A stretch of 64,000 nucleotides of DNA, from the NCBI GenBank assembly GCA_945876865.1, contig CAMCPZ010000003.1, forward strand, positions 1-64,000, given 5' to 3'. Positions within the stretch are counted from its first letter, which is position 1. Each line of letters starts with the position of its first letter. Made by a program: the position numbers and the translations under genes. Origin of the DNA: Bifidobacterium breve. Its GTDB lineage: Bacteria > Actinomycetota > Actinomycetes > Nanopelagicales > Nanopelagicaceae. Positions 1 to 64,000 of the stretch are shown here, in pieces. A model generated the notes under the pieces. The model saw only the letters and a program-made list of their open reading frames with translations. It was not told the origin of the DNA and did no database searches.

Positions 1-465
1 TATCCACTTGCCTGGTTAATCGGAACTTGGCGTGGAAAAGGTTCTGGTGAATATCCTGGAATCGAACCCTTTCAATTTGCGCAAGAAGTTACTTTTAATC
101 ACGATGGTCGGCCATTCCTAAATTATTTTTCACGTTCTTGGATTATTAATGACAAGAATGAAATTTTGCGCCCCGCAGGTTCTGAAGTTGGATTCTGGCG
201 CCCTAAGGAGAATAAAACATTAGAAGTTGTTTTGGCCCACAGCACTGGAATTTCTGAAGGTTGGGTTGGTGTGCACGATGGACCGAAGATTCAATTAGCG
301 ATGGATCAAGGATATTCCGCGCCATCAGCAAAGATTGTTACAGCGGGACAACGTCTTTATGGCTTAGTTGAAGGTCAATTATTTTTTGCTTATGACATGG
401 CAGCTGAAGGTCAAACTTTGCAGGCACACATCTGGTCGAGCATGGAAAGACAAGCTGGCGAATAA
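1..465 (+). CDS. FABP/nitrobindin-like (DUF1794, heme-binding beta-barrel) protein, 5' truncated by window edge
   Basis: Frame 1 is open from base 1 (YPLAWLIGTWRGKGSGEYPGIEPFQF...); GxWxGxGxGxYP motif and C-terminal AYDMAAEGQ..AH typical of actinobacterial nitrobindin-like proteins. Confidence 0.8.
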   Translation, partial: YPLAWLIGTWRGKGSGEYPGIEPFQFAQEVTFNHDGRPFLNYFSRSWIINDKNEILRPAGSEVGFWRPKENKTLEVVLAHSTGISEGWVGVHDGPKIQLAMDQGYSAPSAKIVTAGQRLYGLVEGQLFFAYDMAAEGQTLQAHIWSSMERQAGE

Positions 466-467
466 AA

Positions 468-1400
468 GTGAGTGATAATTTTCAAGGTGAAGTTTTAGCC
501 GAACTTACTCGTAACGGTTTGGTTGAATCGATTCACAGCGGACATTTAATTATGTTGAACGCTGATGGCACAGTTCATAAAACTAAAGGAAATGTGGATC
601 TGCCAATTTTTCCTAGATCTTCAGTTAAATGCATGCAAGCAAGTGCGATGGTGCGAAGCGGTTTGAAACTTGAACCAAGGCTGTTGGCTTTAGTTGAAGC
701 AAGTCATTCGGGTGCAGCGATGCATCAAGAAGGTGTTCTTGAAATCTTGGCAGGAGCTGGTTTAACTGAAAGCTATTTGCAGTGTGCCTTTGATAAACCA
801 CTTGGCGATGCCGAGCGAATAGCTTGGGGCGATAGACCAGCAACTCGGTTAGCGATGAACTGTTCTGGAAAACATGCGGGAATGCTTGCAACATGTGTAA
901 TAAATGGTTGGGAAACGAATACTTATTTGAGCGCTGATCACCCGCTACAAGTCGCGGTTTTAAATGAGATTGAAAGCTTGGCTGGTGCGAAGGTTGCGAA
1001 TAAAACTTTTGATGGCTGTGGCGCACCGCTCTTTGCGTTGAGCACTCGGGAATTAGCGAATGCAATTCGCAACATAACAATTTCAAAAGATCCAGTGCAT
1101 GTTGAAGTTATGAATGCAGCTCGGGCATTTCCTGAAATGGTTGCGGGCGAAGGTCGGTTAACAACTCGCACTATGCAATCTGTTCCTGGTTTGTTTATGA
1201 AGGAAGGCGCTGAAGCTGTAGAAGTTGCTTCAATGACTGATGGGCGCACTTTAGTTTTCAAGATTAGTGATGGTTCTTGGCGGGCGTTTGGTGCAATCAT
1301 GCATGCTGCGCTTTTGGAGTGGGGAATTACAACAACCGAAGAAGCGTTGAATGTTTATGGTGGCGCAAATATTGTTGGTGGAATGCGGGCGGTGTTGTAG
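468..1400 (+). CDS. L-asparaginase II family protein
   Basis: GTG start; sequence with RSSVKCMQA, NCSGKHAGMLA, DGCGAPLFALS typical of the asparaginase II family. Confidence 0.85.
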   Translation: MSDNFQGEVLAELTRNGLVESIHSGHLIMLNADGTVHKTKGNVDLPIFPRSSVKCMQASAMVRSGLKLEPRLLALVEASHSGAAMHQEGVLEILAGAGLTESYLQCAFDKPLGDAERIAWGDRPATRLAMNCSGKHAGMLATCVINGWETNTYLSADHPLQVAVLNEIESLAGAKVANKTFDGCGAPLFALSTRELANAIRNITISKDPVHVEVMNAARAFPEMVAGEGRLTTRTMQSVPGLFMKEGAEAVEVASMTDGRTLVFKISDGSWRAFGAIMHAALLEWGITTTEEALNVYGGANIVGGMRAVL

Positions 1401-2669
1401 ATGAAAAGTCGCATCGCAACATTGATGGTTCACACATCCCCGCTGGAACAAGCAGGTATGGGCGATGCCGGTGGAATGAATGTTTATGTCATCGAAAATT
1501 CAATCAAGATGGCAAATGCTGGTGTCGAAGTAGATATCTTTACGCGCGCTGATAAAAGTGGATTAGCTGATGCAGTTCAGATTGCAAATGGTGTAACTGT
1601 TCATCATTTAGAAGCAGGCCCAATTGGTGCGCTGACCAAAGAGGAGCTACCAAGCCAGATAAGTGCTTTGACCCATGCATTTATGGAACACCAAAGTGCA
1701 AAGCCAAATGATTATTACGACATCATTCATTCGCATTATTGGATCAGTGGACAACTGGGTTGGATGATTTCAGAGCGCACTGGTGTGCCACTTGTTCACA
1801 CAATGCACACAATGGCGAAGGTAAAGAATCAGGCACTTGCCGAAGGTGATGTTCCTGAACCGCTGATTCGGGCACTTGGTGAAGAACAAATCGTGCAGAA
1901 TGCAAAAGCCTTAATCGCGAATACCGATGCTGAAGCCGCAAGCTTGGTCTCACTTTATGGCGCCGATCCAGATTTAGTGAAAGTTGTAACACCTGGTGTT
2001 GATTTACAACGCTTCACACCTGGACATGGAAAAGCAAGCGCACGAAATATTTTGGATATCGCACCTGATGCAATCATGTTGATGTTTGTCGGACGAATTC
2101 AGCCACATAAAGGCCCAGAAGTTTTGGTGCGCGCAGTTGCCGAATTAGTGGCGCATGCTCCGCACTTACGTTCGAAGCTTGCCCTCGTGATTATGGGAGG
2201 CGCATCTGGAACCGGCTTCAACGAACCTGATCGCTTAGCAAAGCTTGCAACCTTCTTGGGAGTTGCAGATTTAATTCATTTCAAAGAGCCAGTATCTAGA
2301 AGTGAACTTGCTGATTGGTATCGCGCATCAGATTTGGTCTGTGTTCCTTCATATTCTGAAAGTTTTGGTTTAGTAGCGCTTGAAGCCCAAGCTTGCGGAA
2401 CACCTGTTATTGCAAGTGCTGTGGGCGGACTCCGCACCGCAGTCTCTGATGGAATTTCTGGAATTTTGGTTGATGGCCACGATCCAAAGGCTTGGGCCTC
2501 GGTTGTTTCACGTTTAATAGCCGAACCACAGCGCCGAGTTCTTTTATCAATGGGCGCACTCGATCATTCAAAGAAATTTGGTTGGGAGAATACTGCTCGC
2601 CAAACTTTAGATGTTTATGACTGGGTCTTATCAAAACCAAAATCAAATCCGTTGTGGGTCGCACAATAA
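1401..2669 (+). CDS. mshA: MshA-like D-inositol-3-phosphate glycosyltransferase (GT4)
   Basis: HTSPLEQAGMGDAGGMNVYV N-terminus, VGRIQPHKGPEVLVRA, PSYSESFGLVALEAQACGTPVIA; followed by YbjN and gpm as in the mycobacterial mshA-Rv0487-gpm1 region. Confidence 0.88.
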   Translation: MKSRIATLMVHTSPLEQAGMGDAGGMNVYVIENSIKMANAGVEVDIFTRADKSGLADAVQIANGVTVHHLEAGPIGALTKEELPSQISALTHAFMEHQSAKPNDYYDIIHSHYWISGQLGWMISERTGVPLVHTMHTMAKVKNQALAEGDVPEPLIRALGEEQIVQNAKALIANTDAEAASLVSLYGADPDLVKVVTPGVDLQRFTPGHGKASARNILDIAPDAIMLMFVGRIQPHKGPEVLVRAVAELVAHAPHLRSKLALVIMGGASGTGFNEPDRLAKLATFLGVADLIHFKEPVSRSELADWYRASDLVCVPSYSESFGLVALEAQACGTPVIASAVGGLRTAVSDGISGILVDGHDPKAWASVVSRLIAEPQRRVLLSMGALDHSKKFGWENTARQTLDVYDWVLSKPKSNPLWVAQ

Positions 2670-2670
2670 G

Positions 2671-3147
2671 ATGATTGACCCACGCGTAATTATTGAAGAG
2701 TTTTTAGATTCGCATGATTTAGATTATGAAAAAAGTGGAACAAGCACTTTTCTGGTAACGCTACCTGGTGAGAAAAAACTGCAGACCCACTGCGCTTTAA
2801 TCGTTGGTGATAATTCATTAAGTATCAATGCCTTTGTAATTCGCAGACCAGATGAGAACGCCGGCAAGGTTCACGAATGGCTTCTGACCAAGAATGCATC
2901 GATGTATGCAGTTACTTATGCGATTAATGAACTTGGCGATATTTTTCTAGTTGGTCGTCTGCCTTTGCCAGCGGTTACAGATGTTGAAATTGATCGCATC
3001 TTAGGAGCAGTGCTGCAGTATTCAGATTCCTCCTTTAATCAATTGTTAGAACTTGGTTTTGCTTCATCTATCCGTCGTGAATGGGCTTGGCGAGTTTCAC
3101 GCGGTGAATCGCTTTCAAATCTAAAAGCATTTGAACATTTAATCTAA
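2671..3147 (+). CDS. YbjN-domain protein
   Basis: ORF inside the track entry 2611..3147; ATG immediately after the mshA stop; actinobacterial YbjN-like protein between mshA and gpm. Confidence 0.7.
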   Translation: MIDPRVIIEEFLDSHDLDYEKSGTSTFLVTLPGEKKLQTHCALIVGDNSLSINAFVIRRPDENAGKVHEWLLTKNASMYAVTYAINELGDIFLVGRLPLPAVTDVEIDRILGAVLQYSDSSFNQLLELGFASSIRREWAWRVSRGESLSNLKAFEHLI

Positions 3148-3166
3148 GGCGAAATAGGATTAAGCC

Positions 3167-3913
3167 ATGACAAAGAAATTGATTTTGCTGCGACATGGCG
3201 AGAGCGAATGGAACGCCCTAAATTTATTTACTGGTTGGGTTGATGTTCGCCTATCCGAAAAGGGAATTGGTGAAGCTAAACGCGGTGGTCAATTACTTAA
3301 AGAACGTGGCTTGTTGCCCGATGTTCTTCATACCTCGTTGCTACGTCGCGCGATTCATACTTCACAACTTGCACTAGATGAAGCCGATCGCCATTGGATT
3401 CCGGTAAATCGCAGCTGGCGTTTGAACGAACGTCATTACGGCGCACTTCAGGGCAAGGATAAAAAAGAGACTCTGGCGCAATATGGCGAAGAGCAATTTC
3501 AATTATGGCGTCGCTCTTTCGATGTTCCACCACCACCAATTGAAGATAACGATAAGTATTCGCAATTTAGCGATGCGCGCTATGCCGACTTAGGTGCAAG
3601 TTTGCCAAAGACCGAATGTCTTAAAGATGTTGTTGGTCGCATGATTCCTTATTTCAACGGTGAATTAAAAGCCGATTTGAATTCCGGGAAAACTGTTCTG
3701 GTAACAGCGCATGGAAATTCAATTCGCGCATTGGTCAAACACATTGACGGTATTTCTGATGCTGATATCGCTGGCGTAAATATCCCGACCGGTATTCCAC
3801 TTCTTTACGAGTTCAATGACCAGTTTGAGCCAGTTAAAAAAGGTGGCGAGTATTTAGATCCAGATGCGGCGAAAGCAGCGATTGAAGCAGTTGCGAATCA
3901 GGGCAAGAAGTAG
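3167..3913 (+). CDS. gpmA: 2,3-bisphosphoglycerate-dependent phosphoglycerate mutase
   Basis: [58 protein letters not shown]. Confidence 0.95.
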
Positions 3914-3932
3914 GTAAAAGTTAGGCACAATA

Positions 3933-3972
3933 TTTAACCTTAGGTTCAGCAACATTTAACCCTTAGAACCTG
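3933..3972 (+). promoter_or_regulatory. PHO-box-like direct repeat (11-bp period) upstream of the glycosyltransferase operon
   Basis: TTTAACC-ttag-GTTCAGC-aaca-TTTAACC-ctta-GAACCTG: four 7-mers starting at 3933/3944/3955/3966. Confidence 0.6.
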
Positions 3973-3994
3973 CTGTGGATTGCTTTAAACCTCA

Positions 3995-4000
3995 TATTGT
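3995..4000 (+). promoter_or_regulatory. Candidate -10 element (TATTGT), 5 nt before ATG 4006 (leaderless)
   Basis: TATTGT-TACCC-ATG; no Shine-Dalgarno. Confidence 0.5.
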
Positions 4001-4005
4001 TACCC

Positions 4006-5145
4006 ATGAAGGTAGCAATAGTTACAGAATCATTCTTGCCACAGATTAATGGCGTAACTAATTCAGTCCTTCGCATCCTTGAAAGTCTTGGCACTGCTGG
4101 CCACGAAGCTTTGGTGATCGTTCCGGAGAGCACCGGAACTCCGAAGGAATATGCCGGTCATAAGGTCAAAACAATTCCTGCCCTTCCAATTCAAAGCGTA
4201 ATTCCAATTGGATTACCAATTGGATTACCTAATCGCAGACTTGAACATTTAATTGATGGATTCTCTCCAGACTTGCTTCACTTAGCATCGCCAATGCTTC
4301 TTGGAATGCATGCTGCGAAAGTCGCTAAAAAATTAAACATCCCCACGCTCTCGGTTTATCAAACAGATATGGCCGGCTTTGCCAGTCACTATGGTTTCGA
4401 TATTGCACATAGTTCACTTAGAAAATTAGTTGGAAAGATTCATTCACAGACTGATCGGACTTTGGCGCCATCGAAATCGGCTTGTATCGAATTAACATCG
4501 CTAGGTGTCCCAGAAGTTTATCTGTGGCAACGTGGTGTCAACAACGAATTATTCAATCCAAAGGCGCGAAGCGAAGCACTTCGTAAATATTGGGACCCCA
4601 CAGGTAAGCGGACAATCATTGGCTATGTTGGAAGATTGGCGAAAGAGAAGCGAATTAGTGATCTTAGATATTTAGATCGAGATCCAAGTAATTTACTGAT
4701 TATCACTGGAGCTGGACCGGCTCGAGAAAAATTAAAGAGAGATTTACCAAATGCAATTTTTATGGGGCATAAGAATGGCGGCGATCTAGCTGAAATCTTT
4801 GCTAGCTTAGATTTATTTATTCACCCAGGCCCAAATGAAACATTCTGCCAGGCAGTGCAAGAGGCACTTTCTTCGGGAACTCCTTGCATCGTCCCAAGGA
4901 CTGGCGGACCTGCAGACTTAGTGAGACATGGCAAGACAGGTTATGTAATAAATATTCATCGACCAGACGAACTTGAATCAACGGTTTTGCATTTCAAATT
5001 ACGCAACGACCAAGTAAATATGGCACTTCAAGCTCGTCAATCTGTATTGAACCGAACTTGGGCAACAATAAATGCACAACTCATCAATCACTATGAAGAA
5101 ATTCTGATCCGCCACAGAGACTATGTAGATGGGAGCGTCGCATGA
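4006..5145 (+). CDS. GT4 glycosyltransferase, MgtA/SqdX-like (GDP-mannose- or sugar-nucleotide-dependent lipid glycosyltransferase)
   Basis: MKVAIVTESFLPQINGVTNSVLRILE N-terminus, WQRGVNNELFNP, GYVGRLAKEK, HPGPNETFCQAVQEALSSGTP. Confidence 0.8.
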   Translation: MKVAIVTESFLPQINGVTNSVLRILESLGTAGHEALVIVPESTGTPKEYAGHKVKTIPALPIQSVIPIGLPIGLPNRRLEHLIDGFSPDLLHLASPMLLGMHAAKVAKKLNIPTLSVYQTDMAGFASHYGFDIAHSSLRKLVGKIHSQTDRTLAPSKSACIELTSLGVPEVYLWQRGVNNELFNPKARSEALRKYWDPTGKRTIIGYVGRLAKEKRISDLRYLDRDPSNLLIITGAGPAREKLKRDLPNAIFMGHKNGGDLAEIFASLDLFIHPGPNETFCQAVQEALSSGTPCIVPRTGGPADLVRHGKTGYVINIHRPDELESTVLHFKLRNDQVNMALQARQSVLNRTWATINAQLINHYEEILIRHRDYVDGSVA

Positions 5146-6296
5146 GAATTGTGCATGTAGCTAATTTTTATGGTCCAAACTCTGGCGGTATAAAAACCAC
5201 CATGCACGAACTAGGTCGTGGGTATCTGGCCCAAGGCCACGAATTTATCTACATTGTGCCAGGTACTCGGCTATTTACCGAGGAGACAATCTTCGGCAAG
5301 AAAATAACGGTTCCCAGCATTATTTTGCCCGGCAGTTGTGGCTATCAACTAATTCGAAACAATCGTGCGTTAGTGAAATTAATTGCAAGGCTAAAACCGG
5401 ATCGGATCGAAGTTTCAGATCGCTTTACCTTGCATTGCCTAGGGCGTTGGGCAAAGCGGAACAGCATCCCATCTGTTGCATTTAGCCACGAAACGCTTGA
5501 GGGCTTGGCCAAACGGTTCCTACCCCTTCCAGGGCTAGTTCGCAGAACCTTAGTTAGTTTTCACAATAAGAAGTTTGCGCGAAATTTTAATCAGATAATT
5601 ACAACAACTAATTTTGCAGCTCGAGAATTTATCGCCTTAAAGACCAAAAATTTGATAAAGGTGCCATTGGGTGTGGATTTAAAGGTATTCAATCCCAACA
5701 AAAGGTCAGAAGAGTTGCGAACTGAATTATTAAAGGGCTCTGAAATTTTGCTAGTCCACTGCGGCCGGCTATCTAAAGAGAAAGAGCCACAGCGAAGTGT
5801 TGAGGCGTTGATTGAACTTCGCTCGCGAGGAATTGATGCCAGATTGGTTATCGTCGGCATGGGTCCAATGTGGAGAGAAATTCGCACTTTAGCCAAAGGA
5901 CATCCGATAGACACTTTGGGATATATTGTGGATCGAAATAAAATCGCTGCAATTCTGGCAAGTGCTGATGTTTCACTTGCTCCCGGGCCTTTAGAGACCT
6001 TCTGCCTGGCCGCACTCGAATCTTTAGCATCTGGCACACCAGTTGTTACTTCAAATTCAAATGCGGTTGGTGAATTTCTAATTCAAGGGCTAAAAGACCC
6101 AGCCGGTGCAACCGCGCACGATAATTATGGCTCAATTGCTGATGCGATAGAAAGAGTTATCCGTAAAGAAAAAATAAGGCTACGTGCACGGGAAGTTGCC
6201 GAAGAGATGACTTGGGATAACACCGTCAGTCGGATGTTAGAGATCCATGGGATACAGAAAGTTCATAACTCTTTAGATTTACCGAAGGCAAGTTAA
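5142..6296 (+). CDS. GT4 family glycosyltransferase
   Basis: ATGA overlap with preceding GT; VHCGRLSKEKEPQRSVEAL, APGPLETFCLAALESLASGTPVV. Confidence 0.8.
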   Translation: MRIVHVANFYGPNSGGIKTTMHELGRGYLAQGHEFIYIVPGTRLFTEETIFGKKITVPSIILPGSCGYQLIRNNRALVKLIARLKPDRIEVSDRFTLHCLGRWAKRNSIPSVAFSHETLEGLAKRFLPLPGLVRRTLVSFHNKKFARNFNQIITTTNFAAREFIALKTKNLIKVPLGVDLKVFNPNKRSEELRTELLKGSEILLVHCGRLSKEKEPQRSVEALIELRSRGIDARLVIVGMGPMWREIRTLAKGHPIDTLGYIVDRNKIAAILASADVSLAPGPLETFCLAALESLASGTPVVTSNSNAVGEFLIQGLKDPAGATAHDNYGSIADAIERVIRKEKIRLRAREVAEEMTWDNTVSRMLEIHGIQKVHNSLDLPKAS

Positions 6297-7097
6297 ATGA
6301 GCACCGTACAGGTTGCGCCAAATCTAACCTTTGCGGTAATCGGAGACAGTGCGGCATTTGGAACTGGAGATGAAGCTCCAGATGGAACCTTTAGAGGCTG
6401 GGCTTTTTATTTGGCAAAGAGTTTTCGCGACGAATGTAATTATGTAAATTTTGCCAGGCCGGGTGCAAAATCAGATGAAGTTTCTGGAGTTCAACTAAGT
6501 AGCGCCAAGGCGTATTCACCAGATATATGTGCTGTAGTTGCTGGCGGCAATGACTTACTTCGAAATGGATTTAGTCCATACAAATTGCATCAGAATCTCT
6601 TACGCACATGTAAAGAACTGATGGAACAAGGCAGCGAAGTAATAATGGTTGAACTGCACGACCCCAATCAATTGCTGAAGATTCCTAATTTAATCAAGCG
6701 TATTTTGCGTAAACGGGTAGAGGCAGTAAATGCGGTATATCGAAAAATTGCTGACGAGCTTGAAATTGTCCTTATAAAGACTCGCGAAATTCCTGATGTT
6801 CATAACCTGCGAAATTGGCATATTGATCGGATGCATCCAGGAGAGCGAGGTCATAAAATTCTGGCACGTGAAGTGGCCATTCAACTCCAAAAGCGTGGCT
6901 GGTCTCTAACAATTCCCGAGACGGGGGAAGTGTTTAGCAAGGAAAAATCTCTGCAAATGAAGTGGCTAATTGCTAATGGAGTTCCTTGGTTTTTAAAACG
7001 AAGTGTGGATTTACTTCCAGTAGTTCTAGTTTTAGCAGTGATCGAAATCTTTAAAATATTAAATGAAAAACTTAATTACTTGAAAATTCTCCGGTGA
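6297..7097 (+). CDS. SGNH/GDSL hydrolase with hydrophobic C-terminal tail
   Basis: IGDSAAFGTGDE block I, AGGNDLLR block III, DRMHPGERGH block V; C-terminal LLPVVLVLAVIEIFKIL. Confidence 0.8.
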   Translation: MSTVQVAPNLTFAVIGDSAAFGTGDEAPDGTFRGWAFYLAKSFRDECNYVNFARPGAKSDEVSGVQLSSAKAYSPDICAVVAGGNDLLRNGFSPYKLHQNLLRTCKELMEQGSEVIMVELHDPNQLLKIPNLIKRILRKRVEAVNAVYRKIADELEIVLIKTREIPDVHNLRNWHIDRMHPGERGHKILAREVAIQLQKRGWSLTIPETGEVFSKEKSLQMKWLIANGVPWFLKRSVDLLPVVLVLAVIEIFKILNEKLNYLKILR

Positions 7098-7719
7098 CCA
7101 AGAAATAAACTCGGCGCGATATCGAAACAGCGTGGTCTGCAAAGCGCTCATAGAAACGACCAAGAAGTGTCATGTCAATTGCAGTTTCAATTCCGTGTGG
7201 CCAATTGTCTGAGAGCAAAATCGCGATTAATTCTCTGTGCAGCTTATCCATCTCATCATCATCAGTTTCAAGTTCAAGAGCACGCGCTGCATCTCGATGT
7301 TCCATTACTGATGAGAGCTTGTCGACTAATTTATCTGCAACTAATCCCATTGCTGTAATCGTTGGGACTAACTCAGCTGGAACTGCACTATTTGGGTAAC
7401 GCATGCGGGCCTGTTTAGCAACGTGATGCGCAAGGTCGCCCATGCGCTCGAGGTCAGCGCTCATTCGAAGTGAAGAAACTAGTGTTCGGAGATCCGATGC
7501 AACTGGTTGTTGGCGCGCCATCAGATTAATTGTTCGGGCATCTAGGTCATGCTGAATTTCATCAATAACATCATCGGCGGCAATAACTTTCTCCGCCAGT
7601 CCCAAGTCAACAGTAAGGAGGGCTGTTGTCGCTTCGCTCATCGCAACTCTGGCAAGGCCTGCCATTTGAAGCAGGCTGGTCCCAATTGAATCTAATTCGT
7701 CATGAAAGGCATTGCGCAT
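7072..7719 (-). CDS. phoU: Phosphate signalling complex protein PhoU
   Basis: MRNAFHDELDSIGTSLLQMAGLARVAM..., two PhoU repeats with RMGDLAHHVAK and ERFADHAVSISRRV; start taken as internal ATG (track ORF begins at GTG 7749). Confidence 0.9.
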   Translation of the reverse strand: MRNAFHDELDSIGTSLLQMAGLARVAMSEATTALLTVDLGLAEKVIAADDVIDEIQHDLDARTINLMARQQPVASDLRTLVSSLRMSADLERMGDLAHHVAKQARMRYPNSAVPAELVPTITAMGLVADKLVDKLSSVMEHRDAARALELETDDDEMDKLHRELIAILLSDNWPHGIETAIDMTLLGRFYERFADHAVSISRRVYFLVTGEFSSN

Positions 7720-7725
7720 TAGCAA

Positions 7726-7731
7726 AGAATA
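7726..7731 (-). promoter_or_regulatory. Candidate -10 element (TATTCT) for leaderless phoU
   Basis: Minus strand reads TATTCT-TTGCTA-ATG. Confidence 0.45.
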
Positions 7732-7761
7732 GTCTGCTCTACCTTTCACGCGAGGTAAGTA

Positions 7762-7790
7762 TGTGAACGCGCCTTGAACTAAAGGTTAAG
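7762..7790 (-). promoter_or_regulatory. PHO-box-like direct repeat upstream of phoU
   Basis: Minus strand CTTAACC-ttta-GTTCAAG-gcgc-GTTCACA: three 7-mers with exact 11-bp period. Confidence 0.65.
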
Positions 7791-7861
7791 AATTGGCTTT
7801 AACGAGCAGGTTTGAGGGGGTTTGGTGGGGGTGAGGCAAGTATCTCTTCTACGATTAGAAC

Positions 7862-8971
7862 ATGTCATGGCTAGCTAGGAGAAAAACTAACGACTTTGAG
7901 GGAGATATTCCTTTAGAGAAATCTGAGATTCTGCCTAGCGCAATTAATGACTTACTAAAGTTGTTTGATGCTGAAAATATCATTGTTGGCAACGGCGACT
8001 TAGTACTTGAACATTCTGCCGGCATTTCAACGTTAAATATTATTCGTGATGAACACATAAATAATGAGTTCTTGCTTCGACTTGTTCGCGCTACTCGTAG
8101 ATCCGGAAATTCTCAAGAAGTCACAATGGAGCTGCCGCGTGGGCCAATTGGCGCTGGAACTCATGATCTTCTAGTTCGCGTTTCACTTCTAGGCAGTGAT
8201 GGACTTGTTGTAATTTTGATCTTTGATGACAGTGAAATGCGCAGATTAGATGCAATTCGTCGAGATTTCGTAGCAAACATTTCGCACGAGTTAAAAACTC
8301 CAATCGGCGCCCTTTCGATTTTGAGTGAAGCAGTTCTTGGTGCTAGTGATGATCCTGAAGCTATTACAAGATTTGCTACCCGAATGCAGACCGAGGCATC
8401 GAGACTTTCAGAATTGGTCCAAGAGATCATAAACTTATCAAGGCTTCAAGATGATGATCCACTTAAGCGGGCACAACCAATTTCGATAAGTGAAGCAATC
8501 AAAGAGGCGATTGATCAATCAAGGTTGAATGCCGAGGCTAGAAAAGTTGAAATTGTTTATAACAATAATAATTCTTCGATTGTAAATGGCGATCGCGAGC
8601 AGATAACAATGGCGATTCATAATCTTGTTGAGAATGCGATTAATTACAGTCCTGATGGAACCAGAGTTGCGATAGGAGTAAATGAAGCCGATGGAATTTG
8701 TGAAATCTCAGTTTCAGATCAAGGAATCGGAATTCCTGAAAAAGATTTAGAACGAATCTTTGAACGTTTCTATCGGGTTGATGCTGCGCGCTCTCGAATT
8801 ACCGGTGGAACCGGTCTGGGACTTTCAATCGTAAAACATGTTGTCACTAATCACGGTGGCGATATTTCAGTATGGAGCGTTGAAGGTGCCGGAAGCACTT
8901 TTACGATTCGATTACCGCTTATAAATGATACAAACAATCTCTCAAACACTGCCGTGGAGGCAACCAAATGA
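7862..8971 (+). CDS. senX3: SenX3-like sensor histidine kinase lacking N-terminal transmembrane segments
   Basis: RRDFVANISHELKTPIGALSILSEAVLGASDD (H-box), NLVENAINYSPDG, GTGLGLSIVKHVV; adjacent to regX3; in-frame TAG two codons upstream of ATG. Confidence 0.88.
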   Translation: MSWLARRKTNDFEGDIPLEKSEILPSAINDLLKLFDAENIIVGNGDLVLEHSAGISTLNIIRDEHINNEFLLRLVRATRRSGNSQEVTMELPRGPIGAGTHDLLVRVSLLGSDGLVVILIFDDSEMRRLDAIRRDFVANISHELKTPIGALSILSEAVLGASDDPEAITRFATRMQTEASRLSELVQEIINLSRLQDDDPLKRAQPISISEAIKEAIDQSRLNAEARKVEIVYNNNNSSIVNGDREQITMAIHNLVENAINYSPDGTRVAIGVNEADGICEISVSDQGIGIPEKDLERIFERFYRVDAARSRITGGTGLGLSIVKHVVTNHGGDISVWSVEGAGSTFTIRLPLINDTNNLSNTAVEATK

Positions 8972-9648
8972 CGAAAATTTTAGTGGTCGAAGATGAAGCT
9001 TCATTCTCCGATGCCCTGGCATATCTGCTTGGCAAAGAGGGCTTCGAGGTAATTGTTGCTGACACCGGTCCAGGGGCAATCGAACAATTTGATCGTCATG
9101 GTGCAGATTTAGTTCTTCTGGATTTAATGCTTCCAGGATTATCCGGAACTGAAGTATGCCGTCAACTTCGGACTCGCTCCAATGTTCCAATCATTATGCT
9201 AACTGCGAAAGATGCTGAAGTAGATAAGGTTGTTGGGCTTGAATTAGGCGCCGATGATTATGTAACAAAGCCATATTCATCTCGTGAATTAATCGCCAGA
9301 GTGCGGGCAGTTCTTCGCCGCCAAGGTGATGAAGATTCAGTAGTAGATGGGATTCTTGAGGCTGGCCCAGTGCGCATGGATGTTGAGAGACATAAAGTAA
9401 GTATCAATGGCAGCGATGCCGCATTCCCACTCAAAGAATTTGAATTACTTGAATTTCTTGTGCGAAATTCTGGTCGAGTTCTTACCCGCTCGCAATTAAT
9501 TGATCGAGTTTGGGGAAGCGATTACTTTGGCGATACCAAGACTTTAGATGTCCATATCAAACGGTTGCGTGCAAAAATTGAAGTAGATCCGGCAAATCCG
9601 GTATTTATCCAGACTGTGCGTGGACTTGGATATAAGTTCGAAAACTAG
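8968..9648 (+). CDS. regX3: RegX3-like OmpR-family response regulator
   Basis: MTKILVVEDEASFSDALAYLLGKEGF, LLDLMLPGLSG, winged-helix C-terminus DVHIKRLRAKIE...VRGLGYKFE. Confidence 0.92.
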   Translation: MTKILVVEDEASFSDALAYLLGKEGFEVIVADTGPGAIEQFDRHGADLVLLDLMLPGLSGTEVCRQLRTRSNVPIIMLTAKDAEVDKVVGLELGADDYVTKPYSSRELIARVRAVLRRQGDEDSVVDGILEAGPVRMDVERHKVSINGSDAAFPLKEFELLEFLVRNSGRVLTRSQLIDRVWGSDYFGDTKTLDVHIKRLRAKIEVDPANPVFIQTVRGLGYKFEN

Positions 9649-10142
9649 TTTTCCATGATTTCTAGATTACCAACATTTACAAACTCATCAGCCTTCGCTC
9701 GAACCAAGGCAGATAGTTTCATCGGTCCAGAGTTAGCAAAAGAAACTTCTAATTCGACACGATCACTAGTTCGGGCATTTAATCCAGGGAATCTGGCTGA
9801 AGAATTTTTTGAATCGCCTTCAAAAATTGCTGGACCAGATGGCTCATCTAAAGTTGAAACTGAAATTTCACCAAGGACTCCATTTGCAGTAATTGAAGTA
9901 ATTGCATCTGGCTCTTCTCCAGAATTTACAAAAGTTCCAACTAATACAGCTGATCCATCTTCTTGATTTACGAGAAGAACATTTAGCGCCTTGATTGAAC
10001 CTGACATCCCTTCAACGCCATCAGTCACTTGCCTCAAATTACGAGTCATGGCATCTGGGCCAGCGGCACAACCCGTTAAAGCAAGTATTAAAAGGGCCCC
10101 AAAGAGGGCGGATATGGCTGATTTCAGGTTTTTCTTACGCAT
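9645..10142 (-). CDS. LpqE-like lipoprotein
   Basis: Signal peptide with lipobox LTGC; adjacent to carD as lpqE is in Mycobacterium. Confidence 0.65.
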   Translation of the reverse strand: MRKKNLKSAISALFGALLILALTGCAAGPDAMTRNLRQVTDGVEGMSGSIKALNVLLVNQEDGSAVLVGTFVNSGEEPDAITSITANGVLGEISVSTLDEPSGPAIFEGDSKNSSARFPGLNARTSDRVELEVSFANSGPMKLSALVRAKADEFVNVGNLEIMEN

Positions 10143-10183
10143 GAGCGAATGGTATCCTTGGCCTCTATCGAAAGGCCAAATTA

Positions 10184-10666
10184 ATGACTTTTAAGGTCGG
10201 CGAAACCGTTGTATATCCCCATCACGGAGCGGCTCTCATTGAAGCAATTGAGACCCGGACCATTAAAGGCGAAGAGAAAATCTATTTGGTTCTAAAGGTT
10301 GCCCAAGGCGACCTAACAGTTCGAGTCCCAGCAGAAAACGTTGATTTAGTTGGCGTTCGCGATGTGGTCGACTCAGCTGGTCTTGATCGAGTTTTCAATG
10401 TTCTGCGTCAGCCATATACCGAAGAGCCAACAAACTGGTCCCGTCGCTATAAGGCCAATGTCGAGAAGCTGGCATCTGGCGATGTGATTAAGGTTGCAGA
10501 AGTTGTTCGCGATCTTTACCGCCGCGATCTAGACCGTGGTCTATCTGCTGGCGAGAAGCGAATGCTCTCTAAGGCAAAGCAAATTTTGGTATCTGAACTC
10601 GCACTTGCCGAGCGCACAGATGAAGAGAAGGCCGGCGTGATGCTAGATGAGGTCTTAGCTTCCTAA
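10184..10666 (+). CDS. carD: CarD family RNA polymerase-binding regulator
   Basis: [54 protein letters not shown]-terminal basic helix. Confidence 0.95.
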
Positions 10667-10667
10667 C

Positions 10668-11816
10668 GTGCTTCCTAAAGTCGCTTTACTGATCCCTGCC
10701 GCTGGCAGCGGTGAAAGATTTGGCGCACCAATTCCAAAAGCACTTGTCCAATTAAAAGGGCGAACCCTTATTGAACATGCACTTTTAAATCTAGGGCCAG
10801 TTGCAACCCAAATTATTGTTGCAGCCCCGGCAGGATATGAAGATAAGTTTCGAGAAATTTTGGGCGATGCCGTAACTGTTGTTACTGGCGGATCGACTCG
10901 AACTAAGAGTGTAAAAATCGCGTTAGAAAGTATCGCGCCAGATATCGAATTTGTTTTAGTTCATGATGCAGCAAGACCACTTGCTTCTAGCGAACTTGGG
11001 CAGAGAATTATTGAGGCGCTCGCAGCTGGCGATGTTGCAGTTATTCCTGCGCTGGCAGTAAATGACACAATCAAAGAGGTTGATGCTGCGAACTATGTGG
11101 TTTCAACCCCAAATCGCGAACGGCTTCGCGCAGTGCAGACACCACAAGGTTTTGCGCGTGAAACATTGGTTAAGGCGCATATGCAGAATATTGAGGCCAC
11201 CGATGACGGCGCCTTGGTTGAAGCGATGCGTGGCAAAGTTAAGTTAATCGAAGGTGAAAACCGCGCACTAAAAATTACTAATCCAGAAGATCTTGCAACT
11301 GCTTTGAAATATTTAATTCCAGCAAGGGCAAGTGACATCCGCACCGGTGTCGGTGTAGATGCACATGCTTTCTCTGAAGATAAAAACCGCCAGCTCTGGT
11401 TGGCCGGACTGCTCTGGGAAAATGAAATCGGTGTTGATGGACATTCAGATGGCGATGTTGCGGCACATGCAATTTGCGATGCGCTATTTGCTGCAGCAAA
11501 TATTGGTGATTTAGGTTCTAACTTTGGAACTTCAAAACCAGAATATGCCGGAGCATCAGGTGAAAAATTATTAGGTGAAGCCTTTAACTTAGTTTCTAAA
11601 GCTGGATTTGAAATCCAGAATGTTGCGGTTCAGATTGTTGGAAACCGGCCAAAGATTGGCCCACGTCGTATCGATGCGATTGCAAAGATTTCGAAGGCGC
11701 TTGGTGGTTCTCAAGTATCAGTTTCTGCGACAACAACCGATGGCCTTGGCTTAACCGGCGAAGGTAAAGGCATTGGCGCGATTGCAACAGCTTTAATAGT
11801 TCGCAGTGGAAGCTAG
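10668..11816 (+). CDS. ispDF: Bifunctional IspD/IspF
   Basis: Isp[24 protein letters not shown]; Isp[10 protein letters not shown]...[33 protein letters not shown]. Confidence 0.93.
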
Positions 11817-11825
11817 AATTTGACG

Positions 11826-13223
11826 ATGTCCAAGATAAATAGCGATCTCAATTTATATAACACTGCTGATCGTGCGGTCTCAAAATTTGTTCCGTTAAAT
11901 CCTGGAAAAGTTGGTATTTATCTCTGTGGTGCAACTGTGCAAGCACCCCCACACATTGGACACATTAGATCCGGTGTTAACTTTGATATTTTGCGGCGTT
12001 GGTTAACTGCAATTGGTTATGACGTAACTTTTGTCCGAAACGTTACTGATATCGATGACAAGATCCTGCATAAAGCAGTTCATGAAGAGATTCCTTGGTG
12101 GGCTGTTGCTATGAAGTACGAGCGAGCATTTACTGATGCTTATGCTGCACTAAATGTTCTACCACCTAGTTATGAACCAAGAGCAACTGGGCATATCACG
12201 CAGATGATTCAACTTATGGAGAAGCTGATTGCCAATGGCAGCGCTTATGCGCCAGGCAATGGTGATGTTTATCTAGAGGTACGAAAATTAAAGTCTTATC
12301 TAACTCTTTCAAATCAGAAGCTCGATGATCTGCAATCAGCGGATGATGCAGATTTAACTTACAAAAAAGATCCGCGCGACTTTGCACTTTGGAAAGCAGC
12401 AAAACCAGGAGATCCATCTTGGCCAACACCTTGGGGCGATGGCCGACCAGGTTGGCACTTGGAATGTTCGGCGATGGCACATGCGTACTTAGGCGAAGCC
12501 TTTGATATTCATGGCGGCGGCTTAGATTTAATTTTTCCGCATCACGAGAATGAAATAGCACAGTCCGAATCTGCCGGTTGGGCCTTTGCAAAAATCTGGA
12601 TGCACAACGCTTGGGTTACAACTTCTGGCGAGAAGATGAGTAAGTCACTTGGAAACTCACTTCAAGTCATGGAAATTTTAAAGAAGGTTCGTGGAATTGA
12701 ATTACGTTGGTATTTAGGAAGCGCTCATTACCGTTCAATGTTGGAATTTTCATTTGAAGCACTTGAAGAATCATCGGTAAATTTCCGCAGGATTGAAGGC
12801 TTTTTGCAGCGAGCCAAAGAAATCCTAAAGGCAGATATCGAACCTAGTATTTCTAGCCAATTTGCTACAGCAATGAATAATGATTTAGCAGTGCCACAAG
12901 CACTTGCCGATATCTCTGAACTTGTAAGAATTGGTAATACCGCAATCACTGAAAATGATTTAACTGCTCTTGCAAAGAGTGCCAGCGAAGTTCGTGGCGC
13001 CCTAGGAATCTTGGGCTGCGATCCATTTGATCCAATTTTTGCTAGTTCAAATAGCGCAAAGAGTGAAGTATTAGATGGTCTAATTTCACTGGCTCTTGAG
13101 CAACGAAATGCGGCTCGGGCACGTAAAGATTTTGCAGCAAGTGATGCAATTAGAGATTCACTTACCGCACTTGGAATTACCATCGAAGATACCCCAACCG
13201 GCTCGCGCTGGACCGTAAACTAA
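11826..13223 (+). CDS. cysS: Cysteinyl-tRNA synthetase
   Basis: [55 protein letters not shown]. Confidence 0.95.
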
Positions 13224-13241
13224 AAGAGAAACGAAATTAAA

Positions 13242-14066
13242 ATGCGCCCCGGAAAAAAACGTCGTGAAGCTGCAGTTGCACCATCTCGTAGACCTACAAA
13301 CCGAAAGCCAGAATCACGTTTAGAGACTCGTGCAAACAGCGATGCAGTTGCTGGTCGCAACAGTGTTGTCGAAGCGCTTCGTGCCAAGATTCCTGCGAAG
13401 GAATTGTTGATAGCAGAGCGTGCTGAAATCGATGAACGCATGACTGAAGCACTTAGGCTGGCTAAGAATCAGGATTTAGGAATTAAAGAAGTTCCACGTG
13501 GCCAACTAGATGGTGTCACTGGCACAACAAATCATCAGGGCATCGCGCTAATTATCAAACCATTTCAATATAAAGATTTCGAAGCAGTTCTGCTAAGTGC
13601 AACAAAGCCTGGTCTGCTAATTGGATTAGATGGTGTTACTGATCCACATAACCTTGGCGCAATTGTTCGAAGCGCCGCCGCATTCGGTGCACACGGAGTC
13701 ATAATTCCGGAACGACGCAATGCTGCAATGACTGGTTCAGCTTGGAAATCATCAGCTGGCGCCGCTGCAAGACTTCCGATTTCGCAGGTAACAAATATGG
13801 TCAGATCAATAGAAGATGCGAAAAAGGCTGGTTTCTTCGTTGTTGGTCTTGATGCCGAAGGTCAAGAATCACTTCCTGGATTTTCACTAGCAACTGAATC
13901 GGTTTACTTAATTGTTGGCAGTGAAGGTAAAGGTTTGTCTCGCTTAGTAAAAGAGAAATGTGATCTTATTCTTTCAATCCCAATGCAATCTGATGTTGAA
14001 TCCTTAAATGCCAGTGTTGCTACTGCGATTGTTATGTATTGGATTGCCGAGAAGCGGGCAAAGTAA
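13242..14066 (+). CDS. rlmB: 23S rRNA (guanosine-2'-O-)-methyltransferase RlmB-like (SpoU)
   Basis: GLDGVTDPHNLGAIVRSAAAFG, VGSEGKGLSRLVKEKCD, SLNASVATAIVMYWI. Confidence 0.9.
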   Translation: MRPGKKRREAAVAPSRRPTNRKPESRLETRANSDAVAGRNSVVEALRAKIPAKELLIAERAEIDERMTEALRLAKNQDLGIKEVPRGQLDGVTGTTNHQGIALIIKPFQYKDFEAVLLSATKPGLLIGLDGVTDPHNLGAIVRSAAAFGAHGVIIPERRNAAMTGSAWKSSAGAAARLPISQVTNMVRSIEDAKKAGFFVVGLDAEGQESLPGFSLATESVYLIVGSEGKGLSRLVKEKCDLILSIPMQSDVESLNASVATAIVMYWIAEKRAK

Positions 14067-14068
14067 CC

Positions 14069-14845
14069 ATGACAGCGTTCACAAGATTTATCGCACTCGG
14101 AGATTCAATGACCGAGGGCATGTGTGATGAAATAGTTGATGGAAAATACCGAGGCTGGGCAGATCGAACCGCAGATACGCTCGCTAAAGCTAATCCAGAT
14201 TTTACTTATATTAATTTAGCTATTCGCGGAAAATTGCTCAACCAAGTTATTGATGATCAGATTCCTGCCGCGGTTACCCACATAACAGGCCCAGAAACTT
14301 TGGTCTCATTTCACGCTGGTGCAAATGATGTGTTGCGCCCCAACTATCAAGCAGATGCCGCATTTGCTAAGTATGAAAAAGGTATAAGCGAGTTAGCTAA
14401 AACACAAGCAACGGTAATTGTTTTTACTGTAGTTGACCGAGTTGAAGGAAATGGCAAGACTGCTCAGCTTTGGCACGAAAGATTTAGCGCATTCAATGTA
14501 AATGTTCGTGACGTAGCAAAAAAATATGGGGCGATTATTATTGAAGCGGATGATGCAAAATGGTTGGCAGATTTGCGCTTTCTTGCAAAAGACCGGTTGC
14601 ACCTAAATTCTGATGGTCACTGGCGCCTATCACAAGCTGTGTTAGAGAAACTTGGCAAAGATTTTGATCCCAACTGGAAAATTCCACTTGCACCAGCACG
14701 CAAGAAATCCTGGGTTAGAAAAAATAGCGAAAATCTATTTTGGATTATTTCCTTTGTGATTCCTTGGATCTGGCGACGGATTCGCGGCCGCTCTTCTGGA
14801 GATGGCCGAAGTGCAAAATATGAGACACCAGTCAGCTGGAAGTAG
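14069..14845 (+). CDS. SGNH/GDSL hydrolase with hydrophobic C-terminal tail
   Basis: ALGDSMTEGMCDE, GANDVLRPNY, DRLHLNSDGH; C-terminal NLFWIISFVIPWIWRRIRGR. Confidence 0.8.
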   Translation: MTAFTRFIALGDSMTEGMCDEIVDGKYRGWADRTADTLAKANPDFTYINLAIRGKLLNQVIDDQIPAAVTHITGPETLVSFHAGANDVLRPNYQADAAFAKYEKGISELAKTQATVIVFTVVDRVEGNGKTAQLWHERFSAFNVNVRDVAKKYGAIIIEADDAKWLADLRFLAKDRLHLNSDGHWRLSQAVLEKLGKDFDPNWKIPLAPARKKSWVRKNSENLFWIISFVIPWIWRRIRGRSSGDGRSAKYETPVSWK

Positions 14846-14851
14846 CCTTAT

Positions 14852-15871
14852 TTAACGCTTTTCAGGTGCCAAAATTTGTTGCAGCAGGCCAATGTTTTCA
14901 ACACATTTTCCAGCGCCATTAACAACAGAGTAAAGCGGATCTTCAGCAACTCGCACCGGCATTCCGGTCTCCTTAGTTAAACGTTCGCACAAACCTTTGA
15001 GCAAGGCGCCACCGCCAGCAAGCACAATTCCAGTGCGAGATAAATCAGCAACAAGATCTGGTGGAGTTTCATCTAGCGTCGCTTTAATTGCAGCAATTAT
15101 TTTTAGAAGTTGATCTTCAATAGCACTGCGGATTTCTTCAGGTGAAACCATAAGATCCTTTGGCAATCCTGATACTAAATCTCGACCGCGAATACGCGCA
15201 GCACTTTCACCGCTTAATTTGGCTGCTGATCCAATTGCCATCTTTACTTCTTCAGCGGTCCGCTCACCAATCATTAAGTTATAAGCACTCTTAATGTAAT
15301 TAACAATCGCAGCATCAAAAGCATCACCACCGACTCGAACAGATCTTGAAGTTACGATTCCACCCAGTGAAATTACCGCAACATCTGTTGTCCCACCGCC
15401 AATATCAACAATCATCGAACCGATTGGTTCCTGAATCGGAAGTCCGGCACCTATAGCCGCTGCCATCGGTTCTTCCATTATGTAAACTTTTTTTGCACCA
15501 GCAGCATAGGCTGCATCTTTAATTGCTCGATGTTCAACCGATGTCACAACTGGTGGAACTGCAACGACAACAATAGGTTTTGTTAAGAGTCTTTTAACTC
15601 CGACCTTTGCCATAAACATTCGCAACATTTTTTGTGCGGTTTCAAAATCTGCTACCACTCCATCTTTAAGTGGCTTAATCGAAACTATATGTGCAGGTGT
15701 TCGGCCAACCATTTTTCTGGCTTCATGGCCGACTGAGAGAATTTCTCCGGTATCAGTATTTATACAAACAATGCTCGGTTCATTTAGAACAATTCCACCA
15801 TTTGATTGGTAAATAACTGTGTTTGCAGTTCCAATGTCAATGGCGAGATTGCGACCAAATGGATTTTGCAT
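14852..15871 (-). CDS. mreB: MreB-like rod-shape actin homologue
   Basis: NLAIDIGTANTVIY, VAVPPVVTSVEHRAIKDAA, MIVDIGGGTTDVAVISLGG, GIVLAGGGALLKGL. Confidence 0.92.
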   Translation of the reverse strand: MQNPFGRNLAIDIGTANTVIYQSNGGIVLNEPSIVCINTDTGEILSVGHEARKMVGRTPAHIVSIKPLKDGVVADFETAQKMLRMFMAKVGVKRLLTKPIVVVAVPPVVTSVEHRAIKDAAYAAGAKKVYIMEEPMAAAIGAGLPIQEPIGSMIVDIGGGTTDVAVISLGGIVTSRSVRVGGDAFDAAIVNYIKSAYNLMIGERTAEEVKMAIGSAAKLSGESAARIRGRDLVSGLPKDLMVSPEEIRSAIEDQLLKIIAAIKATLDETPPDLVADLSRTGIVLAGGGALLKGLCERLTKETGMPVRVAEDPLYSVVNGAGKCVENIGLLQQILAPEKR

Positions 15872-15994
15872 TTATCGAACCTCGCCATCAACTGCGTATC
15901 TAGGGGAGTCCGACTTTAGACTCAACCTGGCTTTCAACGTAAGGTCAGATTGGGTGAATAACGGGGTGGCATTGTGCTGGTTCATTCGTGCTCT

Positions 15995-16023
15995 GATTAC
16001 CTCCCGATTACCTCCCGTTCATA
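15995..16023 (+). promoter_or_regulatory. Tandem 11-bp repeat / possible PHO-box-like element before ppk
   Basis: GATTACC-tccc-GATTACC-tccc-GTTCATA, with a perfect 11-bp duplication at 15995-16016. Confidence 0.4.
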
Positions 16024-16044
16024 CATCTAGGGGAGAATTGGAAT

Positions 16045-18138
16045 ATGGCTTCCCAGGTCCATCAAATTGATGTGAGTAATCCAAGAGAGATTTTGGTAGA
16101 CCGCGAACTTAGTTGGTTGGCTTTTAACCAGCGAGTTCTGGAATTAGCCGAAGATAAATCAACTCCACTTTTGGAGCGCTGCCGATTCTTGGCAATCTTC
16201 TCCTCAAATCTAGATGACTTTTACATGATCCGTGTAGCTTCACTGAAGAACAAATTAGAATCTGGAATTGCAAAGGCAAATACTGCGGGATTTACGCCAA
16301 CTGAATTGATGAAAGAACTTTCAATTAAAACCGAAGAGTTGATATCTCGAAAGAGTAAATGTTTTCACGAAGATGTTCACCTTAAACTTTCTAAAGAGGG
16401 AATAAATATCGTCCGCTGGGATGAGTTAAATTCAAAAGAGCGCGAGCTTGCAACCGATATTTTTCATAAACAGATTTTTCCGGTTCTGACACCGCTTGCA
16501 ATCGATCCTTCACACCCATTTCCTTATATTTCTGGGCTCTCCCTTAATCTCGCTGTGATTGTAAAAAACCCTGAGACTGGGGTCGAACTCTTTGCTCGGG
16601 TAAAGGTCCCATCAAACTTAGCAAGATTTGTAGTTACATCAACTGACGATGACCGTAGATACATTCCTTTGGAGCAGGTAATTACGGCAAATATTGCCGA
16701 ACTTTTTCCGGGCATGGAAATTTCAAATGTTTACACCTTTAGAATTACTAGAAATGCCGATCTAGAACTTGAGGAAGAAGAGTCTGAAGATTTGCTCGCA
16801 AGTATGGAGCAAGAGTTGCTGCGCAGAAAGTTTGGGCCACCAGTCCGACTTGAGGTTGGGTCGGGCATGGATGACGAACTTTTAGAAACTTTAAAAGAAG
16901 AGTTGAAGATAAAAGATGAGGATATAAGTAAATATCCAGAGCCACTTGATTTGACTGGGCTAAATCAGATTGCAGATATTGATCGACCTGATTTGAAGTT
17001 TGAAGCATTCAGAAGTCAAGTAGCTTGGGATTTGCGTGATGTAGAACCAGATTCAACCGAAGCCTTCTTTGAAGCAATAAAACGCCGCGAAATAATCCTG
17101 CATCATCCATATGAATCCTTTAGCTCTTCGGTTGTGCGATTTATCGAATCTGCGGCTACCGATCCGCATGTTCTTGCGATAAAACAAACTTTGTATCGAA
17201 CATCTGGAGATTCACCGATTGTTGAAGCGCTGATTGAAGCGGCAGAAGCCGGAAAACAGGTATTGGCAGTAATCGAAATTCGAGCCCGCTTTGATGAACA
17301 GGCGAATGTTCGCTGGGCCCGCAAGCTCGAAGATGCTGGTGTGCATGTTGTTTATGGCCTCGTTGGATTTAAAACCCATGCAAAGTTATCGCTCGTAGTT
17401 AGACAAGAGTCTGGCGCAATCAGGCGGTATGTCCATATGGGAACTGGAAATTACAATCCAAAGACCGCACGGATGTATGAAGACTTTGGAATTTTAAGTG
17501 CCGACCCAGTTCTTGGAGATGATGTAAATAAACTCTTTAATCAACTTTCAGGTTTTGCACCACAGACCTCATTTGAAAGGCTATTGGTTGCACCGCGAAC
17601 ACTGCGTTCGGGATTACTGGAAAAGATTCAAAGAGAGATTGACAATAAGAACGCTGGCAAACCTGCCTTAATTAGAATGAAGTTAAATTCGATTTTAGAT
17701 GAAGAGTTTGTTGATCTTCTTTATAAAGCCTCTGCCGCTGGTGTCCAAGTGGAACTCGTGGTTCGTGGAATTTGTGCAATCAGAGGCGGAGTTCCTGGGT
17801 TATCAGAGAACATTCGAGTGATTTCAGTCCTTGGGAGATTCCTAGAGCATTCCAGAATTTTTCACTTCGCTAATGACGGTGAAAATGAACTATGGCTTGG
17901 TAGCGCTGATTTGATGCACCGAAATCTAGATCGCCGCGTTGAAAGCATGGTCATGATTAAACAGACCGACCACAAACGGATGTTATTGCGAGCACTAGAT
18001 AGTTATTTAGCACCGACAACGGCGCACTGGAGTATGAATATTGCCGGCACTTGGGATCGGATAACTAAAGATTCAAATGGCACGGATTTAACTGACTTGC
18101 ATCAGCAAGTTATTAATTGGTATCGAGCCAGAGGATGA
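16045..18138 (+). CDS. ppk1: Polyphosphate kinase 1
   Basis: RELSWLAFNQRVLELAED, SNLDDFYMIRVASL, TLYRTSGDSPIVEALIEAAEAGKQV, HMGTGNYNPKTARMYEDFG, SADLMHRNLDRRVE. Confidence 0.96.
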   Translation: MASQVHQIDVSNPREILVDRELSWLAFNQRVLELAEDKSTPLLERCRFLAIFSSNLDDFYMIRVASLKNKLESGIAKANTAGFTPTELMKELSIKTEELISRKSKCFHEDVHLKLSKEGINIVRWDELNSKERELATDIFHKQIFPVLTPLAIDPSHPFPYISGLSLNLAVIVKNPETGVELFARVKVPSNLARFVVTSTDDDRRYIPLEQVITANIAELFPGMEISNVYTFRITRNADLELEEEESEDLLASMEQELLRRKFGPPVRLEVGSGMDDELLETLKEELKIKDEDISKYPEPLDLTGLNQIADIDRPDLKFEAFRSQVAWDLRDVEPDSTEAFFEAIKRREIILHHPYESFSSSVVRFIESAATDPHVLAIKQTLYRTSGDSPIVEALIEAAEAGKQVLAVIEIRARFDEQANVRWARKLEDAGVHVVYGLVGFKTHAKLSLVVRQESGAIRRYVHMGTGNYNPKTARMYEDFGILSADPVLGDDVNKLFNQLSGFAPQTSFERLLVAPRTLRSGLLEKIQREIDNKNAGKPALIRMKLNSILDEEFVDLLYKASAAGVQVELVVRGICAIRGGVPGLSENIRVISVLGRFLEHSRIFHFANDGENELWLGSADLMHRNLDRRVESMVMIKQTDHKRMLLRALDSYLAPTTAHWSMNIAGTWDRITKDSNGTDLTDLHQQVINWYRARG

Positions 18139-19037
18139 ATGAATTGATAATTGCAGCCGGCGGAGTTGTTTGGCGTGAAGGCAAGGATTCAAAAATCGAA
18201 TTAGCAATTATCCATAGACCTAAATATGACGACTGGACCTTTCCGAAAGGAAAGTTGGATATCGGTGAAGAGCTTATCTCTGGCGCATATCGCGAAATTT
18301 TAGAAGAGACTGGTTTGGATATTGAACTTGGTCCATTTCTGGGCGCCGTTGAGTATGAATCTTTTGGAGAAGCAAAGCACGTTTCATATTGGGCAGCGAA
18401 AGTACTTTCTAGTTCAAAGGAATTTCATCCAAATAATGAAGCAGATCTGTTGGAGTGGCACGAAGTTGATTCTGCTCGTCAGAAGTTAACGCGTGACACC
18501 GATAGAGAAATCCTTGAAGTATTTATTGAATCTCCTTATCAAGCAAGCAAGTTAATTATGCTGAGACATGCAAAAGCACTGGCTCGCGCTGAATGGCAGA
18601 GCGGAGATGAAGATCGACCGCTAGATAATTTAGGTCAACTTCAGGCTAAGCGAATGCATGCGGTGTATCAGGTCTTTGGAATTTCACAGATACATACATC
18701 CGATGCGGTTCGTTGTTATGACACCGTAATTGGGTTAACTAATGCGCTAAAAATTGAACCAGTTGTAACGAGCAAATTGAGTGAATATACATATGAGAAA
18801 AATAGAGATAAGTCACTTGATTACGCGCTAGAGCTTGCAGAGATAACACGCACTACAGGCGAAACAATTCTTCTTTGTAGCCACAATCCAGTTCTGCCTC
18901 GAATGCTAGAGCGGGTCGCGAAGAAAACTGCTGTGAAATTACCAGGGTATAAATTGAAGCCTGGTGATGCCTGGGTAGTATTTCTTGGAAAGAATAAGTG
19001 TTTACAGATTGATTTTGTTCCGGCGCCTTCTATTTAG
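18135..19037 (+). CDS. NUDIX hydrolase fused to histidine phosphatase (MutT1-like)
   Basis: N-terminal Nudix box GELISGAYREILEETGLDIE context, C-terminal LIMLRHAKALARAEW; next to ppk as in Mycobacterium. Confidence 0.85.
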   Translation: MNELIIAAGGVVWREGKDSKIELAIIHRPKYDDWTFPKGKLDIGEELISGAYREILEETGLDIELGPFLGAVEYESFGEAKHVSYWAAKVLSSSKEFHPNNEADLLEWHEVDSARQKLTRDTDREILEVFIESPYQASKLIMLRHAKALARAEWQSGDEDRPLDNLGQLQAKRMHAVYQVFGISQIHTSDAVRCYDTVIGLTNALKIEPVVTSKLSEYTYEKNRDKSLDYALELAEITRTTGETILLCSHNPVLPRMLERVAKKTAVKLPGYKLKPGDAWVVFLGKNKCLQIDFVPAPSI

Positions 19038-19043
19038 TGCAGT

Positions 19044-19961
19044 TTAGTGCTCGGTCCAGTCCAAGTACTTAAGCACGATTCCTTCGCGCAACGCCCAAGG
19101 GCAGACCTCTAAGTTATCTAGATCAAGATTGCGCATGACACTTTCAGTTACAAAAGCCCCGGCAACAATCTGACGGGCCCGGTTTGCTGAAACACCCGGC
19201 AACTTTGTTCGCTCTTCAGAATCCATTTCTGCTAAACGAGTTGAGATTTTTCGAATTGCATCAATACTTATATTTTTACCATTACCACCATACCAATCAC
19301 CACAAAGCCGGGCCAGGGTTCGCAGAGTCTTGCTTGTCGCAATTGCACGATCCGAATCCTCGTGGCGGACCAAAGCTGGTAGAACAGATTCCAATTGAGT
19401 TTCAATGTAATCTCGAAGTGCGCGAACACTCTTGGGGGTAAATGGATCACCTTGTAAGTGGCTCTTAGTTAATCTCGATGCACCAAGTGGAAGTGTTACG
19501 GCAACCTCTGGCGCCTCATCTATGCCAGATGCAATCTCGAGAGAACCGCCACCGATATCAATAACAAGTAATCGGCCGCTCGACCAGCCAAACCAACGAC
19601 GCGCGGCAAGGAAAGTTAATCTTGCTTCTTCTTCTCCAGTTAAAACTTGAAGGTCTATTTCAAAATCCTTATTTATGTCAGCAATAATTTCTGGTCCGTT
19701 ATTTGCTTCACGTAGCGCTGAAGTCGCAAAAGGTAGAAGCTCCTCAGTTTTCACGCTCTTTGAATGGACTATCGCATTCTTGATTGCCAATCGGAGCTCG
19801 GCTATTCCTTCCGCCGAAATGTTATTTTCTTCTGTTAAATACTCAGTCAGCCGCAGCTCTACTTTGTGATTGAAAGTTGGATTTGGCCGGGCACCTGGAT
19901 GCGTATCGACCACCTGGAGATGGATCGTATTTGATCCCACATCTAAGACTCCAAGGCGCAT
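19044..19961 (-). CDS. ppx: Ppx/GppA family exopolyphosphatase
   Basis: LGVLDVGSNTIHLQVVD, IDIGGGSLEIASG, ATSKTLRTLARL. Confidence 0.88.
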   Translation of the reverse strand: MRLGVLDVGSNTIHLQVVDTHPGARPNPTFNHKVELRLTEYLTEENNISAEGIAELRLAIKNAIVHSKSVKTEELLPFATSALREANNGPEIIADINKDFEIDLQVLTGEEEARLTFLAARRWFGWSSGRLLVIDIGGGSLEIASGIDEAPEVAVTLPLGASRLTKSHLQGDPFTPKSVRALRDYIETQLESVLPALVRHEDSDRAIATSKTLRTLARLCGDWYGGNGKNISIDAIRKISTRLAEMDSEERTKLPGVSANRARQIVAGAFVTESVMRNLDLDNLEVCPWALREGIVLKYLDWTEH

Positions 19962-20045
19962 TTGCCGAAGATACTCGCTATTCGCCGCAGTAATTGCCAG
20001 GTTCTTAGCATTGGTTTTTGCGTGTCATAATTGCCCCTGCAGTAC

Positions 20046-20120
20046 GCCTCCCTAGCTCAGTGGTAGAGCAACGCACTTGTAATGCGTAGGTCGTCAGTTC
20101 AATCCTGACGGGGGGCTCCA
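20046..20120 (+). tRNA. tRNA-Thr (anticodon TGT)
   Basis: Cloverleaf folded by eye: acceptor GCCTCCC/GGGGGGC, anticodon arm ACGCA-CTTGTAA-TGCGT, T arm GTCAG-TTCAATC-CTGAC, CCA encoded. Confidence 0.95.
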
Positions 20121-20165
20121 TAATCAACAAACACATAAAAACAAATACTTTGGTATGAATAAGCC

Positions 20166-21842
20166 ATGGAACGCGATTTTGATGTCGTAATTATTGGATC
20201 TGGTTTTGGCGGATCAGTAAGTGCGCTGCGTTTAACTGAAAAGAATTATCGAGTTGCTGTCTTAGAAGCTGGTCGAAGATTTAGAGATAAAGACTTTCCT
20301 AAAACTTCTTGGCGATTAAGTAAATTTCTTTATGCACCAAGGTTAGGGCTTAGGGGAATCCAGAGAATTCATGCACTTCCTGATGTTTTAGTTTTAGCCG
20401 GTGCCGGTGTAGGTGGCGGATCACTTGTGTATGCAAACACTTTATACATTCCTCCTGATACTTACTTCAATGATAAACAGTGGAAACATATAACCGATTG
20501 GAAATCTGAATTACTTCCTTGGTATGACCAAGCATCTCGAATGCTTGGGGTCGCAGATAATCCATACTTTTCACCATCAGATGCTGCAATGAAAGAAGCT
20601 GCAATTGAAATGGGCGTTGGACATACTTTTCGAATGGCACCACTCGGAGTTTATTTTGGAGATGGACCAGGTGAATTAAGCACCGATCCATACTTTGGTG
20701 GAAAAGGACCTGCAAGAAGCGGTTGCATGCAATGTGGCGCCTGTATGACTGGATGTAGATTTAATGCAAAAAATACCTTGCCTAAAAACTACTTAGGCCT
20801 GGCTGAAGGTGCTGGCGCAGAAGTATTTGCTGAACATACGGTTACAAAAATTGAGCAAATTCCTAACAGGAGCTGGAAGATATCTGCCCGAAAGAGCTCA
20901 TCCTGGTTTGGGCGAAAGCGGGTATTCACCGCTAATCAAGTGATTGTTGCGGCCGGGACTTACAACACCCAAAAATTATTGCATCGCATGAAGAGCGATG
21001 GTTTATTGCCAAGACTTTCATGTGCCCTTGGTAAATTATCGCGGACCAATAGCGAAGCTCTTACCGGCGCACTTATGCAGAACACCAGCGTTGATTACAG
21101 CAAAGGTGCTGCAATAACTTCATCTTTTTTCCCAGATGAGCACACACATGTAGAGCCAGTCCGGTATGGCGTCGGAAGCAATGCAATGGGGTTGTTGCAA
21201 ACAATTATGACTGATGGTGAAAATGCAAAGGACCGACGTAAGCAATGGCTTGGCACAGTTCTTCGCCACCCTTCAATGCTGGCTCGGGTTTTGAATGTTC
21301 GAAAATGGAGCGAGCGAACAGTTATTGCACTCGTAATGCAGAATGTTGATTCTGCGGTAACGGTCTCAATGAAGAACTCAGTTTTCGGTAAGCGCTTAAC
21401 TTCAAAGAATGACAGTGCGATACCAAATGCGACATACATCCCTGCAGCAAATGAAGTTGTCCGAAAGATTGCCGAAAAAAATGGGGGAATAGCTGGCGGA
21501 CATATCGGAGACTTAATTGGAGCTCCGTTTACTGCTCACTTTGTAGGTGGCTGTGTGATTGGAGATTCTGAGGACTCTGGAGTAATCGATCCGTATCACC
21601 GGGTGTGGAATTACCCAACGCTTCATGTTGTAGATGGCGCAAGTGTTACGGCAAACCTAGGCGTCAATCCTTCGCTAACAATTACCGCACAAGCTGAACG
21701 CGCGATGTCGATGTGGCCGAACAAGGGTGGGATAGATGAGCGTCCGATTCAGGGGCACCCGTATAAAAAAGTGGCGATGGAATTTCCGAATAGTCCGGTC
21801 GTCCCAACGGGAGCCTTAGGTGAATTAAAGGGTGATATCTGA
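20166..21842 (+). CDS. GMC family oxidoreductase (cholesterol-oxidase-like)
   Basis: DVVIIGSGFGGSVSALRLTEKNYRVAVLEAG, GAGVGGGSLVYANT, CMQCGACMTGCRFNAKNTLPKNYL, HVVDGASVTANLGVNPSLTI. Confidence 0.85.
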   Translation: MERDFDVVIIGSGFGGSVSALRLTEKNYRVAVLEAGRRFRDKDFPKTSWRLSKFLYAPRLGLRGIQRIHALPDVLVLAGAGVGGGSLVYANTLYIPPDTYFNDKQWKHITDWKSELLPWYDQASRMLGVADNPYFSPSDAAMKEAAIEMGVGHTFRMAPLGVYFGDGPGELSTDPYFGGKGPARSGCMQCGACMTGCRFNAKNTLPKNYLGLAEGAGAEVFAEHTVTKIEQIPNRSWKISARKSSSWFGRKRVFTANQVIVAAGTYNTQKLLHRMKSDGLLPRLSCALGKLSRTNSEALTGALMQNTSVDYSKGAAITSSFFPDEHTHVEPVRYGVGSNAMGLLQTIMTDGENAKDRRKQWLGTVLRHPSMLARVLNVRKWSERTVIALVMQNVDSAVTVSMKNSVFGKRLTSKNDSAIPNATYIPAANEVVRKIAEKNGGIAGGHIGDLIGAPFTAHFVGGCVIGDSEDSGVIDPYHRVWNYPTLHVVDGASVTANLGVNPSLTITAQAERAMSMWPNKGGIDERPIQGHPYKKVAMEFPNSPVVPTGALGELKGDI

Positions 21843-21872
21843 CTTTTGCCGGATTCTCCCTAGGCAAAACCA

Positions 21873-21918
21873 TCACCCCATGGAACGCTTTCACCCAATT
21901 GATGGGTGATTGGGGTGA
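21873..21918. promoter_or_regulatory. Nested inverted repeats overlapping the start of the LuxR/MalT-type regulator
   Basis: Outer TCACCCCA (21873-21880)/TGGGGTGA (21911-21918); inner TCACCCA (21891-21897)-ATTGA-TGGGTGA (21903-21909). Confidence 0.5.
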
Positions 21919-24455
21919 GCACTTTGTACGAACTACTTCCGGGTGTGGCAATTTCTCGCATCACCCCGCCAACAGTCCCACCACAATTTGTTCTCCGCAC
22001 GCATCTTCTTGAACAACTTGAAAAGCCAGCGCCTCATGCAGCTTTTGCGATTGCACCAAGTGGTTTCGGTAAAACTATTTTGGCAGCGCAATGGGCTGCA
22101 ATGCATCCAGATCGCACAATCTATTACACACCCGCGCTAACAGATACCTTTAAGGATTTAGTTTTTCATTGCGTCTCTTCTCTTCGTAGATTTAAACCAG
22201 ATGCTGCGCCTTGGATAGAAAAATATCGTACCGAGAAATTTGAACCGGAAATTGCAGTTGTTGAGTTTGCGAACGAAATTGCGACAATTGGTTTCGATGT
22301 TAATTTCATTGCCGATGGTTCGCACAACATAAATCCAAATAATGAAGAATTTACCCAACTCTGGGCCGAGCTTATGCCAGAGAATCTTAAATCTTTTTAT
22401 CTGAGAAATAATCTGCCGCCCATAATTTACTCAAAAGCTATTTCGCTTGATGCCGTAAGTATTTTAAAACCAGTTGATTTGGCCTTTACACCGAATGAAA
22501 TTGAAATTCTTTGCTCAAATTATGGCGTTGAGTTTGAGCAAAACAAGAGGATGATTTCAACAGTCCAAAACTGGCCGGCAGGTGTCTTAATGGTAATTAA
22601 AAGCGCTGGGAAAAGTAGAGATTTTTTTGATGCCGAGTTTACTGATAATAAAATGCTGGTTGAAACTACGCTAAGAAATCTCGAGCCTAACGCCTACGCG
22701 ATTTTGGAGAAGTTGGTTTATTTTAAAGTGCTTTCAAAAAATCAGGCTGCCATCATTCTTAAAACCCAATCTCAACTGCAGAGTTTTTTACGTCTTGTAA
22801 ATGAGGGAATATTTGTTCTGCAAGTTGGAAGCGAAGATGACATCTTCGCCATAAATGAAATCATTAGAAGTTCAATTATTGAGAGGCTAAAGCTAGAGCC
22901 TGAGAAAGAGAGAACGATTAGAGAAGGAACGGTTGAAGCAAAAATAGCTTGTGGAAATTTAGAAGGCGCAATTGAACTACTCGAAGAGATGGGCGATCAC
23001 GAAAGGTCTCTTGAATTGTTGGGGCGATATGTTCGCAGATTGCTCTGGCAAGAAAATTCAGATCAAATGTATAAGGGAATTAATCTGATAAGTAAGTATC
23101 TAGATATTGGATCAAGCGGCAGAGATGTAATTGATGCTTATGTAACAATGGCAAGTGGCTCTCTGGAAGAATTGGCCGTAAAGATTAAGAGCTTAGAGAT
23201 TGCATCTAGGGTAAATGGGTTTGCCCAGAAAGTTGAATGCGATTTATTAGTTTTGAAGTGCAGATTGGCGCTTGGTTTGGGTCAACTTTCAAGGGTAATT
23301 GATTTGAACAAGTCGGCAGCAAAAAGTGCAAAATCCTTATTTTCAATTCGAATGGCAGCTAATGCAGCATTCCTGCTAGAAGAGTATGAAATTTTGGTTG
23401 AGATTGTGGAAGAGGCAAGAACAATTTCACCACCTGATCCATCAGAGGCAACAATTCACATGCCTGCAGTAGAAGCTCTTATGGCTTTGGCAGAAGGCAG
23501 AATGCTAGAAGCGTTAGACCTCGCCAGGTATGTAATTGAAGAGACCAAAAAGGTTGGTGCTACTGGAGTCTGGCTTGCATATGACATGGTTTACTGTGCG
23601 GCAGAGACGTTACGCGAAATTGGTGAAGAGAATCAAGCCATTGCGCTTATCGAATCGCATATGTCAGATGTCAAAAAATATCATGTGACTTCGTGGCAGG
23701 TGGCTTTTGAATCTAAGCATGCTCTTATTGAGGCCCAGCTTGGTAGATCATCCGCAGGGCTACATAGAATTCGCAAAATTCGTGATGAATTAAATACACC
23801 CAAGTACTCCTTAGAGATTTTTCGAATTGCAGATGAACATGAGTTGATTATTCGCTCGCTATTGGAAGATTATGAACGCATGTCTGAACTAGTTAATCGC
23901 ACATCAAAAACTCCAACAATCTCACTTATTTCTACTGCACTTGAATTAAGGAAAGGTGGCGAAGCTGCAAAGTTAGCAATTTCATCAATCCCAACCAGAA
24001 ATCCAAAAGAAGTTTTACTCTTCCATATTTTACATATTAATTTATATTTAGATAAGCCCAAGCTTGCAGAAAGCCACTTACAAAAAGCTTTACCAATTAT
24101 TATGAGTTATGGGTATCGTCAAATTTTGCTAATTCAAAGCTCCAGATTCCTTGAGTTTTTGCTTAAGTTTGCTGCAACTTATCCAACCGTATACATGGAA
24201 CAACTCGCCAAAGAAATACGAGCCCGTATGACACAAACCAATTCACGCAATCAAAAGATTGAAAATCCATTAACTAAGCGAGAAATTGAGATTTTGAATC
24301 GCCTATCAACTGGTATTCCAATTTCGCAGATAGCTACAAATCTTCATATTTCACATAACACAATTAAGACGCACCTAAAGAATGTATATAAGAAATTGGG
24401 CGCAGAATCCCGAGAAGATGCAGTTCAAAAAGGAAGGGATTTACTGCTCTTTTAG
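21906..24455 (+). CDS. MalT/LuxR-family STAND ATPase transcriptional regulator
   Basis: Walker A ALAPSGFGKTILAAQWA region near N-terminus, C-terminal LuxR HTH NPLTKREIEILNRLSTGIPISQIATNLHISHNTIKTHLKNVYKKLG; start could alternatively be GTG 21915. Confidence 0.82.
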   Translation: MIGVSTLYELLPGVAISRITPPTVPPQFVLRTHLLEQLEKPAPHAAFAIAPSGFGKTILAAQWAAMHPDRTIYYTPALTDTFKDLVFHCVSSLRRFKPDAAPWIEKYRTEKFEPEIAVVEFANEIATIGFDVNFIADGSHNINPNNEEFTQLWAELMPENLKSFYLRNNLPPIIYSKAISLDAVSILKPVDLAFTPNEIEILCSNYGVEFEQNKRMISTVQNWPAGVLMVIKSAGKSRDFFDAEFTDNKMLVETTLRNLEPNAYAILEKLVYFKVLSKNQAAIILKTQSQLQSFLRLVNEGIFVLQVGSEDDIFAINEIIRSSIIERLKLEPEKERTIREGTVEAKIACGNLEGAIELLEEMGDHERSLELLGRYVRRLLWQENSDQMYKGINLISKYLDIGSSGRDVIDAYVTMASGSLEELAVKIKSLEIASRVNGFAQKVECDLLVLKCRLALGLGQLSRVIDLNKSAAKSAKSLFSIRMAANAAFLLEEYEILVEIVEEARTISPPDPSEATIHMPAVEALMALAEGRMLEALDLARYVIEETKKVGATGVWLAYDMVYCAAETLREIGEENQAIALIESHMSDVKKYHVTSWQVAFESKHALIEAQLGRSSAGLHRIRKIRDELNTPKYSLEIFRIADEHELIIRSLLEDYERMSELVNRTSKTPTISLISTALELRKGGEAAKLAISSIPTRNPKEVLLFHILHINLYLDKPKLAESHLQKALPIIMSYGYRQILLIQSSRFLEFLLKFAATYPTVYMEQLAKEIRARMTQTNSRNQKIENPLTKREIEILNRLSTGIPISQIATNLHISHNTIKTHLKNVYKKLGAESREDAVQKGRDLLLF

Positions 24456-25259
24456 CTTTTCAGTCTGTTCCTTACGCAACCGGGGCCAAGTAGTAATTGG
24501 ATAATCAAGATTGCGGTAAAAATCTTTGATCAATTGCTGAACAAATTTGGGCTTCTCTTTCACGACAAAATGGGAACTTCCCGGAACAATTGCCAGCCGG
24601 GCATTTGGGATTGCTTCATAGAGTTCAATAGTATGTTGATTAGAGAAAGGTTCGTCATCGCCAGTCAAAACAAGAACTGGACAGTTGATTTTAGAAAGTT
24701 GTGGAACTGTCATTGTGGGCTCAGAATTCCAGACCTCATAAGCTTTTCGAATAATTATCTCCTGCATATGAGCCGGATCAGGCGAACGTAGCGCAAACTT
24801 TGCAGCATCATCTTCGGTTATGACGATCTCTGGATCGCTTTCAACCAAGGTAAGACCGCTGTCGTAGTGAAAGTTGGTTCCGATTGCAACTGTTGATTTA
24901 ACAAGATCCGGACGCTTCAGAGCAATCATCAAAGAGATGATTCCACCATCGCTCCAGCCAATTAAGTGAGTAGGGCCTTTAATTACATCCTCGATGTATG
25001 CGATTGCTTCATCGGTCTGAAAATCAAAGTGATAAAAACCTTCGCGACTTGCAGTGCGTCCATGTGCACTTCGGTCATATGCAAAAACATAGTGAGTTCT
25101 TTGAACAGCGGGGATAACTGTGTAATCCCAACTTTCTGTCGAACTTAAGCCACCATGCATTAGTAATACCGGTTCAGATTTCTTGCCAAAAGTTTTTCCT
25201 TGTGCCGACCAGACTTGATGTCCGCGTAAATCAATATATCCGCGCTTTAAATTCAACAT
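24441..25259 (-). CDS. Alpha/beta hydrolase
   Basis: VLLMHGGLSSTESWD, LIGWSDGGIISLMIAL nucleophile elbow, GSSHFVVKEKP. Confidence 0.82.
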   Translation of the reverse strand: MLNLKRGYIDLRGHQVWSAQGKTFGKKSEPVLLMHGGLSSTESWDYTVIPAVQRTHYVFAYDRSAHGRTASREGFYHFDFQTDEAIAYIEDVIKGPTHLIGWSDGGIISLMIALKRPDLVKSTVAIGTNFHYDSGLTLVESDPEIVITEDDAAKFALRSPDPAHMQEIIIRKAYEVWNSEPTMTVPQLSKINCPVLVLTGDDEPFSNQHTIELYEAIPNARLAIVPGSSHFVVKEKPKFVQQLIKDFYRNLDYPITTWPRLRKEQTEKLKEQ

Positions 25260-25261
25260 GT

Positions 25262-26530
25262 TTATACCGAATCCATAATATGACGATTGCCTCGATCAAA
25301 AGTAAAGTAGTTCCAGCACCAATCAACGATTGTTCCGATGCGATTGCGGCCACCCATCAAATAGAAGAGATGCAGGAATAACCAAGTAGCCCAAGCTGGA
25401 TATCCTGAGAATCTGATGCTTTTAACTTCGACAACAGCCTTATGTCGACCAATCGTTGCCATCGATCCTTTATCTCTATATTTGAAATCCTTTAGCTCTT
25501 CACCCTTTTCACGCCGCAAGATTTGTGCTGCTACAAATTTTCCCTGTTGCATTGCAACTGGTGCGACCATTGGTAAAAATCTTCCGTCACTGGCTTTCGA
25601 ACCACAGATATCTCCAACGCCCCAAATATTTGGATAATTTGTTACCGCCAGAGTGGGATAAACACTTAATCTATTTCCATCTAAGGGCAGAGATAATTTT
25701 GAAATAACAGGTTCGCCCTTTACTCCGGCTGCCCAAATTGTGACTTCTGCCGGAATCTTCTCGCCAGACTTTAAAGCAATCTCATCGCGCATTACTGATT
25801 CAACTGCGTGATTCACTAAAACTTTGACACCTAATTTTTCTAAAGCGCTCTTAGTTTTCTCAGATAGTTTTGGTGAGAAACTCGGGAGCAATCTTGGCCC
25901 AGCTTCAATTAATGAGACTTCAATATGTAGCGCTGCATGCTTCTGATCATTCATCAATGGTCCACGAACTAGTTCAGCAAGGGCGCCAGCCATTTCAACA
26001 CCAGTAGGCCCACCACCAACCACAACAATAGAAAGTTTCGTATCATCTTCAAATCGGCAGAGATCTTCAAATCGGCGCATTACTTCGGCACGAATCGTAA
26101 GTGCCTCATGAACAGATTTCATTCCAAGCGCGTATTCACTAACTCCAGGTGTTCCAAAATCGGCAGTTACAGAACCAACTGCAATAACTAGATGATCAAA
26201 GGGTAAAACTTCACTGCTATCTAACTTCACGGTCTTATTTTTGTGGTCAACAGAGATCGGGCTGCCCATTCGAAATTTCCCATTGATTGAGCGGAGCGCA
26301 CCACGAATTGGATAAGCAACATGGTCTGCCGCAAGTCCGGCAGTTGAAACCTGATAGAGAAGAGGCAGAAATGTTTGGTAATTGTGGCGATCGACAACAG
26401 TAATGTCTGCGCTATCACCGAGCGCCTTAGCTGTGGCTAGTCCACCGAAACCCCCGCCAAGAATTACGACTCTGGGCTTGTGGCGCTTCATCATTTTATC
26501 CTCTGCCAATTCCAATAAATTAAGTTTCAA
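25262..26530 (-). CDS. ndh: Type II NADH dehydrogenase (NDH-2)
   Basis: RVVILGGGFGGLATAKALG, DRHNYQTFLPLLYQVSTAGLA, VVVGGGPTGVEMAGALAEL; start may be internal at MMKRHKPRV. Confidence 0.88.
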   Translation of the reverse strand: MKLNLLELAEDKMMKRHKPRVVILGGGFGGLATAKALGDSADITVVDRHNYQTFLPLLYQVSTAGLAADHVAYPIRGALRSINGKFRMGSPISVDHKNKTVKLDSSEVLPFDHLVIAVGSVTADFGTPGVSEYALGMKSVHEALTIRAEVMRRFEDLCRFEDDTKLSIVVVGGGPTGVEMAGALAELVRGPLMNDQKHAALHIEVSLIEAGPRLLPSFSPKLSEKTKSALEKLGVKVLVNHAVESVMRDEIALKSGEKIPAEVTIWAAGVKGEPVISKLSLPLDGNRLSVYPTLAVTNYPNIWGVGDICGSKASDGRFLPMVAPVAMQQGKFVAAQILRREKGEELKDFKYRDKGSMATIGRHKAVVEVKSIRFSGYPAWATWLFLHLFYLMGGRNRIGTIVDWCWNYFTFDRGNRHIMDSV

Positions 26531-26567
26531 GTTTCCTGAACTAGGAATGCAGTCTACTGTTTAACCC

Positions 26568-28103
26568 ATGGACGCGACGGCCAATAATCCAAATCCAGTA
26601 AACCCTGGACGCAAAATCCTGGTTACAGGCGCTTCTGGCTATGTTGGTGGCCGCTTAGTCCGACAGTTACTTAGTCAAGATTTCGCAGTACGCGTAATGG
26701 TCCGCGATAAAAATAAAATTTCAGGTCAAGCTTGGATAGATAAAGTCGAGATTTCGCAAGGTAATGCCAGTGATTTTGCATCTGTAAAGGCTGCATTAAC
26801 CGGAGTCCATACAGCGTTCTATTTATTGCATTCAATCAATCTTGGATCTAATTTTGATGAGATTGAAGCTGCAATGGCGCGAAATTTTGCTACAGCAGCA
26901 GAAGAGGCCGGAGTCAGCCAGATAATTTATCTGGGCGGAATTGCAAACGATAAGCAGATCAGCCAGCACCTTGAATCTCGGGCAAATACTGGACGCCAAT
27001 TAGCTAGTGGAAAAGTGCCAGTTATTGAAATGCGAGCCGGAATTATAATTGGTTCTGGTTCGGCATCTTTTGAAATGCTTCGACATTTAACGCACCGCTT
27101 ACCAGTTATGACAACACCAAAGTGGGTTTCAAATCGCACTCAACCAATCGCAATTCGAGATGTGCTCTGGTATTTATCAAGTGCCGCCGCACTTGATAAG
27201 CCAGTAGGTGGAGTCTTTGATATCGGTGGACCAGCAGTTCTTTCATATGCCGACATGATGCAAATGTTTGCAAAAATTTCTGGATTGCGCCGGCGATGGA
27301 TTATTAAAGTTCCAGTTCTTTCACCAGCGTTATCAAGTTTGTGGATTGGCCTGGTAACTCCGGTTCCAACCGCGCTGGCTCGGCCACTTGTGCACTCTTT
27401 AATTAGTGAAGTTGTCGCAGATCCAAATAAAAGCATCTCAGGCTTAATTCCGCCGCCACCAGAAGGTTTATTGCAAGTAAATCAAGCCATTGAATTAGCG
27501 CTTTCGAGAACAACTCAGAATCAAGTCGAATCGCGTTGGTCAGATGCAACCCAGCCGACCGCACCATGGCAGAAAGCTCAGAGCGATCCAGAATGGGCTG
27601 GTGAAACTATTTACCGCGATCACCGCGAAAAAATTGTAGAAACTAGTAGGGCGAATCTCTGGAAGAGTATTGAACAAATCGGCGGTGAGAATGGTTGGTA
27701 TGGTGCAGATTTTCTCTGGTGGGCGCGTGGATTATTAGATCGGCTATTTGGTGGAGTAGGGCTTCGTCGCGGTCGTCGCAGTCCAGATACTTTGCGTATC
27801 GGAGATAGCTTAGATTTCTGGCGAGTAGAAAACTTAGAACCCGGAGTTTCGCTAAAACTTTATGCCGAAATGATTCTGCCTGGAAAAGCTTGGCTTGAAT
27901 TTAAAATTGAAGATTTTGAAATTGCTGGCAAGAAGATGCGAAAGATTTCGCAAGATGCAACCTATTCACCACGAGGCCTTGGTGGCCAACTTTATTGGTT
28001 TGCAGTTTCACCATTCCATGTATTGATTTTCCCGAGAATGTTGGGAAATTTAGTTCGTAGCGCTAATCGAAAAGATTATGCAGATTCCCAAATTAAAGGC
28101 TAG
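26568..28103 (+). CDS. NAD(P)-binding SDR-like protein with C-terminal DUF2867-type domain
   Basis: ILVTGASGYVGGRLVRQLLSQDF, STAFYLLHS-like region, C-terminal GDSLDFWRVENLEPGVSLKLYAEMILPGKAWLEF. Confidence 0.8.
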   Translation: MDATANNPNPVNPGRKILVTGASGYVGGRLVRQLLSQDFAVRVMVRDKNKISGQAWIDKVEISQGNASDFASVKAALTGVHTAFYLLHSINLGSNFDEIEAAMARNFATAAEEAGVSQIIYLGGIANDKQISQHLESRANTGRQLASGKVPVIEMRAGIIIGSGSASFEMLRHLTHRLPVMTTPKWVSNRTQPIAIRDVLWYLSSAAALDKPVGGVFDIGGPAVLSYADMMQMFAKISGLRRRWIIKVPVLSPALSSLWIGLVTPVPTALARPLVHSLISEVVADPNKSISGLIPPPPEGLLQVNQAIELALSRTTQNQVESRWSDATQPTAPWQKAQSDPEWAGETIYRDHREKIVETSRANLWKSIEQIGGENGWYGADFLWWARGLLDRLFGGVGLRRGRRSPDTLRIGDSLDFWRVENLEPGVSLKLYAEMILPGKAWLEFKIEDFEIAGKKMRKISQDATYSPRGLGGQLYWFAVSPFHVLIFPRMLGNLVRSANRKDYADSQIKG

Positions 28104-28143
28104 TTAATTAAGCTAAATCCCAGAAAATGTCACCTCTATCTCC

Positions 28144-28149
28144 TATAAT
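28144..28149 (+). promoter_or_regulatory. Candidate -10 TATAAT, 6 nt before ATG 28156 (leaderless)
   Basis: TATAAT-TTAGGG-ATG. Confidence 0.6.
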
Positions 28150-28155
28150 TTAGGG

Positions 28156-28422
28156 ATGGAAAACCTAGAGATAAGCGTGCAAAATCAGGCGACATCTCTA
28201 ACCGAATTAGAAGTGAAGATCTTGGATTTCGAAGGTCAATGGTGGAAGTTTGCTGGTGCCAAGGAGAGCGCAATCAAGGAGCTCTTCGATATGACGCCTC
28301 CGGCTTATTACCAATTACTGAACAATCTGATCGATCGCGACGATGCCTTGTTGGCAGCGCCGATGCTGGTGAAGCGACTTCGCCGTCTGCGCGAAGCCCG
28401 CACAAACGCCCGCTCGCTTTAG
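28156..28422 (+). CDS. DUF3263 domain protein
   Basis: Actinobacterial DUF3263-like LTELEVKILDFEGQWWKFAGAKESAIKELFDMTPPAYYQLLNNLID. Confidence 0.8.
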   Translation: MENLEISVQNQATSLTELEVKILDFEGQWWKFAGAKESAIKELFDMTPPAYYQLLNNLIDRDDALLAAPMLVKRLRRLREARTNARSL

Positions 28423-28464
28423 CTTCGATTTGCCCCACCCTTCGCCCCTGCTCTAGATTTGGCA

Positions 28465-28491
28465 TTAGCACTCGGAAGGTTAGAGTGATAA
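28465..28491 (+). promoter_or_regulatory. CIRCE element (HrcA operator) upstream of groL
   Basis: TTAGCACTC-N9-GAGTGATAA, one mismatch from the TTAGCACTC-N9-GAGTGCTAA consensus. Confidence 0.88.
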
Positions 28492-28498
28492 TCGTTAA

Positions 28499-30142
<1,644 letters not shown>

Positions 30143-30162
30143 ATCCGTAATAAGATACGCGG

Positions 30163-30867
30163 ATGAGTTCAGCAAAGATTGAAGACAAGTTCAGCGCCCT
30201 TGAATTAGCAAGGGCTGCTGCGCTTGAAGATGCACCAGCGCAAGATCAAGTTGGTGATTTAGTTTCAATTTCATATGATGAAATCGAAGATTCAAGTGAA
30301 GCCAGAATTGCAAACTATTTATTCGAAGCATCACTTAAAGGTTATGTTGGTTGGCGTTGGGCTGTAACAGTTGCAAAGGTTGATGAATCAAGCTCTCCAA
30401 CAATTTGCGATGTAGTTCTTCTTCCTGGCACAGATTCACTCCTTGCCCCTGAATGGATTGCGTATAAAGATCGCTTGCTTCCTGGCGATGTTGGTCCCGG
30501 AGATATCGTTCCAACTTCTGCAGATGATGCGCGATTAGTTCCCGGATTTGCTTCGCTTCCAGATGATGAAGATTTAGATCTTGCACAATTATTTGAATTC
30601 GGTTTAGGCCGGGCGCGCGTGCTCTCAATTACTGGCCGCGATCTTGCAGCGCAACGTTGGTATGCCGGAAGTTCTGGCCCAAACAATGCAATTTCACAAC
30701 AAGCACCAAAGCCATGTTATTCATGTGGATTCTTTATTCCAATCGCAGGATCACTTAGATCTGCATTCGGTGTCTGCGCAAATATTTTGGCGCCAGATGA
30801 TGCCCGCGTTGTCTCAGTCGACCATGGCTGTGGGGCGCATTCCGAAGCGCTGGTTGTCACCGATTAG
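30163..30867 (+). CDS. DUF3027 domain protein
   Basis: VGWRWAVTVAKVDESSSPTICDVVLLPG, CYSCGFFIPIAGSLRSAFGVCANILAPDDARVVSVDHGCGAHSE. Confidence 0.78.
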   Translation: MSSAKIEDKFSALELARAAALEDAPAQDQVGDLVSISYDEIEDSSEARIANYLFEASLKGYVGWRWAVTVAKVDESSSPTICDVVLLPGTDSLLAPEWIAYKDRLLPGDVGPGDIVPTSADDARLVPGFASLPDDEDLDLAQLFEFGLGRARVLSITGRDLAAQRWYAGSSGPNNAISQQAPKPCYSCGFFIPIAGSLRSAFGVCANILAPDDARVVSVDHGCGAHSEALVVTD

Positions 30868-30975
30868 CCGCTAATCAAGCACAAAATCGGGCAACAGCAC
30901 CTCGCATTCGTAAGTTAAACTAATCCTCTTGCACAAATGGCAAAACCAGATTTACAGAAAAAAAGGAGTTCCCCA

Positions 30976-31359
30976 ATGCCTCTAGGTCGCGTGAAGTGGT
31001 ACAGCCTTGAAAAGGGTTTTGGATTTATTGAATCTGAAGAGGGCGCAGATGTTTACTTAGCATCTTCAGCTCTTCCATCTGGTGTTGCAACAGTTAAGCC
31101 AGGAACCAAACTTGAATTCGGAGTTATCGAAGGCAAGAAGGGTCCACAAGCAATGACTGTTCGTTTGATTGACGAGCCGGCATCTGTCGTTGCAAATAAT
31201 CGAATCAATCATGATGATCTAGCAACAATGATTGAGGACACAATTAAGATTTTGGATAAGGTCGGAAATGGTTTACGTCACGGTCGCCATCCATCTGGCC
31301 CAGATGCTGATCGCCTAGCTAAAGTTTTACGCGGTATTGCCGGACAATTCGAGAGCTAA
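30976..31359 (+). CDS. Cold-shock domain protein with C-terminal extension (actinobacterial CspB type)
   Basis: MPLGRVKWYSLEKGFGFIESEEGADVYLASSAL; RBS AAAGGAG upstream; track ORF starts upstream at 30937. Confidence 0.88.
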   Translation: MPLGRVKWYSLEKGFGFIESEEGADVYLASSALPSGVATVKPGTKLEFGVIEGKKGPQAMTVRLIDEPASVVANNRINHDDLATMIEDTIKILDKVGNGLRHGRHPSGPDADRLAKVLRGIAGQFES

Positions 31360-31541
31360 TTACTTTCGCGCTTTGCCCGTCTTATTGTGTAACGAAGTCC
31401 AATCACGCCTAAGCTGATTCCGAATACACAAATCCATTTTGCATTTGTGCTGGCATCAAGAGCAAAGTTTGCAATCAGGGCTACAAACCAGAGAGCAATA
31501 CCGATAATAATCACGGTGATCGCACTTCGTAAATGAACCAT
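31356..31541 (-). CDS. Small membrane protein (DUF2530-like)
   Basis: 61 aa with two hydrophobic segments; downstream of serC. Confidence 0.6.
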   Translation of the reverse strand: MVHLRSAITVIIIGIALWFVALIANFALDASTNAKWICVFGISLGVIGLRYTIRRAKRESN

Positions 31542-31545
31542 CTAA

Positions 31546-31626
31546 TTAATCACCGACTAGGACGACGATAAAAACTGCAATGAATAGCGCCCCAAGCGTT
31601 AGGAGTCTGCGAGTTCTATAACTCAA
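31546..31626 (-). CDS. Putative 26-aa single-TM microprotein
   Basis: TTG-start minus-strand ORF LSYRTRRLLTLGALFIAVFIVVLVGD* in the serC/DUF2530-like gap. Confidence 0.3.
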   Translation of the reverse strand: MSYRTRRLLTLGALFIAVFIVVLVGD

Positions 31627-31630
31627 GAAC

Positions 31631-32761
<1,131 letters not shown>

Positions 32762-33427
32762 CTACGGGTTCAGGCGATTAACTTGCCAATCGGTTTTTTG
32801 TGAGTCCGAACGCACATAGCGCAAGCGATCATGCAATCTGGAATGGCGGCCCTGCCAAAACTCGATACTGACTGGGCGTACTAAATATCCGCCCCAATAT
32901 TCTGGTCTCGGCACAACCGACCCTTCCGGATACTTCTCTGCGAGCTGCGCATACTTTGCTTCAAGTGTTTCTCTCGAATCTAATTCAGTTGACTGCGCAC
33001 TTGCAGTCGCACCAATTTGACTGCCCCAAGGCCGGGCTGCAAAGTAATCATCGCTCTCTTGCGTACTTACTTTTTCAGCAGTTCCGATAATTATTACTTG
33101 GCGCTCCATTGGATACCAAGGAAATACAAGTGAGACTTTTGGATTGTTTGCAATTGCGTCGGCTTTACGCGACAGGTAATTTGTGAAGAAGGTAAAGCCA
33201 TCAGATGAAACATCTTTCAATAGAACGGATCGGCCAACCGGTGCGCCATCGGTAATTGTCGAAAGCACCATTGCATTAGCTTCGACCACCATAATGTTTT
33301 CGCTGGCCTCACTTAGCCATTTCTTGAATTGCTCAATTGGATCGCGGGCAAGGTCAGCTTCAGTCAAGCCAGCCTGGCCATATGAAAGGCGCATCGCCCG
33401 AATGGTCTCCCGATTGATTTCGCTCAT
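32762..33427 (-). CDS. pdxH: Pyridoxamine 5'-phosphate oxidase
   Basis: RSVLLKDVSSDGFTFFTNYLSRKADAIANNPKVSLVFPW, SEYWGGYLVRPVSIEFWQGRHSRLHDR-like C-terminus; start refined to MSEINRETIRAMRLSYGQ. Confidence 0.92.
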   Translation of the reverse strand: MSEINRETIRAMRLSYGQAGLTEADLARDPIEQFKKWLSEASENIMVVEANAMVLSTITDGAPVGRSVLLKDVSSDGFTFFTNYLSRKADAIANNPKVSLVFPWYPMERQVIIIGTAEKVSTQESDDYFAARPWGSQIGATASAQSTELDSRETLEAKYAQLAEKYPEGSVVPRPEYWGGYLVRPVSIEFWQGRHSRLHDRLRYVRSDSQKTDWQVNRLNP

Positions 33428-33544
33428 GGCTGTATCTAACTTCACTTTCGCCCCGCCTGCATCTTGCGACCGTTTAGGCGCCCCTAGTTTGGTTTCATCC
33501 GCAAAAGTGTGGACAATACGCATAACTAATTGAGGGAGCCCGTC

Positions 33545-34657
33545 GTGTCAGAAGTTTTTAAGCCCGGTCTTGAAGGCGTTATCGCATTTGAATCTGAAAT
33601 CGCAGAGCCGGATAAAGAAGGTAGTGCACTTCGCTACCGCGGCGTCGATATCGAAGATCTTGTTGGCCGCGTAACATTCGGAAACGTTTGGGGCTTATTA
33701 GTAGATAACGAATTTAATCCAGGACTTCCTGCAGCAGAACCATTCCCAATTCCGGTTCACTCAGGTGACATCCGTGTTGACGTGCAATCAGCAATCGCAA
33801 TGCTTGCACCTGCTTGGGGATTCAAACCTTTACTTGATACAACAGATGAAGAAGCGCGTGTTCAACTTGCCCGCACATCTGTCATGGTTCTTTCATATGT
33901 TGCACAAGCTGCCCGAGGCACCGCACCAATGGTTCCACAATCAGAAGTTGATAAAGCACATACGGTTGTCGAGCGAATGATGATTCGCTGGCGCGGAGAA
34001 CCAGATCCACTTCACGTTCGCGCAGTAGATGCTTACTTTGTATCAGCAGCAGAACATGGAATGAACGCCTCAACTTTCACCGCGCGAGTAATCGCATCAA
34101 CTGGTGCAGATGTTGCAGCTTCAATCTCTGGCGCAATCGGCGCAATGTCAGGTCCACTTCACGGTGGCGCACCTGCACGTGTTCTCAGCATGATCGAAGG
34201 CGTCGAAAAAACTGGCGATGCAACTGCATATGTAAAGGGAATTTTAGATCGCAAAGAACGCTTGATGGGATTCGGTCACCGGGTTTACCGCGCCGAAGAT
34301 CCACGTGCCCGCACACTCCGTCGTATTTCAAAAGAGCTAAATGCGCCACGTTATGAAGTTGCACTTGCACTTGAAAAAGCTGCACTGGCTGAGCTTCACG
34401 AACGCCAACCAGATCGCGTGCTAGAAACTAACGTTGAATTCTGGGCCGCAATTGTTCTGGACTTCGCACAAATTCCAGCGCATATGTTTACCTCGATGTT
34501 TACCGCTGCACGAACTGCAGGTTGGTCGGCACATATTCTTGAGCAGAAGCGCACTGGAAGAATTATTCGTCCATCAGCAAGATACGTTGGTCCAGCGCCT
34601 CGTAAAGTTAGTGAAGTTCAGGGCTGGGATGAGTCAGTCCATTCACTCCACAACTAA
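33545..34657 (+). CDS. Citrate synthase family protein
   Basis: GLEGVIAFESEIAEPDKEGSALRYRGVDIEDLV, GPLHGGAPARVLSMIE, MGFGHRVYRAEDPRA; GTG start. Confidence 0.92.
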   Translation: MSEVFKPGLEGVIAFESEIAEPDKEGSALRYRGVDIEDLVGRVTFGNVWGLLVDNEFNPGLPAAEPFPIPVHSGDIRVDVQSAIAMLAPAWGFKPLLDTTDEEARVQLARTSVMVLSYVAQAARGTAPMVPQSEVDKAHTVVERMMIRWRGEPDPLHVRAVDAYFVSAAEHGMNASTFTARVIASTGADVAASISGAIGAMSGPLHGGAPARVLSMIEGVEKTGDATAYVKGILDRKERLMGFGHRVYRAEDPRARTLRRISKELNAPRYEVALALEKAALAELHERQPDRVLETNVEFWAAIVLDFAQIPAHMFTSMFTAARTAGWSAHILEQKRTGRIIRPSARYVGPAPRKVSEVQGWDESVHSLHN

Positions 34658-35993
34658 ACGCAATATCTTCTGGTTCAGAAGAGACCTGCGTCTAGCTGAC
34701 AACCCGGCACTACTTGCTGCAATTGAAAATTGCGATGAATTAATCGCGGTCTTTATCCTCGATGAAAAAATAATTAAAGATAGCGGGGCCAAGCGCCTTG
34801 CCTATTTAGGTCAGTCACTTCGTGCGCTCGATGAATCACTTGGCAATAAATTGCATGTAATTGCCGGAGACCCTGTTGAAACCCTAAACACTTTAATCAA
34901 AAAATATGGCGCAGATGAAGTTCATATCAGCCAGGAATACGAACCTTATGGTGCGGCTCGTGATGCAAAAGTTGAAGCAAGTGGAATCAAATTAGTTAAG
35001 ACCGGAAGTCTTTATGCAGTCGCCCCTGGTCGAGTATTGAAACCAAGTGATGCGACTCCGTATCGGGTTTATACCCCGTTCTATAAAGCCTGGTGTTTAC
35101 ATGGCTGGCGCAAACCAGTGGCTGCGCCAAAGATTTTAAATCTAGTCACACCAAGTGCGGATTATCAAAACTTTCCAGATTGGCAGATCCCAGAAGGATG
35201 CACAATTTCGAAAGCTGGTGAAGCTGCAGCGCTAGCCCGATGGAAGAAATTCAAATCTAGCGCGCTTGCTAGTTATGACACAGAGCGAAATAACGCAAGC
35301 ATCGATGGAACCAGCAAGATGAGTGAGTATTTAACTTGGGGCGAAATTCATCCGCGGACACTGCTTGCTGAACTTGGAACAAGTAATTCCCATGATGTTT
35401 ATCGCAAAGAAATTGCGTGGCGCGAATTTTATGCCGACGTGCTTTTCAATAACCCACACACCGATAAAGATTATTACGCCCCTAGATTTGCAAATATGCG
35501 ATACGACGAACCTGGCGAAAAATTTAAAGCTTGGTGCGAAGGCAAGACTGGATATCCATTTGTTGATGCCGCAATGCGTCAGATTGTTAAGGAAGGTTGG
35601 ATGCATAACCGAACCCGAATGGTTGTTGCATCCTTCTTGGTTAAGGATCTCCACTTGGAATGGCAATTAGGTGCTGATTTCTTCATGGAACATCTAGTTG
35701 ATTTTGATGTTGCTTCAAATGCACATGGCTGGCAGTGGACTGCAGGATGCGGAACTGATGCCTCGCCTTATTACCGAGTATTTAATCCAATCGAACAGGG
35801 AAAGCGTTTCGATGTAAATGGCGATTACATCCGTAAATATGTTCCAGAGCTTGCACATTTAAGCAGTGACGAAATTCATGAACCCTGGGAATTTCTAGAT
35901 GGATATTCAAAAGGTTATCCAGAGCGGATTGTTAATCATGCAACTGAACGTTTGGAATCACTTGCAAGACTTGAAGAGATTAAGCCAGATTAA
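34629..35993 (+). CDS. phr: Deoxyribodipyrimidine photo-lyase
   Basis: NIFWFRRDLRLADNPALLAAIE, SEYLTWGEIHPRTLL, NRTRMVVASFLVKDLHLEWQLGADFFMEHLVDFDVASNAHGWQWTAGCGTDASPYYRVFNP; start refined to the ATG at MSQSIHS. Confidence 0.93.
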   Translation: MSQSIHSTTKRNIFWFRRDLRLADNPALLAAIENCDELIAVFILDEKIIKDSGAKRLAYLGQSLRALDESLGNKLHVIAGDPVETLNTLIKKYGADEVHISQEYEPYGAARDAKVEASGIKLVKTGSLYAVAPGRVLKPSDATPYRVYTPFYKAWCLHGWRKPVAAPKILNLVTPSADYQNFPDWQIPEGCTISKAGEAAALARWKKFKSSALASYDTERNNASIDGTSKMSEYLTWGEIHPRTLLAELGTSNSHDVYRKEIAWREFYADVLFNNPHTDKDYYAPRFANMRYDEPGEKFKAWCEGKTGYPFVDAAMRQIVKEGWMHNRTRMVVASFLVKDLHLEWQLGADFFMEHLVDFDVASNAHGWQWTAGCGTDASPYYRVFNPIEQGKRFDVNGDYIRKYVPELAHLSSDEIHEPWEFLDGYSKGYPERIVNHATERLESLARLEEIKPD

Positions 35994-37363
35994 TTTAAAG
36001 ATTGAACGTATCCAGTTCCGTTTCGTTTTGCTTCATACATCGCTGCATCAGCACGTTTAAGTAGATCCTCCTTTGTCGTTGTTGGCCCTTCGGTTGTAAC
36101 ACTTCCGATACTTACCCCAACTTTTACATCACCAACTGAAAGCGTGAATGGATAGGTGCAAGTTGCCCGAAGTGCAAGCGCCACATCATTTCCGATATTA
36201 CGTTTACCATAAACAACTACGCCAAATTCATCGCCACCAAGTCTGGCGATCAACACATCATTTGGCAGCACTCGATTAAATCTTAAAGTGATCTGTTTCA
36301 ATAGTTGATCGCCAACTTCATGGCCATAGTTATCATTCACAGCTTTAAAGCCATCTAAATCCAGAAGCAACAGCGTTCCAGTTCTTCTGCGCAATAATTC
36401 AAGTTCCGCGATAAATCTTCTGCGATTCGGTAAACCAGTTAGTTCATCAGTTCGTGCATGCTCGCGATCTTCACTCACCATTTTCGCATCACGCAATGCA
36501 AGTGCCATGCGAAGGAAGGCAAGAGAAATAGTCAAGAAGGAAATTATCAGAACAAATGCGGGGAAGTAATTAGGCCGAAATGCACCAAAGGCAAGGATGC
36601 TTGAACTAATCACTAGTGCGAAAGTTGTGGCCCAGGTATTGATGTGCAGCTTTGGAATTTCAGTTTCGCCGCCATGTAGGTAAAGCGCATTAGCTATCAG
36701 CACTAGACCCAGAAGCCAGCCATCATCAGTAAGTGCGGCGAATTCATATCCAGTAGTCGCGGAAAGAAGTAGGAAGAATAAATCGGTAATTGCAAAGATT
36801 GAGATTCCCAGGAAAAGACATAAGCCACGCAGACTTCGATGCTGGAGAATGATTAGCGATAGGCAAGTCGCTACGAGAACGAGATCGCCTACCGGATAGA
36901 GAATTGATAAGAAGACTTCATAACTCTGCCCATCAAAGCGCAGTTGTGCGGGTCGCAACAAGAGACTGGAGATAACACTTGATGTTCCAAGAGCGATTAT
37001 TGCAGTATCCAATAATTCTAAGGCAGTTACTTTCTTTGTAACCGCTAGTGCTCGAATAATTCCAATAATCATCAGAGGATAGAAAGCAATATAGGTAACA
37101 TCGATAAATCTCTCTGAAATTTGAAAATCATAGAAAGAGTTCGAAGTTGAAAAAGTTGATCCAATTGCCCAGAAAAATATTGCGAAAGTTATTGCAAGTC
37201 GTGCTAGCCGATCATTTAATCTGGGAGATTTCCAGGCTATATAGGCCGCTAAGAACGCGATTAGATTGAAGATAATTAAATCGGGAACAATCGAAGGCAA
37301 TTGATTAGCCACCCGAATAATCAGGTGGCTAATCAATAAGAGAAATACTCCTACTCTCGCCAT
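35990..37363 (-). CDS. Membrane diguanylate cyclase (GGDEF)
   Basis: Multiple hydrophobic segments then DELTGLPNRRRFIAEL...IARLGGDEFGVVVYG. Confidence 0.88.
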   Translation of the reverse strand: MARVGVFLLLISHLIIRVANQLPSIVPDLIIFNLIAFLAAYIAWKSPRLNDRLARLAITFAIFFWAIGSTFSTSNSFYDFQISERFIDVTYIAFYPLMIIGIIRALAVTKKVTALELLDTAIIALGTSSVISSLLLRPAQLRFDGQSYEVFLSILYPVGDLVLVATCLSLIILQHRSLRGLCLFLGISIFAITDLFFLLLSATTGYEFAALTDDGWLLGLVLIANALYLHGGETEIPKLHINTWATTFALVISSSILAFGAFRPNYFPAFVLIISFLTISLAFLRMALALRDAKMVSEDREHARTDELTGLPNRRRFIAELELLRRRTGTLLLLDLDGFKAVNDNYGHEVGDQLLKQITLRFNRVLPNDVLIARLGGDEFGVVVYGKRNIGNDVALALRATCTYPFTLSVGDVKVGVSIGSVTTEGPTTTKEDLLKRADAAMYEAKRNGTGYVQSLN

Positions 37364-37391
37364 CTAGCGAGCGTAGGGTAAAAAGCGAAGG

Positions 37392-37964
37392 CTATTTACA
37401 AGCGGTAGAAATGCTGGCCTTCGCAGTGGCTAAGTCATTTGCGGTCTTAGCCTTCCCATCGGTCGCTTCCTTGATTTGAGCGTCAAGTTCCACGATATTC
37501 GCAGTTGCATCTAATACGCGTTGCTTGTTGAGATCAATTCCAGCTTGGACAGTCGCAATCTGCTTTTTCTGGACCTCAGTTGGATTCTTAGGATAGGTCA
37601 GCATGTTCTTGCTCCAGGTATCAACATTCTTCTGTGCGCTTGCTATCAATCTTTCGTTAGTTGTCTTGAGTCGAGTAGCGCTGCTGATTCTGCTGTCAAA
37701 AGATGTTCCTACAGTATCTGCCAACGACTTCGCATTTAAATAGCTTTTATTTGCGTCGATACAAGGTTTCGAAACCCAGACGAGTTTCTTTGAAGTAGTT
37801 GCCGGGTTAGGGGCACATGTGTAAGAAATTTTTCCGATAGTTGCCTTTGCCTTTGCTGGCTTACAGGCTTTATACGGTGTCGCGGCAGATGCACTTGAAA
37901 CACCAAATACCGATCCAGCTAAAACTAGTAGTGCGATTGATATCGCAGAAACTCTCTTTGACAT
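37392..37964 (-). CDS. Secreted coiled-coil protein with Cys-containing N-terminal motif
   Basis: Signal peptide MSKRVSAISIALLVLAGSVFGVSSASAA, then ACKPAKAKATIGKISYTCAPNP...KKLVW; RBS GGAGG. Confidence 0.65.
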   Translation of the reverse strand: MSKRVSAISIALLVLAGSVFGVSSASAATPYKACKPAKAKATIGKISYTCAPNPATTSKKLVWVSKPCIDANKSYLNAKSLADTVGTSFDSRISSATRLKTTNERLIASAQKNVDTWSKNMLTYPKNPTEVQKKQIATVQAGIDLNKQRVLDATANIVELDAQIKEATDGKAKTANDLATAKASISTACK

Positions 37965-37991
37965 ATATACCTCCACGAAATTTACCCAAGA

Positions 37992-38009
37992 ACCACAAAT
38001 CTTTGTGGT
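37992..38009. repeat. Perfect inverted repeat ACCACAAA-TC-TTTGTGGT upstream of the secreted protein gene
   Basis: Read directly; 8-bp arms. Confidence 0.6.
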
Positions 38010-38099
38010 GTTGATATGGCAATTCTATCTTTGCAGATGCAAATTTTCGGGGAGAAGAACTATGTCTGTCAGTGAAATTGCTGTGAATATTTGATTTAT

Positions 38100-38867
38100 T
38101 TAACGTTGTCGCGCTCGGACGTTGATTCCAAGCTTTCGAACAAAGGGTCTCGGGCCAAATCTCGCAACGGTGCTCAAAATTTTATATTGCCATCCCGGGA
38201 TGCAGATCGCCTTGCCGCGCTCGGCTGCGCGCCAAGATTCGCTGACTACTCGATCAGCTTCGAGCCACATGAACTTAGGCAGGCCTGACATTTTCATCTT
38301 TCCACGTTGATGAAATTCAGTGCGAGTAAAACCAGGGCAGAGCGCTGAGATATTGATATTGGTCTTTGAAAGTTCGGTATGAAGTGATTCAGTATGAACC
38401 GTTAAATAAGACTTTGCGGCGCTGTATGTGCCACCAGCAATAAAGCTTGCAACACTTGAAACGTTGATTATCGTTCCAGAATCCCGCTCTAACATTTGTG
38501 GCAACACCGCATGCATAAGTTGCATTGGCGCTTTAGCAAGAACGTCTATCAAGTTTAGTTCGGCCTCGATGTCACTTCTTAAAAAACTATCTTTAATCCC
38601 AAAGCCAGCATTGTTAATCAAAACTTCAATTGGTTTCTTAGGATTTGATAATCGCTTCTCGACTCTTGCTAACTGAGCCGGCACCGATAAATCGGCCTGC
38701 AAGACTTCAACATCTATCTTGTATTTTCTTGATAGCGAGGCTGCTCGTTCTTGTAGCCGCTTTTTATCGCGGGCCACAAGAACTAAGTCGAAACCTTTAC
38801 TGGCAAGCAATCTAGTAAAAGATTCACCAATACCTGCGGTGGCTCCAGTTACTAGCGCAGTGCTCAT
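38100..38867 (-). CDS. Short-chain dehydrogenase/reductase
   Basis: ALVTGATAGIGESFTRLLASKGFDLVLVARD, NNAGFG, YSAAKSYL. Confidence 0.88.
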   Translation of the reverse strand: MSTALVTGATAGIGESFTRLLASKGFDLVLVARDKKRLQERAASLSRKYKIDVEVLQADLSVPAQLARVEKRLSNPKKPIEVLINNAGFGIKDSFLRSDIEAELNLIDVLAKAPMQLMHAVLPQMLERDSGTIINVSSVASFIAGGTYSAAKSYLTVHTESLHTELSKTNINISALCPGFTRTEFHQRGKMKMSGLPKFMWLEADRVVSESWRAAERGKAICIPGWQYKILSTVARFGPRPFVRKLGINVRARQR

Positions 38868-38871
38868 TTAG

Positions 38872-40101
38872 TTACTTTACTATCCCAGCTGTTGATTCAT
38901 CGCGGATGTGCCAAGAAGTTCCATACTCTTCAAGTTTTGCAAGGAATGGTTTTGGATCAAACCACTCAGGACCATTTACTCCAGGCTCTGGCTTCCAGAT
39001 ACCTTCGTGAATAAGTTCCATCGCGATAACTGGATTAATTGCGGTCTGCCATACGACAGCCTGATCACCGTAATTCTCCATGGACCAGGCGTTATCAACT
39101 ACGTTGTAGAGGTAAACCGCTTTTGGTTCGCCGTTTTTATCCAAACCTTTAACAAGTGAACCAGCACAAGTCTTACCAGTCATTCGTGAACCAAGCGTTG
39201 CTGGATCAGGAAGCGAAGCAGCCAAGAGATCACGTGGTGAAACTTGAATGCCTTGAACATCAACAGTTTCAGTGCGATCCATACCAAGCATATGAATGGT
39301 TTTTAGGATTGAAATAAACTGCGCACCAAGACCATATTTGAAGTTAACTTTCTTAGCTTCAATCTTCTGCGGAATTAATACAACCTCCTCGTGTTCAACA
39401 TTTACACATTCGACCGGCCCGATTCCATCAGGGAAATCAAAGATCTCTAGTTCTGAGAATGGTTCGGTTGTATACCAACCACGGCCATCTTCCCAAACAA
39501 GCGGTGGATTTAAACACTCTTCGATTGTTGTCCAAATTGAGAATGACGGTGCAAATTCTGAACCAGCAACAACTAAATTGGATCCATCTAGAACAGTTAT
39601 CGAATCGATACGTGAGAACAATTCATCGCTTGCATACTTTGCGAAGACATCACTTAGACCAGGTTCAACGCCCATTCCAATCAAGGCGTAAATTCCGCGT
39701 TCGCTCCAATTCCAGTCACGTGCAAATTGTTCATCGCCACATTTCACGCCGGTTTCGGTATATGGATAATGCGGATGTGGCCTAGATAGCGACATCGCCA
39801 TATCTAAATAATTCTTATTTTCGATTTCGCAGGCAAGAAATATAGGCATCACAAAACGTGGATCAACTGCGTTGATGACAATATCTGGGTTTGCTTTGCG
39901 AATTAACTCGCGGATATCTTCGAGTTCTGCTGCATTTACTTGTGCGGCGGAGAAGCGGGGATCCTTCAAGCGATTTACGGCATCTTCAGCGCGAGATAAA
40001 TTGCGATCTGCGATTACTAGTTCTGTAATGAATGAACGACGTGAGGCAATATTAGCTATTGCTCGACCAACTCCACCGGCGCCTAAAACTAGGGCCTTCA
40101 T
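38872..40101 (-). CDS. Saccharopine dehydrogenase-like / carboxynorspermidine dehydrogenase-like oxidoreductase
   Basis: MKALVLGAGGVGRAIANIASRR, NAVDPRFVMPIFLACEIENKNYLDMA, GMGVEPGLSDVFAKYA. Confidence 0.8.
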   Translation of the reverse strand: MKALVLGAGGVGRAIANIASRRSFITELVIADRNLSRAEDAVNRLKDPRFSAAQVNAAELEDIRELIRKANPDIVINAVDPRFVMPIFLACEIENKNYLDMAMSLSRPHPHYPYTETGVKCGDEQFARDWNWSERGIYALIGMGVEPGLSDVFAKYASDELFSRIDSITVLDGSNLVVAGSEFAPSFSIWTTIEECLNPPLVWEDGRGWYTTEPFSELEIFDFPDGIGPVECVNVEHEEVVLIPQKIEAKKVNFKYGLGAQFISILKTIHMLGMDRTETVDVQGIQVSPRDLLAASLPDPATLGSRMTGKTCAGSLVKGLDKNGEPKAVYLYNVVDNAWSMENYGDQAVVWQTAINPVIAMELIHEGIWKPEPGVNGPEWFDPKPFLAKLEEYGTSWHIRDESTAGIVK

Positions 40102-40238
40102 TAAAACCAACTCCAAACGAGTATTTTTCTATTTCCTTGAGCCTAGCCCAGCACATTAGAGATGGGCAAATCACAATAAAATTAAGTAAACTAACTTTCG
40201 ATAAAAGTCCAACAAATTTATTTAAAAGTTTAAATCAG

Positions 40239-40314
40239 GTCCTAGTAGCTCAGTGGATAGAGCAACCGCCTCCTAAGCGGTAGGTCGCAGGTTCAACTCC
40301 CGCCTAGGACACCA
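40239..40314 (+). tRNA. tRNA-Arg (anticodon CCT)
   Basis: Acceptor GTCCTAG/CTAGGAC, anticodon arm ACCGC-CTCCTAA-GCGGT, CCA encoded. Confidence 0.95.
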
Positions 40315-40322
40315 GCTAATTT

Positions 40323-41159
40323 CTAATTATGAAAAACAACTGTTTTATCGCCAACGATAAAGATTCTATCTTCGGCAAAATCACGAACCGCGCGGGATAA
40401 GACTCGGCGTTCGATATCGCGACCAGTTGCAATTAAATCTTCAGGTGTTGAGGCATGTGTTACATGGGCAACATCTTGATCAATAATTGGACCCTCATCT
40501 AAATCAGGTGTTACAAAGTGAGCAGTGGCGCCAATGATTTTTACACCACGTGCATGTGCTTGGTGATAAGGCTTTGCACCTTTAAATCCTGGCAGGAATG
40601 AATGGTGGATGTTGATGATTCGACCAAACATTTTTCCGCAGAACTCTTTAGTCAGAATCTGCATATAACGAGCAAGAACTACGAGATCAATTTCAAGTTC
40701 AGTTACCAATTTAGAGATTTCGGCTTCAGCTGCTGACTTGTCTAATGTGCTCTGGTCAATAAATTTAATTCCGTGGGATTCCACGAGAACCTTTAAATCG
40801 CTGTGATTAGAGACCACTGCAGGAATTTCAATCGGAAGCTCACCAAGCTCTTGCAGATAAAGCAGATCGCGAAGACAGTGCGACTCTTTAGTTACAAGAA
40901 TGATGGCTCGCTTCTGCTTAGCAGCTGAACGCAGAGATAGCTTTGGCTTAAATTGGCCGAGCCCGCCCTCTAAAATTTCGCGCACCTTTGCTAAATCCAG
41001 GTCGCTCTCAAAGCGTGTTCGCATAACAAAATCTTGAGTAGTTGGATCTGTAAATTGTTGATTCTCAATTATGTTTCCACGCGCAGCAAGAACCGCAGTT
41101 GTCATCGCATGCACGATGCCAGGCTGGTCTTTGCACTGCAGGGTGACTATCAAATCCAT
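40323..41159 (-). CDS. purU: Formyltetrahydrofolate deformylase
   Basis: ACT domain CKDQPGIVHAMTTAVL, INIHHSFLPGFKGAKPYHQAHARGVKIIGATAHFVTPDLDEGPIIDQD. Confidence 0.93.
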   Translation of the reverse strand: MDLIVTLQCKDQPGIVHAMTTAVLAARGNIIENQQFTDPTTQDFVMRTRFESDLDLAKVREILEGGLGQFKPKLSLRSAAKQKRAIILVTKESHCLRDLLYLQELGELPIEIPAVVSNHSDLKVLVESHGIKFIDQSTLDKSAAEAEISKLVTELEIDLVVLARYMQILTKEFCGKMFGRIINIHHSFLPGFKGAKPYHQAHARGVKIIGATAHFVTPDLDEGPIIDQDVAHVTHASTPEDLIATGRDIERRVLSRAVRDFAEDRIFIVGDKTVVFHN

Positions 41160-41168
41160 TGCAGAAGT

Positions 41169-43268
41169 TTAATGGCTAATTGTGAATCTCTTTAACGCTT
41201 TTGGCGCCCACCAGTTACGTTCTCCAAATAAGCGCATGAGTGCTGGAACAAGCAGGGCTCGAACCAAGGTTGCATCGAGAAGAATCGCGAATGCCACACC
41301 AAATCCCATGGCCTTAATTGATGTAACGCCACTGGTCATGAAGATCGCAAAGACCGTTGAAAGGATAACTGCGGCAGCTGTGATTATTCGGGCAGATTTT
41401 TGGAGTCCAAGTGCAACGGATTCAACATTTGAATGGCCGGCATCGTGCTCCTCTTTAATCCGAGATAGCAGGAATACTTCGTAATCCATTGATAAACCAA
41501 AGGCTACAACCGCAATCAAAATAACAATTGAGGTATCGATGCTTCCGGTATTGGTAAATGAACCGACTAGCCAGGTGAAATTATCACCGATAAAGATCCA
41601 GGTCATTGCACCCAAAGTTGCAGATAGCGAGAGCAGGTTAAGGATTACAGCCTTGATCGGCAAAATTATTGAACCAGTAAACATGAACAAGAGAATAAGT
41701 GTGCCAATTGCAATCCAACCAAGTGCGAGTGGTAAATTCTTAGCAATACCAATCTGGCTATCTGCATAATCAGCGGCAACTCCACCAACTAAGGTGCCTT
41801 CCGGAACATTCAGTGCACGAATTTCAGTAATCATCTTCTCGGCTGCGGGAGAGCGCGCGCCCATGCTGTGAATTGCAGCGATTCGAATATCAGTGCCAAC
41901 TGTTTCGGGTGCACCAATATTTATCACACCTGGAACATTTGCGAGTTCGCTTACAAAGCTATTTATTGCAACTAGCTTTGAAGTTCCATTTGGAATAACT
42001 ATTTCAATTGGATTTGCTTGTTCGCCAGGGAATTTATCTAAACCAACTTGAGCTGCGATGGCTGCTTTGTCAGAGGCAGGTAGAACGCGGGTGTCAACTT
42101 GCGAGAAGACAATATCTTTTATTGGCGAAGCCAGAGTTCCGAGAATTAAAAGCGAGAGAAATACAACTGCTACTGGTCGCTTCATTACAAAACGAGCAGT
42201 GTGTGCCCAACGGCCATCTTCCTTAGGAGTTATTGCACTCTTGCGCACAACGAATTTATCAATCTTTGTTCCAAGTAGCGCCAATATTGCTGGCAGTGGA
42301 ACAAGCGCACCAAGAATTGCAACTGCTACTACTGCAACTCCACCATAACCAAATGATTTCAAGAACATTTGTGGGAAGAACATTAGCGATGCCAGGCTGA
42401 TCATTACTGTGATGCCTGAGAAGAAAACAGTTCGACCCGCAGTTTTTACGGTCTGTACAACTGATTCTTCGACGCTCTTCCCAGAATGAAGTTCTTCGCG
42501 GAAGCGATTAACTATCAATAGCGAGTAGTCGATACCAAGTCCCATGCCTAGCCCCGTTATCAAGTTAAGGGCGAAGATACTTACGCCCGTAGCAAGGCTA
42601 ATTAGATAGAGAATTACAAAGGCACCGAGAATTGCACTTATCGCAACAACGACGGGCATTGCAGATGCAATCAGACCACCAAAAACAAAGAGTAGAAAGA
42701 GAAAGGTAAGTGGGATTGAAATAGCTTCAGCGAACTTTAAATCACTTGAGATTCTTTCATTTATCGCATTGTTGAAAGTAGAGAAGCCACCAACATAAAT
42801 TCTTAGGTTTCCAACTTCACCATCATATTTCTTCTGCAGTTCAGACGCTAATTTATCTAAGCTAGTTAGATCCGCTTCTGTGCCATAAATGAACAGATAA
42901 GCAGAATTTCCATCCTCGCTGGCCAACTGTTTAGCACCGCCAGCGCTCCAGTATGAGAGTGTGCTTGCAACACCTGGGCGATTGCGCAGTTCGGCTTCAA
43001 TCGGTGCAACTTCTGCAGCTACTGCTGGATCTGCAACGCTCTTACCAGCATCAATTATGAAGATGATTGCGGGATCTTTTACCTTAAAAGTATCGGTTAA
43101 ATAAGTCGCAGCTTTCGAGGAATCACTGTTGGGATCTGAATAGCCGCCACCTTCAAGGCGTGCAAACACAAGAGAACCGATTACTCCCGCAGCGATAGTG
43201 GCAACAATAAATCCCGCCAACACAGCCTTGCGGCGCCTGAATAATGTGCGACCCAACTTCTCAAACAT
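41169..43268 (-). CDS. MMPL family transporter
   Basis: Two repeated RND-like TM modules (GMGLGIDYSLLIVNRFREEL, AFGLSMDYEVFLLSRIKEE); start refined to MFEKLGRTLFRRRKAVL. Confidence 0.9.
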   Translation of the reverse strand: MFEKLGRTLFRRRKAVLAGFIVATIAAGVIGSLVFARLEGGGYSDPNSDSSKAATYLTDTFKVKDPAIIFIIDAGKSVADPAVAAEVAPIEAELRNRPGVASTLSYWSAGGAKQLASEDGNSAYLFIYGTEADLTSLDKLASELQKKYDGEVGNLRIYVGGFSTFNNAINERISSDLKFAEAISIPLTFLFLLFVFGGLIASAMPVVVAISAILGAFVILYLISLATGVSIFALNLITGLGMGLGIDYSLLIVNRFREELHSGKSVEESVVQTVKTAGRTVFFSGITVMISLASLMFFPQMFLKSFGYGGVAVVAVAILGALVPLPAILALLGTKIDKFVVRKSAITPKEDGRWAHTARFVMKRPVAVVFLSLLILGTLASPIKDIVFSQVDTRVLPASDKAAIAAQVGLDKFPGEQANPIEIVIPNGTSKLVAINSFVSELANVPGVINIGAPETVGTDIRIAAIHSMGARSPAAEKMITEIRALNVPEGTLVGGVAADYADSQIGIAKNLPLALGWIAIGTLILLFMFTGSIILPIKAVILNLLSLSATLGAMTWIFIGDNFTWLVGSFTNTGSIDTSIVILIAVVAFGLSMDYEVFLLSRIKEEHDAGHSNVESVALGLQKSARIITAAAVILSTVFAIFMTSGVTSIKAMGFGVAFAILLDATLVRALLVPALMRLFGERNWWAPKALKRFTISH

Positions 43269-43306
43269 GACTTCTATTCCTTCTATTAGTTGATTAGTAT
43301 TTAGAT

Positions 43307-43423
43307 ATGAGCGATCCGAATATTTTGCCAAAAATTACGCAAGATGAAATTGATCCTCGCGAAGATGATGATTCAAAACGCGATGCTGAAATTGAAGGTG
43401 ATCGCCCACCCCATCACGGCTAA
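43307..43423 (+). CDS. Putative acidic 38-aa small protein
   Basis: ATG ORF MSDPNILPKITQDEIDPREDDDSKRDAEIEGDRPPHHG*; TAGTAT-N6-ATG upstream; stop overlaps the stop of the convergent fmdB-like gene. Confidence 0.5.
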   Translation: MSDPNILPKITQDEIDPREDDDSKRDAEIEGDRPPHHG

Positions 43424-43656
43424 TCATTTTTTGGAGCCGGAGGTGGAGTTGGAGCCGCTGGAGTTGCTGCAGGTTTTGTAGCTCGTGAATCAGTTTTGTA
43501 AAACCCAGATCCCTTGAAAACTACTCCAACATTCGAATAAACCTTCTGCACCTCGCCTTTGCATTCTGGGCATTGGGTGAGAGCATCTTCGCTAAATGAT
43601 TGAAATGCCTCAAATTGGTGGCCGCACTCAGTGCAGGCATATTCGTAAGTAGGCAT
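43420..43656 (-). CDS. FmdB-type zinc ribbon protein
   Basis: MPTYEYACTECGHQFEAFQSFSEDALTQCPECKGEVQKVYSNVGVVFKGSGFY. Confidence 0.85.
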   Translation of the reverse strand: MPTYEYACTECGHQFEAFQSFSEDALTQCPECKGEVQKVYSNVGVVFKGSGFYKTDSRATKPAATPAAPTPPPAPKND

Positions 43657-43718
43657 GGTGAGTATTGTAAAGAAGTGAGAGAATTACATCTAATCGAGAA
43701 GGAATTAGAGGGGTAAAA

Positions 43719-44288
43719 ATGAAGACCGGGCGAGTTATTCGCAGCACAATCACAGGAGCGCTAGCCCTTCTGTCAATCTTCACAACCCCAGCCTTCGCAA
43801 ATTACATCACTGCTTCGGTTCCACAAGCTGGTTCAGTTCTCACAACTGCACCTAATTCGATTGCAATTTCGACAGCTTCACCACTTTCAGAACAAGGAAG
43901 TTTAATAGTTGTTAATGATCCAAATGGTGTTGCGGTTGATGATGGATCCATAACAATCGATGGAAATAGTGCTGAAGTTGGTTTAGGAGAGTTAAAAACC
44001 ACTGGTGTTTACACCGTTAATTACACACTTCTTTCAGATACCGATGACCCACTCACTGGTTCGTATACATTTTTATTTAATGCACCTTCAAGTTTAGGAA
44101 GCCCATCGCCAGCGCCAACCCAATCATCTGTTGAAGCGACTACCGAGAATATGAATCTGAATAATGGTTCAAATGCCTTCGTTTACACACTGCTGGTAAT
44201 TGCCGCCTTTGTCTTCATATTTTTGGTCTGGTATGCCAAGCAAACATTTGGTGGAAGTAAGCGATCATCAAAAACTAAGCGCAAGTAA
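43719..44288 (+). CDS. CopC-domain-like secreted/membrane-anchored protein
   Basis: Signal peptide, NYITASVPQAGSVLTTAPNSIAIS...GVYTVNYTLLSDTDDPLTGSYTF, C-terminal TM; next to copD/ctaG. Confidence 0.75.
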   Translation: MKTGRVIRSTITGALALLSIFTTPAFANYITASVPQAGSVLTTAPNSIAISTASPLSEQGSLIVVNDPNGVAVDDGSITIDGNSAEVGLGELKTTGVYTVNYTLLSDTDDPLTGSYTFLFNAPSSLGSPSPAPTQSSVEATTENMNLNNGSNAFVYTLLVIAAFVFIFLVWYAKQTFGGSKRSSKTKRK

Positions 44289-44301
44289 CTGAATTTAAGT
44301 A

Positions 44302-46140
44302 ATGCATTTTTTCACTGACACGCTACAGATTCTTTCAGCGACGACGCTAATTGGCTTGCTACTTGCCATGGCCTTCTTTATTCGAGAAGAGCGCTCAAAG
44401 TTTTTACCCGAGGCGATTCGGATTCGTAATCTTGCAATTATTCCAGCAGCAGTCTGGCTAATCTCAAGCATCGGAGTTCTCTTCGTTCAATTAGCAGATT
44501 TATTAGCAATTCCAATTTCAGAGTCATTTGATTTAGTTGTCGTAAGATCTTTTCTTACTCAAACTGCACTTGGGAAGAGCTTTGCAATAAACATTGCAGC
44601 TGCAGCGATTGTGCTGATTTTGATTCCAAGAATCTCACGGACAACAGGTTCAATATTTCTCTTAGGAATTACCTTTATCGGAGTTCTTGCTCCGGTTTTT
44701 CAGAGCCATTCGAGCAGCTCTGGAAATCACGGACTAGCAATTGGTTCACTTTTAATTCACGTTATAGGAATTTCGCTATGGGTTGGTGGAATCATCGCCT
44801 TAATTTTGATCAATAAATCAGAGCGGATAATCGCAATTCCACGTTTTAGCACTCTGGCACTTTGGTCGGCAATTGCAGTATTTTCAAGTGGTGCAATAAA
44901 TGCCTGGACTCGATTAAATTTTCGAGATGCGTGGAACTCTCAATATGGAAACTTGGTAATTTACAAAATTGTCTTGGGCGCTATTTTAATTTTTATAGGT
45001 GCTATCCACCGAAAATACCTTATTAAAAAGCTTGAAGGATCTAAGCAAATTTTTCAGCTCTTAATTGTGGAAGTTTTCATCATGATTGCCGCAATTAGCG
45101 TTGGTTCGTGGCTCTCTTCAAGTGAGCCGCCAGTTCCTGAAAATCCAAGAGATGTAGGCATTGCAGAAATAATCGCAGGAAGTCCGATGCTGCCAGCCCC
45201 AGATCTCAACAATGTTCTTTGGACCTATGTCCCGGATGCCGCGATTATGGGGCTCCTGATTTTTATTACTGCGCTGTATATAAGAGGAGTAGTAATCCTG
45301 GCGAAGCGTGGCGACAAGTGGCCGATAGGTCGAACTATCGCATTTGCATTTGCAATTGCGGCTACAGATTTTGCAACAAGTGGTGGACTCGGTGCTTATG
45401 CACGTTTCTCATTTTCTTATCACATGGTCTCTCACATGATTCTTGGAATGGTCGCACCGATTGGATTTGTTCTAAGCGCACCAATAACACTTGCACTTCG
45501 GACCTTACCGATTGGCCGAACTCCGGATGAGCGCGGAATTCGTGGAATTCTAATCACACTTCTGCATTCAAAGTATTTTCAAGTTATTTCAAATCCAATT
45601 GTTGCGCTAGCAATCTTTGATGGCTCGCTCTTTGCGCTTTATATGACACCGTTATTCGGAGATTTAATGCAGAGCCATTTTGGACATCTCTTCATGAGCC
45701 TTCACTTCTTACTGGCTGGCACGCTCTTCTTCCATGTAATTGTGGGAATTGATCCGTCACCAAAGCGGGTTCCGTACATCGTTCGAATAATCATTTTATT
45801 TGCGGCAATGAGTATTCACGCCTTCTTCTCAATTGCACTTATGTCAACAACAACGCTCTTAGATGGTGGCTACTTTGCAAGTCTGGATCGGCCTTGGTCG
45901 ACCGATTTGTTAGCAGATCAGAAAGCAGGAGGCGCGGTTGGTTGGGCCATGGGAGAAATCCCAATCTTGATTGCACTAGTTGCAACCTTTATTCAGTGGA
46001 CAAGGGATGACAAGAAAGAAACTAGACGCATTGATCGAGCCGAAGATCGAGCAGCGGCCATGGGCGAGGATGATGAATTAGCAAAATACAATAAATACCT
46101 TGCGGAATTGCGACGACTAGACGAAACCAAAGAAAGTTGA
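44302..46140 (+). CDS. CopD-CtaG fusion membrane protein (copper import/cytochrome c oxidase assembly-type)
   Basis: N-terminal CopD-like TMs (ISLWVGGIIALI), C-terminal caa3_CtaG-like (RFSFSYHMVSHMILGMVAP, HFLLAGTLFFHVIVGIDPSP). Confidence 0.85.
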   Translation: MHFFTDTLQILSATTLIGLLLAMAFFIREERSKFLPEAIRIRNLAIIPAAVWLISSIGVLFVQLADLLAIPISESFDLVVVRSFLTQTALGKSFAINIAAAAIVLILIPRISRTTGSIFLLGITFIGVLAPVFQSHSSSSGNHGLAIGSLLIHVIGISLWVGGIIALILINKSERIIAIPRFSTLALWSAIAVFSSGAINAWTRLNFRDAWNSQYGNLVIYKIVLGAILIFIGAIHRKYLIKKLEGSKQIFQLLIVEVFIMIAAISVGSWLSSSEPPVPENPRDVGIAEIIAGSPMLPAPDLNNVLWTYVPDAAIMGLLIFITALYIRGVVILAKRGDKWPIGRTIAFAFAIAATDFATSGGLGAYARFSFSYHMVSHMILGMVAPIGFVLSAPITLALRTLPIGRTPDERGIRGILITLLHSKYFQVISNPIVALAIFDGSLFALYMTPLFGDLMQSHFGHLFMSLHFLLAGTLFFHVIVGIDPSPKRVPYIVRIIILFAAMSIHAFFSIALMSTTTLLDGGYFASLDRPWSTDLLADQKAGGAVGWAMGEIPILIALVATFIQWTRDDKKETRRIDRAEDRAAAMGEDDELAKYNKYLAELRRLDETKES

Positions 46141-46152
46141 GTTAATTAAGCC

Positions 46153-47295
46153 ATGGAAGCGTTAATCGGCGAGGAATACGAAGCACTGCGAGAAAGCGTG
46201 CGCGCACTTGCGACCAAGAAAATTGAACCCTTTGCAAAAGCCGTTGATGAAGAGTCCCGATTTCCGCAAGAAGCTTTTGAAGCTCTGCAATCGGCGGATC
46301 TTGCAGCGGCACATGTTGATTCTAAATATGGTGGCCAGGGAGCCGATGCACTTGCAACTGTAATAATTATTGAAGAAGTTGCTCGGGTTTGTGGATCTTC
46401 ATCGCTAATCCCAGCGGTAAATAAATTAGGTTCACTTCCACTTATCTTGGCCGGCAGTAGCGAACTTAAAGAGAAGTATTTAACTCAGCTTGCAGCAGGA
46501 AAAGGTTTCTCTTACTGCCTATCTGAATCTGAAGCCGGATCTGATGCTGCAGCAATGAAAACTAAGGCCATTAAAAGTGGAAGTGATTGGATCATCAGCG
46601 GAAGCAAGAAATGGATTTCAAATGCTGGTTTCTCTGATTTTTATACCGTGCTTGCCCAAACTGATCCAGCTCTCGGAGCAAAAGGTATTACAGCATTCGT
46701 TATTGAAAAGAGTGATGCCGGAGTTTCATTTGGGGCTCATGAAAAGAAGATGGGTTTTCGTGGTTCACCAACGCGTGAAGTTTATTTCGATAGCGTGAAA
46801 ATCTCAGATGATCGACGACTCGGTGAAGTTGGTTCTGGTTTTGGACTAGCGATGAAGACTCTCGACCATACCCGAATCACAATTGCAGCCCAGGCACTTG
46901 GAATCGCACAAGGCGCATTTGAAGTTGCCACAAAGTATTCACACGAACGTAAACAATTCGGTAAGGAAATCTTTGATTTTCAAGGCGTGCAATTTATGTT
47001 GGCAGATATGGCGATGAATATCGCCGCAGCTAGAGCGTTGACTTATTCTGCTGCTGTAAAAAGTGAGCGCGGTGAGAAAGATTTAACCTTCTTCTCAGCT
47101 GCAGCAAAGTGTTTTGCAACTGATGTAGCAATGAAAGTTACGACAGATGCGGTTCAAGTTTTGGGTGGATATGGCTATGTTTCAGATTACCCAGTAGAGC
47201 GCATGATGCGCGATGCGAAACTAACTCAGATTTATGAAGGCACCAATCAAGTGCAACGAGTTGTTATGGCTCGCCATCTTGGTGAACTTAATTAG
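46153..47295 (+). CDS. Acyl-CoA dehydrogenase
   Basis: YCLSESEAGSDAAAMKTKA, KKWISNAGFSDFYTV, QVLGGYGYVSDYPVERMMRDAKLTQIYEGTNQVQRVVMAR. Confidence 0.93.
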   Translation: MEALIGEEYEALRESVRALATKKIEPFAKAVDEESRFPQEAFEALQSADLAAAHVDSKYGGQGADALATVIIIEEVARVCGSSSLIPAVNKLGSLPLILAGSSELKEKYLTQLAAGKGFSYCLSESEAGSDAAAMKTKAIKSGSDWIISGSKKWISNAGFSDFYTVLAQTDPALGAKGITAFVIEKSDAGVSFGAHEKKMGFRGSPTREVYFDSVKISDDRRLGEVGSGFGLAMKTLDHTRITIAAQALGIAQGAFEVATKYSHERKQFGKEIFDFQGVQFMLADMAMNIAAARALTYSAAVKSERGEKDLTFFSAAAKCFATDVAMKVTTDAVQVLGGYGYVSDYPVERMMRDAKLTQIYEGTNQVQRVVMARHLGELN

Positions 47296-47839
47296 AGAAT
47301 CGCACTATTAGATCTGGTGTTGCAACCGCATTTAACTTTATATCGTGCGCCTCGACCGGAAATGGTTCAACTGTTAGTTCTCCGGAATAGATAAGTCCGA
47401 TTCGCCAGGCTGAGATATTTGCAAGAGCCCGGTCATAAGAACCGCCACCTTGGCCCAAGCGATGGCCTTCGCGAGTTGCATGAAGTGTAGGAACAATGAC
47501 AATATCTAACTCATCACTTGAAATCGCTTCGCCAATTGGCTCGAGAATCTTTCCAACTTTTTTTAACTTTGACTCATCACCGCTCCAGATAACCCATTCC
47601 AGACTCTTATCTTTTAACATCCTTGGAAGCGCTAATCTCTTCTGACTTCGAAGTAATTCCATATTTAAATCTTTGGTTGCTGGTTCATCGCCATATGAGA
47701 TGTAACTCGCAATTGTCTTCGCGCTCTGAAATTCCTCGGATTTAATAATGTGGGTCCAGGTTTCAGTCAAATCCCGAAGTGATCGTTCAGAACGAAATCG
47801 CTTTCGAAGTTCCTGCTTTTTAGAATTCGCTATATCCAC
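47288..47839 (-). CDS. 5-formyltetrahydrofolate cyclo-ligase
   Basis: KKQELRKRFRSERS, IVPTLHATREGHRLGQGGGSYDRAL. Confidence 0.88.
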   Translation of the reverse strand: MDIANSKKQELRKRFRSERSLRDLTETWTHIIKSEEFQSAKTIASYISYGDEPATKDLNMELLRSQKRLALPRMLKDKSLEWVIWSGDESKLKKVGKILEPIGEAISSDELDIVIVPTLHATREGHRLGQGGGSYDRALANISAWRIGLIYSGELTVEPFPVEAHDIKLNAVATPDLIVRFSN

Positions 47840-47872
47840 GGAAATACTCTATTTAAGAAGTAAGGTTTAGTC

Positions 47873-48790
47873 ATGGAACAACAGCCGAGCGTCGAAGAGC
47901 TCTTAGCCAATCTTTTAGATATTGCAGCGCCACTAGCACCATTTGATATGCCGCTATTAGATGCTCATGGCGCAACCCTTGCAAAAGATATATTTGCAGG
48001 CGAACGTTTGGTATTACGTGGTGGGACCAGAATTAGATCAACCCAGATTGGATTAGCAGCATCTATCGGTTTAGATAGATTGCCAACCCTTCCGCATCCA
48101 AGAGTTGTAGTTATTTCTGCCGGTGATGATTTAGTTGAGCCAGGACAAGCCCTTGAAGATTCAGATGATGAGTTTGAAACTAACTCTTGGATGCTAACTT
48201 CTGCAGTTCGGGAAGCTGGAGCGAATGGTTTTCGAGTTCATACAATTCCAGAGAATCATGAACAATTAAGAGAGGTAATCGAAGATCAATTAGTACGTGC
48301 AGATTTAATAGTTATAAGCGGAGAGCGCCACGATGAATCATTTGAATTAATCACAGCAGTGCTAAAAGAACTTGGTGAGATAACAACCGTCCGTCCCAAG
48401 ATGAGCGAGAGCGGGCTGCACAACTTTGGCTTAATTGGTCCTGATAAAATTCCAGCCATAACTCTGCCTGGTGATCCAGTAGTTGCGGGAATTGCAGTTG
48501 AGATTTTTGTTCGTCCAATGATTCGGAAAATGGCTGGAGCGCCAAATATTTTCCGCAATCAACTTAAGGCGAAGTTAAAGAGTTCGATTGATGTGACTCC
48601 AGGTGAGAGCGGTTACATCAGGGCGCTACTTAGATCTGAAAATGGCGTAGTGGCAGTTCCTTTGGATGTTCAAGGTGATCTGGTTTCGCTCTCCGATGCA
48701 AATGCTTTCATAATTGTTCCGGAAGATTCACACAGCCTGAAAGCAGGCGATGTTGTAGATGTAATGGTTCTTGATCGGAGTTCAAACTAA
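47873..48790 (+). CDS. MoeA/gephyrin-like protein lacking domain II and catalytic motifs (Glp-like)
   Basis: MoeA-like VEELLANLLD...LLDAHGATLAKDI, RVVVISAGDDLVEPGQ, ITLPGDPVVAGIAVEIFVRPMIRKMAG; lacks the DNSAMDGYA segment and GGVSVG. Confidence 0.78.
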   Translation: MEQQPSVEELLANLLDIAAPLAPFDMPLLDAHGATLAKDIFAGERLVLRGGTRIRSTQIGLAASIGLDRLPTLPHPRVVVISAGDDLVEPGQALEDSDDEFETNSWMLTSAVREAGANGFRVHTIPENHEQLREVIEDQLVRADLIVISGERHDESFELITAVLKELGEITTVRPKMSESGLHNFGLIGPDKIPAITLPGDPVVAGIAVEIFVRPMIRKMAGAPNIFRNQLKAKLKSSIDVTPGESGYIRALLRSENGVVAVPLDVQGDLVSLSDANAFIIVPEDSHSLKAGDVVDVMVLDRSSN

Positions 48791-48791
48791 G

Positions 48792-49373
48792 TTGGCCACA
48801 AATTCAACCTGGCCCATAAAACTTTACGAGAACGAATTAATTTTGCGACCACTTCGTTTTAAAGATAAGCGGGCTTGGGATTTATCAAGGGCAAAAAATC
48901 GGGAATGGTTGACGCCCTGGGAGGCGACTAGGCCAGAAATAGATTCGCACTTGGGCTTGCCGACTTACTTTGGAATGGTTCAGTCCTATCGCCGAGATGG
49001 TCTGGCCCTTCGATCTATTTCACTTGGAATTTGGTTAAAGGAAAATGGGGGCGAGGTTTTTATCGGCCAAATAACTTTGGGCGGAATCGTTTTTGGGGCC
49101 ATGCGTGGTGGCCATATCGGTTATTGGATTGATCAGAGTTATGCGAATAAGGGATATACATCTCGGGCAGTTTCGTTGCTGACCGAATTTGGCTTAGAAA
49201 CATTAGCTCTGCATCGGATTGAAATAAATTTAAGGCCAGAAAATGATGCTTCTAAGCGGGTGGCTGAAAAATGTGGCTATATTTTTGAAGGTATACGGCC
49301 TAGATATTTACATATTGCAGGTGCTTGGCGCGATCATCTAACTTATGTAAAAGAGAATCCAAAAATTAAGTAA
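48792..49373 (+). CDS. rimJ: GNAT N-acetyltransferase (RimJ-like)
   Basis: LILRPLRFKDKRAW, GHIGYWIDQSYANKGYTSRAVSLLTEFGLETLALHRIEINLRPENDASKRVAEKCGY. Confidence 0.85.
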   Translation: MATNSTWPIKLYENELILRPLRFKDKRAWDLSRAKNREWLTPWEATRPEIDSHLGLPTYFGMVQSYRRDGLALRSISLGIWLKENGGEVFIGQITLGGIVFGAMRGGHIGYWIDQSYANKGYTSRAVSLLTEFGLETLALHRIEINLRPENDASKRVAEKCGYIFEGIRPRYLHIAGAWRDHLTYVKENPKIK

Positions 49374-49442
49374 GACCTTTTAATATAGACATACCGCCTA
49401 AATCCCCGAGATTTACCCCGCCTAGAATTATCGTTCTACTCC

Positions 49443-50195
49443 ATGGCCTCCGGTTTTATCTACCTAATCATCCTTGGGATGTGGGCGGCCTATTTTTTAC
49501 CAAAATGGATGGTCAGCCACGATTTAGCTTCGGGAAAATCTGCCGAGAGATACAAGAGTGCAATGCGCGTAGTTGGTGAAACTGGTTCGACGCTAATCGC
49601 GAATGAGGGCGATAATCTTAAAAAACAGAACCAAATAGCAAATCGTAGAATTGTTTTTGGATTACTAACATTTGCACTTGTTGTTATTGGCGCGCTCTGT
49701 GTTGTAGGAGTTTTTGCAACTTCCGTATTTTTAATTCCGACAACTGCATTGGCGATTTATACAATTCATGTACGGCGCCAAGTTGTAGCGGCGCAACTTA
49801 AGGCGCGAAGAGTTAAAGCCTTTGAAAAAATCTCTTCTGCAGCAGTTATCACCGAACCAATTGAAAGAGTGACTTTCTCTTCTAAAGTTGATTTTGTTTC
49901 TGAAAATAAAGAACACTGGATTCCACTAATCGAACGTATCGATACCGCAGGTGTAGTTGTAATTCCTAAAGATGGGACCGCTTGGCAACCGACAAGTGTT
50001 CCAAGACCAACCTATGCGACAGCGCCTAAAGCGATACCTTCTAATCGGGTAATTGATTTAACAATCCCGGGCGCTTGGATTGCTTCGCAGCAGGCAAGTT
50101 CGGAATCCGAATTACTTCCTTCGCGTGATGAACTATTTGATCAAGAGCTTGCCGAAAATGCGGCTAACGAGAAATATGGCGCAGTAAACGAATAG
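49443..50195 (+). CDS. Membrane protein, positional counterpart of Rv0996/GLPR
   Basis: N-terminal TM, two central TMs, basic linker, Pro-rich C-terminal region; follows rimJ. Confidence 0.6.
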   Translation: MASGFIYLIILGMWAAYFLPKWMVSHDLASGKSAERYKSAMRVVGETGSTLIANEGDNLKKQNQIANRRIVFGLLTFALVVIGALCVVGVFATSVFLIPTTALAIYTIHVRRQVVAAQLKARRVKAFEKISSAAVITEPIERVTFSSKVDFVSENKEHWIPLIERIDTAGVVVIPKDGTAWQPTSVPRPTYATAPKAIPSNRVIDLTIPGAWIASQQASSESELLPSRDELFDQELAENAANEKYGAVNE

Positions 50196-50200
50196 TTAAG

Positions 50201-51493
50201 TTAGATCCAAGACGGGAACCACATTCGGTCAGACCAAGAATTATAAGTAATCGGCAGACCTAAGAATATTGGTAGAAAATAAAGGAAATTCACCAGAACA
50301 ATTGCAGTGAAAATAACCGCGATTCTTCTCTGGTTCTTAGGCACCTTACTTAGCAAATACACCAAGGTGAGCAGCAGAAAAGGCTCGAATGCAATTGCAT
50401 AGAAACTGAACATGGTCCGTTCTTGAATCGCAAACCAAGGTAGATAACTTGCGCCAATTACAACTAATAAAATCTCAGCTTGCCAGTCACGCTTACTTAC
50501 CCAATAACCAATTGTTACAAGCAGAGCCAGTGTTGCTGCCCACCAAAGAATTGGTGTGCCGAGTGCCAAGATTTCCTGCGAACAACTTGCGCCACCACAG
50601 CTCTTTGGAGTTTCATAGAAGAATGAAGTTGGCCTTCCTTGAATCAGCCAGCTCCAAGGATTGGCCGAGTATGGATGTGAATCAGTTAACTTGGTATGGA
50701 AGTTTAGGATTTCAGAGTGATAATGCCAGAGTGAGAAAAGCGGATTTGAAGAGTAATTACGGTCCCAACCAGTATTTGTTATAAACCAACTAAACCACGA
50801 AGCTATGTAGATGAATACGGGAAAGATTCCGAACTGTAAAAATCTAAAGAGCAAGTTTCTACGAGCCATCTCTCGGATTGGGAATTGCAATCCGAGATAA
50901 CGATTTTTTCGAATATCTAAAATCAGAATGTAGAACGCAAGTGCAATTAGAACATAGAGTCCACTCCACTTTACAGAGCAAGCTAGACCGAGAGTGAGAG
51001 CACTTATCCAGTATTTACTATGAAGAAATGCAAGGACAGCAATCTGAATAAAGAAAAGTAAGAAGATATCTAAAAGCGCAATTCTAGAGTGGACTAAATG
51101 CAATCCATCTAAGGAGATCAGGGAGGCCGCAAAAACACTGAGTAGCTTGTTATTAAATAGTTTCTTTGCTGTGAAATACATCAAGATGATTGAAATAGAT
51201 CCCACAATCGCAGCTGCAAAGCGCCAACCAAATTCATTATTCCCAAAGAGTTTTATTCCACTTGCAATAAGCCACTTTCCAGTAGGCGGATGCACGATAA
51301 ATTGGGCAAGGCCGCTCTCCGAATCAATCTCAACACCCTTTTGCAAGAGCGATTCGGCATTTGTCGCGTAGTAAATCTCATCAAAGATTTTGCCCTTAGG
51401 GCTATCAAGATTCCACAATCGAAGGGCCAGTCCAAAGAGCCCAAAGCTCAACGCGTAAACCCAGTCCCGAGATATCCGCAACGTGGTTGTCAT
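50201..51493 (-). CDS. pmt: Dolichyl-phosphate-mannose-protein mannosyltransferase (GT39, Pmt)
   Basis: FGLALRLWNLDSPKGKIFDEIYYA, HPPTGKWLIA, GWRFAAAIVGS, DLHLVHSRIALLDIF-like; divergent from rsmI. Confidence 0.9.
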   Translation of the reverse strand: MTTTLRISRDWVYALSFGLFGLALRLWNLDSPKGKIFDEIYYATNAESLLQKGVEIDSESGLAQFIVHPPTGKWLIASGIKLFGNNEFGWRFAAAIVGSISIILMYFTAKKLFNNKLLSVFAASLISLDGLHLVHSRIALLDIFLLFFIQIAVLAFLHSKYWISALTLGLACSVKWSGLYVLIALAFYILILDIRKNRYLGLQFPIREMARRNLLFRFLQFGIFPVFIYIASWFSWFITNTGWDRNYSSNPLFSLWHYHSEILNFHTKLTDSHPYSANPWSWLIQGRPTSFFYETPKSCGGASCSQEILALGTPILWWAATLALLVTIGYWVSKRDWQAEILLVVIGASYLPWFAIQERTMFSFYAIAFEPFLLLTLVYLLSKVPKNQRRIAVIFTAIVLVNFLYFLPIFLGLPITYNSWSDRMWFPSWI

Positions 51494-51525
51494 AACAGAA
51501 GCCTAAAGCCTGCGAGAATTACCCA

Positions 51526-52374
51526 ATGCTAATTCTTGCTGCGATTCCGTTAGGCAATCCTGCTGATGCCTCGACGAACCTGCGCGAAGCGATTGTTAGC
51601 GCTAAATTCATTGCTGCCGAAGATTCTAGGAAATTTTCTAGACTCTGTTCAGATTTGGGAATCACTTATTCGGCAAAGATAATTTCCTTCTTTGAAGGCA
51701 ATGAAATCGAACGCCTAGAAGAGCTTGTTGCAATTTTAGAGAGCGGTTCAGATTTACTTGTTGTAACAGATGCCGGAATGCCAGGGATCAGTGATCCTGG
51801 TTATCGCTTAGCTCGCGCCGCGGTAGAAAAGAATATCAAGATAAAAGTTTTGCCTGGTCCGAGCGCAGTTACTACTGCACTTCTTTTATCGGGCCTACCA
51901 AGTGATCGATTCTGTTTTGAAGGTTTTGCACCACGAACTAGCGGTGCTCGAACAACTTGGTTTGAAAATCTGGCAAATGAAACTCGCACAATAATTCTCT
52001 TTGAAGCCCCACATAGATTATTAGAGAGTCTGGCTGATGCAGTTTCGGTCTTTGGCCCAAATCGACTTGGCGCGATCTGTCGTGAGATGACAAAGACTTA
52101 CGAAGAGGTTATTCGCGGTGATTTAGAAACCCTTCATAACTGGGCCGCGGCTACTGAAATCTTGGGCGAAATAACTTTAGTTATCGCAGGCTTTGATCCG
52201 GATTCTCGCCAATTTACTGAAGCAGATTTGATTGCAGAAGTATTGAAACAAGAGGCTGCCGGAATCTCGCGCAAAGAGGCCATCACAGAGGTGGCAAGAA
52301 TTACCGGAAGAGCTAAGCGAGAAGTCTTCGACGCAATGGTTACGCATAAATCTCAAGATAGGGTTACCCCATGA
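51526..52374 (+). CDS. rsmI: 16S rRNA (cytidine(1402)-2'-O)-methyltransferase
   Basis: IPLGNPADASTNLREAI, AAEDSRKFSRL, VTDAGMPGISDPGYRL, LPGPSAVTTALLLSGL. Confidence 0.93.
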   Translation: MLILAAIPLGNPADASTNLREAIVSAKFIAAEDSRKFSRLCSDLGITYSAKIISFFEGNEIERLEELVAILESGSDLLVVTDAGMPGISDPGYRLARAAVEKNIKIKVLPGPSAVTTALLLSGLPSDRFCFEGFAPRTSGARTTWFENLANETRTIILFEAPHRLLESLADAVSVFGPNRLGAICREMTKTYEEVIRGDLETLHNWAAATEILGEITLVIAGFDPDSRQFTEADLIAEVLKQEAAGISRKEAITEVARITGRAKREVFDAMVTHKSQDRVTP

Positions 52375-53921
52375 GCGCCGAAAAATCCTTCTACTTAACG
52401 ACGCCTATTTATTATGTAAATGATGCGCCTCATATTGGGCATGCATACACAACGGTCGCTGGAGATGTCTTAACTAGATGGCATCGCCAACGCGGCGAAA
52501 GTGTCTGGTTCTTAACTGGCACCGATGAGCATGGCGAGAAAGTAATGAATACCGCCGCAGCAAATAACGTTAAACCACAAGATTGGTGCGATCGTTTAGT
52601 TGAAGAAGCTTGGAAGCCAAACTGGAGCGCACTAAATATCGCAAACGATGATTTCATTCGCACAACTGAAGTTCGTCACGAAGAACGTGTTCAAAGATTT
52701 ATGACACTTCTAAAAGATAATGGCTATATCTACGCTGGGAAATTTGAAGGCCCATATTGCATTGGTTGCGAAGAATTCAAATTACCTGGTGATTTAGATG
52801 ATGGAAAGTGCAAAATCCATGGCAAGCCAGTAGAAATGCTCTCTGAAGATAATTGGTTCTTTAAGCTTTCAGCCTTTGTTCCACAACTACTTGAGCATTA
52901 TAAAAATAACCCTGAAGCTTGCGAGCCAGCAAGTGCGCGCAACGAGGTAATTGCATTTCTTGAAAGTGGCGTTCGCGATTTATCAATATCAAGATCCACA
53001 TTTGATTGGGGTATTCCGGTTCCTTGGGATACCGATCAAGTTATTTATGTCTGGTTTGATGCGCTTCTAAATTATGCGACAGCCGTTGGACTTGGCGATG
53101 ATCCAAATTCTGACGGTGGCAAAAAATTTGCAAAGACTTGGCCGGCAGATGTGCACTTGGTCGGCAAAGATATTCTCCGCTTCCACGCTGTTATCTGGCC
53201 TGCGATGTTGATGGCTGCAAATGTTGCGATCCCTAAGAAAGTTTTTGCCCACGGTTGGTTATTGGTCGGTGGCGAGAAGATGAGTAAATCAAAGTTAACC
53301 GGAATCGCACCAAGCGATATCACCGATCACTTTGGTGTTGATGCCTTTAGATATTACTTCTTACGTGCAATTCCATTTGGCACCGATGGCTCTTTCTCTT
53401 GGGAAGATATGTCGGCCCGATACACCAGTGAACTCGCAAATGATTTCGGCAATCTGGCATCACGTTTAATTGCAATGATTGAGAAATACTGCAATGGCAC
53501 AATCCCAGCCGTTGCAAAAGATGCAGAATTATCAGCGATGCTTGAAACAACTGTGGCTGCTGCGGATAAAGCGATGGTCGCTCTGGATTTCCAAGGTGGG
53601 ATCAGCGCCATTATGGAATTCTGCAAGCGAGTAAATGGTTATGTAACTATCAAAGAACCTTGGGCTATTGCGAAAGATGAGAGCCGCACTGCAGAACTAA
53701 ACGAAGTTCTATATAACACTGCTGATGCAATTCGTGCACTTGCAGTTTTGTTGCATCCAGTTATGCCAGCCACAACGCAGACGCTCTGGGAATCTATCGG
53801 AGCGCAAGCAACACTTGGCAATATTGGAGACCAAAAAATTTCTGAAGTTTCAAAATGGGGAGTTTTACCACAGGGCTGCAAAGTTACAAAGGGCGCAGTC
53901 TTATTCCCAAGATTGGAATAA
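52371..53921 (+). CDS. metG: Methionyl-tRNA synthetase
   Basis: LTTPIYYVNDAPHIGHAYTTVAGDVLTRWHRQRG, GEKMSKSKLTGI; ATGA overlap with rsmI. Confidence 0.97.
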   Translation: MSAEKSFYLTTPIYYVNDAPHIGHAYTTVAGDVLTRWHRQRGESVWFLTGTDEHGEKVMNTAAANNVKPQDWCDRLVEEAWKPNWSALNIANDDFIRTTEVRHEERVQRFMTLLKDNGYIYAGKFEGPYCIGCEEFKLPGDLDDGKCKIHGKPVEMLSEDNWFFKLSAFVPQLLEHYKNNPEACEPASARNEVIAFLESGVRDLSISRSTFDWGIPVPWDTDQVIYVWFDALLNYATAVGLGDDPNSDGGKKFAKTWPADVHLVGKDILRFHAVIWPAMLMAANVAIPKKVFAHGWLLVGGEKMSKSKLTGIAPSDITDHFGVDAFRYYFLRAIPFGTDGSFSWEDMSARYTSELANDFGNLASRLIAMIEKYCNGTIPAVAKDAELSAMLETTVAAADKAMVALDFQGGISAIMEFCKRVNGYVTIKEPWAIAKDESRTAELNEVLYNTADAIRALAVLLHPVMPATTQTLWESIGAQATLGNIGDQKISEVSKWGVLPQGCKVTKGAVLFPRLE

Positions 53922-53924
53922 CAA

Positions 53925-54779
53925 GTGGCAGATCGACACAATCGCGATCTTGATCGCCAACCGGCTCCGCTTCCAGAACCACTAAATGTTAATTGCGTTG
54001 ATGCACATGCTCATATTGAAATCATCACAAATGGCGAACCTGATGCACCGGAAGTCGGCAAAGTTTTAGCAGATGCAAAGAGCGTTGGTATCGATCGTAT
54101 TGTTCAAGTTGGATATTCAGCCGAACAATCCGAATGGGGCGTAAAAATGGCCGAACATTGGCCAAACGTTTTAGCAGCAGTTGCTCTGCATCCAAACGAA
54201 GCGCCAGTAGTTGAAGATTTAGAGGCTGATCTCTTAAAGATTGAGAAACTATCAACTCATCCACGAGTGCGGGCAATCGGTGAAACTGGCTTAGATTTCT
54301 TCCGAACCGAGCCAGCGCTGCAAGAGCGACAGAAGTATTCCTTTCGGCGCCATATTGAATTAGCGAAAAAAGTAAATAAAGCTCTGGTAATTCATGATCG
54401 AGATGCCCACCGCGCGGTTCTTGATCTATTGATTGAAGAGGGCGCTCCCGAAAAAACTATTTTCCACTGCTATTCCGGAGATGCCGAGATGGCCCGAGAA
54501 TGTATTGAAAATGGCTACATCCTCTCCTTTGCCGGAACCCTTACCTTTAAAAATGCACCAGCACTTCGCGAAGCGGTAAAACTCGTTCCGATCGATCAGC
54601 TTCTAGTTGAAACCGATTCACCATTCTTGGCCCCGATGCCACATCGAGGAGCGCTTAATACTCCGGCACAAATCCCAACCATTTTACGTTTCATGGCCGA
54701 AGAGCGCGGCGAAGATGTAGATGAATTAGCTAATGCAATTTCAAATAATTGTGAACGTCTATTTGGGCCATTTGCTTAA
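53925..54779 (+). CDS. tatD: TatD family DNase
   Basis: VDAHAHIEI, AIGETGLDFFRTEPALQERQKYSFRRHIELA, VETDSPFLAPMPHRG. Confidence 0.93.
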   Translation: MADRHNRDLDRQPAPLPEPLNVNCVDAHAHIEIITNGEPDAPEVGKVLADAKSVGIDRIVQVGYSAEQSEWGVKMAEHWPNVLAAVALHPNEAPVVEDLEADLLKIEKLSTHPRVRAIGETGLDFFRTEPALQERQKYSFRRHIELAKKVNKALVIHDRDAHRAVLDLLIEEGAPEKTIFHCYSGDAEMARECIENGYILSFAGTLTFKNAPALREAVKLVPIDQLLVETDSPFLAPMPHRGALNTPAQIPTILRFMAEERGEDVDELANAISNNCERLFGPFA

Positions 54780-55619
54780 ATGAGTAACTTACTTGGCGCA
54801 GTTGAAATTCGTGAGATTGCCGAACGTATTGGAGTTCGACCAACTAAAAAACTTGGGCAAAACTTTGTGGTCGATGCAAATACCTGCCGCAAGATAGTAA
54901 AGAGCGCTGATGTCAGACCAACGGATGTAGCGCTAGAAATCGGACCAGGTTTAGGTTCGCTAACTCTTGCGATGATGGAATCTGCACGAGAAGTAATTGC
55001 AATTGAAATCGATGATCGCCTCGCAGCCGAACTTGTAGAAACCGCAAAGCGCCATGGTTTTGATACCAGTAATTTAACAATTATCAATGAAGATGCAATG
55101 AACATCTCAACACTTCCAATCGAGCCAACCGTTCTGGTTGCAAATCTTCCATACAATGTTTCAGTTCCAGTACTTCTCCGCTTCCTTGAACTATTTCCAA
55201 CCCTTAGATCTGGTGTTGTAATGGTGCAGAGCGAAGTGGCTGATCGCTTGGTTGCTAAACCAAATAGCAAAACTTATGGAAGTCCCTCAGTGAAGGCGAC
55301 TTGGTGGGCAGATTTAACTTCTGCAGGAACTGTAAGTCGTTCAATTTTCTGGCCAGTGCCAAATGTTGATTCTTCGCTGGTCCGATTCGTCCGCCATCAA
55401 AGTGCTGGAGATGAAGCACTACGTAAGTTGGTCTTCAAGATTATTGATGCCGCATTTGCCCAACGTCGAAAGATGATGCGGGCTGCACTTAGCGATATGT
55501 GCGGTGGCAGCGCCGCTGCAAGTTCGATTATTGAAGCAAGTGGCATTGACCCAACAATTCGCGGTGAGGCCCTAGAACTAGCGGATTTTATAAAGATTGC
55601 GATTACGCTTTCTAAATGA
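54780..55619 (+). CDS. rsmA: 16S rRNA (adenine(1518)-N6/adenine(1519)-N6)-dimethyltransferase
   Basis: KKLGQNFVVDANTCRKIVKSADV, EIGPGLGSLTLAM, VANLPYNVSVPVLLRFLE. Confidence 0.95.
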   Translation: MSNLLGAVEIREIAERIGVRPTKKLGQNFVVDANTCRKIVKSADVRPTDVALEIGPGLGSLTLAMMESAREVIAIEIDDRLAAELVETAKRHGFDTSNLTIINEDAMNISTLPIEPTVLVANLPYNVSVPVLLRFLELFPTLRSGVVMVQSEVADRLVAKPNSKTYGSPSVKATWWADLTSAGTVSRSIFWPVPNVDSSLVRFVRHQSAGDEALRKLVFKIIDAAFAQRRKMMRAALSDMCGGSAAASSIIEASGIDPTIRGEALELADFIKIAITLSK

Positions 55620-56536
55620 TAACCCGTGGCGTAGTTGTCCGAGTTCCGGCCAAGATAAATTTGCAGCTTGCTGTTGGCCCGCTAGGCGCAGATGGTTTTC
55701 ATGAAGTCACAACTGTCTTTCAAGCAATCTCACTCTTTGATGATGTAACAGTCAAACATGCACCGGAGAGCTCTGGAATTTCATTAACCCTTTCTGGTGC
55801 GACTTCAAGTGGAGTTCCGGTAGATGATGAGAATTTAGCAATGCGCGCTGCAAAATTAATGGCAGAAAAATATGATCTCTCAACTGATCTAGTTATTCAC
55901 TTAAAGAAAGAGATTCCAGTTGCTGGCGGAATGGCTGGCGGCAGCGCTGATGCTGCGGGAGTCATAGTCGCAATGGATGCGCTCTTTGATGTTGGATTAT
56001 CGAGAGATGAAATGGAGACAATCGCGGCGCAACTCGGAAGTGATGTTCCTTTTGGAATTTCCGGTGGGATTGCAATTGGTCTTGGTCGCGGTGATCAACT
56101 GACCCCAGCGCTAAGTCGCGGAAATTATCACTGGGTATTAGCGCTGTCAGGTCAAGGACTTTCAACACCAGCTGTTTATCAAGAGTGTGATCGATTGCGT
56201 GAAGGTTTAGATATTGCAAGTCCTCAAGTTAGTGATTCGATGATGCAGGCACTTCGTGCAGGTGATCCAGTTGCGTTAGGTGCAGCGCTTTCAAATGATT
56301 TACAAGCTGCTGCATGTTCATTGCGCCCAGCGCTTCGATTGGTTTTGGATGTTGGTCGTGACTACGGAGCATTGGGAAGCATCGTTTCTGGTTCAGGTCC
56401 GACTGTTGCATTTTTGGTTGAGGATGAAGAGAAATCAATGGATTTAACAGTTGCGCTAAGTTCTAGTGGAGTTGTGGCTGGAGTGGTGCGGGCGAGTGGG
56501 CCGGTGCATGGGGCGCGGGTAATAGAGACGGTTTAG
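55616..56536 (+). CDS. ispE: 4-diphosphocytidyl-2-C-methyl-D-erythritol kinase
   Basis: VRVPAKINLQLAVGPLGADGFHEVTTVFQAISLFDDV, IPVAGGMAGGSADAAGVI, VSGSGPTVAFL. Confidence 0.95.
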   Translation: MITRGVVVRVPAKINLQLAVGPLGADGFHEVTTVFQAISLFDDVTVKHAPESSGISLTLSGATSSGVPVDDENLAMRAAKLMAEKYDLSTDLVIHLKKEIPVAGGMAGGSADAAGVIVAMDALFDVGLSRDEMETIAAQLGSDVPFGISGGIAIGLGRGDQLTPALSRGNYHWVLALSGQGLSTPAVYQECDRLREGLDIASPQVSDSMMQALRAGDPVALGAALSNDLQAAACSLRPALRLVLDVGRDYGALGSIVSGSGPTVAFLVEDEEKSMDLTVALSSSGVVAGVVRASGPVHGARVIETV

Positions 56537-56594
56537 TTAGCTAGAAACGCTTTGAAGTTTGGTGGTATCGATAGTTATAGGGAAGAATTCAGGT

Positions 56595-56669
56595 TCCGCC
56601 ATTGTGTAGTGGCTAGCACATGGGCCTTTGAAGCCCAGGGTCCAGGATCGATACCTGGTGGCGGAGCCA
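56595..56669 (+). tRNA. tRNA-Gln (anticodon TTG)
   Basis: Acceptor TCCGCCA/TGGCGGA, anticodon loop CTTTGAA within GGGC/GCCC, T arm CCAGG-ATCGATA-CCTGG, CCA encoded. Confidence 0.93.
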
Positions 56670-56702
56670 CCTTAATCCTTAAAGTGAGGGAAGTGGAAGG
56701 AG

Positions 56703-58184
56703 TTGGACTTGAACAAGTCAGTCGACTCTTCTGCCAAATTAGAAGTAGCAAAGTTAGATGTAGCAATAGTTTTAGCAGCCGGCGAGGGAACTCGCATGAA
56801 ATCTCAAACTCCAAAAGTCTTACATTTTATTGCTGGCAGAACAATTATTGATCATGTCTTATATCAAGTAAGTAAATTAAATCCGGCGCAGTTGCGGGTT
56901 GTTGTTGGCGCTGGCCGCGAAGCGGTAGAGCCACATGTAAAGCAGATAGCTCCAAATTCAATTTCGGTATTTCAAGCAGAGCGAAATGGCACCGGCCACG
57001 CAGTTCAGTTGGCGCTCGCAGATTTGAAAGCAAGTGGCACTGTTTTGATTTGTGCTGGCGATACCCCACTTCTTCGCAGCGAAACTCTTGCTGAATTTAT
57101 TGCGGCACATAATGAAGCAAAGAACGTAGTTTCAGTTCTGACCGCAGAGTTCCCAGACCCAACCGGGTATGGCCGAATCTTGCGGAATGAAGCTGGCGAA
57201 ATAGTTGCAATTGTAGAAGAGCGCGACGCTTCGGAAGAAATAAAATTAATTGATGAGATAAATACTGGGGTCTACCTATTTGATATCGATGCACTTCGCG
57301 CAAGTGTTGCGAAGCTAAAGAGCAATAATTCGCAGGGCGAGCTCTACCTGACTGATGTGATTGCAGATATCAAAGCAGCTGGTGGCAAGGCTGCTGCCGT
57401 TCTTTCAAATGATTACAGCGAAACTTTAGGCATAAATGATCGTTCACAACTCGCAGATTGCGCCGCGATTATGCGCGATCGAATCAATTACCAACATATG
57501 TTAAATGGTGTAGAAATCGTTGATCCAACAACAACCTGGATAGATTCAAATGTAACTATCGAAGCTGATGCAACTATATTTCCAGAGAGTTGGCTTGCAG
57601 GCACAACAACAGTTGGTGCTAAAGCAATTATCGGACCGCGCACAACTTTAATGAATGTAAAAGTTGCAGCCGGCGCATCAGTCATTGAATCTAATTGTGT
57701 TGATTGCGAAATCGGGGCCGGTGCCAAGGTTGGTCCATATTCATATTTGCGCGCTGATACATCGCTTGCGGCTGGAGCCAAGGTTGGTGCATATGTTGAG
57801 ATTAAGAATTCAAGTATTGGCGAAGGCACAAAGGTGCCGCACCTTTCCTATGTCGGGGATGCAGAAATTGGTTCTGGCACAAATATTGGCGCGGCCACGG
57901 TCTTCGTAAATTATGACGGCGTTGAAAAACATAAGACAAAAGTTGGCAATGAAGTTCGAATCGGAAGCGACACCATGTTAGTTGCACCGGTTTGCATTGG
58001 AGATGGCGCATACACTGCGGCTGGGTCAGTAATTACTGATGACGTTCCTGCCGGAGCCATGGGTGTTGCAAGATCTAAACAACGTAATATTCTGGGCTGG
58101 GTGCTTCGCAAGAGATCCGGAACAAAATCTGCGCAGGCAGCAAAAGCTGCAGGTGCTACTGAAACCTCGGAACAAGGGAGCTAA
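56703..58184 (+). CDS. glmU: Bifunctional GlmU
   Basis: AIVLAAGEGTRMKSQTPKVLH, C-terminal left-handed beta-helix hexapeptide repeats; TTG start. Confidence 0.96.
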   Translation: MDLNKSVDSSAKLEVAKLDVAIVLAAGEGTRMKSQTPKVLHFIAGRTIIDHVLYQVSKLNPAQLRVVVGAGREAVEPHVKQIAPNSISVFQAERNGTGHAVQLALADLKASGTVLICAGDTPLLRSETLAEFIAAHNEAKNVVSVLTAEFPDPTGYGRILRNEAGEIVAIVEERDASEEIKLIDEINTGVYLFDIDALRASVAKLKSNNSQGELYLTDVIADIKAAGGKAAAVLSNDYSETLGINDRSQLADCAAIMRDRINYQHMLNGVEIVDPTTTWIDSNVTIEADATIFPESWLAGTTTVGAKAIIGPRTTLMNVKVAAGASVIESNCVDCEIGAGAKVGPYSYLRADTSLAAGAKVGAYVEIKNSSIGEGTKVPHLSYVGDAEIGSGTNIGAATVFVNYDGVEKHKTKVGNEVRIGSDTMLVAPVCIGDGAYTAAGSVITDDVPAGAMGVARSKQRNILGWVLRKRSGTKSAQAAKAAGATETSEQGS

Positions 58185-58187
58185 GAC

Positions 58188-59168
58188 ATGAGCGAACTTC
58201 GCCTCACTTCGGAGAAACGACTAAGAATATTTACTGGTCGTGGATATCCAGAGTTAGCTGAAGGAGTCGCCGCCGAACTTGGTATCCCAATCACACCAAC
58301 ATCTGCATATGATTTTGCAAATGGTGAAATATTTGTTCGTTTCGAAGAGAGTGTTCGCGGAAGCGATGCCTTCGTAATTCAATCGCACTGCGCCCCAGTA
58401 AATAAGCAAATTATGGAACAACTAATTATGGTCGATGCACTTAAGCGCGCATCTGCAAAACGAATCACAGTTGTTGCACCGTTCTATGGTTATGCCCGTC
58501 AAGATAAGAAGCACCGTGGTCGCGAGCCAATTTCCGCAAGACTGATGGCAGATTTATTTAAGACTGCTGGCGCAGATCGCTTGATGGTTGTAGATCTTCA
58601 CACCTCACAAATTCAAGGATTCTTTGATGGTCCAGTAGATCATCTCTTTGCACTTCCACTGCTAACAAATTATGTTGGAAGCAAAGTTGATCGCAGTAAG
58701 CTGACAATCGTTTCACCTGACTCTGGTCGAGTTCGCGTCGCCGAGCGTTGGTCAGATCTTCTTGGTGGTTGCCCAATTGCATTTATTCATAAGATGCGCG
58801 ATCCCCGGATTCCAAATGAATCTTCTACCGGCAAAGTTGTTGGTGATGTAAAAGGCCAGACCTGCGTAGTTATTGATGACATGATCGATACCGCCGGAAC
58901 AATTACCAAGGCCGTTGATGCTCTTTATGCTGAGGGCGCCAAGGATGTAATCATCGCTGCAACGCACGCAGTATTTTCCGGACCAGCAGTCGAACGTCTT
59001 AAGGCATCAAACGTCAGCGAAGTTGTCGTAACCGACACCCTGCCGATCCCTGAAGATTCTCGCTTCGATGGCTTAACAATCTTGCCAATCGCACCACTTC
59101 TGGCCCGCGCTATCCGCGAGGTCTTCGAAGATGGTTCGGTCACCAGCCTCTTCGACGGCCACTCCTAA
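58188..59168 (+). CDS. prs: Ribose-phosphate pyrophosphokinase
   Basis: RITVVAPFYGYARQDKKHRGREPISARLMADL, MVVDLHTSQIQGFF, CVVIDDMIDTAGTITKA. Confidence 0.97.
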   Translation: MSELRLTSEKRLRIFTGRGYPELAEGVAAELGIPITPTSAYDFANGEIFVRFEESVRGSDAFVIQSHCAPVNKQIMEQLIMVDALKRASAKRITVVAPFYGYARQDKKHRGREPISARLMADLFKTAGADRLMVVDLHTSQIQGFFDGPVDHLFALPLLTNYVGSKVDRSKLTIVSPDSGRVRVAERWSDLLGGCPIAFIHKMRDPRIPNESSTGKVVGDVKGQTCVVIDDMIDTAGTITKAVDALYAEGAKDVIIAATHAVFSGPAVERLKASNVSEVVVTDTLPIPEDSRFDGLTILPIAPLLARAIREVFEDGSVTSLFDGHS

Positions 59169-59201
59169 AAATTTCGCTTTTTGAGAGAGATTAGATAACC
59201 T

Positions 59202-59251
59202 AGCCACTCGTTCCGGCGAGGGATTAAAAATCCGTAATCGACGGCTTGGCT
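59202..59251 (+). promoter_or_regulatory. Structured prs-rplY intergenic element (three-way-junction-like)
   Basis: AGCCA (59202-59206)/TGGCT (59247-59251) enclosing CTCG-TTCCGG-CGAG and GGATT-AAA-AATCC. Confidence 0.4.
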
Positions 59252-59298
59252 CTCCTCGGACGTTGCTACATTAACGATTTGGATAGAGAGAGAAGCAA

Positions 59299-59919
59299 AT
59301 GGCTGAAATTACTATTAACGCAACAAAGCGCACCGAATTCGGTAAAGGCGCATCACGTCGCGACCGTCGTGCCGGAAATGTTCCAGCTGTTATTTATGGT
59401 CACGGTGAAGCACCACAACACGTCGCACTTCCACTACGCGAACTTGGCGCAGCACTTAAGAGTGCAAACGTTCTGCTTGACGTTGTTCTTGATGGCAAGA
59501 CCGAACTAACTCTTCCAAAGTCTGTTACAAGAAATCCACTAACCGGAGTTCTTGCGCACATCGACTTAGTAATCGTTCGCCGCGGTGAGCGCGTTAAAGT
59601 TGAAGTTCCAGTTCACACAACTGGTAAGCATGACGTCGATGGAATTCTTGAACACATGCACAACACAGTTGAAGTTGAAGCAGAAGCTACTTCGATTCCA
59701 CAATTCCTAGAATTGAACATGGATGGAATGATGGCTGGCGAAACTCGCTATGCATCAGATGTCGTTCTACCTGCTGGCGTAACACTTGTATCTGAATCAA
59801 ACATGCCAGTTATTCACCTTTCAGAGCGTTCAACAATTGTTGAAGAAGTTCCGGTTGCTGAAGCTGCTGCACCTGCCGATGGCGCTGCTGCACCTGCTGC
59901 TGATGCTGCAAAAGAGTAA
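59299..59919 (+). CDS. rplY: 50S ribosomal protein L25/general stress protein Ctc
   Basis: RTEFGKGASRRDRRAGNVPAVIYGHGEAPQHVALPLREL; C-terminal CTC extension. Confidence 0.93.
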   Translation: MAEITINATKRTEFGKGASRRDRRAGNVPAVIYGHGEAPQHVALPLRELGAALKSANVLLDVVLDGKTELTLPKSVTRNPLTGVLAHIDLVIVRRGERVKVEVPVHTTGKHDVDGILEHMHNTVEVEAEATSIPQFLELNMDGMMAGETRYASDVVLPAGVTLVSESNMPVIHLSERSTIVEEVPVAEAAAPADGAAAPAADAAKE

Positions 59920-59947
59920 TTAACTAAGATAAAACTCTAATATAAAA

Positions 59948-60514
59948 ATGAATAGCGATCGCTGGTTAGTTCTCGGACTAGGTAACCCAGGAGATCAATA
60001 TGCATCTACTCGTCACAACATAGGCCAGATGGTTATCGACTATCTGGCCTCTGACGCTAAGTTTTCGAATCACAAATCAAAGACCCAGATTGCAGATATT
60101 CGCGTCGCCGGAAAATCGGTGGTCCTGGCAAAAACTCTTAGCTACATGAATGAGAGCGGCGCACCTACTAAAGCCCTTGCAGATTTTTACAAAATTGCAC
60201 CCGCGAATTTAATTGTCATTCACGACGAATTAGATATTGATTTCAACACAATTCGAATCAAACTTGGCGGTGGGGATAATGGCCACAATGGTTTGAAGTC
60301 ATTAACCACCAACTTTGCATCGCCTGATTACTACCGACTTCGAATGGGAATCGGAAGACCGCAGGCTCCGATAGATCCAGCAGATTATGTCTTGAAACCA
60401 TTTAGCCAACCAGAGAAGAAAGAGCTTACTGATTTTATTGCCAGAGGCGCACTTGCAATTGAACGTCTAATTGAAAAAGGCTTAGATTATGCGCAACAGG
60501 AATTTAATAAGTAA
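59948..60514 (+). CDS. pth: Peptidyl-tRNA hydrolase
   Basis: LVLGLGNPGDQYASTRHNIGQMVIDYL, LSYMNESG, VIHDELDIDFN, GGGDNGHNGLKSL. Confidence 0.95.
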   Translation: MNSDRWLVLGLGNPGDQYASTRHNIGQMVIDYLASDAKFSNHKSKTQIADIRVAGKSVVLAKTLSYMNESGAPTKALADFYKIAPANLIVIHDELDIDFNTIRIKLGGGDNGHNGLKSLTTNFASPDYYRLRMGIGRPQAPIDPADYVLKPFSQPEKKELTDFIARGALAIERLIEKGLDYAQQEFNK

Positions 60515-60515
60515 A

Positions 60516-63134
60516 TCAGCCAGTATTGCGTAGGCCAGCAGCAACACCGTTTATTGTTAACAACAGCGCTCGTCTAATTAGCGGATCAACGTTCTGATCA
60601 TTTCTCACTTTATGAAGCAGCGTAATCTGCAACAAATGTAGCGGGGCTAGATAGGCATCTCGAACTTGTAGGGTGCGGGCAAGTATCTTCTGATCTCCCA
60701 GTAAATCCTGCTTAGAGGTCAATAGCAGAATCTCAGATTTAGTTAATTCGAATTCCGCTTCGATTGTGTCTAAGAAGTGATGCAGGCTTGGGTCAACCAA
60801 ACTCTTCACATACTTACGGGCCATTACTAAATCTGTCTTTGCTAGCGTCATTTCAACATTACTTATGAAGGTGCGGAAGAAGTGCCAATCTTTTAACATC
60901 TCAGCAAGAACATCTGACTTTCCACTTTCACGTGCAGCCTTTAATCCAGACCCGACACCGAACCAACCAGGAACAATCTGTCTAGATTGGGTCCAACCAA
61001 AAACCCATGGAATAGCGCGAAGTGAAGCTAATCCACTTGCCGCATCAGGCCGGCGCGAAGGCCTGGAACCCAAGAACATTTCGCCAAGCTGTTCTACTGG
61101 AGTCGATGCATAGAAATATGCAGGCAGATCTGGATGATCAATTAGTTCGCGATAAGTTTTAAATGCACTTCCACTTACAACATCCATGCACGAACCCCAG
61201 TTTGCAAGAGCCTGCGGACTTTGACGTGGTGCCCGATTCAAAACTGTAGCTTCAAGTGCTGCAGCAAGTGCAAGTTCAACATTCTCTCGAGCTAAGGATG
61301 GCAGCGCATATTTATCACTGATAACTTCACCTTGCTCGGTCATCTTTATCTGACCATCAATTGATCCCCAAGGCAATGCAATTAGCGCATCGTAAGTTGG
61401 TCCGCCACCGCGTCCAACTGATCCACCGCGACCATGAAATAAGCGCAGGGTTACACCATGTTTTATTGCAACATCGCGCAGCTTTCGTTGGGCTTTATGA
61501 ATCTCCCACTGCGAAGTCGCAATACCGGCATCTTTATTTGAATCTGAATACCCAAGCATTACTTCCTGCACATTTGCCCGCATGGTTACGAGTTCGCGAT
61601 AGCTCTTGTCACTTAACAGATTATCTAAAATAGTGTCAGCTGTTTGAAGTTCGGCAACAGTTTCAAGTAGTGGAGCAAAGCCAACTTTTCCAAAGAGTCC
61701 AGTAATACGAGAAAGTTCAACCGCAGCTAGAACATCCTTATGAGACTTAGTCATTGAGATTATGTAGGTTTCAATAACTTCTGGCCCAAATTTGGCAATC
61801 AAATCGCGGATTGCAATAAAGGTGTCAACAGTTTTACGGGCTGCTTCATCTAGGTTCTGCAAATTCTCTAAACCAACGCTCTCAATTTGAGCCAGCGCGT
61901 GGTGATGGGCATCAGAATGCTCTCGAATATCCATAGTCGCATGTGTTAAACCAAAACTAGAAACAGTGCGAATAATTCGCTCAAGTAGACCGGTTGCGAT
62001 TAATTCACCACGGTGAGACAGAAGTGAATCGCGCATCAGATTTAAATCAGCCAATAATTGCGCTGTGCTCTCATAATCACGTCCTGCAACATGTGGGCCA
62101 CCAACTGCATGTCGGCGTTGGGTAAGAATTAAGCGATGGCGGATTGCAGTTGCTTTCAAACGATATGGCTCTTCAACATTTAATCTACGGAAGCGCTCTT
62201 CAATCTCTGGAAGTAGTTCAAGATCCTTTGCAACGGATGCATCCAATTCGGGCGTGGTGCCAGATATCCGAGTTGATACTGAAAGTGCTTGGCGAAGTTG
62301 ATCAAGTGATGCAGTTAGCGCGCGAATAAAGTGACCAGTTTGAAGCGTGATTGCAGCGGTCGTAACACTTGCGGTGATGTTTGGATTTCCATCACGATCG
62401 CCACCAATCCAGGTCCCAAAACTTAATGGGCGAGAAGTTGGTGAAACGGTTACACCAAGACGCTTTAACTCATGAGAAAAATCATCTAAGACTTCCGGGA
62501 TTGTTAATCGGAATAAGTCATCGAGATAATAAAGCGCGTTAGTCGCTTCATCTAAAGGTTCTGGACGTCCCAAACGAAGTTCATCAGTCTCCCAGAGCAG
62601 GTCGATGGTTTCGGCAAGTCTGCGATCACGTCTTGCACTAGCTGGCTGATCTAACAGTTCTGCAATCGAATTCATCTTGCTTAACACCGAACGACGAGCC
62701 GCTTCAGTTGGATGCGCAGTAAATACTGGACGGACTGAGAAATTATCAATCCAGCCCTGAATATCTTTTGTAGTGAATTCTTTACTTTCGGCTTGAACTG
62801 CAATTATGCGATCTACAGCTCTGGTTAACCAAGAGCCGCCACTGTTTCGCTCATCCGAAAGAATTCGTGCTCTGTGCACTTGCTCTGCAACGTTTGCTAA
62901 ATTGAAGTAGTTACTAAAGGCTCTAACAAGTTGGACACTTTCATCAACTGAAATGTTTTCAAGAATTTCCTCGCCGCCACCTTCGCGAACAGCTTTGCGA
63001 ACCTTCTCAACTAAATCGACAAGTTGTGAGCCCTCTTGGCGAACCAGCGATTCACCCAATAATTCAGTTAATCGGCGAACATCAGCACGAAGCCCGGCAT
63101 CATCTGCCTGAAATTGTGGTGTCTGCTCGCTCAC
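60516..63134 (-). CDS. ppc: Phosphoenolpyruvate carboxylase
   Basis: VFTAHPTEAARRSVL, GTWIGGDRDGNPNITASVT, MLGYSDSNKDAGIATSQWEI, FHGRGGSVGRGGGPTYDA. Confidence 0.97.
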   Translation of the reverse strand: MSEQTPQFQADDAGLRADVRRLTELLGESLVRQEGSQLVDLVEKVRKAVREGGGEEILENISVDESVQLVRAFSNYFNLANVAEQVHRARILSDERNSGGSWLTRAVDRIIAVQAESKEFTTKDIQGWIDNFSVRPVFTAHPTEAARRSVLSKMNSIAELLDQPASARRDRRLAETIDLLWETDELRLGRPEPLDEATNALYYLDDLFRLTIPEVLDDFSHELKRLGVTVSPTSRPLSFGTWIGGDRDGNPNITASVTTAAITLQTGHFIRALTASLDQLRQALSVSTRISGTTPELDASVAKDLELLPEIEERFRRLNVEEPYRLKATAIRHRLILTQRRHAVGGPHVAGRDYESTAQLLADLNLMRDSLLSHRGELIATGLLERIIRTVSSFGLTHATMDIREHSDAHHHALAQIESVGLENLQNLDEAARKTVDTFIAIRDLIAKFGPEVIETYIISMTKSHKDVLAAVELSRITGLFGKVGFAPLLETVAELQTADTILDNLLSDKSYRELVTMRANVQEVMLGYSDSNKDAGIATSQWEIHKAQRKLRDVAIKHGVTLRLFHGRGGSVGRGGGPTYDALIALPWGSIDGQIKMTEQGEVISDKYALPSLARENVELALAAALEATVLNRAPRQSPQALANWGSCMDVVSGSAFKTYRELIDHPDLPAYFYASTPVEQLGEMFLGSRPSRRPDAASGLASLRAIPWVFGWTQSRQIVPGWFGVGSGLKAARESGKSDVLAEMLKDWHFFRTFISNVEMTLAKTDLVMARKYVKSLVDPSLHHFLDTIEAEFELTKSEILLLTSKQDLLGDQKILARTLQVRDAYLAPLHLLQITLLHKVRNDQNVDPLIRRALLLTINGVAAGLRNTG

Positions 63135-63206
63135 TGGCTAATCATTACAGGTCTAGCACCCTGGTCGAAACGAATTAAATCCTTGAATACAATTTCTCCC
63201 ATAACA

Positions 63207-63230
63207 CCCCCATCCAGATTGGATGTGGGG
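63207..63230 (+). terminator. GC-rich hairpin followed by CTTTT upstream of mfd (terminator/attenuator-like)
   Basis: CCCCCATCCA-GAT-TGGATGTGGGG (10 bp, one bulged T), then CTTTTGG. Confidence 0.4.
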
Positions 63231-63258
63231 CTTTTGGCGTTGTTCTGGAGGCGATGAA

Positions 63259-64000
63259 GTGAGACTTTTATCCGCTCTCCCAGATCTTTCAATCACTACA
63301 ACTCGCACCGACGGTGAACTCGTCTGCATAAATTCGATACGTTCTTACGTGCTTGCAAACCTGAGCACTAATGCACCTCTGCTAGTTATTGCACCTTCTA
63401 CCCGAATCGCAGATGAACTTAGCGATGAAATTCGATCGCTGATTGGCGATCATGTAATTGATTTCCCAGCTTGGGAAACGCTTCCGCACGAGCGATTAAG
63501 TCCAAAGAGCGACACAGTTACAACACGAATTAAGGCACTGCATAAAATCAATTCTGCCAAGCCACCAAAAGTAATTATCACTTCTATTCGTGGCGCACTT
63601 CAACCAATCGTTAGCGACATCTTGGATGAAGAACTTATCTCTCTGGCTCTGGATAAAGAAGTATCGATGGCCAAACTGATTGAACGCCTCTCTTACTTTG
63701 GCTTCACAAGAACTGACCTGGTAGAAAAACGTGGAGACTTTGCAGTTCGCGGTGGAATCCTTGATTTATTTCCATCGGATTATGAACATCCAATTCGCTT
63801 AGATTTCTTTGGAGACACAATCGAAGATATTCAGTATTTTCAAGTTTCAGATCAGCGAACATATGAGGCAATTAAAAGTGAAGTAATTATTTATCCTGGC
63901 CGAGAACTTTTGATATCTGAAGATGTGAAAGAGAAGGCACGTTATCTTTCAGCAGAATTCCCACAACTTACTGAGATGGCAAGCAAGATAAGTGAGGGCA
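63259..64000 (+). CDS. mfd: Transcription-repair coupling factor, 3' truncated by window edge
   Basis: GTG start after GGAGG RBS; open to window end; DFPAWETLPHERLSPKSDTVTTRIKALHKI, GFTRTDLVEKRGDFAVRGGILDLFPS (absent from the ORF track because it runs off the end). Confidence 0.93.
   Translation, partial: MRLLSALPDLSITTTRTDGELVCINSIRSYVLANLSTNAPLLVIAPSTRIADELSDEIRSLIGDHVIDFPAWETLPHERLSPKSDTVTTRIKALHKINSAKPPKVIITSIRGALQPIVSDILDEELISLALDKEVSMAKLIERLSYFGFTRTDLVEKRGDFAVRGGILDLFPSDYEHPIRLDFFGDTIEDIQYFQVSDQRTYEAIKSEVIIYPGRELLISEDVKEKARYLSAEFPQLTEMASKISEG

Follow-up and report, generated by a model that had tools for sequence, protein, structure and literature searches.

A conserved PHO-box-like promoter element before a GT4-GT4-SGNH operon of lake Actinomycetota, a candidate phosphate-responsive glycolipid unit

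An operon for two GT4 glycosyltransferases (GT1 and GT2) and an SGNH hydrolase carries a PHO-box-like element about 72 bases before its first start codon; both the element and its offset are conserved, and its grammar is common to the pst and phoU promoters of the same genome, as can be read from the sequences themselves. Phosphate-responsive control of the operon is, on this evidence, very probable. The best overall reading, which we hold to be rather likely, is that RegX3 activates the operon, that its two glycosyltransferases make a phosphorus-free glycolipid based on glucuronate, and that the hydrolase recycles phospholipid. The parts of the trio are ordinary, and it is their arrangement that is informative. 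Searches of the open-access literature returned no description of the trio or of a PHO box on it, and nothing on lake actinobacterial lipids was found in the literature on lake actinobacteria and Nanopelagicales.

The operon lies in a 64-kb window, the whole stretch of DNA that was analysed, which is part of a 1.25-Mb draft genome. The features considered are as follows.

3167-3913: gpm, upstream neighbour of the operon
3933-3961, plus strand: PHO-box-like element, TTTAACC ttag GTTCAGC aaca TTTAACC, three 7-bp units with 4-bp spacers
3966-3972, plus strand: GAACCTG, claimed as a fourth repeat; lacks conservation and is probably no unit
3993-3998, plus strand: CATATT, -10-like hexamer with invariant A and T columns, its last base 8 nt upstream of the ATG
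4006-5145, plus strand: GT1, GT4 glycosyltransferase, putatively MgtA-type (Pfam, profile; E278/E286)
5142-6296, plus strand: GT2, second GT4 glycosyltransferase, probably PimC-like (Pfam; E285/E293)
6297-7097, plus strand: SGNH/GDSL hydrolase (Pfam)
7072-7719, minus strand: phoU, convergent with the operon
7762-7790, minus strand: PHO-box-like element of phoU, CTTAACC ttta GTTCAAG gcgc GTTCACA, 71 bp before the phoU ATG
7862-8971, plus strand: senX3-type sensor histidine kinase (domain models)
8968-9648, plus strand: regX3-type response regulator, presumed activator (domain models)

The three operon genes stand on one strand between gpm and the convergent phoU, whose 3' part overlaps the operon end on the opposite strand. 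The tight coupling claimed in an earlier, sequence-only reading is borne out by the coordinates: the GT1 and GT2 reading frames overlap by 4 bases, and the SGNH gene abuts GT2 directly. For phoU itself, the ATG at 7719-7717 is probably the start, being likelier than the listed GTG at 7749 and in agreement with relatives and with the PhoU model.

The box begins 73 bp before the GT1 ATG. Its units start at 3933 (TTTAACC), 3944 (GTTCAGC) and 3955 (TTTAACC), in a strict 11-bp period, and as a tandem array of GTTCACC-related 7-bp units with 4-bp spacers it has the form of an actinobacterial PHO box of the PhoP/RegX3 type. The 40-base string picked out in the sequence-only reading is present exactly at 3933-3972, and the 11-bp period holds for units one to three, but the supposed fourth, GAACCTG at 3966-3972, was rejected: its match to the unit is poor, and relatives do not conserve it. 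The TATTGT-N5-ATG noted there likewise exists, with TATTGT at 3995-4000, although the conserved hexamer is instead CATATT at 3993-3998. This hexamer, with its invariant A and T, and the unit cores are what stand out in 21 aligned GT1 promoters. Because it ends 8 bases upstream of the ATG, the hexamer suggests a leaderless mRNA for the operon.

A relaxed triple pattern has two matches in the window, at 3934-3961 (plus strand) and 7762-7789 (minus strand), against a chance expectation of 0.05, and none of 100 shuffles held two; since the pattern allows any base at one middle-unit site and is thus partly fitted to the GT1 box, these chance figures alone should not carry the case. The pst boxes are stronger than that of GT1, and a matrix trained on pstC promoters does not by itself single out the GT1 site in the window, where it ranks fourth on the plus strand (5.0 bits; best 8.5). 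It is conservation and position that make this putative PHO box convincing.

Boxes in the genome as a whole were sought by pattern search. Exact agreement with a strict two-unit pattern is limited to the regions before pstC (two overlapping matches), pstS and a whiB-type gene, the repeats upstream of pstC and pstS being perfect; a scan of the genome allowing two mismatches showed no enrichment over a reversed control. Box offsets are nearly alike, at 72 bases for pstC (counted from the start of a triple to the GTG taken as the pstC start), 71 for phoU and 73 for GT1. In sharing its grammar with pstC, pstS and phoU, the GT1 promoter earns its earlier description as PHO-box-like. In the same genome (G000), a triple 11-bp repeat, TTTAACCCCGTTTTAACCCCGCTTTAACT, precedes the whiB-type gene (contig C39:7065-7093, minus strand; L068); this may mark a further target, whether of the same regulator or of a different one. 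A weak triple box, TTCACT AGAT GTTCACT TTTC GTTAATC (contig C5:43675-43702; L075), precedes an operon for a branched-chain-amino-acid/urea-type ABC transporter. Another weak match, C44:288, was rejected as a box, as it lies inside a coding gene.

Conservation within the family was scored with a matrix trained on pstC promoters only. These came from 30 family genomes, and clear sites were obtained in 27 of them; the third unit in these promoters often reads GTAACC. On the GT1 promoters of 42 family loci, the best match falls at -71/-72 in almost all. The mean score of these promoters is 1.5, compared with -14.2 (sd 6.2) in shuffled promoters, and 21 of the 42 score above the 99th percentile of the shuffles. 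Motif conservation upstream of GT orthologues, the check that the sequence-only reading had proposed, is thus what the scan finds.

GT1 was found in 55 of the 121 family genomes, many family genomes being without the operon, and the trio is kept together in all 30 family loci that were read. Several other family genera have it between fabD, fabH, fabF and etfBA-nifS-mnmA-ligA, with the box retained. Within the window's genus, the operon stands between gpm and phoU in some species only, others having gpm directly followed by phoU, and whether or not a family member has the operon, its phoU stands between gpm and senX3. Judged from these gene orders, the operon came to lie beside phoU-senX3-regX3 by a recent local insertion that left its promoter intact. 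The location between gpm1 and senX3-regX3, once read as meaningful, loses that meaning, the insertion being absent from many congeners: the operon moved beside its presumed regulator, and the neighbourhood is not evidence of function. Adjacency to regX3 was rejected as evidence, the gpm-phoU-senX3 order being independent of the operon.

GT1 promoters of several genera (e.g. L015, L018, L092) have an inverted repeat, CCTCAA-N7-TTGAGG, just after the third unit, which is absent from the window. At two loci (L088, L101) a second, opposite box upstream of GT1 serves a divergent GT28-like glycosyltransferase gene, possibly a further Pho-controlled lipid glycosyltransferase. A second, diverged copy of the trio, with GT1 about 52-54% identical, occurs on another contig of one genome (G060 contig C39; L098) and is either a real paralogue or contamination.

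Beyond the family, relatives of GT2 occur in 34 of 397 genomes of the phylum; a related-locus search with GT2 as query led to close lake genomes and no others. The complete trio, in order, is present in five Streptomyces-like genomes, and others have GT1-GT2. One genome of another class has the GT pair beside a regX3-senX3 pair, with a promoter that lacks a box at -72. Two genera have the trio divergent from genes for a HAD-IB phosphatase and a glycerophosphodiesterase, an arrangement that fits phospholipid turnover. Promoters outside the family, one per genus from 18 genera, were examined with a generic unit model fixed before scoring. Their mean profile peaks at -72 and then at -83, -61 and -50, which is the 11-bp register. 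Not one of 20,000 circular permutations matched the -72 peak (p < 5e-5), nor did any of 5,000 sets of other promoters taken from neighbouring loci. The site at -72 ranks first to third in 13 of the 18 genera; five of the 18 show no box there.

Mycobacteriaceae-like genomes encode GT1 at the mgtA locus and GT2 at a separate locus, each with a box near -72. For the GT2 box, tested on 12 such promoters, 0 of 5,000 permutations matched the signal at -72, and p = 0.003 was obtained with four spread genomes; GT2 start codons were placed by a fixed rule near the conserved N-terminus, and two of the 12 promoters read -75, with an ATG three bases upstream. That unlinked GT1 and GT2 genes have the same box at the same offset is the strongest sign that the two enzymes may work jointly under phosphate control.

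Both glycosyltransferases have GT4 domains by Pfam, and E278/E286 of the EX7E motif in GT1 and E285/E293 in GT2 are invariant in alignments. A profile search finds one strong GT1 match per Mycobacteriaceae-like genome, between an rv0556-like gene and menG; mgtA of M. tuberculosis likewise lies between rv0556 and menG. By profile and synteny, GT1 is best called MgtA-type, in the same family as Rv0557 of M. tuberculosis and NCgl0452 of C. glutamicum, but GT1 here, a predicted enzyme, differs in sharing an operon with GT2 and the SGNH hydrolase. The earlier label of MgtA/SqdX-like thus keeps its first half, on the strength of the profile and the mgtA locus, whereas SqdX found no specific support. 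Neither GT nor the SGNH hydrolase passes a curated NCBIfam model, and no SqdX model is among the GT matches; the best for both GTs is N-acetylglucosaminyl-phosphatidylglycerol synthase, at about 140-150 bits versus a cut-off of 480. GT2 is probably PimC-like, with PimC (RvD2-ORF1) as its tentative counterpart, and has single standalone orthologues in Mycobacteriaceae-like genomes (e.g. L176). PimC has been assigned to PIM synthesis and is dispensable in BCG, whereas GT2 here is tied to MgtA and a PHO box. The AlphaFold2 model of GT2 is poor (mean pLDDT 42, shallow alignment). One genome has a gene for UDP-glucose 6-dehydrogenase, the source of UDP-glucuronate, immediately after mgtA and behind the box. 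All 18 family genomes checked encode nucleotide-sugar dehydrogenase domains, the window's genome only as a fragment at a contig end. No PHO box was found before the UDP-glucose dehydrogenase genes of cassette-bearing relatives at five loci with located starts.

What the two enzymes make is the point on which the most serious alternative turns. A Pho-regulated GT1 and GT2 could be mannosyltransferases for phosphatidylinositol mannosides (PIMs) or a lipomannan anchor, so that envelope lipoglycans would be altered and phospholipid not replaced. The nearest characterised relatives entered the literature as PimB and PimC, with PIMs as their substrates, and a lipomannan pool is supplied by MgtA (PMC3229680; PMC6016242); the weak PDB sequence matches of the GTs include PimA, PimB' and MshA. 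PIMs, however, contain phosphorus, so inducing them in starvation would save none, and the coupling of one mgtA to UDP-glucose dehydrogenase also speaks against this role. MgtA makes ManGlcAGroAc2 in C. glutamicum, of which Rv0557 is capable too; inactivation of pimC in BCG left PIMs unchanged, and Rv0557 was reassigned to a glycolipid based on glucuronate (GlcA) (PMC3229680). We regard the mannosyltransferase alternative as unlikely.

Expression of udgA and mgtA in M. tuberculosis depends on RegX3 and is repressed through PhoY proteins, according to a 2017 study that left open whether RegX3 acts directly on mgtA (PMC5513712); a pstA1 mutant has mgtA raised about 14-fold (PMC6016242). Glucuronosyl-diacylglycerols (GlcA-DAG) rise about 4100-fold in phosphate-free culture of the same species, and the 2025 lipidome study reporting this named their biosynthetic enzymes as still to be identified (PMC12722247). 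The RegX3 control put forward in the sequence-only reading accordingly draws on box grammar, conservation and the published RegX3 dependence of mgtA (PMC5513712, PMC6016242), but no longer on a fourth repeat or on location. Like the PHO box of Streptomyces PhoP and mycobacterial RegX3 (GTTCACC-N4-GTTCACC), the boxes here are direct repeats of 7-bp units with 4-bp spacers, found also before pst; they differ in a third unit that is often GTAACC-like, a fixed offset of about -72 and a probable leaderless start. The consensus used for comparison was that of PMC4832192, in which M. tuberculosis PhoP strictly requires direct repeats of 7-bp motifs with a 4-bp spacer. The units also overlap sequences bound by other OmpR-type regulators, which bind 11-bp-spaced direct repeats as well (M. 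tuberculosis PhoP needing 7+4; PMC4832192), and the frequent GTAACC unit deviates from GTTCACC. The repeats might then bind MtrA, GlnR or a PhoPR-type PhoP, with the operon answering nitrogen or envelope stress. Yet the same grammar, GTAACC third unit included, precedes pstC family-wide, and precedes phoU, and measurements in M. tuberculosis show mgtA to depend on RegX3 (PMC5513712); another regulator is in our judgement improbable.

The predicted product of the third gene is an intact SGNH hydrolase. It passes the Pfam cut-offs of PF13472 and PF00657, and S18, G56, N85, D177 and H180, which are all the SGNH catalytic residues (GDS serine, Gly, Asn and Asp-x-x-His blocks), are invariant. The C-terminus has a conserved WF-KRS-DL-P signature and a hydrophobic helix; no obvious signal peptide was found in the protein, and its AlphaFold2 model is poor (mean pLDDT 58, shallow alignment). 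Since SGNH enzymes are generally known to act often on glycans, GT4 acceptors are diverse and neither GT passes a curated family model, the GTs might make a soluble or secreted glycoside or glycan in place of a membrane lipid, with the hydrolase editing its acyl or acetyl groups. Around the operon, however, the loci read showed no gene recognisable as one for a polymerase, flippase or exporter, and several genera have genes of fatty-acid synthesis on its flanks; with the MgtA precedent as well, we consider this alternative very improbable.

In the RegX3-glycolipid reading, scarce phosphate would make SenX3-RegX3, relieved by Pst/PhoU, an activator. We infer that RegX3 would bind the three head-to-tail 7-bp units, which end about 44 bp before the start codon, and switch on a leaderless GT1-GT2-SGNH mRNA, and likewise pstC and phoU. 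GT2 and GT1 would make a phosphorus-free glycolipid on diacylglycerol, the donors, the acceptor and the order of the two GTs being presumed; that the product is a glycolipid of some kind seems likely. Glucuronosyl-diacylglycerol extended by mannose, the MgtA type of product, would be the leading candidate, the case for a glucuronate-based lipid being nearly balanced and tilting slightly against. The SGNH enzyme, probably a cytoplasmic protein anchored through its C-terminal helix, would deacylate phospholipids or lysolipids, making their phosphate recyclable; this role as a phospholipid recycler is proposed tentatively and may well prove wrong. In this way the operon would remodel lipids.

Comparable systems are known. 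In Agt/PlcP remodelling of Alphaproteobacteria, including SAR11, a Pho-controlled glycosyltransferase similarly makes a phosphorus-free glycolipid, possibly with a lipid hydrolase; there the partner is the PlcP phosphoesterase, whereas the trio has an SGNH hydrolase, and the GTs are likened by function, not subfamily. The Streptomyces sco0921-20 ornithine-lipid operon is a case of PhoP-controlled phosphorus-free lipid synthesis in an actinobacterium (PMC7937720), but its acyltransferases make an aminolipid, and the trio is a candidate for a glycolipid.

A wider proposal, which we regard as doubtful, is that MgtA-type and PimC-like GTs, linked or not, form a core Pho-regulon pathway of Actinomycetota with fixed promoter geometry, and would be the makers of the glucuronate-based phosphorus-free lipids of starved actinobacteria including M. 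tuberculosis, with the SGNH hydrolase as a phospholipid-recycling arm. That a box at -72 is so deeply conserved before both GTs speaks for direct control and points to two candidate enzymes for starvation lipids. The operon also hints at a way in which abundant, streamlined actinobacteria of lakes might save phosphorus, which matters for freshwater nutrient cycling.
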